From positions 1 to 33,269 of the IMG/VR virus record IMGVR_UViG_3300028025_002126: a DNA stretch of 33,269 nt, one strand, 5' to 3'. The notes under the pieces are model-generated. The model was not told the origin of the DNA. It saw nothing but the letters and a program-made list of their open reading frames with translations, and made no database searches. The stretch is from a virus. The position numbers were made by a program, and so were the translations under genes. Numbering within the stretch: the first letter of the stretch is position 1; every line of letters starts with the position of its first letter. Below, one piece after another: positions 1 to 33,269 of the stretch.

Positions 1-1
1 G

Positions 2-154
2 ACTAAGACACAAAAGAAAATCGGCAAAGTAATGGGTGAATACAAAGAAGGCACTCTACACTCTGGCAAAGGTGGCAAAGTTGTTAAAAATCCTAAACAG
101 GCTATTGCTATCGCTATTTCTGAAGCAGCTAAATCAGCTCGCTACAAAAAATGA
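2..154 (+). CDS. DUF6496 family protein, 3' fragment
   Basis: The reading frame is open from the window edge and ends at TGA 152-154, so the N-terminus is missing. The 50 visible residues include KIGKVMGEYKEGTLHSGKGG and end in NPKQAIAIAISEAAKSARYK. This matches my recollection of the DUF6496 family: small, lysine-rich proteins of unknown function, common in phages and bacteria. The stop overlaps the next start (ATGA at 151-154), suggesting translational coupling. Family assignment is from the characteristic motif; no function is known to me. Confidence 0.75.
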   Translation, partial: TKTQKKIGKVMGEYKEGTLHSGKGGKVVKNPKQAIAIAISEAAKSARYKK

Positions 155-684
155 CATACGAGGAATTTCTCCGAGAAATTAATTCTGGCTATAGATATGA
201 GCCATTGCCAGAAAACCAAAGGCTCGAAGTATATTCTCCAGAAAGCATGAGTTTGTTAGATGTAAATAGACCAACTTATGAAAACTTAGGTCAAAACCCT
301 AATAATCAGCCATTGATGAATCAGATTTATCAAGGCGCAGTAAGCCCTAATCAAATTCAGGGAAATGTAACACCATTCACTATTCAAGGTGGTGGTGGAA
401 CAATGTCAAACGGTAATATGAAGGGATTTTCTGCTGGCGGTAGAATTGGCTATGAAACACCTATTAATGAGAGTCAGCTTTTAAATTTAGGGGTGACTGG
501 TGGTGGTGCTGATGTCAGATATGGCATGGGTACACCATACGAGGGAAAAGACAACCAATTTAAGATGCAAGCAATAGATGCAGTCCTAAAGGATTTGGCT
601 AGAAATCAACAGTTTGGTGCTTCTGTAGGTAGAGGAGTAAATCAAGATCCATTCTATAGTTTATTCTACAGAAAGGGCTTCTGA
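151..684 (+). CDS. Hypothetical phage protein (177 aa)
   Basis: I do not recognise this 177-residue protein. The N-terminal third (1-70) is polar and Asn/Gln/Pro-rich. The middle is Gly-rich (GGGGTMSNGNMKGFSAGGR, about 77-98). The C-terminal part has alternating Gly/aromatic residues and ends in the aromatic motif FYSLFYRKGF, which recalls strands and the terminal signature of a small beta-barrel; that is inference only. Start ATG 151 overlaps the upstream stop and its own TGA overlaps the next ATG (TGATG at 682-686), so it sits in a coupled cluster with the two neighbours. Confidence 0.6.
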   Translation: MTYEEFLREINSGYRYEPLPENQRLEVYSPESMSLLDVNRPTYENLGQNPNNQPLMNQIYQGAVSPNQIQGNVTPFTIQGGGGTMSNGNMKGFSAGGRIGYETPINESQLLNLGVTGGGADVRYGMGTPYEGKDNQFKMQAIDAVLKDLARNQQFGASVGRGVNQDPFYSLFYRKGF

Positions 685-974
685 TGAAAATAAGAGAAGC
701 TGCAAAGATTCTTGAGAGAATTGGTGTGGCTGGCTATAACAAGCCAAAAAGAACACCAAATCATCCTACTAAAAGTCATGTAGTAGTGGCAAAAGAAGGT
801 GATAAGACCAAGACAATTCGCTTTGGTCAGCAAGGAGTATCAGGATCACCAGCTAAGAAAGGTGAGTCCGAGGCTGATAAGGCAAGAAGAAAGTCATTCA
901 AGGCTAGACACTCAGCTAATATCGCTAAAGGCAAGATGAGTGCAGCATACTGGGCTGACAAGGTTAAATGGTAG
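684..974 (+). CDS. Small basic conserved phage protein (96 aa)
   Basis: This is a 96-residue lysine/arginine-rich protein. Visible blocks are HVVVAKEGDKTKTIRFGQQG (32-51) and the C-terminal signature ARHSANIAKGKMSAAYWADK. I have seen this signature at the end of small proteins in many tailed phages, usually near structural or packaging genes. The strong positive charge suggests nucleic-acid binding, but this is inference and no function is established to my knowledge. The start overlaps the upstream stop; the stop (972-974) overlaps the start of the next small gene (ATG 968). Confidence 0.7.
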   Translation: MKIREAAKILERIGVAGYNKPKRTPNHPTKSHVVVAKEGDKTKTIRFGQQGVSGSPAKKGESEADKARRKSFKARHSANIAKGKMSAAYWADKVKW

Positions 975-1126
975 TAGTTCAGTTAAAGAACTTACAAGCA
1001 CAATGGGATAGTCTGGAAGAAAAAGATATATTTTTAAGCCAGTTATACCCATTCTTACTAGAATTAGCAGATGATCTGAATACAGACGATATACAGTTCA
1101 TAGGCAATATACAGACATTACACTAA
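968..1126 (+). CDS. Small acidic hypothetical protein (52 aa)
   Basis: This 52-residue frame runs from ATG 968 to TAA 1124-1126 and fills the gap between two longer genes. It overlaps the upstream stop by 7 bases and shares TAATG with the next gene. The product begins MVVVQLKNLQAQWDSLEEKD and continues as a Leu/Asp-rich, probably helical peptide ending IGNIQTLH. Gap filling and overlaps at both ends support a real gene. No family is recognised. Confidence 0.65.
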   Translation: MVVVQLKNLQAQWDSLEEKDIFLSQLYPFLLELADDLNTDDIQFIGNIQTLH

Positions 1127-1653
1127 TGGCTCATCAACAACAATTTGACTTTGTTAAGAATTGCCAGCAAAAGTACCCTAATGCTTTTTCACAGGCAAAA
1201 GTCTTAGAAGTCGGTAGCTTAGACATCAATGGCTCGGTAAGACAGTTCTTTACAGACTGCGACTATCTAGGCATAGATGTAGGGGAAGGCAAGGGAGTAG
1301 ATCTAGTCTGCCAAGGGCAAGAGTTCCAAGGCAAAGCCAATAGTTTTGATACAGCTATATCCTGTGAGTGTTTTGAGCATAATCCTTACTGGATAGCGAC
1401 ATTCGAGAATATGCACAGGGTAGTAAAGCAAGGTGGATTAGTAGTCATGTCATGCGCCACTACTGGCAGACCAGAGCATGGGACAAGAGCAACAAGTCCA
1501 GAAGATGCTCCTCTAGTAGAGTGGGATTACTACAAGAACCTGACAGAAGCAGATTTTAAGGAAAAGTTTGATTTAGATAAGATGTTCTCAAAGTATGAGT
1601 TCTCTACTAACAGTCAGACTCATGATCTATATTTTTATGGGGCAAAGAAATAA
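1126..1653 (+). CDS. Class I SAM-dependent methyltransferase
   Basis: The 175 residues carry a Rossmann-type methyltransferase core: motif I VLEVGS (26-31), an acidic second strand GIDVGEG (49-55), motif IV-like FDTAISCECFEH (74-85) and GGLVVM (103-108) before a short C-terminal cap. It resembles the Methyltransf_11 group, which often modifies sugars, small molecules or proteins; the substrate cannot be read from sequence. Start ATG 1126 lies in TAATG with the previous stop, and the stop overlaps the next ATG (taATGg at 1653). With the glycosyltransferase-like genes at 9452 and 32681 it may act on phage or host glycans, which is inference. Confidence 0.8.
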   Translation: MAHQQQFDFVKNCQQKYPNAFSQAKVLEVGSLDINGSVRQFFTDCDYLGIDVGEGKGVDLVCQGQEFQGKANSFDTAISCECFEHNPYWIATFENMHRVVKQGGLVVMSCATTGRPEHGTRATSPEDAPLVEWDYYKNLTEADFKEKFDLDKMFSKYEFSTNSQTHDLYFYGAKK

Positions 1654-3218
1654 TGGCACAAGGACTTCTAGGCGGTGTATTACCTGCCATCTACTCTGGA
1701 GCAGACCAGCTCAAGAGAGGAGTCTATGGTCTTTTAACTAATCCAAAAGAGTCATTACAAAACACAGCAAGCGGATTGATTGGCTCTCATTTAGAGAATG
1801 TAGACCTATGGAAACAAGCTCATGGAAATCCTAATAATCCATTAGAAGTAACAAATCAAAATGCTTTAAATATGCTTAGTGATAGGTATATGAATAATGT
1901 TGTTGGATTTGCACCAGTAGGAATGACTAAGTTATCTAAGTATGTTCCTAATGTAAAAGCTGGTGAAGAAATGTTAGTAACTCATAACATTAGCCCAGAA
2001 AAATTGCAGATGGTTCAAGAGCTTGGTGGTATGCCAGTTCCATCATTGGGAATTAGCAAAGTAAGTTCATTCCAAAATACTCATCCTTTAGAGAAATTTG
2101 GTGACATTACACTTATTGGTAATAAGGCTCTTGCAACACCATCTAGAGGAAATCCAGTATTTGCTGCTGATGCTTATACAGTAAGAAAGCCAAATATTGA
2201 GACAAGACTTGATAATGTAGGTGAGAAGTATGTAAAAGATGCTTTCTCAGCACCATTTGGCAAGTTTGCTAAGGATATGGACTCAGAGATTAGTCATATT
2301 GCTAATGATTTTAAATATAATGTTGAAGGAAGTGTAGCTGCAAAAGCTAAGTTCTTGAAAGATAATAATTTATTGCCAGATCCTAATGCTTTTGATGATT
2401 TAGGAAGATTTAGAATGTCTGTTAGAGATAACTTTTATCAGGCAGTAGAAAACAATCCTAATCTTTTACAGAAATACTATGACTGGGAAAATAACCTAGT
2501 TAATGATATAAGAAATGCTGGTGGATCTGTAAGCTATGAGATGTTTAAAGGATATACACCATCTGGTAGAAGAAGATATGTTCCTGCTAGTTTAGATAAT
2601 ATTGTTAAAGAAATGTCTAGTGGTAAGGCTGGAGACGAAGGAAACTATTTCTCAGTAGCTTCTTTAAGAGCAAAGCTAACACCAAATCTTAAGTCTGAGA
2701 AAGACATATTAAAGTCTAGAGAAAAGATAGTAGATCCTGAAAAGTTTGAAACAATGAAATATGACATTGAGTCAAAGTTTGATGACCTAAAAGGAGAGGT
2801 AAGAAACTTCTTAGATGAAAAAAAATCTAGAATTGATGCTGACTCATTCTTTGAGGATTTAGCTTTAGGTCAAACAGGAAAATATGATTATTCAAGAGAG
2901 ATTGGTAAACAAGTTCCTGATGAGCTAAAAGCAAAAATACAAGATCTAAGCAAAGAGTTAAAACAGTTCCCTACAGAATATTTTGAAATCAAGCCAAAGA
3001 GAGCTGTAAGTTTGTCTGAGTTTGAAGGAGCATTAGTTCCTAGAGAAATATCTCAGTCAGCTCTAGATATTCTACAAAGCGGTGGAGTTAAAGAAATTCT
3101 TAAGTATGCAAGTCCAGAAGAAAAGATTGGATTACTAGATAGATTTGGTAAGCAGATGTTTGGTATTGTTCCACCTGCTATTGGGTATGGTTTATTAGGA
3201 AGTGACACAGATCAGTAA
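1653..3218 (+). CDS. Large phage protein, polyvalent-protein-like segment
   Basis: This is a 521-residue protein. Residues 1-90 (start MAQGLLGGVLPAIYSGADQL) resemble the amphipathic N-terminus of internal or polyvalent proteins in metagenomic phages. Residues about 105-185 contain VTHNISPEKL, LGGMPVPSLGISKV, FGDITLIGN and VFAADAYTVRKP, a block I associate with domains in phage polyvalent proteins (Iyer, Aravind and colleagues). The rest is Lys/Glu-rich, probably helical, and ends in a short Gly-rich hydrophobic tail. By eye its codons are more AT-rich than in the following terminase. It may be injected with the DNA or have a peptidase or regulatory role; both are unproven. Confidence 0.6.
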   Translation: MAQGLLGGVLPAIYSGADQLKRGVYGLLTNPKESLQNTASGLIGSHLENVDLWKQAHGNPNNPLEVTNQNALNMLSDRYMNNVVGFAPVGMTKLSKYVPNVKAGEEMLVTHNISPEKLQMVQELGGMPVPSLGISKVSSFQNTHPLEKFGDITLIGNKALATPSRGNPVFAADAYTVRKPNIETRLDNVGEKYVKDAFSAPFGKFAKDMDSEISHIANDFKYNVEGSVAAKAKFLKDNNLLPDPNAFDDLGRFRMSVRDNFYQAVENNPNLLQKYYDWENNLVNDIRNAGGSVSYEMFKGYTPSGRRRYVPASLDNIVKEMSSGKAGDEGNYFSVASLRAKLTPNLKSEKDILKSREKIVDPEKFETMKYDIESKFDDLKGEVRNFLDEKKSRIDADSFFEDLALGQTGKYDYSREIGKQVPDELKAKIQDLSKELKQFPTEYFEIKPKRAVSLSEFEGALVPREISQSALDILQSGGVKEILKYASPEEKIGLLDRFGKQMFGIVPPAIGYGLLGSDTDQ

Positions 3219-3220
3219 TC

Positions 3221-3238
3221 TGTTGTATTATTGCAACA
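3221..3238 (+). other. Small stem-loop between two genes
   Basis: TGTTGTA-TTAT-TGCAACA forms a 7-bp stem with one G-T pair and a 4-nt loop, just after the stop at 3218. No T-run follows, so it is not a classical terminator. It covers the alternative TTG start at 3231 and so favours ATG 3267 as the terminase small subunit start. Confidence 0.4.
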
Positions 3239-3266
3239 TCATCAACCAATAACCGTTTGGATTGGA

Positions 3267-3590
3267 ATGGAAAACAGCAACGAAAACAACAATTTACCTA
3301 TTGAAACAATTAATTCAGTAGGTGCGCCCAAAGGTAATGACAATGCTAGGAAGGGTAGACTATTCTTTGACCAGCTTAGAAAAGAGCTAGTCCAAGAGGA
3401 TGCAGTCAAGCTCAGAATGATTGCTAGAAAGCTAGTAGAGGCTGCTCAAGATGGAGAGCCTTGGGCTGTAAAAGAAATCATGGATCGAGTGGATGGTAAA
3501 GCTATTCAAGTTACAGAGATGTCTGGCTTGGATGGTGGAGCAATCGAGACAGTAACTAGCATCAATATCAATTTAAAGAAGCCTGAATGA
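3267..3590 (+). CDS. Terminase small subunit (putative)
   Basis: From ATG 3267 the product is 107 residues. The motif VGAPKGNDNARKGR, followed by an alpha-helical region (FFDQLRKELVQEDAVKLRMI, then EPWAVKEIMDRVDGKA), is typical of small DNA-packaging proteins placed before the large terminase. The small subunit recognises phage DNA and regulates the large-subunit motor. A longer form from TTG 3231 is possible, but its start lies in a stem-loop and I see no ribosome binding site. The end overlaps the large terminase start by 4 bases (ATGA), supporting the pairing. Confidence 0.75.
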   Translation: MENSNENNNLPIETINSVGAPKGNDNARKGRLFFDQLRKELVQEDAVKLRMIARKLVEAAQDGEPWAVKEIMDRVDGKAIQVTEMSGLDGGAIETVTSININLKKPE

Positions 3591-4840
3591 GTGAACTCAA
3601 TCTAGAGTTACCAGAGAAGATGAGCTTCTTGTTTGAGCCACACAGATACAAGGTGGCTTACGGTGGTCGAGGTTCTGGTAAGTCTTGGGGTGCTGCCATA
3701 GCTTTATTAGCTTTAGGCGCACAGAAGCCATTAAGAATACTATGCGCACGAGAGTTCCAGAACTCTATTAGCGACTCAGTTCATGCCTTGTTAGCAGACC
3801 AGATAAGAAAGCTCAATCTAGAGTCATTCTATGAGGTACAGAACACAGCGATTTATGGCAAGAATGGTACAGAGTTCTTGTTCGCAGGTCTGAAGCACAA
3901 TGTCACAAAGATTAAGTCTTTTGAGGGTGTAGATGTCTGTTGGGTAGAAGAAGCACAGACTACTTCTAAGTCTAGCTGGGATGTATTGATTCCCACAATC
4001 CGTAAAGAGAACTCAGAGATTTGGATCACTTTCAACCCTGAGTTAGATACAGACGAGACTTACAAGCGGTTTGTAGTAGTACCACCGAGCAATGCCAAAA
4101 TAGTTAAAGTTAATTACTCTGACAATCCTTGGTTTCCTAAAGTCCTAAGAGACGAGATGGAAGATCTAAAGGCTAGAGATGTGGATGCCTACCTGAATGT
4201 CTGGGAAGGTAATACAAGACAGGTCTTAGATGGCGCAGTCTATGCCAATGAGCTAAGAAAGGCTCAAGAAGAAAACAGAATTAAGGATGTGCAAGTAGAT
4301 AACTCCATACCAGTTTCAACTTTTTGGGACTTGGGCTGGTCGGACATGACATCTGTGTGGTTCGTGCAAACAGTATCAGGTGGTGAAGTAAGAATCATAG
4401 ACTTCTACCAGAACTGTCAGAAAACCATTGACCATTATGTCCAAGTGCTTCAGAATAAGGGATATACCTATAGGGATCATTGGCTACCCCATGATGCAGA
4501 ACACAAGAATATGACAGGTCGAAGCACTAAAGAGATTATTGAAGGAATGGGATTACCAGTTAGGATAACTCCTAAACTGTCCATTGCTGATGGTATTAAC
4601 TCTGCTCGTATGCTAATGAACAGATGCTACTTTGACCAGAACAGATGCGCTGAAGGATTACAGGCTTTAAGACACTACAGATATGCTGTAGACCCTGATA
4701 CTAAGATGTTTAGCGATAAACCTTTGCATGACCAACATTCCCATGCTGCTGATGCTTGGCGGTATGTGGCAGTAGGGCTTGATGAGAAGCCTAACGAATG
4801 GAATAAGTCCCTTAAAATTAACACTAAATGGATCGTCTAA
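3587..4840 (+). CDS. terL: Terminase large subunit
   Basis: This 417-residue protein is the ATP-driven DNA packaging motor and nuclease. The ATPase half has Walker A GGRGSGKS (26-33), Walker B VDVCWVEEA (116-124) and coupling motif WITFNP (147-152). The C-terminal RNase H-like nuclease has acidic positions in FWDLGWSD (247-254), HD (303-304) and HAADAWRY (387-393). Length and motif spacing fit the Terminase_3/PBSX-like family. It follows the small subunit with a 4-base overlap and precedes the portal, the usual head-module order. Confidence 0.96.
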   Translation: MSELNLELPEKMSFLFEPHRYKVAYGGRGSGKSWGAAIALLALGAQKPLRILCAREFQNSISDSVHALLADQIRKLNLESFYEVQNTAIYGKNGTEFLFAGLKHNVTKIKSFEGVDVCWVEEAQTTSKSSWDVLIPTIRKENSEIWITFNPELDTDETYKRFVVVPPSNAKIVKVNYSDNPWFPKVLRDEMEDLKARDVDAYLNVWEGNTRQVLDGAVYANELRKAQEENRIKDVQVDNSIPVSTFWDLGWSDMTSVWFVQTVSGGEVRIIDFYQNCQKTIDHYVQVLQNKGYTYRDHWLPHDAEHKNMTGRSTKEIIEGMGLPVRITPKLSIADGINSARMLMNRCYFDQNRCAEGLQALRHYRYAVDPDTKMFSDKPLHDQHSHAADAWRYVAVGLDEKPNEWNKSLKINTKWIV

Positions 4841-6870
4841 TGGATCAAGAAAAACTCAAAGGAATACTAGATGCAGAGATTGACAACTCTCTCGGCTATA
4901 TTCAAACAGACACTACTGATGAGCGCTCAAAGGCTATCGAATACTACAATCGTGAACCGTATGGTAACGAAGTAGAAGGTCGCTCTCAGATTGTTACTGG
5001 TGAAGTAGCTGAAGTAGTTGATGGTGCATTGCCACAATTATTGCGAGTATTCACTCAGTCTGACGAGATTGTTCGCTTTGAGCCTAGATCTTTTGACGAT
5101 GAACAGAAGGCTTTACAGGCTACCGAGTATGTGAACTGGGTAATGAACCGAGACAATGATGGTGTATCTTTGCTACACACTTGGTTCAAAGATGCCTTGT
5201 TGCAGAAGAATGGCATCATCAAGGTCTATTGGGATGAAGTAGTAAATGTCACCAAAGAGAAGTATCAAGACCTAAATGAGCAAGAGCTAACAATGCTTTT
5301 GTCTGATGACTCTATCGAGGTATCTAAGCAAGAGCAGATTGAGGTAGATTCTTACCAAGACCCAATGACAGGTATGATTATTCCAATGTTCTCATACAAT
5401 GTCACAGTCAAAAAGACGAACAAGACAGGTAAAGTAGTTATTGAGAATGTCCCACCAGAGGAGTTCTTAATCTCTAAGAAGGCTCGTACTATTGGCGATT
5501 CTCCGTTTGTAGCGCATAGAAGGCTAATTACTCGCTCTGAGTTAATTGGCATGGGATTTAACAAGAAGATTGTTGATGACTTACCAAGTTGGTCTGACCT
5601 AACTTACACACAGGAAAGAGTTGCTCGCTTTAGCAATGGTGAAAACCCTGATGTAAACAACAGCACACTCGATCCAGCAATGGAAGATATTGAAGTGTAT
5701 GAGTGCTATCTCAAAGTCGATATGGATGGAGATGGCATTGCAGAGCTTCGCAAGGTAGTCTATGCAGGTAGCGAGATTCTAGACGATACAGAGATTGACT
5801 TTGTGCCATTCTGCTCAATCTGCCCTATTCCTATGCCACACAAGTTCTTTGGTCATAGCTTGGCAGACCGTTCAATGGACATCCAGTTGATTAAGTCTAC
5901 TGTTACTCGTCAGATTCTAGACAATATGTATATGACTAACAGCCCTAGAATGGGTGTTGTTGAAGGTCAAGTAAACCTAGATGACTTGCTAACCGTTACA
6001 GCTAATGGAGTGGTTCGCATGAAGAACCCTAATGCTGTAGTTCCATTGACAGTTCCAGCTACTGCTGCACAGTCATTCCCATTACTTGAGTATCTAGATG
6101 TAGTTCAGACTAAGCGAACTGGTGTCAATGATGCTCAACAAGGTTTAAACCCAGACATTCTACAAAACACTACAGCGACAGCAGTAGCAGCTATGCAGTC
6201 AGCAGCAGCAGGTAGAATTGAATTGATTGCTCGAATCTTTGCTGAAACTGGGGTAAAAGACCTGTTCCAGAAGATTCTACAGCTTCTGTGCAAGTACCAA
6301 GACAAGGCTAGAGTGATTCGCTTACGAGGCAAATATGTCTCTATTGATCCGAGAGAATGGACTAACCAGTTCGATATGTCTATCAATGTAGGTCTTGGAA
6401 CAGGTAACAAACAAGAGCAGATGACTATGATTGCTATGGTTTTAGGTAAGCAAGAAGAAATCCTAAAGACAATCGGAGTTAATAACCCATTGGTAGACCT
6501 AGCCCAGTATCGCAATACTTTGGGTAGATTTATCGAGTCTGCTGGCTTTAAAGACTCAAGCGAGTTCTTCAAAGAGATTAGCCCAGAGCAATTACAACAG
6601 ATGGCTCAACCACAGGAACAGCAACAAGATCCACAGGTTCAGGCTTATATGGCTCAAGTTCAAGCTCAAATCCAAGCTGACCAGATGAAGGCTCAAGCAG
6701 AGATGCAATTGGCTAGAGAGAAAGCAGCAGCTCAGATGCAGTTAGAGCGAGAGAAGTTTGAACAACAGATGGCTTTGAAGCAACAAGAATTTGAGTATGA
6801 AGCCCAATTAAAAGCTATGCAAATTGGTGCAAAGTTAAGTCCAACAGCTAATATACCGAATGTCCTATGA
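4828..6870 (+). CDS. Portal protein (P22/SU10-like)
   Basis: At 680 residues this has the size of a P22-type portal, the dodecameric ring at one capsid vertex through which DNA enters and leaves. The N-terminal region contains VEGRSQIVTGEVAEVVDGAL (50-69), typical of these portals. The middle has the conserved block ending KFFGHSLADR (about 341-350). From about residue 588 it becomes a Gln/Met/Ala/Glu-rich coiled coil, as in the barrel of long portals. Two in-frame starts exist, 4828 and 4840; the second forms TAATG with the terminase stop and may be the true one. Position right after terL supports the call. Confidence 0.92.
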   Translation: MDRLMDQEKLKGILDAEIDNSLGYIQTDTTDERSKAIEYYNREPYGNEVEGRSQIVTGEVAEVVDGALPQLLRVFTQSDEIVRFEPRSFDDEQKALQATEYVNWVMNRDNDGVSLLHTWFKDALLQKNGIIKVYWDEVVNVTKEKYQDLNEQELTMLLSDDSIEVSKQEQIEVDSYQDPMTGMIIPMFSYNVTVKKTNKTGKVVIENVPPEEFLISKKARTIGDSPFVAHRRLITRSELIGMGFNKKIVDDLPSWSDLTYTQERVARFSNGENPDVNNSTLDPAMEDIEVYECYLKVDMDGDGIAELRKVVYAGSEILDDTEIDFVPFCSICPIPMPHKFFGHSLADRSMDIQLIKSTVTRQILDNMYMTNSPRMGVVEGQVNLDDLLTVTANGVVRMKNPNAVVPLTVPATAAQSFPLLEYLDVVQTKRTGVNDAQQGLNPDILQNTTATAVAAMQSAAAGRIELIARIFAETGVKDLFQKILQLLCKYQDKARVIRLRGKYVSIDPREWTNQFDMSINVGLGTGNKQEQMTMIAMVLGKQEEILKTIGVNNPLVDLAQYRNTLGRFIESAGFKDSSEFFKEISPEQLQQMAQPQEQQQDPQVQAYMAQVQAQIQADQMKAQAEMQLAREKAAAQMQLEREKFEQQMALKQQEFEYEAQLKAMQIGAKLSPTANIPNVL

Positions 6871-7097
6871 ACAAAGCTGAAAGAGCAAATACCTATTTAA
6901 CAGATGAGTTTTTCATGGAGCTTGTGGAAAACCAAAAACTGTTGTATAAAAACAACATATTCAATAGTGCAGAGAATGACTTTGATTTCCGAGAGAGGTC
7001 TTTAGTCAAGCTAAGAGCTATTGAAGAATTCGAGGCATCAATCCAAGCTATCGCAGATGAGAAGCAGATTAATGCTAAGAAATGGAAGATTCTTTAA
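6867..7097 (+). CDS. Hypothetical head-module protein (76 aa)
   Basis: This 76-residue, charged, mostly helical protein starts in an ATGA overlap with the portal stop. Residues 40-75 contain FRERSLVKLRAIEEFEASI. Small helical proteins are common between portal and scaffold genes in P22-like phages, but I cannot assign a role. It is followed 21 bases later by the scaffold gene. Confidence 0.6.
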   Translation: MNKAERANTYLTDEFFMELVENQKLLYKNNIFNSAENDFDFRERSLVKLRAIEEFEASIQAIADEKQINAKKWKIL

Positions 7098-7118
7098 CTA
7101 CCCTAAAAGGTAAATACA

Positions 7119-8108
7119 ATGAGTGAAAACACCAATCCTGAGTCAGGAAGTGTAACTGTAGGTCAAGCAGCTAATGCGTTTTTGTCTTTGATGGACTCAC
7201 CAACTGAGGAAGCGAAAGCTCAACCAGAGGAAGGCTATCAAGCTCAAGCAGAGGAAGAATCAGAGCAATCTGAGGAAGAATCTGGTGAGCAAGAGGACTA
7301 CACAGATGAAAGCGCAGAAGAAACTGAGTACCAAGAAGAAGAAACCGAAGAACCACAGCGATTCAAAGTCAAGGTAGACAATGAAGAACTAGAGGTCACC
7401 TTAGAGGAGCTTCAACAAGGTTACAGTCGCACAAAAGACTATACAAAGAAAACTCAGGCTTTAGCTGAGACTCGCAAGGCTGTTGAAGCCGAGAAAGCGA
7501 AGATCGAAGAAGCCAAACAGTTGCGAGATACTTATGCTCAAAGACTAGAGGTTATCGAGAAGTTACTAGCCCAAGATCAGGGAGAGGAAAACTTAGCAGA
7601 ACTAAGGGAAAATGACCCCATTGGTTATGCGATTAAGATAGCTGAAAGGTCAGAGAAAGAGAAGCAACTGCAAGCAGTTCGTGCTGAAAAACAGAAGATT
7701 GCTCAACAGCAAGAGTCTGATAGACAGCAAGCTCTGCAAAGTCATTTGCAACAAGAAGCAGTAAAGCTGAGAGAGATGATTCCTGAGTTTAAGGATGAAG
7801 CCAAAGCTGAGATAGCTAGGAAAGATATTCGAACCTATGCCAAATCTGTCGGTTTTAGTGATGAAGAATTAAGCCAAGTGTATGACTCTCGAGCAGTTAA
7901 GACTCTCTACAATGCAATGATGTATGAAAAACTAATGAAGGGTAAGACTGATGCTGTAAAGAAAGTGCAGTCTGCTCCTAAAGTATTGAAGGCTGGAAAT
8001 GGCGGTCAGGTAAATGCTGAGAATGATGCAACTAAGAGACAGATGCAGAAACTCAAGCAAACTGGCAAGAAGTCAGATGCAGCTAAACTTTTTGAAAAAT
8101 TTATTTAA
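7119..8108 (+). CDS. Capsid scaffolding protein
   Basis: This 329-residue protein has a very acidic Glu/Gln/Ser N-terminal third (about 29-85). A short beta segment follows (RFKVKVDNEELEVTLEELQQ, about 86-105), then GYSRTKDYTKKTQ, long coiled coils (110-215) and a basic C-terminal tail ending KKSDAAKLFEKFI. This architecture, and position just before the capsid gene, are typical of internal scaffolds that guide procapsid assembly and then leave the shell. The basic C-terminus would bind the capsid protein. An AAAGG ribosome binding site lies upstream of ATG 7119. Confidence 0.88.
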   Translation: MSENTNPESGSVTVGQAANAFLSLMDSPTEEAKAQPEEGYQAQAEEESEQSEEESGEQEDYTDESAEETEYQEEETEEPQRFKVKVDNEELEVTLEELQQGYSRTKDYTKKTQALAETRKAVEAEKAKIEEAKQLRDTYAQRLEVIEKLLAQDQGEENLAELRENDPIGYAIKIAERSEKEKQLQAVRAEKQKIAQQQESDRQQALQSHLQQEAVKLREMIPEFKDEAKAEIARKDIRTYAKSVGFSDEELSQVYDSRAVKTLYNAMMYEKLMKGKTDAVKKVQSAPKVLKAGNGGQVNAENDATKRQMQKLKQTGKKSDAAKLFEKFI

Positions 8109-8120
8109 AGGAAATTTGAA

Positions 8121-9071
8121 ATGCCTACATTTACAAGATACGATGCCGTTGGCGCTCGTGAAGATCTAAGCAATGTTATTTATAACATCAGCCCACAAGA
8201 CACACCTATTATGTCATCTATTGGTAAGACATCAGCTAAAGCTGTTTACCATGAGTGGCAGACTGATGCTTTGGCATCTGTAAACACAAGCAATGCACTT
8301 GTTGAAGGTGCTGATGCTACTGCTGCAACTTTGTCAGCAACAACTCGTATCGGTAACTACACACAGATCGTTGGTAAGACTGTGCAAGTTTCTGGTACTT
8401 TGGAAGCTGTAGATAAGGCTGGTCGTAAGTCTGAGAAGGCTTATCAGTTAGCCAAGGCTTCTGCTGAATTGAAGCGAGACATCGAAGGCATCATCACAGC
8501 TAACCAAGGTCAGTCTGCTGGTTCAAGCTCTGCTGCTCGTGTTATGGGTTCATTGTTGTCTTACATCAAGACAAACACAAACAAAGGTTCTGGTACAACT
8601 GCTGGTGCAGACCCTACAACTATCGGTGTATCTACTCGTACAGATGGTACAACTCGTACTTTCCAAGAGTCTATGCTTAAGGATGTAGTTGCTAAGGTAT
8701 TTACTTCAGGCGGTACACCTTCAGTATTGATGGTTTCTCCAGCATTGAAGCAAGTTGTTTCTTCATTCACAGGTTTGGCACAGCATCGTTACAACAGCAC
8801 TACTGCTGGTGAAATCACTATCCTAGCTGGTGCTGACCTTTACCAGTCAGACTTTGGTGTAATCAGCATTGTTCCTAACCGTTTCATGCGTACTCGTGAT
8901 GCTTTGGTACTTGATCCTGAATATGCAGCATTAGCATATTTGCGCCCATTCCAAACTATCGACTTGGCTAAATCAGGTGACTCAGAAAAGACTCAGATCT
9001 TGGCTGAATTGACTCTTGAAGTTAAGAACGAAGCAGCTCATGGCGGTATCTTTGACTTGTCAGCAAGTTAA
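8121..9071 (+). CDS. Major capsid protein (SU10 type, DUF5309)
   Basis: This 316-residue protein begins MPTFTRYDAVGAREDLSNVI and contains ISPQDTPIMSSIGK, then a long central helix region (SEKAYQLAKASAELKRDIEG). This pattern is known from the SU10 major capsid family (formerly DUF5309), an HK97-fold shell protein. Ala/Thr/Ser richness and regular codon use suggest high expression. It follows the scaffold by 12 bases with an AAAGGAAA ribosome site. A hairpin terminator just after the stop (9086-9109) fits the need for far more capsid than downstream tail proteins. Confidence 0.93.
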   Translation: MPTFTRYDAVGAREDLSNVIYNISPQDTPIMSSIGKTSAKAVYHEWQTDALASVNTSNALVEGADATAATLSATTRIGNYTQIVGKTVQVSGTLEAVDKAGRKSEKAYQLAKASAELKRDIEGIITANQGQSAGSSSAARVMGSLLSYIKTNTNKGSGTTAGADPTTIGVSTRTDGTTRTFQESMLKDVVAKVFTSGGTPSVLMVSPALKQVVSSFTGLAQHRYNSTTAGEITILAGADLYQSDFGVISIVPNRFMRTRDALVLDPEYAALAYLRPFQTIDLAKSGDSEKTQILAELTLEVKNEAAHGGIFDLSAS

Positions 9072-9085
9072 TAAGTGAGTAGAAT

Positions 9086-9115
9086 TGGGGGTGGGGAAAC
9101 TCACCCTCATTTCTT
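9086..9115 (+). terminator. Intrinsic terminator after the capsid gene
   Basis: A 10-bp, G/C-rich stem pairs 9086-9095 with 9100-9109 (with two G-T pairs) across a GAAA tetraloop at 9096-9099. It is followed by TTTCTT at 9110-9115. Stem strength, GNRA-type loop and trailing T-rich tract fit a partial Rho-independent terminator or mRNA-stabilising hairpin. It lies 14 bases after the capsid stop and just before the next gene's GGAG at 9116-9119. Confidence 0.7.
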
Positions 9116-9125
9116 GGAGATTTAA

Positions 9126-9452
9126 TTGTCAAAATTACTAGGTGATTTTGGGGAAAATAAAACTGCTTACTCTGATGGAGAAGGCGGTATTATTATTGAA
9201 ACTAAGCTAGATCTAACAGATTTTGCTGAAGCTACCAAGCAAGCATATAAAGACAATAGCGGTTCTAAAGGATGGGGTGATACTCCTTACGATCCTAAGA
9301 ATCATATAGCTTGTATACCACCAGAGATTATTGGTGATTTAAACAAGAAAAATATTATGAAGGGCTATCAAGTCATTGATATGCCAGCACTAAAAAGATG
9401 GTTAAATGACCCTGATAACCGAGTATTTAGAACTCGAGGGGGTATCATCTAA
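9126..9452 (+). CDS. Hypothetical protein (108 aa), TTG start
   Basis: This unrecognised 108-residue protein is acidic at the N-terminus (DFGENKTAYSDGEGGIIIET) and has CIPPEIIGDLNKKNIMKGYQ and PALKRWLNDPDNRVFRTRGG towards the end. The frame has no upstream ATG; TTG 9126 is supported by GGAG 7 bases upstream (9116-9119). Its stop overlaps the next ATG (TAATG). Position after the capsid gene suggests a virion or head-completion accessory role, but nothing in the sequence proves this. Confidence 0.6.
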   Translation: MSKLLGDFGENKTAYSDGEGGIIIETKLDLTDFAEATKQAYKDNSGSKGWGDTPYDPKNHIACIPPEIIGDLNKKNIMKGYQVIDMPALKRWLNDPDNRVFRTRGGII

Positions 9453-10078
9453 TGGCTACTATCGCAATCTGCATCCCAGCTAGAGGACAGATGGAAGTAG
9501 GAACAGCTTTTGACCTAGCTCGAATGGTCAATCATGTCGCAAGAAACACAGAACACCAAGTCAATCTGTATACCTCTATGGGTACTTTGATATTTGACCA
9601 AAGAAATAATATGGTCGAGTCAGCCCTAGAAGAAGGTGCAGATTATGTCCTGTTTATTGATGCTGACATGAGATTCCCTAAAGACACTCTTGAGAGGCTA
9701 CTGAACCATGACAAGGGGATTATTGGGGTAAATGCAACAACTCGCTCTACACCAGTCAAAGCTACTGCTAAGACATTAGAGATAGAGGAAGATGGCACTT
9801 GCAACTGGAAGCAAATATCTTCTAAGAACAAGACAGGAATAGAAATGGCTGATGGTATCGGCTGTGGTGTTATGCTAATAAGTAAGCATACACTAACTTC
9901 TATGCCTAAACCTTGGTTCTTCTTTGAATTACTGCCTGAGAACAAGCTCTTGGGTGAGGATATTTACTTCTGTATCAAGGCAAAAGATGCAGGGATTGAC
10001 ACTTATATAGACCATGATTTGTCTCAAGAGATAGGTCATGTCGGAAATTATACTTATGGATGGCATGACATATTATGA
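9452..10078 (+). CDS. GT-A-fold glycosyltransferase-like protein
   Basis: These 208 residues begin with a nucleotide-binding-like strand (ATIAICIPARGQMEVGTAF) and carry the metal-binding DxD motif DYVLFIDADMRFP (65-77). The acceptor-side motif LGEDIYFCIKAKDAG (about 171-185) follows, then EIGHVGNY. This is the pattern of GT2-like transferases found in many phages, which move a sugar from a nucleotide-sugar. The target could be a virion protein, phage DNA or host surface glycan. It is embedded between head genes, overlapping both neighbours by 1-4 bases. A second, divergent GT-A-like gene lies at 32681. Confidence 0.75.
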   Translation: MATIAICIPARGQMEVGTAFDLARMVNHVARNTEHQVNLYTSMGTLIFDQRNNMVESALEEGADYVLFIDADMRFPKDTLERLLNHDKGIIGVNATTRSTPVKATAKTLEIEEDGTCNWKQISSKNKTGIEMADGIGCGVMLISKHTLTSMPKPWFFFELLPENKLLGEDIYFCIKAKDAGIDTYIDHDLSQEIGHVGNYTYGWHDIL

Positions 10079-10695
10079 GCTTTTCTACTTACTCAGCACT
10101 ACAGACAACCATTGCTAGTTACTTAGGTCGCACAGATCTAACAGCAATGATTCCTACTTTCATTACTTTGGCTGAAGCTCGCTTACAGAGAGAGCTAAGA
10201 ACAAGACCAATGCTAAAGTCAGCAACTGCGAATATGACAGGTGGTGACAACACAATCGGATTACCTACAGACTTCTTAGAGATGCGAGACCTGTTCACTC
10301 AGGGCAATCCAAGGATGCCTGTTAGCTATATGTCTCCATCTGCTTTTACTCGCAATGCTAGAGCAACAGAGTCAGGCAGACCAGTAGATTACTCAGTCAT
10401 TGGATCAGAGATGAACTTTGCTCCTATTCCTGATGGCAGCTATGTCCTAGAGATGCTTTACTATGCAAAGCCTACAGCACTATCAGATACAACAACTTCA
10501 AATGTATTCTTAGCAAACTACCCTGATTTATTACTTTATGGTTCATTGGCACAAGCCGAGCCATATCTAATGAATGATGCAAGGTTAGCAACTTGGGCTT
10601 CTTTGTATGCAAGCACACTAGAACTCATTGCGACATCTGACGATAGCTCAGAATACAATGGTGTACCACTACAAATGATATTAACTAATAGATAA
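10075..10695 (+). CDS. Head-tail adaptor protein (SU10/P22 gp4-like)
   Basis: This 206-residue protein has the typical helical start ALQTTIASYLGRTDLTAMIP followed by FITLAEARLQRELRTRPML (29-47), then a beta-rich centre with LPTDFLEMRDL. This pattern belongs to the SU10-like phage adaptor family, which forms the ring below the portal and bridges to the tail nozzle. ATG 10075 overlaps the previous stop (ATGA). The order capsid, adaptor, fibres, nozzle is consistent. Confidence 0.82.
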   Translation: MSFSTYSALQTTIASYLGRTDLTAMIPTFITLAEARLQRELRTRPMLKSATANMTGGDNTIGLPTDFLEMRDLFTQGNPRMPVSYMSPSAFTRNARATESGRPVDYSVIGSEMNFAPIPDGSYVLEMLYYAKPTALSDTTTSNVFLANYPDLLLYGSLAQAEPYLMNDARLATWASLYASTLELIATSDDSSEYNGVPLQMILTNR

Positions 10696-10704
10696 GGATT
10701 AATC

Positions 10705-11091
10705 ATGGCTGCAATGTCAAACTACTTGGAAAATGCACTAATTAATGCAACTCTCCGCAACACTTCTTACACAACACCATCTACAGTTTATGTAGGTCTA
10801 TACACTACAGATCCTACGGATGCTAATACAGGTACTGAGGTAACTGGTGGTTCTTATGCTCGCAAGGCTGCTACATTTGGCGCACCTTCTAACGGTGTAT
10901 CAACAATCAGCTCTGCAATAGAATTTGACCAAGCTACAGCCTCATGGGGTACTGTTGCTTACTTTGGTATTCTTGATGCTTCTACAAGTGGCAATCTTTT
11001 GTATCATGGAGCATTGACAGCTTCCAAGACTATCGACACAGGTGATGTATTTAAGTTCGCTACTAGCGCATTGACAGTAACTTTAGCTTAA
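10705..11091 (+). CDS. Tail/fibre-associated structural protein
   Basis: A 128-residue beta-rich protein. Residues 7-31 (LENALINATLRNTSYTTPST, then VYVGLYTT) and the GGSYAR motif match a small structural protein often placed before tail fibre genes in phages of many hosts. The rest, with DFKFATS-like strands and the ending ALTVTLA, suggests a compact beta sandwich. It is preceded by AAGGA and lies 10 bases after the adaptor. Exact position in the virion is unknown; it could be a fibre-attachment protein. Confidence 0.7.
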   Translation: MAAMSNYLENALINATLRNTSYTTPSTVYVGLYTTDPTDANTGTEVTGGSYARKAATFGAPSNGVSTISSAIEFDQATASWGTVAYFGILDASTSGNLLYHGALTASKTIDTGDVFKFATSALTVTLA

Positions 11092-11100
11092 GGGTAATTT

Positions 11101-12768
11101 ATGTCTACAATCGTAACAAGGTCTGGTAAAGGATCTCCGCTAACTCATACAGAAGTAGACAATAACTTTACCAATCTAAATACTGACAAGTTGCAGTCTG
11201 GAGATACAGCAGCATCATTAACAATTACTTCTGCTGACATCAATGGCGGTACTATTGATGGTGCGACTATTGGTGCATCTACAGCTTCTACTGGAGCTTT
11301 TACTACAGCTACAGCCTCTACTTCATTTGCAAGTCCTGTATTTAAAGCTACAAGTTCTGCTGGTGGTGCATTGCAAAATTCTAGTGGAACAAATCAACTC
11401 CAATGGGGTGGTGGCGGTGGCAACAATTTAAGTGTTGATGTAGCTATAAACATCAATCCTGCCAATGCTCAAGTAGCCATTAGTCCAACAGGTACAGGTT
11501 CTGTAACAATTAATCCTGCTACTGCTGGAACAATCAACAATATGAGTCTTGGTGCTACAACAGCTTCTACAGCAGTAGTAACCACTTTAACAGCAAATAC
11601 TTCTGTTTCTACAGATACTATCAGCGAAAAGACTTCAGCAGCAGGGGTAACTATTGATGGTGTTCTTCTTAAAGACAATAGTGTATCTGCAAGTAGTGGC
11701 TTTACACAAAATAGCACCTTTAATTCTGCTTCAACAATGGGCTTCAAGAATAGAATCATCAATGGTGCAATGGTAATTGACCAAAGAAATGCTGGTGCTA
11801 GTATTACACCAACAAGCGGACAATACTCTGTTGATAGATGGGCTGGCTTTTCAACTGCCGCTTCTAAATATTCATTACAACAAAACGCTGGCTCAGTCAC
11901 CCCACCAGTAGGGTTTACAAATTATTTAGGTGCTACTTCTTTATCTGCTTATTCTGTTGGTTCAGGCGATATTTTTACTATTCAGCAACGAATTGAAGGT
12001 TTTAATACTGCTGATTTAGGCTGGGGAACTGCTAATGCTCAAACAGTAACTTTGTCATTTTGGGTTCGTTCTTCATTAACTGGAACTTTTGGCGGGGCAA
12101 TAAACAACAACACAAGTAGGTCTTACCCGTTTAGCTACACAATTAATTCTGCTAATACTTGGGAACAAAAGTCAATAACCATAGTTGGCGATACAACAGG
12201 CACATGGACAGGAGCTACAAATGCTGCAAGTCTTTTTGTTTGTTTTGGTCTTGGCGGTGGTGCAACATATAGCGGAACTGCTGGAGCTTGGGTTGGTGCG
12301 GCATATTACACAGCCACAGGAGCAACATCAGTAGTAGGAACTAACGGAGCAACCTTTTACATCACAGGTGTTCAACTAGAAAAAGGCTCTACTGCTACTA
12401 GCTTTGATTACAGACCTTATGGAACTGAGTTAGCTTTGTGTCAGAGGTATTACTATGTACACGCTGCTGCAGGAAGCAATCAACAAGTTGGTCTTGGATA
12501 TTATTACGCATCTGGAAATGACCCTGTTTCTGTTAGTTTTAAAGTTCCTATGAGAATTGTACCGAGTCTAAATTCAGGTTCAGGTACTAGTTATTTTATT
12601 GCTTACTCAAATGGCGGAAGTAGTACATCATCATCGATTACAATAGATGCATCCTCTTCAGTAAATATTGGTATTATAAAAGCAGGAACTACTGGCACTG
12701 CTGGTCATGGTATGGAACTAAGGACAAACAATGTTTTATCCTATGTCGGATTTAATGCGGAGCTTTAA
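11101..12768 (+). CDS. Tail fibre protein with C-terminal receptor-binding-type domain
   Basis: This 555-residue protein starts with a virion-attachment segment common to fibres (RSGKGSPLTHTEVDNNFTNL). It continues through Ala/Ser/Thr repeats such as DINGGTIDGATIGAST (about 43-60) that probably form a trimeric shaft. From about residue 218 (FKNRIINGAMVIDQRN) a beta-rich domain follows, with VDRWAGF, LSFWVRSSLTG and GVQLEKGSTATSFDYRPYG, blocks recurrent in phage fibre tips that bind carbohydrates. Codon use changes at about 11900. The fibre should determine host recognition. Confidence 0.88.
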   Translation: MSTIVTRSGKGSPLTHTEVDNNFTNLNTDKLQSGDTAASLTITSADINGGTIDGATIGASTASTGAFTTATASTSFASPVFKATSSAGGALQNSSGTNQLQWGGGGGNNLSVDVAININPANAQVAISPTGTGSVTINPATAGTINNMSLGATTASTAVVTTLTANTSVSTDTISEKTSAAGVTIDGVLLKDNSVSASSGFTQNSTFNSASTMGFKNRIINGAMVIDQRNAGASITPTSGQYSVDRWAGFSTAASKYSLQQNAGSVTPPVGFTNYLGATSLSAYSVGSGDIFTIQQRIEGFNTADLGWGTANAQTVTLSFWVRSSLTGTFGGAINNNTSRSYPFSYTINSANTWEQKSITIVGDTTGTWTGATNAASLFVCFGLGGGATYSGTAGAWVGAAYYTATGATSVVGTNGATFYITGVQLEKGSTATSFDYRPYGTELALCQRYYYVHAAAGSNQQVGLGYYYASGNDPVSVSFKVPMRIVPSLNSGSGTSYFIAYSNGGSSTSSSITIDASSSVNIGIIKAGTTGTAGHGMELRTNNVLSYVGFNAEL

Positions 12769-12769
12769 A

Positions 12770-12934
12770 ATGTATAAACTATTAAAAGATGAAAAAACAA
12801 ATCAAGAATATGGTGCGATACTTAATACAGACGGATACACTGTTAGCTTTTTATTTGACCCAGCCAACACAGACTACCAAGAATATTTAAAGTGGGTAGC
12901 TGAAGGCAATACTCCATTACCTGCGGATGAATAA
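12770..12934 (+). CDS. Small fibre-linked protein (54 aa)
   Basis: Start ATG 12770 is chosen because GGAG lies at 12759-12762, at normal spacing, and it follows the fibre stop by one base; a longer frame from 12731 would overlap the fibre gene. The product begins MYKLLKDEKTNQEYGAIL and ends with FDPANTDYQEYLKWVAEGNT, a motif that recurs in small proteins or domains after phage tail fibres. A fibre assembly or cap role is inference. The stop overlaps the next ATG (TAATG). Confidence 0.75.
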   Translation: MYKLLKDEKTNQEYGAILNTDGYTVSFLFDPANTDYQEYLKWVAEGNTPLPADE

Positions 12935-13851
12935 TGAGTAAATATACAGATCAATATGTTCTGTATGGATACTGGGATTATGGCTATGCTGTAGGTGATG
13001 TTTTAGCTACAGAGGCTACAGCATCTATATCAGCTAGTGCTTCTACTAACGCAACTGCTACAAGAGTATTAAGTTTCACAGCTTCTGCTTCTGGAAGTGC
13101 TACAGCATCAGCCAACCCAACAAGAATATTGTCATTCACAGCTTCTGTAAATTCAGATGCTACTGTCAATGCGACAGGAACAAGAATACAGTTTAGTAGT
13201 GCTAGTGTTACTGGTACTGCTACAGCTACAGGTCTAGGTGGATTAGTTGCTAGTGCAGATTCTTCTGTTACTGCTACAGCTACAGTAATTGCTAATGCTA
13301 TAAGAGTAAGGCTTTCTACTGCATCAGTAACAGCTAATGCAACTGCAACAGGTTTAGGTGGAATATTAGCTAATGCTACTGCTTCTGTAACTGGAAGCGC
13401 AACGGTTAGCGCAGATGCTATTAGAATGAGGCTGTCTACTGCTAGTGTTAGCTCAACTGCTACTGCAACATCTACTGGCATTAGAGTTAGGTCTGCTGAT
13501 TCTAGTGTTACTGCAACTGCGACAACTTCATCTTCTGCTATAGCTGTTTATGCTGGTAGTGCCTCAGTAACAGAGGTAACTTCAACAAATGCTATTGGCT
13601 ATATTTATGGTGAAGAATGGGTTAATGTAACACCTGATTCTAACGATTGGACTGATAAAATAGTCAGCACAGATGTTTGGGTTAATAAGTCTGTAGGCAC
13701 AGAACAATGGACTGATGTTATTAACTCAGATCCTGCTCAACAATATGTCCTTTATGGATACTGGGCATATGGGTATGCAGTCGGTGATTTGTTTGATAAC
13801 GATATTTGGACAGATAAAACTATAGGAAGTAATCAATGGCTACAACAATAG
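12934..13851 (+). CDS. Repetitive Ser/Thr/Ala-rich structural protein
   Basis: This 305-residue protein has three visible parts. Residues 7-22 are QYVLYGYWDYGYAVGD. Residues 28-227 are ten consecutive 20-residue repeats of the type xxASVTATATxxxxAIRVRL. The C-terminal part has Trp at 229, 239, 249 and 259, then a second copy of the first motif (QYVLYGYWAYGYAVGD, 270-285), then Trp at 292 and 302. Regular alternation suggests a beta-helix or long beta fibre. Position between fibre and nozzle genes suggests a tail decoration or fibre. The final 16 bases overlap the nozzle gene. Confidence 0.75.
   Translation: MSKYTDQYVLYGYWDYGYAVGDVLATEATASISASASTNATATRVLSFTASASGSATASANPTRILSFTASVNSDATVNATGTRIQFSSASVTGTATATGLGGLVASADSSVTATATVIANAIRVRLSTASVTANATATGLGGILANATASVTGSATVSADAIRMRLSTASVSSTATATSTGIRVRSADSSVTATATTSSSAIAVYAGSASVTEVTSTNAIGYIYGEEWVNVTPDSNDWTDKIVSTDVWVNKSVGTEQWTDVINSDPAQQYVLYGYWAYGYAVGDLFDNDIWTDKTIGSNQWLQQ
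13015..13614 (+). repeat. Ten tandem 60-bp coding repeats
   Basis: The central part of the preceding structural gene consists of ten in-register units of 60 bp (20 codons). At protein level A-S-V-T and T-A-T-A recur at the same offset in each unit. At DNA level the units are diverged but keep patterns such as gctagtgtta and actgctacagctaca. There is no indel between units, so the phase is strictly conserved. Confidence 0.8.
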
Positions 13852-15257
13852 ATTTTGGCGAGTGGATGCCAGACCAAGCAGGTATTACTGGAGCTATCCA
13901 AGAGGCATACAATGTCATTCCTCAAGCCATTGGTTATGCTCCATTGCCAGAGGCTGTTGATTTATCTGCTGCTGCTAGTGAAACCCTGACTAATGCTTTT
14001 GCTACTAAGTTTGGTGGTACAACTACAGTATTTGCTGCTGGAACTACAAAGCTATTTAAATTAGATTCGACAGACCTAAGTCTAGATAATGTCTCTAAGA
14101 GTGGTGGCTACACTACTGCGGATCGCTTTTACTTTGTTCAGTTTGGTCAGAAGTTAATTGCTGCCAATGGTAACTCTAAGCTACAGGCATGGGACTTAGG
14201 TAGCTCTACAGCCTTTGCTGACTTGGCTGCTGCTGCTCCTACAGCTAAGTTTGTCACAGTAGTTCGAGACTTTGTAGTGGCTGCCAATACTTCTAGTGCA
14301 CCTACAACTGTTTATTGGTCTGACATCAATGATGAGACAGATTGGACTCCTAGCGATTTAAGTCAATCTGATAACCAGATTATCCCTGATGGTGGTGACA
14401 TCCGAGGTATTACAGGTGGAGAGTTTGGCATAGTATTACTAGAAAAAGCAGTTTCTCGCATGAGCTATGTCGGTGCGCCATTATTCTTCCAGTTTGATAC
14501 TATTGCTAAGAATATTGGGTGCTATGAGTCTAATTCTATTGCCCAGTTTGGTAACTTAACTTTCTTCTTGTCTGATGATGGATTCTATGTCTGTGATGGT
14601 CAAACAGTAAGTCCTATTGGTGCAGAGAAAATAGATAGGTTCTTCTACAACAATGTAGACCAATCAAAAATTAATGAAATGTCTGCTACTGTAGACACAA
14701 TCAGAAAGCTAGTAATTTGGCAGTTTACTGACATCTTTGCTCGCAAGAGATTGATGGTTTATAACTGGCAAGTTAAGAAGTGGTCTGAGGGTGAAACAGA
14801 TACTAACTACCTAGCACCTATTGCAACTGCTGGTGTTACTCTAGAGGCACTAGATACCTATGGAAATATGGATACTATTAATACTTCCTTTGATAGCAGA
14901 CTATGGGCTGGTGGCAAGTTTGTTAGTGCTGGTACAAGAGGAGCTAAGATTGTTACCTTCACAGGACAACCAAAGACAGGCTATATAACCTCTAGCGACA
15001 TTGGTAATGGTAGCCAGTCTATTATTACCCTAGCCAAGCCTAAGATTGATAATGGCAGCTCTAGTGTGGCTGTTTACTCTAGAAATCTATTGACTGCTGT
15101 GCCTACATTTGGAACTGCGACTAATGCTGATTCAGAGAACAGGGTTTCATTGAGATCTAGTGGTAACTATCACAGAGTAAGGGTTTATCCTAGCGGTTCT
15201 AACTGGAAAACAGCAGTAGGTGTTGATGTCACCATTGTTCCTACAGGTGGCAGATAA
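13836..15257 (+). CDS. Tail nozzle/stabilisation protein (P22 gp10-like)
   Basis: This 473-residue protein begins DFGEWMPDQAGITGAIQEAY, a signature of beta-propeller nozzle proteins that follow fibre genes in podoviruses with P22/SU10-like tails. Further blocks are KLFKLDS (about 72-78), DFVVAANTSSAPTTVYWSDI (144-163), FFLSDDGFYVCDG and a C-terminal LRSSGNYHRVRVYPSG, all typical of the family. The protein closes the portal-adaptor channel and holds packaged DNA. ATG 13836 is inside the previous gene. Its stop overlaps the next ATG. Confidence 0.85.
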   Translation: MATTIDFGEWMPDQAGITGAIQEAYNVIPQAIGYAPLPEAVDLSAAASETLTNAFATKFGGTTTVFAAGTTKLFKLDSTDLSLDNVSKSGGYTTADRFYFVQFGQKLIAANGNSKLQAWDLGSSTAFADLAAAAPTAKFVTVVRDFVVAANTSSAPTTVYWSDINDETDWTPSDLSQSDNQIIPDGGDIRGITGGEFGIVLLEKAVSRMSYVGAPLFFQFDTIAKNIGCYESNSIAQFGNLTFFLSDDGFYVCDGQTVSPIGAEKIDRFFYNNVDQSKINEMSATVDTIRKLVIWQFTDIFARKRLMVYNWQVKKWSEGETDTNYLAPIATAGVTLEALDTYGNMDTINTSFDSRLWAGGKFVSAGTRGAKIVTFTGQPKTGYITSSDIGNGSQSIITLAKPKIDNGSSSVAVYSRNLLTAVPTFGTATNADSENRVSLRSSGNYHRVRVYPSGSNWKTAVGVDVTIVPTGGR

Positions 15258-15559
15258 TGTTTAGACGATTACCACCACAGGGCGGTGACCAGCGAGCAGT
15301 CGCTGAGATTCTAAACAATGCTATGGATGGCAAGACCAATAATACTGGGACTGTTACCTTGGCTACTGGTGGAGCAACAACTACTACCATTTCAGATGCA
15401 AGGATAAGCTCAGACTCAGTTATCTTGCTTACCCCTTATAGTGATGTTTCTGCAATTACCCTGTTTTATATATCTAGCATTACTAAAGGTTCTGCTGTAA
15501 TAACTCATACTGCTAATATTGCTAGTGGGAAAACCTATAAATATGTTGTAGTAGGCTAA
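15257..15559 (+). CDS. Small virion protein following the nozzle gene
   Basis: This 100-residue beta-rich protein starts FRRLPPQGGDQRAVAEILNN and has the motif VTLATGGATTTTISDARISS. It has the same layout as a small protein that commonly follows gp10-like nozzle genes in podoviruses, probably a tail accessory or needle-attachment protein, though its exact role is not known to me. It starts in a TAATG overlap with the nozzle stop. Confidence 0.7.
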   Translation: MFRRLPPQGGDQRAVAEILNNAMDGKTNNTGTVTLATGGATTTTISDARISSDSVILLTPYSDVSAITLFYISSITKGSAVITHTANIASGKTYKYVVVG

Positions 15560-15582
15560 AAAAAGTATGTTTTTTTCTACAA
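15546..15582 (+). terminator. A/T-rich hairpin at gene end
   Basis: Seven A (15558-15564) pair with seven T (15570-15576) around loop GTATG. The stem extends through TTGTAG (15546-15551) with CTACAA (15577-15582), leaving a 6-nt bulge. It spans the stop of the upstream gene. The weak A-T stem makes termination uncertain. TAAAAT at 15590-15595 could serve as a -10 element, but no convincing -35 is seen. Confidence 0.35.
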
Positions 15583-15603
15583 AACAAGATAAAATTGTGC
15601 TAT

Positions 15604-15996
15604 ATGGAGCATATATATATAAATCCTGATGAAATCCGAAAGTATTGGGGTTTTGTTAAGGGTGGGCTTCTAAAGATACAGGAGAAAAGTCCTGAGTCTT
15701 GGATACCTGAAGATGTCTATGCTCTGTGCCTGAATCAACAGGCAATGTTGTGGATATACAAGCAGGACAACCGATTAGTAGGATTCTCGGTTCTGCAACC
15801 AAATCAAGGCACTCTGCATATTTGGTGTCTTTATTTTATAAACAATCACCCTTTCTTAGAAGCATGGAATCATATCCAAGAGCTTGCAAAAAATGGTGGT
15901 GATCGCTTCATAACCTTTGATTCTCATAGAAAAGGATGGAGTAAAACAGCTAGTAAATTAGGGTTTATCCCTAGAAAATGGATAAAGGAGTTGTAA
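15604..15996 (+). CDS. GNAT-like acetyltransferase-fold protein
   Basis: From ATG 15604 the protein has 130 residues; a TTG three codons earlier is an alternative and no clear ribosome site favours either. The pattern ESWIPEDVYALCLNQQAMLW, then RLVGFSVLQPN, LHIWCLYF and a C-terminal WSKTASKLGFIPRKW, resembles the small GNAT-like proteins encoded among virion genes of many podoviruses. GNAT enzymes move acetyl from acetyl-CoA to amines, but the classical Q/RxxGxG/A loop is not clear here, so activity is doubtful. It precedes the internal virion proteins directly. Confidence 0.65.
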   Translation: MEHIYINPDEIRKYWGFVKGGLLKIQEKSPESWIPEDVYALCLNQQAMLWIYKQDNRLVGFSVLQPNQGTLHIWCLYFINNHPFLEAWNHIQELAKNGGDRFITFDSHRKGWSKTASKLGFIPRKWIKEL

Positions 15997-16818
15997 ATGA
16001 GTGGCATAACTAAAATATTTGGTGGTGGTGGATCTCAGCAAACTGGGACTCAAACTGTTACTAATCAGATTGATCCAATGTTAAAGCCATATGTTGAGTT
16101 TGGTTTAGAAGAAGCAAAGCGACTCTATCAAAGCCCTACTCCTTATGCTCCATTTCAGACTTATATTGATCCATCACAGCAGACTTTATCTGCATTAGGT
16201 GGTATTGAGCAAAGAGCTATGGCTGGTAGCCCATTAACAGGTCAAGCTCAAGCTCAATTAGGCAGAACAATCTCTGGTGATTACTTATCAGGCAATCCAT
16301 TTTTCCAAGGTGCTTTTCAAGCTGCTACAAGACCATTAGAGCAACAGTTTGGTCAGAATATTATGGATATTCGCTCAAAGCTATCATCTGCTGGTCGATA
16401 TGGTTCAGGCGCACAAACTGCATTAGAAGGCAGAGCTGCTGAAGGTTTGGCTACAGGAATGTCTGACATTGCTGGTAAGTTAGCATATGCAAACTATGAT
16501 GCAGAAAGAGCAAGACAACAGGCTGCAACTATGGCTGCTCCTGAGATGGCTGCTACTGATTACAATGATTTGGCTAAATTGCTAGCTGCTGGAACTGCAA
16601 GAGAAGGCTACTCACAAGCTCAATTAGCTGACCAAATTGCTCGCTATCAGTATCAGATGCCAGAGAATCGCTTATCGACATTCTTAACTGGTGTCTATGG
16701 TGCGCCTAGTGGCTCTGTGCAAGAAAGACCTATTTATTCTAATCCCTCTCAACAGGGCTTTGGTAACTTATTATCCCTTGCTGGTGCTGCTGGATCTCTT
16801 GGCTTTAAGCCATTTTAA
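15997..16818 (+). CDS. Internal virion/ejection-type protein A (273 aa)
   Basis: The Gly/Gln/Ala-rich 273-residue protein begins with a Gly-rich segment and has YVEFGLEEAKRLYQSPTPYA then FQTYIDPSQQTLSALGGIEQ. Residues 90-210 are Ala/Gln-rich helices (FFQGAFQAATRPLEQQFGQN) typical of phage proteins ejected with DNA or packed in the tail lumen. The C-terminus is Gly/Ala hydrophobic. Role is inferred from composition, the YxPFxTY-type motif and position after the nozzle genes. It starts one base after the preceding stop. Confidence 0.65.
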   Translation: MSGITKIFGGGGSQQTGTQTVTNQIDPMLKPYVEFGLEEAKRLYQSPTPYAPFQTYIDPSQQTLSALGGIEQRAMAGSPLTGQAQAQLGRTISGDYLSGNPFFQGAFQAATRPLEQQFGQNIMDIRSKLSSAGRYGSGAQTALEGRAAEGLATGMSDIAGKLAYANYDAERARQQAATMAAPEMAATDYNDLAKLLAAGTAREGYSQAQLADQIARYQYQMPENRLSTFLTGVYGAPSGSVQERPIYSNPSQQGFGNLLSLAGAAGSLGFKPF

Positions 16819-16827
16819 GGAAAAAAT

Positions 16828-17391
16828 ATGGCTGGCTTTTTATCAGATGTAGACGATACAGTTAATGATTCAATTGGCTGGGAAGGTGTAGCTGCCATAA
16901 TTGCATCAATGTTTGGTATGCCTACAGGTGGTGCAGGTGCAGGTGGATTTGAGTTTCTTCCTAGTGGAGAGATGACAGTATTTAATCCAGAGACTGCTAG
17001 AGCTACTAGTGGTGGCACAAACTTCTTATCAAACATCTTTGGTGGCAGCTCTGAGTTAGCTCCAATGGGGAATGACTATAGCCGAATGGTAGAGATGTAC
17101 CCAACTTCTAGCGGTAATATCTTTGAACCTTCTGGTATGTCTCCTAATCAAATCTCATCTATTCAAGGCATGGGCGATATGTCATTGTTGCAAGACAGAA
17201 TGGCTGGTAGATCAATGCCTAACTTTGGTGGTTCTGCTCAACAACAATCAGCGCAACAAATGGCACAATTAAACCAAGGCGGTGACTTTGGTGGCGGTAT
17301 GAGAAAAGGTCAAGCAATTCCACAGGCTATTTTAGCCAGCTTGTTAGACCCATCAGTAGCTTTAAAAGCATATAGACCAACACTTATCTGA
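16828..17391 (+). CDS. Probable internal virion protein B (187 aa)
   Basis: The product is rich in Gly, Met, Ser and Gln. It has a hydrophobic N-terminal stretch (WEGVAAIIASMFGMPTGGAG, 19-38) that could insert into membrane, a mid-region with SGMSPNQISSIQGMGDMSLL, and a Gln-rich segment. No family is recognised. It lies in the set of four consecutive genes with ejection-protein composition, 9 bases after protein A, with an AAGGAAA ribosome site. Confidence 0.55.
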   Translation: MAGFLSDVDDTVNDSIGWEGVAAIIASMFGMPTGGAGAGGFEFLPSGEMTVFNPETARATSGGTNFLSNIFGGSSELAPMGNDYSRMVEMYPTSSGNIFEPSGMSPNQISSIQGMGDMSLLQDRMAGRSMPNFGGSAQQQSAQQMAQLNQGGDFGGGMRKGQAIPQAILASLLDPSVALKAYRPTLI

Positions 17392-17398
17392 GGCAAAT

Positions 17399-18661
17399 AT
17401 GGCAATACCTAATTATTACGATAGTTTATTTTCTCCAGAACAGATGTCTGATATTCGCTATCAGGGTGTCTCTCAAGGATTACTTGGTCTTGGTCAAGCC
17501 CTATCACAAGCTGGTGCACCTTCATTGATGCCACAAGGTAGCGGTTTATCTCAAGGTCTAGCTGCATTTAACCAAGGCTATCAAGGTCAGATGGATCGAG
17601 CATTGCAAGATATGCTAAAGGGTGCGCAAGTTAAGCAGATGCTAGACAAGCAAAAGCAAGATGCAGCTTTGAAGCAATTGTATGCAAGCGCAATGACTCC
17701 TCAGTATCAAACAACTCCTGCAGTAGTTCCTGAAGGTCAGACAATGCTTGATGAGATGGGTATGCCTACTTATGGCACTACTCCAGAGCAAAAGACTTTG
17801 ACTGGCTATAAGTATGATATGAAGCAGATTGTGCCTACTTTACAGGCTATGGGTAGATTTGATGAGTTAAAAGGTATTGCTGAAGCTCAGAAAGCTGTTC
17901 GTCAATCTGGCTTAATGGGGGATCAAAATGCTCCTAGCCCATTCGCTCCATATGTTTTGGCTCAAAGCCCACAAGTTAGACAGTTAGCTCAGACTTATCA
18001 AAAGGGTTTTGAACAAGGAACTATTGATGAAGAAACTGCCTATAAGCGCATTGAGTCTTTGAGCAAGATGGAAGATTCTTACTTAAGCAGAAAAGAAAAC
18101 CAAGCTGATAGACAACTTACTAGAGATATTGCTCAAGCTGAAAGAGATGCCAAGAAATTAGAGATTCCTGCAGAACAACAGAAGCAAGTTGTTGGTATCA
18201 AGAATACAGTTAATGCTATTCAAGAGTTCAGAGATGAGTTGCCAAACTTTACTAGATGGAGTGCATTAAGCCCATCTGCAAGAGCTACCATGAACACCAA
18301 GTATAGAAATATGCTTTTACAAGCTAAAGAAGCCTACAACTTGGGTGTATTGAATGGACCAGACTTGAGCATCTTGGAATCTATTGTTACTAATCCAACT
18401 TCATTCTCTGGTGCTGTTGTTGGTAAGGATGTTATTGATACACAGGCTTCAGAATTGAGCAGAATCATTCAGAATATGGGTGCTGTTTCTGTGCTAAAAG
18501 TAAAGCCTAATGATACTATTACTCCTCAAGTACCAAGAGAAAATCTACCTGCAATACCACAAAATGCTGTTAATTTATTAAGAAGCAATCCAAATTTATC
18601 ACAGTATTTTGATGAAAAATATGGCATTGGAGCTTCCAAAAAAGTGTTAGGGGAAAAATAA
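17399..18661 (+). CDS. Probable internal virion/ejection protein C (420 aa)
   Basis: The N-terminal 70 residues (MAIPNYYDSLFSPEQMSDIR, then GLLGLGQALSQAGAPSLMPQ) follow a pattern widespread in phage virion proteins: a short polar head, then Gly/Ala/Gln-rich helix. Later regions are coiled-coil rich (about 200-300, Lys/Glu/Gln) and end with a segment about NLLRSNPNLSQYFDEKYGIG. I infer a DNA-ejection or internal core protein from composition and location; no enzymatic motif is visible. It starts shortly after protein B with GAGG upstream. Confidence 0.6.
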   Translation: MAIPNYYDSLFSPEQMSDIRYQGVSQGLLGLGQALSQAGAPSLMPQGSGLSQGLAAFNQGYQGQMDRALQDMLKGAQVKQMLDKQKQDAALKQLYASAMTPQYQTTPAVVPEGQTMLDEMGMPTYGTTPEQKTLTGYKYDMKQIVPTLQAMGRFDELKGIAEAQKAVRQSGLMGDQNAPSPFAPYVLAQSPQVRQLAQTYQKGFEQGTIDEETAYKRIESLSKMEDSYLSRKENQADRQLTRDIAQAERDAKKLEIPAEQQKQVVGIKNTVNAIQEFRDELPNFTRWSALSPSARATMNTKYRNMLLQAKEAYNLGVLNGPDLSILESIVTNPTSFSGAVVGKDVIDTQASELSRIIQNMGAVSVLKVKPNDTITPQVPRENLPAIPQNAVNLLRSNPNLSQYFDEKYGIGASKKVLGEK

Positions 18662-18662
18662 T

Positions 18663-20309
18663 ATGGCTAATCCTTTTGACCAACTTGAGCAAACAGGTGC
18701 AAATCCATTTGACCAATTTGATACAAAGCCATTAACAGCAAATAGAGTTGGTGAACTATTATCTAGAGGTGCTGCTCCTGCAATTACTGGAGCAACTGCT
18801 GGTGCTGCATTAGGCGCACCTGTAGGCATGGCTGCTCCTGCTGCATTAATTGGTGGCATGGCTTTGCCTATTGGTGATGCTTTAAATAGCTTGCTTAATT
18901 TAGCTGGTACTGAAATTGATAAGGCTAGTGGTGGCAGAATATCTAGTGCTATTGAGTCTTTAACAGGATATAAACCAACTCAGCTATCTATGCCTAGTCA
19001 AACTACCTCTAGATTAATGGCTCAAGCTGGTTTAGGTGCAGAGCCTACCTCTACTGGTGAAAGAGTTATTGAAGCCGTTGGCGGTGGTGTTGCAAGCACA
19101 GGATCACAATTACCTGCTTTAACTCAATTAGCTAAAGAAGGCGCATCTGCTGTCACAAGGAATGTAGCTGCTCAGATGGCTCAAGCACCTGCTAGACAAG
19201 TTGCTGTATCTGCTCCTGCATCTGCTGCTGCTCAAGCAGTTACTGAAGCTACTGGAAGCCCTATTGCTGGCATGATTGCTGGTGCTACTACAGGCGCAGC
19301 AGGTGGTGTTAGACCAAGAAAAACAGAGGTAATTCCTACTGCAGAGCAATTGAAGGCACAGGCTACTCAGGCTTACGATAGAGCAAATAAAGCAGGTGTA
19401 GTTATCAGCCCTCAGTCTTTAAAAGATACCTATCCAACATTTACCAATGCTGTAAAAGAAGCTGGATTTGATCCTGATTTACACCCACAAGTGAATATAG
19501 TTTTAAATAGACTGGCAGAAGAAGGTCAAGCTCCTAAGACTTTGCAGGAATTAGATACTCTAAGAAGAATTGTTAGAGCGCCTACAAAGACTTTTGACAA
19601 TCCAGATCAGCAAAGAGTTGCTTATAAATTATTAGATGAATTTGATAACTATATTGCTAACTTATCAGATAAAGATTTGGCAGTTCCTAAGAAATCAGTA
19701 GACCTAGGTAAGTATGGTGTCATAGAAGTTGAAGATGCTATGTCTCCAAAAGTAGCTAGTAAAGATGCTATTAATAGCTTAAAAGAAGCAAGAAGCCTTT
19801 ATTCTAAGAGCATCAAATCAGACACCATTGCTGACTTAATGGAAAGAGCAGAGATTACTGCAGGTGCTAACTACACTCAATCAGGATTAGAAAATGCTTT
19901 AAGACAAGAATTAAAGTCATTGGCTAAAAATAAAAAGAGACTTGCTGGATTTAATCAAACTGAAAAAGATGCAATCATTGCTGCTGCTAAAGGTGGAAAC
20001 TTACAGAACTTCTTGAGATATGTTGGTAAGTTAGCTCCTACTAGTGTTATTGCTGGTGGCGGTGCAGTTGGTCTTGGCTATCTTGCTGGTGGTGCTACTG
20101 GTGCTGCTGTATTGCCTGTAATTGGTGGAGCTGGAAGATATGCAGCTACTCGCATGGGTTTACAGAATATGAAGGATATTCAAGATTTAGTTGCTCTTGG
20201 AAGAATTCCTACTGTTACTCAATCAAGAACAGGTTTAGTGCCACAAACTGCTATAAGAGGCTTGTTGTCACCACAGATTATTGAAGAAGAATTAAATCAG
20301 CTTAAATAG
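18663..20309 (+). CDS. Large ejection-type protein D (548 aa)
   Basis: The N-terminus carries the tandem motif NPFDQLEQTGANPFDQFD (3-20), a repeat seen at the start of many phage virion proteins. Gly/Ala-rich hydrophobic helices follow (PAITGATAGAALGAPVGMAA, about 38-57) and again near 465-495 (SVIAGGGAVGLGYLAGGATG), consistent with membrane-channel formation during DNA delivery. The centre is helical with many Lys/Glu residues. No lytic transglycosylase motif is visible. Last of four consecutive ejection-like genes, immediately before a second fibre gene. Confidence 0.65.
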   Translation: MANPFDQLEQTGANPFDQFDTKPLTANRVGELLSRGAAPAITGATAGAALGAPVGMAAPAALIGGMALPIGDALNSLLNLAGTEIDKASGGRISSAIESLTGYKPTQLSMPSQTTSRLMAQAGLGAEPTSTGERVIEAVGGGVASTGSQLPALTQLAKEGASAVTRNVAAQMAQAPARQVAVSAPASAAAQAVTEATGSPIAGMIAGATTGAAGGVRPRKTEVIPTAEQLKAQATQAYDRANKAGVVISPQSLKDTYPTFTNAVKEAGFDPDLHPQVNIVLNRLAEEGQAPKTLQELDTLRRIVRAPTKTFDNPDQQRVAYKLLDEFDNYIANLSDKDLAVPKKSVDLGKYGVIEVEDAMSPKVASKDAINSLKEARSLYSKSIKSDTIADLMERAEITAGANYTQSGLENALRQELKSLAKNKKRLAGFNQTEKDAIIAAAKGGNLQNFLRYVGKLAPTSVIAGGGAVGLGYLAGGATGAAVLPVIGGAGRYAATRMGLQNMKDIQDLVALGRIPTVTQSRTGLVPQTAIRGLLSPQIIEEELNQLK

Positions 20310-20317
20310 GAAGCAAA

Positions 20318-21118
20318 ATGCCAAAGACAAAGATTAGTGAATTTGATGTAGACCCATCTAACAATACTGACATTAACAGTATTAATATTGCTGAAGGTTG
20401 TGCGCCTAGCGGTATCAATAATGCTATTCGTCAGCTTATGTCAGACTTAAAAGAACAGCAGACAGGTGCATCTGGCGATAACTTTACTGTAGGTGGAAAT
20501 CTTGCAGTTACAGGGACTTCTACGCACACTGGTGCTTCCACTTTTACTGGAGCTACAACTTTTAATGGTGCTGTTGTATTTAGCTCTACAGTTACAGGTC
20601 TTGGTTTGGGTACTATGTCTACTCAGAATAAGACTGCTGTAGATATTACTGGTGGCACTATTACTGGAATAACTGATTTAGCGATTGCTGATGGTGGAAC
20701 AGGTGCTTCAACTGCTGCTAATGCTAGAACAAATCTTGGCTTAGGTTCTTTGGCTACTTTATCAGCAGTCGGTACAGCTCAAATTACAGATGCAAATATT
20801 ACACCAGCTAAACTCAATGGAGCGCAATCAGGTTCAGCTCCTATTTATGGTGTTCGTGCTTGGGGTTATTTTAATAGCACAACAATTTTAGGCTCTGGAA
20901 ATATTGCATCTATTTCTTTTAGTGGTGGTGAATACTCAGTAACCTTTACAACTGCAATGCCTAATGAAAACTATGCTATTACTGGGTCTTACGGAAGCGA
21001 TAGTGGCGATACATTTGTTCGAGCTTTTGTAATAGTTTCAAAATCATCATCAGGGTTTGTATTCCAAATTGCTGCTGGTGCAACAAGTTCAAGAATTTCA
21101 GTCATGGTGGTAGGTTAA
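20318..21118 (+). CDS. Second tail fibre/spike protein (266 aa)
   Basis: The first 45 residues (KISEFDVDPSNNTDINSINI, then GCAPSGINNAIRQLMSDLKE) are the usual N-terminal anchor of short phage fibres. Next come shaft repeats of the TFTGATTFNGAVVFSSTVTG type (about 70-100) and ITDLAIADGGTGASTAANAR (121-140), a repeat frequent in fibre genes. The C-terminal 80 residues form a beta-rich tip. It probably forms a second adhesion device besides the fibre at 11101. Preceded by AGGAAG. Confidence 0.82.
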   Translation: MPKTKISEFDVDPSNNTDINSINIAEGCAPSGINNAIRQLMSDLKEQQTGASGDNFTVGGNLAVTGTSTHTGASTFTGATTFNGAVVFSSTVTGLGLGTMSTQNKTAVDITGGTITGITDLAIADGGTGASTAANARTNLGLGSLATLSAVGTAQITDANITPAKLNGAQSGSAPIYGVRAWGYFNSTTILGSGNIASISFSGGEYSVTFTTAMPNENYAITGSYGSDSGDTFVRAFVIVSKSSSGFVFQIAAGATSSRISVMVVG

Positions 21119-21119
21119 T

Positions 21120-21275
21120 ATGGATGAGACTGCAGCAAGATTAAACTCCCATGAAGCTGTTTGTGCTGTTCGCTATGAAGGCATTAATGCTAGATTAAAG
21201 CGACTAGAGCAAATCCTTATTGGAGCTTGTGGATTCATTATTGTTATTCTTCTTGGGATTTCATTAAAGTTATGA
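21120..21275 (+). CDS. XhlA-like small membrane protein (51 aa)
   Basis: The reading frame ATG 21120 to TGA 21273-21275 encodes 51 residues: a helical head (MDETAARLNSHEAVCAVRYE), a short charged segment RLKRLEQ, and one hydrophobic helix (about 33-48) ending LKL. Amphipathic helix plus C-terminal transmembrane helix is the plan of XhlA-type phage lysis accessory proteins. It lies one base after the fibre stop and overlaps the next gene in ATGA, at the head of the lysis region. Function is inferred from plan and position. Confidence 0.7.
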   Translation: MDETAARLNSHEAVCAVRYEGINARLKRLEQILIGACGFIIVILLGISLKL

Positions 21276-21724
21276 GAGAAATACTGGTTATATGGGCTTG
21301 CTTGATTGGTTTTGCTTTTGCATACTCAGCGAAAGCTCAACCTATTGTCACAGACTCTACTAGCAAGTCGGAGACTACAGTAAAGTCTCCACCACCTTCT
21401 GCTATCTCTCCTAATATCACCACAATTAACAATAAGAACTGCTCTACTGGTGTATCTGGAGCAACTCAGACTCAGATTCTTGGTATCTCTTTTGGAGCTA
21501 CTGTTAAGGACTCTAACTGCGAGATGATTGTTAAAGCTGAGTCATTGTTTATGATGCAGATGAAAACTGCTGCTGTATCTGTGATGTGCCAAGACTCTGC
21601 TATCTGGTGGGGTATGTGGGATGCTGGTACTTATTGCCCTGTGGATGGAATGGTAGGTGTTCAAGCTAAAGATTACTGGCTTGCTAACCCTAAGATGATT
21701 CCAGACCGACCAAAGATCAAATGA
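21272..21724 (+). CDS. Exported protein with signal peptide (150 aa)
   Basis: From ATG 21272 (ATGA overlap with the preceding stop) the product has 150 residues. The first 23 are a signal peptide (ILVIWACLIGFAFAYSAKAQ with an AKA-Q cleavage-like site). The mature part has a Ser/Thr/Pro linker, then Gly-rich and cysteine-containing segments (four Cys), a hydrophobic WWGMWDAGTY motif and a Pro/Lys tail. I do not recognise the family. Position among lysis genes suggests a periplasmic role, such as a spanin substitute or envelope protein, which is not proven. The stop overlaps the next gene (ATGA). Confidence 0.65.
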   Translation: MREILVIWACLIGFAFAYSAKAQPIVTDSTSKSETTVKSPPPSAISPNITTINNKNCSTGVSGATQTQILGISFGATVKDSNCEMIVKAESLFMMQMKTAAVSVMCQDSAIWWGMWDAGTYCPVDGMVGVQAKDYWLANPKMIPDRPKIK

Positions 21725-22995
21725 AGTGGCTGCTGTCACTAATTGTCGGTACTTGTTTATATTTACCGACATTAAGTTACACACAAGTCATTCAACATCA
21801 AATATCGGATGATGGATATGTCAGAGTTCCACTCCAGTTTGCTTTTCCTTACTACGGTAGGGTCTTTACTGAATCTTATATGTTCAGCAATGGTGTTGTT
21901 GGCTTCCTCAATCCGACAAATAGTTGGTGTTGTTCAGGATTTGACTTAAGAACTAACAATGGCACTCCATTTAGCTTTGCCATCATGCCTTTGCAGACTG
22001 ATCTTCTTAACTACTCAGGTCGGTTCTTAACTGAAGGAACACCACAATATCAGCGATATGTCTGGGAAAATATCTCAGAGTTTGGAGTCCCACAGAATCT
22101 AAATACCTTTGGTGTAGAGATTAGACCTAATGGTCATATCGGTATGCACTATGAAAAGGTGAATATCAGCCCTAATAGACCTGTCACTATCGGCAGAACT
22201 GGGGATGTCGGAGAGTTCCACCAGTATTATCATGGAGCAGGATACTCTACAAATACACCTTTCAGCTATATAACAGAGACTACTGGTGATCCTTGTCTGC
22301 TTAATCCTTTACACAATTCTAGCTGTTTAGGATACCAAGAAGCCTATCTAGCTCAACAATGCGGTATATCGCAGTTGTATAGCGCACAATGTCCTTATTA
22401 TCAAGAAGCATACTTAGAACAGCAATGCAGTATTAATGAACTCTTTAATATAAGTTGTCCTAATTATGCACAGGCTTATTTTGCAGAACAATGCAGACTA
22501 AATCCTTTGTATGACAGAACCTGTAGCGGATATGCTCAAGCCTATGCTTTAGCCAATGTCATTGCTCCTAGCGCACCTGTAGTCATTGCAAGCGAGCCAC
22601 AGGTAGTCGCAGATCCTATAGTAAACCAAGCTATCGCAACTCCTTCTCCTACAAGCCAAACCAGTCCTACTAGTGTTATCGCTCGACAAACTGCTTCTAG
22701 TCAGGCAACTAGTCAGCTAACTAGTCAGACCGAGAAGAAAGAGGAGAAAAAAGAAGAAAAGAAGGAAGATAGGAAAGAACACCCAAAAACACACCCAAAA
22801 GCACCCATTAAAGCACCAGAAGTAGGAACTGTAGATAGACCAATTCCTCAATCACCTCAGATTGTGGATTTGTTGTACCTACAGATTGTCAAGAAACCTA
22901 TACAGGACAATGGCAAGGCTTTTTACTTCTTAACAAAAAACAGTCAAATTAAGCATGAGGAAATGGTAGATGGACAATATAGAAAAAGAGATTAG
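21721..22995 (+). CDS. Secreted protein with NIDO-like head and Cys repeats (424 aa)
   Basis: Residues 1-20 form a signal peptide (MKWLLSLIVGTCLYLPTLSY). Residues 28-185 are beta-rich; DDGYVRVPLQFAFPYYGRVF and FSNGVVGFLNP recall nidogen-like (NIDO) extracellular domains. Residues 192-279 are four 22-residue repeats, each C-x9-C-x2-Y-x3-AY. A Ser/Thr/Gln linker and a charged Lys/Glu stretch (KKEEKKEEKKEDRKEHPK) follow, then a C-terminal segment ending VDGQYRKRD. Such proteins occur, to my recollection, in uncultured freshwater phages and have no assigned function. The last 26 bases overlap the next gene. Confidence 0.75.
   Translation: MKWLLSLIVGTCLYLPTLSYTQVIQHQISDDGYVRVPLQFAFPYYGRVFTESYMFSNGVVGFLNPTNSWCCSGFDLRTNNGTPFSFAIMPLQTDLLNYSGRFLTEGTPQYQRYVWENISEFGVPQNLNTFGVEIRPNGHIGMHYEKVNISPNRPVTIGRTGDVGEFHQYYHGAGYSTNTPFSYITETTGDPCLLNPLHNSSCLGYQEAYLAQQCGISQLYSAQCPYYQEAYLEQQCSINELFNISCPNYAQAYFAEQCRLNPLYDRTCSGYAQAYALANVIAPSAPVVIASEPQVVADPIVNQAIATPSPTSQTSPTSVIARQTASSQATSQLTSQTEKKEEKKEEKKEDRKEHPKTHPKAPIKAPEVGTVDRPIPQSPQIVDLLYLQIVKKPIQDNGKAFYFLTKNSQIKHEEMVDGQYRKRD
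22294..22557 (+). repeat. Four 66-bp Cys-repeat units
   Basis: Residues 192-213, 214-235, 236-257 and 258-279 of the secreted protein are four units of exactly 22 residues. Each starts with Cys, has a second Cys at position 11, Tyr at 14 and AY at 17-18, and all but the last end in Gln. Cysteine spacing is constant (C-x9-C), which suggests one disulfide or metal site per unit in the periplasm. Confidence 0.85.
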
Positions 22996-23389
22996 TGTTG
23001 CTGGCTTTAGTTTTAAACTAACTAATAAGCTAATGGTGATGATTATCACTATCGCACCTGTGGTCGGTGGAGCTTTCTGGGGTGCTTTTGAGTTCTATAA
23101 CGACTATATGAGTATGCGCTCTGCCATTAAAAACTATGTCAGTCCTGACTTTACCGAGTATGACAAGAAGCTGGCATTGATGGAAGAATCCACAGCCAAG
23201 GTCAATGACTACACCAGAGACATCAAGAATGATATTAAGAATGATGTCCGCAGACTTGAGAAGGTAGTTGAACAGGTCGAAAGAGATGGCAAGCAACTGT
23301 CTAGAGAAGTAGACAAAGATTTAAGAGAGATGCGAAAAGAAGTAGATAACAAGATTAAGCGAGCCTTAGATAACCCATTAGCAAACTAG
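22970..23389 (+). CDS. Membrane-anchored coiled-coil protein (139 aa)
   Basis: An N-terminal segment (1-20) is followed by one transmembrane helix (about 21-43, LMVMIITIAPVVGGAFWGAF) and a long Lys/Glu/Asp-rich coiled coil (about 65-135, for example KNDIKNDVRRLEKVVEQVER). This single-helix plus coiled-coil plan is shared by inner-membrane spanins and some holin-associated proteins. No partner lipoprotein with a lipobox is visible, so spanin identity is unproven. The start lies inside the end of the preceding gene, and the holin follows in 8 bases. Confidence 0.65.
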   Translation: MDNIEKEISVAGFSFKLTNKLMVMIITIAPVVGGAFWGAFEFYNDYMSMRSAIKNYVSPDFTEYDKKLALMEESTAKVNDYTRDIKNDIKNDVRRLEKVVEQVERDGKQLSREVDKDLREMRKEVDNKIKRALDNPLAN

Positions 23390-23397
23390 GAGTAAGT

Positions 23398-23901
23398 ATG
23401 TTTTCATTGATTTCAACAATAGGCGGTTTATTAGTATCAGGACTGCCAAGCCTATTAGGATTCTTTCAAGATAAGTCTGACAAGAAGCATGAGTTAGAAC
23501 TAGCTCAGATGCAGACTGACAGAGAGTTACAGATGATGGAAAAAGGCTTCTTAGCCCAAGCCAAAGTCGAAGAAATCCGCACAGATCAAGTAATGATGCA
23601 GACTGATGCAGAGATGACCAAGGCTGCTTATGCGCATGATGCTAAAGTTCTTGAGAAAGCTGCTCCTTGGGCTTCTACCTTTGTAGCCACAGTTAGACCT
23701 GTAGTGACCTATTTGTTTGTTGCAGAGCTATTCCTTATCAATATCGGTATTGGCTGGTATATATTCACTCATGGAACTTTGATTACAAATATTGATGACT
23801 TCCTCAAAGCTACAGACATGATTTTTAGCGAAGATGAGATGGCTATGCTTGGTGCTATTATTGGATACTGGTTCGGATCTAGAGGCTGGTCTAAGAAATG
23901 A
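23398..23901 (+). CDS. Holin, GTA_holin_3TM-like
   Basis: The 167-residue product has a hydrophobic N-terminal helix (about 6-23), a charged Gln/Met/Glu/Lys helix (26-70), a central transmembrane segment (VRPVVTYLFVAELFLINIGI, about 101-120) and a C-terminal hydrophobic helix with the signature IGYWFGSRGWSKK. This organisation and C-terminus match the 3-TM holin family of gene transfer agents and many phages. It would form lesions that release the lysozyme. It lies directly before the lysozyme, with a 4-base overlap (ATGA). Confidence 0.85.
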   Translation: MFSLISTIGGLLVSGLPSLLGFFQDKSDKKHELELAQMQTDRELQMMEKGFLAQAKVEEIRTDQVMMQTDAEMTKAAYAHDAKVLEKAAPWASTFVATVRPVVTYLFVAELFLINIGIGWYIFTHGTLITNIDDFLKATDMIFSEDEMAMLGAIIGYWFGSRGWSKK

Positions 23902-24377
23902 AAATAAGTGATAAATGCTTAAAAATGATTAAGCATCACGAAGGGGTCAGGACTAAGCCATATCAATGTCCTGCTCTACTTTGGACTGTGGGTGTCGGTC
24001 ATGTCATTGATCCTAACCATGCCAGAGTGCCTATTGCTGATAGAAAGTCTTTGCCTATCCCTAGCGGATGGGACAGGACTTTATCAATGGATGAGGTAGA
24101 TGATATTCTCCAAAAAGACCTAGCTCGCTTTGTGGCTGGGGTTCTTAGGTTATGCCCAGAGACAGTTAATAACCAAAATCATCTAGATGCTTTAGTATCA
24201 TTCTCATTCAATGTCGGTTTAGGGAATCTACAGAAATCTCAGGTTCGCATGAAATACAACCGAGGTGATTTCGATGGTGCTATGGATGAGCTTTTGACAT
24301 GGAATAAAGCTGGTGGTAAAGTCCTCAAGGGATTAGATAACCGAAGAAAAGATGAGAAAGCCTTATTTTTGTCATAA
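23898..24377 (+). CDS. Endolysin, GH24 lysozyme (E-C-T variant)
   Basis: This 159-residue T4-type lysozyme cuts the glycan strands of peptidoglycan. The catalytic segment HHEGVRTKPYQCPALLWTVG has Glu15, Cys24 and Thr30 with spacing E-8-C-5-T. In T4 the middle residue is Asp; Cys at this site is a known natural variant in GH24 endolysins. DALVSFSFNVGLGNLQKS (about 98-115) and LDNRRKDEKALFLS follow the family. No signal peptide is visible, so release depends on the preceding holin. Confidence 0.93.
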   Translation: MKISDKCLKMIKHHEGVRTKPYQCPALLWTVGVGHVIDPNHARVPIADRKSLPIPSGWDRTLSMDEVDDILQKDLARFVAGVLRLCPETVNNQNHLDALVSFSFNVGLGNLQKSQVRMKYNRGDFDGAMDELLTWNKAGGKVLKGLDNRRKDEKALFLS

Positions 24378-24397
24378 TTAACTAGGATACTAGGCAG

Positions 24398-24739
24398 ATG
24401 AAATTAGTAACTCCACAAACTGTTCAAGCAGTATATGAGATGTTGATTTGTCTGCCACCTTTTAATCGGTGGAATCTACCACCATCTAAACAAGTGGGAT
24501 TTGAAGTCCATAAAGATCCTACCTGCTTGGGTGAATACGAGCCAGAACCCCATGTCATCAGAATCTCTGAGGCTAAGAATGGGCATCTGGATACTGTTGT
24601 AAAAACCGTAGCCCATGAAATTATCCATATGAGGCTATACCTAAAGGGTAGCAAGAACTGGGACAAGCATGACAACCAGTTCAATGAGCTATCGCATAAG
24701 ATTGCTATTACTTTAGGATTTGACCCCAAGGAACTGTAA
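24398..24739 (+). CDS. SprT-like zinc metallopeptidase
   Basis: This short 113-residue protein contains the zinc-binding motif HEIIH (73-77) in VVKTVAHEIIHMRL, preceded by HVIRISEAKN and followed by a second His-containing helix (WDKHDNQFNELSHKI). This is the SprT/Wss1-like minimal protease fold that many phages encode; a role in protein processing or DNA-protein crosslink cleavage is family-level inference. No zinc ribbon is seen. It lies 20 bases after the lysozyme, and its stop overlaps the next start. Confidence 0.82.
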   Translation: MKLVTPQTVQAVYEMLICLPPFNRWNLPPSKQVGFEVHKDPTCLGEYEPEPHVIRISEAKNGHLDTVVKTVAHEIIHMRLYLKGSKNWDKHDNQFNELSHKIAITLGFDPKEL

Positions 24740-25755
24740 TGACTAAAGAATCGTGTAATCAAGTAGAGTTTATAAGATTATTTAAAGAATTAGGTTCTCC
24801 CCAAGCTGTTGCTGATTATCTCAATATACAAGTTAGAAGTGTGTATCGAAGAAGAAAAGATTTAGCTGCAAAAGGTATTTTGCTAGAGACTACTAATCAA
24901 ATGGGCAATACAGTCAAATATGACAAAGAGACTTTGCAGATAAAAGTTAAAGAAAGAATCCAACAAGCCCATCACAATGTCCGCAGAGGCATTGCAATGG
25001 AAAAGGGCAGAGTCATTGTCTTTAGTGATGCCCATATTATTCCTGATTACAACACTACTGCTTCAAGAGCTTTACTAGAGTGCATCAAAGAGTTCAAGCC
25101 AGAGGTTATTGTTTGTAATGGTGATGCCTTTGATGGTCAAAGACTAAGCAGATTCCCAAGAGTGGGATTTGACCAAACATTCACAGTTAAGCAAGAGCTA
25201 GATGCTTGTGTTGAATATCTGACTGAAGTTGAGAAAGCATCAACATTCAAGTCTAATCTTATTTGGACTCTTGGCAACCATGATATGCGCTTTGAGTCTA
25301 TGCTTGCTAATAGCTCGGCTCATAACTACGAGGGCATTAAAGGATTTACTCTTAAAGACCACTTCCCATTGTGGCAGTCTTGTTGGTCATACTGGATCAA
25401 TGACAATACACAGATTAAACACAGACATAAGGGCGGTTATAATGCTGGTCGAGCCAATGTCCAAGCAAGCTCTGTGCATACTGTTACAGGTCACACCCAT
25501 GTCTTAACTGTTCATCCATTCACTACCTTAAACCCAGCATTTACTATGGGAACTATTTATGGTGTGCAAACAGGCTGTTTAGCCAATCCTTATGGTCAGC
25601 AGTTTAGCTATATGGAAGATTCAGCCAGAGATCATAGAAGCGGTTTTGCCATGCTTACCTATGAAAGAGGACAACTTCTACCACCTGAGTTAATTCAAGT
25701 CTGGGATGAGGGTGCTGGTGAAGTTACTTTCCGAGGGAAAATCTGGACTGTTTAA
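24739..25755 (+). CDS. Metallophosphoesterase with N-terminal HTH
   Basis: This 338-residue protein has a helix-turn-helix at 8-45 (SPQAVADYLNIQVRSVYRRR). From about 90 a calcineurin-like phosphoesterase carries the metal ligands SDAH (96-99), GDAFDG (128-133), GNHD (179-182) and GHTH (251-254). The complete set suggests an active phosphatase or nuclease acting on DNA or nucleotides. The HTH could recruit it to DNA. It is the last rightward gene before the strand switch. HTH fusions of this type occur in phages; the substrate is unknown. Confidence 0.87.
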   Translation: MTKESCNQVEFIRLFKELGSPQAVADYLNIQVRSVYRRRKDLAAKGILLETTNQMGNTVKYDKETLQIKVKERIQQAHHNVRRGIAMEKGRVIVFSDAHIIPDYNTTASRALLECIKEFKPEVIVCNGDAFDGQRLSRFPRVGFDQTFTVKQELDACVEYLTEVEKASTFKSNLIWTLGNHDMRFESMLANSSAHNYEGIKGFTLKDHFPLWQSCWSYWINDNTQIKHRHKGGYNAGRANVQASSVHTVTGHTHVLTVHPFTTLNPAFTMGTIYGVQTGCLANPYGQQFSYMEDSARDHRSGFAMLTYERGQLLPPELIQVWDEGAGEVTFRGKIWTV

Positions 25756-25816
25756 CTTTATAGTCATGCAGAATAACTTTATAGTTGTGTAAATCCTCTA
25801 ACGGACTAGGTGATTT
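25753..25816 (+). other. Convergent junction: direct repeat and hairpin
   Basis: TAACTTTATAGT occurs twice (25753-25764 and 25774-25785), 21 bp apart, about two helical turns; read on the minus strand each contains TATAAA. A 26-nt hairpin follows at 25791-25816: AAATC pairs with GATTT and TCTA with TAGG-side bases around loop ACGGAC, with one mismatch. No T-run follows on either strand, so terminator function is uncertain. It lies between the ends of the rightward late and leftward early units. Confidence 0.45.
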
Positions 25817-25830
25817 GCATGAAACTTTAG

Positions 25831-26040
25831 TCAATATATAAATAAACTAACTATTCCTGCTAGATAAATAAGAACTGCTACAAGCTCCACCAAGAGCAAA
25901 GCATTGTCCCTGTATAGGTAGCCTTGGACTGTCCACAGAAAACTGCCTACAAGCCCAAATAAGAGGTTTAGAGGGTATATATTGAGAGAGGTCAAGGCTA
26001 TACCGCATAAACAGAGTATAGTTCCTGACCATCTAATCAT
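25831..26040 (-). CDS. Small three-helix membrane protein (69 aa)
   Basis: These 69 residues consist almost entirely of hydrophobic helices: about 6-24, 26-43 (containing LNLLFGLVGSFLWTVQGYLY) and 48-68. The three-helix plan with a Trp-Gln-Gly-Tyr turn recalls half-SWEET (SemiSWEET-like) or PQ-loop membrane proteins, but this is weak. It is the last gene of the leftward unit. Its ATG overlaps the stop of the upstream 33-residue gene (ATGA). Function unknown. Confidence 0.6.
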   Translation of the reverse strand: MIRWSGTILCLCGIALTSLNIYPLNLLFGLVGSFLWTVQGYLYRDNALLLVELVAVLIYLAGIVSLFIY

Positions 26041-26138
26041 TTTAAGCTCGCTAAATATTGCTCCATAGTCTTTCTAATTGCTGCTCTGATTACTTCTAGT
26101 TCATCTTCTGACAAGGTAAAGTCTTTTTCTAAGTTCAT
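26037..26138 (-). CDS. Tiny hypothetical protein (33 aa)
   Basis: The frame from ATG 26138 to TGA 26037 encodes 33 residues, begins MNLEKDFTLSEDELEVIRAA and is predicted helical and charged. It exactly fills the gap between two genes, and both ends are ATGA overlaps, the pattern used throughout this leftward cluster. That supports a real gene; no function is suggested. Confidence 0.6.
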   Translation of the reverse strand: MNLEKDFTLSEDELEVIRAAIRKTMEQYLASLK

Positions 26139-26386
26139 TTCTTTTTAGCCTTTTTAACTGGTTCTTTAAGTTCTCTATAAATTTCTAGCAGCTTGTAAAC
26201 TTTATTGTCTAACTTGTTTTCAATTTCAGTAAGAATATCTGCTACTGTCCACAATGCGCCAGACTCATCAGTACAAGTCCTTTCTGCGCAGATAGTGATT
26301 ATAGATTGACAGCCAGTAAGTTTACAGCTCAATCCTTCAATTTCATTGACCTGACTCCAAAATTCTTTCAATAGTTCTTCATTCAT
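26135..26386 (-). CDS. Hypothetical protein (83 aa)
   Basis: This 83-residue protein contains four Cys in the first half (LSCKLTGCQSIITICAERTC, about 19-38), a helical middle (VADILTEIENKLDNKVYKLL) and a Lys-rich tail (KKAKKK). I do not recognise it. The Cys set could bind metal, but the spacing fits no known motif. It overlaps both neighbours by ATGA. Confidence 0.6.
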   Translation of the reverse strand: MNEELLKEFWSQVNEIEGLSCKLTGCQSIITICAERTCTDESGALWTVADILTEIENKLDNKVYKLLEIYRELKEPVKKAKKK

Positions 26387-26634
26387 TCCTTGATCCTTTC
26401 AATTAGTGCTAGGTATCCAACAGAATCCACCAAGCTATCTCTGTGGTCTGGCTGGTTCTTTAGCCTAGCTATCTTCAATAAAACCATCATTGTTGCGACA
26501 TCCTGTGCAGTCACTTCTTTATCTAAGTAAATGCTCCACAACTTAGCAATGTTAAGAAGGTTCTTTGCTGGGTGTCCATAGGTCTTTTCCCTATCACCAT
26601 AGATGATTGACTGTGCTTCTTCTAAAATATTCAT
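26383..26634 (-). CDS. DUF6378 family protein
   Basis: This 83-residue protein follows the DUF6378 pattern: ILEEAQSIIYGDREKTYGHP (3-22), then LWSIYLDKEVTAQDVATMM, and the C-terminal RDSLVDSVGYLALIERI. This is a common small phage family of unknown function found near replication and recombination genes. It is full length for the family. It starts in ATGA with the upstream gene. Confidence 0.85.
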   Translation of the reverse strand: MNILEEAQSIIYGDREKTYGHPAKNLLNIAKLWSIYLDKEVTAQDVATMMVLLKIARLKNQPDHRDSLVDSVGYLALIERIKE

Positions 26635-26777
26635 CTTCTAAATAATTCCCTAAGTAAAAGTTCTGCCTCAAGAACAGTCTGCCTGTGTTGTTTTTTTACA
26701 ACATATCCACCATTAGACATCCTTGCTTGCAAAAGTTCATACAGTCTATCTGCCAAATCTACAGGATCAATAATCAT
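26631..26777 (-). CDS. Small hypothetical protein (48 aa)
   Basis: The frame ATG 26777 to TGA 26631 encodes 48 residues, beginning MIIDPVDLADRLYELLQARM and ending LLLRELFRR. It is predicted helical with a basic centre (YVVKKQHRQ). It fills the gap between two genes with ATGA overlaps at both ends. No family recognised, though similar short proteins beside DUF6378 genes seem familiar. Confidence 0.65.
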   Translation of the reverse strand: MIIDPVDLADRLYELLQARMSNGGYVVKKQHRQTVLEAELLLRELFRR

Positions 26778-26953
26778 GGTCTAAGCCTTTGGCAACTGTA
26801 TGGAGTAACTCCTATACGAAACACTCCCATAATTGAACAGTCTTGAGCAATTGTGTAGTAAGCGCCAAGCCCACCAATACTATTCCCAATGACAAAAATA
26901 ATAAATAAACCCAAGAGATTCCTTTTGATTTTTTCGAGCAATTGTTTGAGCAT
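26774..26953 (-). CDS. Small membrane protein (59 aa), overlaps the next gene
   Basis: ATG 26953 is chosen over the in-frame TTG at 26959 because AAGGAAG lies at suitable spacing upstream. The 59-residue product has a Lys-rich head (MLKQLLEKIKRN), one transmembrane helix (about 13-35, LLGLFIIFVIGNSIGGLGAY) and a periplasm-type tail with two Cys (DCSIMGVFRIGVTPYSCQ). The gene overlaps the gene at 26812-26994 in another frame over most of its length. Its stop overlaps the next ATG. Both frames look protein-like. Confidence 0.6.
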   Translation of the reverse strand: MLKQLLEKIKRNLLGLFIIFVIGNSIGGLGAYYTIAQDCSIMGVFRIGVTPYSCQRLRP

Positions 26954-26994
26954 GAGCAATTTCTTCCTTGATTACAGTTTTGATTACAGGGCAT
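26812..26994 (-). CDS. Cys-rich small membrane protein (60 aa)
   Basis: The start ATG 26994 follows GAGGT with 4 bases between and directly abuts the upstream TAA. The product starts MPCNQNCNQGRNCSCSNNCS, a cysteine motif CNQNCNQGRxCxC that recurs in small phage proteins, then a Lys-rich turn and one transmembrane helix (about 27-50). The C-terminal part shares DNA with the 59-residue gene at 26774-26953 in a different frame. The CNQxCNQGR signature makes this frame credible; function unknown. Confidence 0.65.
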   Translation of the reverse strand: MPCNQNCNQGRNCSCSNNCSKKSKGISWVYLLFLSLGIVLVGLALTTQLLKTVQLWECFV

Positions 26995-27369
26995 TTATAC
27001 CTCGGCTATTGGATTAAACAACCAATGAGCAGCAAAGTCTGGTCTTACTGTAACCTTTGGTATTCTTCTCAATGGCTTTCTTGTTTTTAGCTTGTATCTT
27101 CTGTTGTATTCTTGCTGACCAAAAGGCAATGGCTTCTCTGCATCTGGCAGATTCCCAGTCTTGTAGTAAACAGTATAAGCACCAGCATCGCTTCGAGTGT
27201 AGTGATCGATATAGACCTGTTTCTTGAAGCGCATCTCTGTCAAATACTTAGAGAATGACTTGAGGCTTAGATTAACTGAGTCTGCCATCTGGTGACAGTT
27301 CATTGGTTCTTTTTGCATCCTGAATAATAAATACTGGATTCGCTTTTGTTTCATTTCTCTCTGGCTCAT
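26995..27369 (-). CDS. Winged-helix DNA-binding protein (124 aa)
   Basis: Residues 8-55 (RIQYLLFRMQKEPMNCHQMA, then VNLSLKSFSKYLTEMRFKKQ) form a predicted helix-turn-helix, followed by a beta wing (QVYIDHYTRSDAGAYTVYYK) and a basic Pro/Arg-rich tail (TRKPLRRIPKVTVRPDF). This is the plan of small phage transcriptional regulators. The operator-like element about 40 bases upstream (27409-27438) makes autoregulation plausible. AAGG is upstream of ATG 27369. A specific family was not recognised. Confidence 0.7.
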   Translation of the reverse strand: MSQREMKQKRIQYLLFRMQKEPMNCHQMADSVNLSLKSFSKYLTEMRFKKQVYIDHYTRSDAGAYTVYYKTGNLPDAEKPLPFGQQEYNRRYKLKTRKPLRRIPKVTVRPDFAAHWLFNPIAEV

Positions 27370-27408
27370 ATAAACCTTTCAAAACTGGGCTACTCGCTGC
27401 ACTAACTT

Positions 27409-27438
27409 AGGGCGATCCTTGTATATAAGGGCAATCCT
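27409..27438. promoter_or_regulatory. Operator-like repeat upstream of HTH gene
   Basis: AGGGCGATCCT (27409-27419) and AGGGCAATCCT (27428-27438) form an 11-bp direct repeat (10/11 identical) with a 19-bp period. The spacer completes CCTTGTATATAAGG (27417-27430), a 14-bp near-palindrome with one mismatched pair that contains a TATATA -10-like element. The arrangement suggests a repressor or activator binding site overlapping a promoter for the leftward winged-helix gene. Confidence 0.5.
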
Positions 27439-27471
27439 AGTTTGTTAGCATCCGCTTTCACCCATTGTTAG

Positions 27472-27621
27472 TTAATAACAGTTAGTGGTGCAATTACCAC
27501 CATAACAACAGGTAGTGCAAGTTACAAACTTACCACCTGAGCTAACTGTATGGGTAGAGCAATTGGCATACACCAAAGTTGTTGAAGCTGCTAACCATAA
27601 TCCAATAAGTAATTTTTTCAT
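27472..27621 (-). CDS. Secreted Cys-rich mini-protein (49 aa)
   Basis: ATG 27621 is preferred over ATG 27624 because GGAG lies 6 bases upstream. The 49-residue product has a signal peptide (MKKLLIGLWLAASTTLVYA) and a mature part of about 30 residues rich in Cys, Thr and Gly: NCSTHTVSSGGKFVTCTTCC followed by YGGNCTTNCY. The six Cys suggest disulfides in the periplasm. I recall similar short exported peptides in uncultured freshwater phages, without known function. Confidence 0.75.
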   Translation of the reverse strand: MKKLLIGLWLAASTTLVYANCSTHTVSSGGKFVTCTTCCYGGNCTTNCY

Positions 27622-27631
27622 CATATTCTCC

Positions 27632-27868
27632 TTAGAATGGGACATCATCTGCTAGTGGAGCTGCTGAAGGGTTTTGTCCTACTTCTCGCTTCTCAATATC
27701 CGCAAAGTAAATCCACCCATCAAAAGGCACAGGCAAAGATTCAATCTTTAGCATCTCACCTTTTTGAGTTTCCAATAAAACACCTACATTGACATAGCGA
27801 GTTTTTTCTTCACCTTGCTTGTTTGTGTAAGTACCTGCTTTAGCTTTTAGTTGTTTCTTGACTGCCAT
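27632..27868 (-). CDS. SSB-like OB-fold protein (78 aa)
   Basis: The 78-residue protein is a small beta-rich domain: basic start (AVKKQLKAKAGTYTNKQGEE), strand KTRYVNVGVLLET, then MLKIESLPVPFDGWIYFADI. It ends in the acidic tip ADDVPF, which resembles the DDDIPF tail of single-stranded DNA-binding proteins. Length is short for a canonical SSB. It sits downstream of the exonuclease (29-base overlap) and the annealing protein, as expected for a recombination set. Role is inferred. Confidence 0.7.
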   Translation of the reverse strand: MAVKKQLKAKAGTYTNKQGEEKTRYVNVGVLLETQKGEMLKIESLPVPFDGWIYFADIEKREVGQNPSAAPLADDVPF

Positions 27869-28469
27869 CTTTTAAACCTTTCAATTTATTTACTGTTTCT
27901 TCTACTTCATTTAAAAATGCTACTACTTCTTCTTCGAGATTTGCAATATATTCATCGTCTCGATTTACTCGGACAACAAACAACTGCAAATCCTCTGGAA
28001 GCCTTGGGTCGAAAGATACAAAGTCACACCATTGGCGGTTCATCACAGCCATCTGAGTTTGCATCTGAGGAATATATTTAGTCGGAGCTTTGCCACTCAA
28101 TAGAGTAGAAAGATGAGTTTTAGAATTGGGACACTTAATTTCGATAAGCCCATCTTCTCCAATAACACCATCAGGAGAGCAGCCAAAATTAGCAATGGTA
28201 GGATGGTCAATAAACCCCAGCTCATCCACAAGATTAGATGACTGAGCTTCATAAGCCATTCTCGCTTGAGGCTCTGTTTCAGTTCCCCATTGCATAGCTT
28301 CATTCTGATAGAACTCCTGTTGCTTGCCAGTAAGTCTTTCGAGAACTAGGTCTGTCAAATAATCTGATCTAGTGGCTGAGTCCTTCTTAGCCAAGACTGC
28401 TGCAACCTTACTAGCAGTTACCTTGCCTAATCTGGCTGCGAACCATTCTTCTGTTCTTTGTTCCATCAT
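27840..28469 (-). CDS. YqaJ/lambda-Exo-type exonuclease
   Basis: The 209-residue protein has the YqaJ recombinase order: RTEEWFAARLGKVTASKVAA (5-24), WGTETEPQARMAYE (61-74), CSPDG (97-101) with catalytic Asp100, and LIEIKCP (108-114) with Glu110 and Lys112, then a Gln-containing helix (YIPQMQTQMAV). This is the alkaline exonuclease that resects double-strand ends to give 3' tails. The partner annealing protein (ERF) is nearby at 28886. Start ATG 28469 directly follows a second ATG 3 bases downstream. Confidence 0.92.
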   Translation of the reverse strand: MMEQRTEEWFAARLGKVTASKVAAVLAKKDSATRSDYLTDLVLERLTGKQQEFYQNEAMQWGTETEPQARMAYEAQSSNLVDELGFIDHPTIANFGCSPDGVIGEDGLIEIKCPNSKTHLSTLLSGKAPTKYIPQMQTQMAVMNRQWCDFVSFDPRLPEDLQLFVVRVNRDDEYIANLEEEVVAFLNEVEETVNKLKGLKDGSQETTKS

Positions 28470-28552
28470 CTACCCCCTAACCAAAGGATTGCACCTACAA
28501 AGGCTAACCCTGCTAAAAAACCTAATAAAAGGACAAGAATTATAGTAATCAT
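28466..28552 (-). CDS. Tiny transmembrane peptide (28 aa)
   Basis: The frame ATG 28552 to TGA 28466 encodes 28 residues, nearly all hydrophobic: MITIILVLLLGFLAGLAFVG, then AILWLGGR. It is one transmembrane helix. Both ends overlap neighbours in ATGA fashion (upstream stop at 28549-28551, exonuclease start at 28467-28469). The arrangement supports a real gene; function unknown. Confidence 0.6.
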   Translation of the reverse strand: MITIILVLLLGFLAGLAFVGAILWLGGR

Positions 28553-28731
28553 TTTACCTCTGACATCTCTTGAAGAACAAGGGATAAATCGTCTGCAAAT
28601 TTGCTACAGTTCTTGGCTGTCTTATTTGCCATAGACCAGTCACCTGCTAGACAGTAGTGGTGCAATACCTTTACTTCTGCCATTAGGTCAATCCAGATAC
28701 CTGAGTAGTCTTTTGTGTCATCCATCTTCAT
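28549..28731 (-). CDS. Hypothetical protein (60 aa)
   Basis: ATG 28731 is preferred over the longer 28770 start because it forms ATGA with the upstream 53-residue gene and has GGAG upstream. The 60 residues begin MKMDDTKDYSGIWIDLMAEV and continue as charged helices (SKFADDLSLVLQEMSEVK). No family recognised. It lies between ERF and exonuclease genes, which suggests an accessory to recombination or regulation. Confidence 0.6.
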   Translation of the reverse strand: MKMDDTKDYSGIWIDLMAEVKVLHHYCLAGDWSMANKTAKNCSKFADDLSLVLQEMSEVK

Positions 28732-28889
28732 TGCTCGTTTCTCCATGCTAAGTGTTTGTAAGTCTGCCATTTTTCTTGAAATCTTTTATCTTGACTAGGT
28801 GGAGTCCATCCTAATCTTTTTAGTGTTTCCACAATATTTGTCTTAGCTGCTGGAATATATGGCTTATCAATATTATCTAAATGACTCAT
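28728..28889 (-). CDS. Small hypothetical protein (53 aa)
   Basis: The frame ATG 28889 to TGA 28728 encodes 53 residues beginning MSHLDNIDKPYIPAAKTNIV, with a LKRLGWTPPSQDKRFQEKWQ block and a basic tail. It fills the gap between ERF and the next gene with ATGA overlaps at both ends. The LGWxPPS segment recalls phage proteins of unknown role. Function not assigned. Confidence 0.6.
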   Translation of the reverse strand: MSHLDNIDKPYIPAAKTNIVETLKRLGWTPPSQDKRFQEKWQTYKHLAWRNEQ

Positions 28890-29419
28890 GCTAATTGTGC
28901 CTTTCTATCTTCTTTAGCTTTGTTGATCCTGACTAGAGCTGCCTTGTCTTTGCTTGCTACCTTGTATCCATGAGCAAAGTTCTTTTTAAGTTCTTCCATA
29001 TCCTTTGACAAGATAATCATTTCTTCTAGCTCTACAACATCAACTACTGGCTGGCTAGAGTCCAAGGCATCATGCTCAACAATCTCCATTGCTGTAACCC
29101 ATAAGTATCTGCGAGTATATGTCTCTACAGCACCAAGGTTTTGAATTGGATGGCAGCCCTTTAATTGAGCATCAGCCATTGGGCTAGTAATCTCAATCTT
29201 TGATCCATCATCAACAGACACAATTGTTAGTGTTGCTAATTCAGATCCAAAGCTAATAACACCACACAAACCTACTTTATCAAAGATGCTGTTGATAGTA
29301 GGCAAAAAGTCACCAAGCTCAAAATACTTGTAGCCAGCAAACTTATTGTGACCAGACTTTGTAAGCTCTGTGCCTTGTAGCTCAAGACGAGCCTTATTTA
29401 ACTTCTGATAAACATTCAT
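28886..29419 (-). CDS. erf: ERF-family single-strand annealing protein
   Basis: This 177-residue protein has the ERF core: VYQKLNKARLELQGTELTKS (3-22), then NKFAGYKYFELGDFLPTINS (25-44). LGAVETYTRRYLWVTAMEIV (about 96-115) carries the strongest family block. The C-terminal Lys/Glu-rich helix (about 140-177) is typical. ERF proteins anneal complementary single strands and, with the exonuclease at 27840 and SSB-like protein, mediate recombination and genome circularisation. AGGAGAAATAA precedes ATG 29419. It overlaps the following small gene. Confidence 0.9.
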   Translation of the reverse strand: MNVYQKLNKARLELQGTELTKSGHNKFAGYKYFELGDFLPTINSIFDKVGLCGVISFGSELATLTIVSVDDGSKIEITSPMADAQLKGCHPIQNLGAVETYTRRYLWVTAMEIVEHDALDSSQPVVDVVELEEMIILSKDMEELKKNFAHGYKVASKDKAALVRINKAKEDRKAQLA

Positions 29420-29523
29420 TTATTTCTCCTAAAAAACTTATTAACAAAACTGCGCCAACAAAAATATACTGCTGTGGACTTACACAATCCTGACATCCGT
29501 AGTCTGCGGTATTTAGTAATCAT
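29394..29523 (-). pseudogene. Frameshifted small membrane protein gene (or readthrough extension)
   Basis: A 29394-29519 frame continues in the same phase as the upstream gene after its TGA, and encodes a CxxC plus transmembrane peptide (NTADYGCQDCVSPQQYIFVG, then AVLLISFLGE) but has no start codon. The ATG at 29523, in the usual ATGA overlap, opens a different frame that gives only a 35-residue Arg-rich product. Removing one A from the AAA read from TTT at 29512-29514 would join ATG to the membrane frame and give a 42-residue protein. Most likely a single-base error or a recent frameshift; translation of both parts is unproven. Confidence 0.5.
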
Positions 29524-29771
29524 CTCTCATCCCATCTGGATCTATTGTTTAACTCATGGTTAGCCATCTCAATAGCATTGCCTTCTGAATACTCAAAAGA
29601 TAGATTCCACAAGAAGCGACCTAGAGTTTCAAACTCTCGATTGATTATTAGCTCTTGAAGTCTCTCAGCCTTCTCTGCGCTGATATTCTCAATAGCTTCC
29701 ATAAAGCTATTAACATTCTCTGGGTTAAATTCTTCAACCATCAACTCATCTACTAAATGTTGGAAAGTCAT
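29520..29771 (-). CDS. Hypothetical protein (83 aa)
   Basis: An acidic, helical 83-residue protein: MTFQHLVDELMVEEFNPENV, then FMEAIENISAEKAERLQELI and a C-terminal ANHELNNRSRWDER. It has a strong ribosome site (AAGGAGAAG). No family recognised. The frame is open for 41 codons after its TGA (to 29394), encoding a membrane segment discussed in the pseudogene entry. Confidence 0.6.
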   Translation of the reverse strand: MTFQHLVDELMVEEFNPENVNSFMEAIENISAEKAERLQELIINREFETLGRFLWNLSFEYSEGNAIEMANHELNNRSRWDER

Positions 29772-29781
29772 AATCTTCTCC

Positions 29782-29985
29782 TTAACCTTTAACTAAACCA
29801 TAGGCAACTTGGTCATACAAATAATCTAAAGCATTGTATTCACCATAAGCCATTACTCTATCTGGATCAGAATTTCTAACCTGTGCAGAACCATTATTAG
29901 GATCAAAATTCCATTGTTCTTCTAATAACTGCATTTTTTTTGAAATATGAGACAACATAGTGTCTTTGCTAAATCTTTTATTCAT
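29782..29985 (-). CDS. Hypothetical protein (67 aa)
   Basis: This unrecognised 67-residue protein begins MNKRFSKDTMLSHISKKMQL and contains VRNSDPDRVMAYGEYNALDY and a C-terminal YDQVAYGLVKG. It has AAGGAGAAGAATT before ATG 29985. The last half shows Tyr/Asp alternation but no known motif. Function unknown; it is part of the early leftward set. Confidence 0.6.
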   Translation of the reverse strand: MNKRFSKDTMLSHISKKMQLLEEQWNFDPNNGSAQVRNSDPDRVMAYGEYNALDYLYDQVAYGLVKG

Positions 29986-29996
29986 AATTCTTCTCC

Positions 29997-30077
29997 TTAA
30001 ATAAACAAAGCAAACATTGAACCAATAACTGAGCCTAAAATTGCTGCACCTAAAATATCTAACTTAGTAACTTTCAT
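29997..30077 (-). CDS. Tiny transmembrane peptide (26 aa)
   Basis: The frame ATG 30077 to TAA 29997 encodes 26 residues: MKVTKLDILGAAILGSVIGS followed by MFALFI. One hydrophobic helix preceded by two Lys, and GGAG 5 bases upstream of the start, support translation. It fills the interval between two other small genes. Function unknown. Confidence 0.55.
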   Translation of the reverse strand: MKVTKLDILGAAILGSVIGSMFALFI

Positions 30078-30086
30078 GGCTGCTCC

Positions 30087-30284
30087 TTATTCAGAAATCA
30101 ACATTGAATTTTTTTGAGTAATTTCTGTTGTCTCACCAGATTCTTTGTGAGCAACATCAGCCAATGCAAGAGCTTCTTCAGCAGTAGCAGCTTGAACTTC
30201 ATATTCCCATGCTTGACATTGGTAACCTTTTTTAGACTGCTCTAAAGTTGCTGGTGCATAACAAGTGATTTGATAAATTGCCAT
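30087..30284 (-). CDS. Hypothetical protein (65 aa), first gene of the leftward unit
   Basis: The 65 residues begin MAIYQITCYAPATLEQSKKG, then AWEYEVQAATAEEALALADV, a small alpha/beta pattern without catalytic motif. AGGAG precedes ATG 30284 at good spacing. As the first gene after the divergent region it is expected to be expressed early and strongly. Not recognised. Confidence 0.6.
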   Translation of the reverse strand: MAIYQITCYAPATLEQSKKGYQCQAWEYEVQAATAEEALALADVAHKESGETTEITQKNSMLISE

Positions 30285-30393
30285 TTTGATTCTCCTAAAC
30301 AGTTAAACAAAAAAACTTCAGTAATAGAGATAATGAACTAGAATACTTACACCAAACTTACAAATGCAAACTATTTTCTAGGTACTTTCCCTA
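30285..30393. promoter_or_regulatory. Divergent early promoter region (location only)
   Basis: This 109-bp, A/T-rich non-coding stretch separates the leftward unit (from 30284) and the rightward unit (from 30394), so promoters for both must lie here. I see only weak hexamers: on the minus strand TTGCAT and TATTCT separated by 18 bp, on the plus strand GATAAT near 30330. None matches sigma70 convincingly; no operator is apparent. Confidence 0.4.
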
Positions 30394-30669
30394 ATGCGAG
30401 CAAAAAGAGTTGATATTAATCAGAAAGCCATAGTCGAACACCTAAGAGCTATGGGGATGTCTGTATTCCATCTGCACGAAGTCGGCAAGGGCTGTCCAGA
30501 TCTCTTGTGTGGCATTAATGGTCAGACCTACCTTATTGAAGTCAAGCGAGATGATAAGGCATCATTCACATCTGCGCAGCTAGAGTTCCAAAGGACTTGG
30601 CAAGGATCTCCAGTTGTAAGAATAAATAATCCACAAGAAGCTATTGATTTTGTAAAAAATATGGTTTAA
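30394..30669 (+). CDS. VRR-NUC domain nuclease
   Basis: The 91-residue protein is a minimal VRR-NUC (PD-(D/E)XK) domain: HLHEVGKGCPDLLCG (26-40) with Asp36, LIEVK (47-51) with Glu49 and Lys51, and FTSAQLEFQRTW with Gln62, then RINNPQEAIDFVKNM. Phage VRR-NUC proteins of this size act as structure-specific DNA nucleases, possibly Holliday junction-like cleavage. ATG 30394 has no ribosome site and may be leaderless or weakly translated. First gene of the rightward early unit. Confidence 0.88.
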   Translation: MRAKRVDINQKAIVEHLRAMGMSVFHLHEVGKGCPDLLCGINGQTYLIEVKRDDKASFTSAQLEFQRTWQGSPVVRINNPQEAIDFVKNMV

Positions 30670-30758
30670 TCTAATTACTGGCTAGGTTCGCTACCGAAAA
30701 GTGGACTCCTTCACCCACCTGCCAGTTCCTTATAAGTGAAGGCTTTTGAAGGAAAGCT
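30670..30758 (+). ncRNA. Structured 5' leader with predicted pseudoknot
   Basis: By hand pairing: ACTGGC (30677-30682) with GCCAGT (30721-30726) encloses two small hairpins, GGT/ACC (30685-30687 with 30693-30695) and GTGG/CCAC (30701-30704 with 30715-30718). CCTTCAC in the second hairpin loop (30708-30714) pairs with GTGAAGG (30736-30742), giving a pseudoknot. CCTTCA can instead pair with TGAAGG (30747-30752), which contains the ribosome site of the replication gene, ATG 30759. It is unusually G/C-rich for a gap in this genome. Not matched to a known class. Confidence 0.5.
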
Positions 30759-31514
30759 ATGTATTACTACAAATTCAATATTGCCGATTGGCATCTCGCA
30801 ACAAGTCATCTAAGTCTAGAAGAAGAAGCGATCTACTTTAGGCTCATAAATTATTATTACGACACAGAACAAGCTATCCCAGAAGAAACCCAGTCGGTTA
30901 TTAGGCGGTTAAGACTCGGTTCTTACTCGGAAATTGTTGGGATTATTCTCAAAGAATTTTTTACTTTGGAATCAGATGGATGGCATCATAAGCGCTGTGA
31001 TGATGAGATTTCTCAGTACCATGACAAAGCAGAAGTCAATCAGGTAAACGGTAAGAAGGGTGGTAGACCTAAGAAAACCCAATCGGTTTCCAAAGATAAC
31101 CCAGACATAACCTTAACCAAGAACCATAAACCATTAACCATAAACCATAGTATAGATGTCGCTAAAGCTCCCAAAGCCAAAAGATTGTCTTTAGAAGAAC
31201 TGCCAAAAGAATGGGAAGATTTTTGCAAGAAGGAAAGATCAGACCTAAAACCTTTGAATGTCTGGAATCAATTTAAAGACTATTGGATCGCTCAAGGTGG
31301 ACAGAAGGGTACTAAGCTGGACTGGTTCGCAACTTGGAGAAACTGGGTTAGAAGCCAGAGAGTAGAATCTGTAAGAACAATTGATAAGCCTACAATCCAA
31401 TGGCATCAGACTCTAGGCGGTGTTATGGCAAAAGGTAAGGAGCTAGGCATTGAACCAAAAGCAGGTGAAACAGAAGGGCAGTACCGACAAAGACTTATTT
31501 CAGCAGGAGCATAG
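30759..31514 (+). CDS. DUF1376 replication protein
   Basis: The 251-residue protein begins with a DUF1376 domain (YYYKFNIADWHLATSHLSLE, then YFRLINYYYDTEQAIPEE), common in phage replisome-organiser proteins. A linker with Lys/Asn and NGKKGGRPKK follows, then a C-terminal block LPKEWEDFCKKERSDLKPLN with FKDYWIAQGGQKGTKLDWFA, seen in related phage proteins. It likely binds the phage origin and recruits host helicase, but no helicase-loader partner is visible. GAAGGAAAG upstream is an excellent ribosome site, lying in the structured leader. Confidence 0.83.
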   Translation: MYYYKFNIADWHLATSHLSLEEEAIYFRLINYYYDTEQAIPEETQSVIRRLRLGSYSEIVGIILKEFFTLESDGWHHKRCDDEISQYHDKAEVNQVNGKKGGRPKKTQSVSKDNPDITLTKNHKPLTINHSIDVAKAPKAKRLSLEELPKEWEDFCKKERSDLKPLNVWNQFKDYWIAQGGQKGTKLDWFATWRNWVRSQRVESVRTIDKPTIQWHQTLGGVMAKGKELGIEPKAGETEGQYRQRLISAGA

Positions 31515-31671
31515 GAAACAATGCGAGGCTAGATTTGCTCTTAGTCTGCCTTTGCAAGCCAGAAGATTGTATCTGGCTAATGTTGAAAGCAAGAGAGGAA
31601 AACTAGCTAGACTTGAACTTGAATCGGAGATGATTACACAATGGACAAAGAACAAATCAACCAGAGCATGA
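31450..31671 (+). CDS. Small conserved phage protein (73 aa), TTG start
   Basis: TTG 31450 is supported by AAGGAG 7 bases upstream, within the DUF1376 gene. After a polar N-terminus, the core DLFQQEHRKQCEARFALSLP (15-34) continues with LQARRLYLANVESKRGKLAR and a Trp-containing helix end. I have seen this pattern immediately after DUF1376 genes in many phages; role unknown, possibly a replisome helper. The last 31 bases overlap the next gene. Confidence 0.7.
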   Translation: MNQKQVKQKGSTDKDLFQQEHRKQCEARFALSLPLQARRLYLANVESKRGKLARLELESEMITQWTKNKSTRA

Positions 31672-31997
31672 CAACTATAGACCCTAACAAGGCTGTTAGT
31701 TTCATCATTGAAAATGCACCTAAGTATGCCGAGGCTAAAAGCCAAAGGGTTTACCTAGAGAACTTCTTGAAGGTTAAGAAGGCTGACTTGGTAATCAGGT
31801 GCAATGAAAGCACAATCACCAGAGCAGAGCATTATGCCTTGGCTCATCCTGATTACTTGGTTATTGTTGAAGGAATTAAGGTAGCTATGCTAGAGGAAGA
31901 AAAGCTCAAATACTTCCTAGAGGCTGCCAAGTTAAGAGCTGAAATCTGGCGCACTACAGAGGCATCTAACAGAAATCAGGATCGAGCTACAAGATGA
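31641..31997 (+). CDS. Conserved phage protein, helical (118 aa)
   Basis: The 118-residue protein contains VSFIIENAPKYAEAKSQRVY (19-38), FLKVKKADLVIRCNEST and a second helical block HYALAHPDYLVIVEGIKVAM, then AKLRAEIWRTTEASNRNQ. This pattern recurs in phage replication neighbourhoods, with unknown role. No enzymatic residues are obvious. It overlaps both neighbours (31 and 4 bases). Confidence 0.65.
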   Translation: MDKEQINQSMTTIDPNKAVSFIIENAPKYAEAKSQRVYLENFLKVKKADLVIRCNESTITRAEHYALAHPDYLVIVEGIKVAMLEEEKLKYFLEAAKLRAEIWRTTEASNRNQDRATR

Positions 31998-32431
31998 ATG
32001 GTAATAACTCCTACTCTCAGAGAAACTCTGGTAGAAATCTAGGTGAGGAGTTGTTTGAGCAATACTGTGAAAGTAAACAGGTATTTTTTAGAAGGCTTGG
32101 CTTTGATGAAAAGAAAGATCCTATTCCTAATTTTTATTCCATTAGTCCTCTTGTTAGGAATCTTCCTGACTATATCGTTTGTAGTAACAAAGGCACAAGA
32201 TTGGTTAGTGTCAAAGGTACTGCAAATATCAAAGCATCTGAAGTAGCCATGATTCCTCAGTTTTTAGAGTGGTATCACAGCAGAGAGTGTCCTCTTTGGT
32301 ATGCCTTCTGCTTTTCTGGGCAAAATACTCCTACCTTCAGAACCCCTGACCAAGTGATTGAATTGTACCAACAAGCGACAGATAAGCAATGGAATGATGG
32401 GGTTAAATACAGGACTTTGAATCTTGACTAA
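31994..32431 (+). CDS. Putative PD-(D/E)XK nuclease
   Basis: The 145-residue protein has an N-terminal helix with Glu (NLGEELFEQYCESKQ), then PDYIV with Asp59 and VSVKGT (71-76) with Lys74, a layout like the PD-(D/E)XK core, although the Glu expected two residues before Lys is Ser here. Further C-terminal aromatic-rich segments (WYHSRECPLWYAFCFSGQ) follow. It may be a Holliday junction resolvase-type or a degenerate nuclease. Start ATG 31994 overlaps the upstream gene (ATGA). Confidence 0.55.
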   Translation: MNGNNSYSQRNSGRNLGEELFEQYCESKQVFFRRLGFDEKKDPIPNFYSISPLVRNLPDYIVCSNKGTRLVSVKGTANIKASEVAMIPQFLEWYHSRECPLWYAFCFSGQNTPTFRTPDQVIELYQQATDKQWNDGVKYRTLNLD

Positions 32432-32693
32432 AGCGCAGAAAGAACACTATGACAAAATTGCTAGACTTGGGTGCATATTATGTAGACATCTCGAACTTGG
32501 AGAAACCCCTTGTGAAATCCATCATATTAGACGAGCAGGGAAAAGAGATACAGCACCAGTTATCGGACTCTGCCCATTCCACCATAGATTTGAGGGAGTT
32601 CATGGACTTGGTAGAAAAGCATTTGAAAAGAAGTATGGACTAACCGAAGAAGATTTGTTAGCACAAACAGAGGAATTATTATGCAAGCGATAG
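32424..32693 (+). CDS. Ref-type HNH/zinc nuclease
   Basis: TTG 32424 is the only early start in frame, with AGGA upstream. The 89-residue product has Cys17 and Cys20 (LGCILCRHLEL), HHIRRAGK (33-40), LCPFHH (49-54) and a downstream His60. This set of a zinc knuckle and an HNH-like core is that of the P1 Ref/phage Ref family, which cuts DNA at RecA-formed displacement loops. Family assignment is by motif order; RecA dependence is inference. It overlaps the upstream gene and the next gene by 8 and 13 bases. Confidence 0.75.
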   Translation: MTKAQKEHYDKIARLGCILCRHLELGETPCEIHHIRRAGKRDTAPVIGLCPFHHRFEGVHGLGRKAFEKKYGLTEEDLLAQTEELLCKR

Positions 32694-33269
32694 TTATAGC
32701 AACTAAGACAGGAAGATGTCTGCCAGTCCTACTAGAGTCAATTAACCAGTATGTACCAGATGATGTTGTCATCTACACAGCAGGTTATGACCATATTCTG
32801 CCAAACCACAGAACAATCACACTTCCTAATGACTTTGATAACTTTGGTGACTCCTACAATGCTGTAGTGGCAGAGGCATTTAAGGAGCATGATGAAATCA
32901 TTGTAGCTAATGACGATATTGTTTTAACACCACACTCCTACCTGTTGCTAGATCAGGATATAAAAAGATTAAAAGACCATTTAGCTAGGATTGATGTCAG
33001 TCCCAAGTTGGGATGGGTAGCAAGTCGCTCAGATTATGTCAGAGAAGCCCAAAATATCAGGTTTGGTACAGAAAGGCATGGAGACAAATACAAAGAAGAA
33101 TATTGCATTAATGAGGTAGAGGTTATCTCTCCACTATTTGCTTATATCTCTAAGGATGCTTGGGTAGATTTCAAACCTATTAATTGGTATAGTGATGACA
33201 TTCAATGCTTAGAAATGTTATCAATGGGATACCAAAACTTTATATCTAGAAGCTATGTCCACCATGTTG
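32681..33269 (+). CDS. Glycosyltransferase-like protein, 5' part
   Basis: ATG 32681 (GAGGA 7 bases upstream) opens a frame that runs off the window end; 196 residues are visible. It starts MQAIVIATKTGRCLPVLLES, a GT-A-like strand-turn. It has the metal-binding motif IIVANDDIVLTP (73-84), then helices and a C-terminal motif INWYSDDIQCLEMLSMGYQN that matches the acceptor-site helix with acidic residue. A divergent relative of the gene at 9452. Target unknown; probably glycosylation of virion, DNA or host glycans. Confidence 0.7.
   Translation, partial: MQAIVIATKTGRCLPVLLESINQYVPDDVVIYTAGYDHILPNHRTITLPNDFDNFGDSYNAVVAEAFKEHDEIIVANDDIVLTPHSYLLLDQDIKRLKDHLARIDVSPKLGWVASRSDYVREAQNIRFGTERHGDKYKEEYCINEVEVISPLFAYISKDAWVDFKPINWYSDDIQCLEMLSMGYQNFISRSYVHHV

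Follow-up and report, generated by a model that had tools for sequence, protein, structure and literature searches.

The leader preceding the DUF1376 gene of the viral contig analysed here (IMG/VR record IMGVR_UViG_3300028025_002126; the whole stretch of 33,269 nucleotides is referred to as the window) appears to be an intercistronic, cis-acting translational switch of the int-alpA RNA class, in which a single loop, L3, would choose between two downstream partner strands, copy 1 and copy 2; a probability of about 0.74 is assigned to this reading. Comparison of sequences supports the fold, both pairings, the competition for L3, an additional hairpin (P4) and the position before a start codon. 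The original prediction, that two rival pairings would make the start of the DUF1376 gene accessible or inaccessible, is supported by the comparative evidence for both pairings, by their mutual exclusion and by the cis position. The parts of the element and its neighbouring genes are as follows:

30394..30669, + strand: upstream ORF, 91 aa, endonuclease-like (phrog_93)
30675..30742, + strand: int-alpA RNA (RF02996), three-way junction and first pairing partner (cmscan)
30677..30682, + strand: P1 5' strand ACUGGC, partner 30721-30726 (sequence; covariation in relatives)
30683..30684, + strand: junction J12, UA (conserved in relatives)
30685..30695, + strand: P2 hairpin GGU-UCGCU-ACC (covariation in relatives)
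30696..30700, + strand: junction J23, GAAAA (conserved in relatives)
30701..30718, + strand: P3 hairpin GUGG-L3-CCAC (covariation in relatives)
30705..30714, + strand: L3 loop ACUCCUUCAC, the strand common to both competing pairings (swap tests, pair counts)
30719..30720, + strand: junction J31, CU (conserved in relatives)
30721..30726, + strand: P1 3' strand GCCAGU (sequence; covariation in relatives)
30736..30742, + strand: copy 1, GUGAAGG, partner L3 30708-30714, pseudoknot of 7 bp (pair counts, swap tests)
30742..30757, + strand: P4 hairpin GCUUU-UGAAGG-AAAGC around the Shine-Dalgarno sequence (folding and strand-swap test in relatives)
30747..30753, + strand: copy 2, UGAAGGA, alternative partner L3 30707-30713, 7 bp (pair counts, swap tests)
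30749..30753, + strand: Shine-Dalgarno sequence AAGGA, inside copy 2 and P4, 5 nt to the start codon
30759..31514, + strand: downstream gene, DUF1376/phage primosomal-protein-like, 251 aa, AUG at 30759

The 6-bp outer stem (P1, 30677-30682 with 30721-30726) and the two inner hairpins were found where they had been predicted, as was the 7-bp pairing of the second hairpin loop with GTGAAGG at 30736-30742. The alternative pairing of the loop with TGAAGG at the ribosome site is also real, its length being 7 bp (UGAAGGA, 30747-30753) and not 6. The P4 hairpin at the ribosome-binding site, the first base of which (30742) belongs to copy 1 as well, and the Rfam class of the element had both been missed. 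The stop codon of the 91-aa ORF (30667-30669) lies 5 nt from the Rfam match and 7 nt from the first P1 pair, and the 251-aa product of the downstream gene matches PF07120 (E 2.5e-23) and the primosomal protein phrog_3992 (E 1.3e-39). Elsewhere in the window, positions 24739-25755 encode a protein with a calcineurin-like phosphoesterase domain, the N-terminus of which weakly matches a helix-turn-helix, and positions 27840-29419 on the minus strand—opposite to the DUF1376 gene—encode a YqaJ-type exonuclease and an ERF single-strand annealing protein.

Concerning the class of the RNA, the earlier failure to match it to a known one has to be corrected, since the Rfam search identified positions 30675-30742 as the int-alpA RNA RF02996, with a score of 46.3 bits, the curated threshold being 35.8 (E 8.6e-9; cmscan, full length 1-71). 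This is the sole Rfam match within the window, where the covariance models of the C4 antisense RNA (RF01695) and PK-repZ gave no match. The three-way junction, its CUAG / CGAAAAG / CUG core seen in the model alignment and the AAGG-type tail are common to the class and the window element. The Rfam model, however, stops at copy 1 and does not extend to P4, copy 2 or the start codon; its Rfam type is 'Gene; sRNA', with no function assigned to the class. The int-alpA RNA was reportedly described by Weinberg and colleagues in 2017. A literature search found it named for Shiga-toxin-producing Escherichia coli genomes, its function not being given, and found no citation of the identifier RF02996. The members from E. 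coli have an integrase upstream and an ORF and a helix-turn-helix gene downstream; in the window, the neighbours are the nuclease-like ORF and the DUF1376 gene instead of the int and alpA from which the class name originates, a difference of context that does not define membership. With respect to the Rfam model and the searched literature, the second half with P4, copy 2 and the start codon is new, as are the competition and the indications of a cis role, while the pseudoknot may already be drawn in the 2017 description. A hammerhead-like ribozyme, brought to mind by the GAAA, was dropped due to the absence of the CUGANGA strand, which is part of the hammerhead core.

The folding energy of the window leader taken by itself is ordinary (z = -1.16; 20 of 200 shuffles fold equally well), and the caution that pairings of this kind could arise by chance was therefore apt. 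Covariation, named at the outset as the key test, was found for the stems as well as for both pairings of L3. The stems were analysed in 62 distinct relatives found by the covariance model or by protein similarity, some of them also carrying the pattern used for scanning; 93.8% of the cells of P1, P2 and P3 are paired and all 15 pairs have changed on both sides, figures somewhat favoured by the fitting of the alignment to the structure. None of 500 shuffles matched this result and the pairing collapsed after a slide of one column. Taken separately, P1 is paired in 92.1% of cells (8/8 pairs with double changes), P2 in 94.6% (3/3) and P3 in 96.6% (4/4). The joints are almost unchanging, J12 being UA in 61 of 63 relatives, J23 beginning with GAA in 62 and reading GAAAA in 48 of them, and J31 being CU in 50 and UU in seven. 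The covariation shows the leader to be a genuine folded RNA that has been conserved in evolution, and the near-invariant joints UA / GAA(AA) / CU suggest a common host-encoded partner, either a small molecule or a protein.

The loop L3, in contrast to the joints, is highly diverse, with about 50 different sequences, and each of them fits the two copies of its own element much better than those of other elements. This was seen in swap tests, in which the tails were exchanged among 123 non-redundant elements having a start codon 15-60 nt downstream. The mean longest Watson-Crick run between L3 and its own copy-1 region was 5.76 versus 3.39 ± 0.09 after swapping (n = 123), and between L3 and the region past copy 1 it was 5.16 versus 3.63 ± 0.09. 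The match past copy 1 persisted both with those loops that do not resemble a Shine-Dalgarno partner (5.04 versus 3.52 ± 0.14) and with just one element per distinct L3 (5.16 versus 3.39 ± 0.13); conservation of copy 2 purely as a Shine-Dalgarno sequence was rejected as an explanation, given that loops lacking complementarity to such a sequence also match. The excess of own over swapped matches was also present among the DUF1376 leaders taken separately. In a separately found set, a few rows of which come from genomes also reached by the pattern scan, the own and swapped values were 5.45 and 3.60 for copy 1, and 5.13 and 3.89 for copy 2; a junction-only model (R1) was built, which frees the statistics of the tail from selection on the tail.

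Counted per position, with the loop numbered from its 3' end, Watson-Crick pairing with copy 1 reaches 93-99% at L3 positions 0-4, and that with copy 2 reaches 95-100% at positions 2-4, all four pair types being used in either case. In rows of equal spacing, L3 and copy 1 are 99.2% paired in a set of 22 rows, four pairs having double changes; L3 and copy 2 are 88.2% paired, with compensatory changes in four of five pairs. These rows were picked by best register, so that the percentages are inflated, a bias which the swap tests do not have; in shuffle and slide controls the pair counts of both helices collapsed when slid. Another set, of 24 rows, gave 94.9% pairing of L3 with copy 1. The two helices usually share four to six bases of L3 and must, therefore, be mutually exclusive. 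Their pairing energies lie close together, the medians being -7.4 kcal/mol for copy 1 and -6.7 kcal/mol for copy 2, and the respective values in the window -9.6 and -9.8 kcal/mol. It should be noted that some elements have no clear copy 2 or one of 4 bp only (e.g. L024 and L339), and that the L3 bases located just past the copy-1 helix agreed with copy 2 in 39% versus 31% (p about 0.04), a difference not significant with wobble pairs included. The resemblance of copy 2 to copy 1 could in principle have a cause other than pairing with L3.

The P4 hairpin, absent from the Rfam model, holds copy 2. Its region folds in the relatives with -4.9 kcal/mol versus -2.2 kcal/mol when shuffled, and each of its strands fits its own partner better than a swapped one (7.75 versus 5.34 ± 0.20). 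Of 93 cases, 88 have the Shine-Dalgarno sequence within P4 and 69 have it overlapping copy 2; its usual distance from the start codon in the relatives is 4-9 nt. An ATG that opens an ORF of 50 codons or more is found 20-55 nt past P1 in 83% of 191 elements, whereas random positions gave 18% and the opposite strand 6%, and the annotated coding sequences start near the expected spot in most of the inspected named phages and E. coli elements. On the other side, P1 is preceded at a distance of 0-29 nt by the end of a same-strand ORF in 71 of 115 cases (62%), the control in equal bins being about 28/345. The element usually fills the gap between two genes of the same strand, and its location between an upstream stop and the next start codon fits a cis element better than the independent sRNA gene of the Rfam typing.

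The switch is proposed to work as follows. The three-way junction would present L3, which, when held in the pseudoknot with copy 1, would leave the ribosome-binding site in the weak P4 hairpin, presumably the open, translated state; when paired with copy 2, it would mask the Shine-Dalgarno sequence of the downstream gene, located in or abutting copy 2, and this would be the closed, blocked state. Since the Shine-Dalgarno sequence is structured in both states, the assignment of ON and OFF is uncertain. Two features characteristic of a riboswitch are present, namely the cis position in the 5' leader and the mutually exclusive pairings, the latter seen by covariation only. Translational riboswitches and protein-binding leaders, such as those of preQ1, SAM-II and the ribosomal proteins S4, S15 and L20, similarly combine an invariant core with an exchange of pairing partners that frees or masks the Shine-Dalgarno sequence; in contrast to them, to our knowledge, no ligand or protein is known for the int-alpA class.

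With regard to the distribution, the search of viral contigs with the DUF1376 protein yielded 29 loci, nine of them above the RF02996 cut-off, and several further ones share the architecture with different loop sequences. Pattern scans that covered viral contigs and a single genome from each species gave 197 distinct copies, and RF02996 was found in 36 of 274 sampled genomes of the proteobacterial class to which Stutzerimonas belongs, the 14 control genomes having none. The RNA occurs in the named phages and prophages Tyrion, BIS08P22 and GF-2 and in integrative elements of E. coli, one of which, in E. coli 2012EL-2448 (L284:4568-5273), also bears isrK together with two antisense RNAs of the C4 type. 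The Acinetobacter phage Ab105-2phi (L283:3001-3097) carries a divergent form that scores below the Rfam cut-off; this form has a GAAA joint and a much longer P3 and precedes a Rha-family gene. Vibrio phages carry the element too, the one inspected scoring below the cut-off; in Vibrio phage 1.198.A (L287:3001-3698), the element and one gene lie opposite in strand to all their neighbours, in the manner of an inserted moron. One viral contig (L132) possesses two elements, with the loops ATTCATCAC and CTCCTCA, before two different genes (ORF starts 938 and 2708).

The genes behind the element have no common pathway. Among 61 mostly viral cases there are 25 DUF1376 genes and nine HNH endonucleases, as well as DUF927 and DnaT, whereas the chromosomal ones cover DUF6387, HNH, Rha, Ant-like proteins, transcription regulators and many of no assigned function. 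The element precedes the DUF1376 gene as predicted, but it is not specific to replication, as HNH, Rha, Ant and many other genes follow it too. The switch seems, moreover, to be optional for the DUF1376 gene, since eight such genes are leaderless (L017-L019, L021, L023, L026, L027 and L030); at these loci the coding sequence seems to reach the start codon, e.g. TTTAAAAAGGACTGAAATG. Genes for homing endonucleases of the HNH/NUMOD/AP2/GIY-YIG type recur right behind the element, the nine HNH cases mentioned above matching HNH_3, as if the two formed a cassette travelling together.

Several other explanations have to be weighed against a cis-acting switch governed by L3. A translation-coupled, ligand-free pseudoknot switch is possible, if tentative: ribosomes ending the upstream gene would hit P1 and reset the fold, so that the downstream gene would be tuned to upstream translation, a scheme that overlaps the preferred explanation and would supply its trigger. 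Leaders of the repZ type are coupled to upstream translation, and those of repZ/repA from plasmids of the IncI complex and IncL/M resemble the window in having a pseudoknot near the ribosome-binding site of a mobile-element replication gene, with upstream translation close by; they differ from the window in its two competing cis partners and in that no opposite-strand antisense RNA was identified there. A precedent for pseudoknot-dependent translation exists in repZ, the translation of which requires a pseudoknot upstream of the ribosome-binding site (PMC8383071). The frequent upstream stop codon close to P1, in the window 5 nt away from the match, agrees with coupling, but any intergenic element in compact phage operons would sit near a stop, some elements come after an oppositely oriented gene (as in Vibrio phage 1.198.A) or a distant one, and the near-invariant junction bases would be left unexplained.

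The element could also be the source of a processed, trans-acting antisense RNA similar to C4 of phages P1 and P7, in which case the excised junction would use L3 to block the copies on other transcripts and thereby provide element-specific immunity or copy control. Found in phages and satellites, C4 is a short RNA with a defined structure that can pair with sites close to a downstream ribosome-binding site, and it acts in trans after processing. The Rfam type, the loops and targets that are diverse between elements and matched within each, as specificity predicts, and the E. coli element shared by C4 RNAs and int-alpA are in line with such a role; the tight spacing of copy 1, just 6-11 nt from P1, favours pairing in cis, and the window element has no match to the C4 model. 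The C4-like antisense RNA is unlikely, and less likely than the cis switch. It is also unlikely that the leader is static, its pseudoknot and P4 fixing mRNA stability or a constant level of translation without any switching; the L3:copy 1 pseudoknot alone would cover much of the covariation, and the two-state behaviour is derived from sequence comparison, but the tracking of L3 by copy 2 across dozens of loops, including those unlike a Shine-Dalgarno partner, would have no explanation. Chance pairings in an ordinary intergenic gap, with which the ordinary single-sequence folding energy would agree, are refuted by the covariation in several sets and by the Rfam match and have a negligible probability.

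Based on the above results, a widespread RNA class hitherto filed as sRNA gains a testable role, that of a cis-acting translational switch whose second half, formed by P4 and copy 2, is newly recognised. If this role is right, many phage replication, antirepressor and homing-endonuclease genes would be governed by one RNA device. A broader and rather doubtful idea is that of an orphan riboswitch-like class in mobile elements across Proteobacteria, the junction of which would sense one host metabolite or protein, while diverging triplets of L3, copy 1 and copy 2 would turn on the genes for replication, antirepressors and homing endonucleases.
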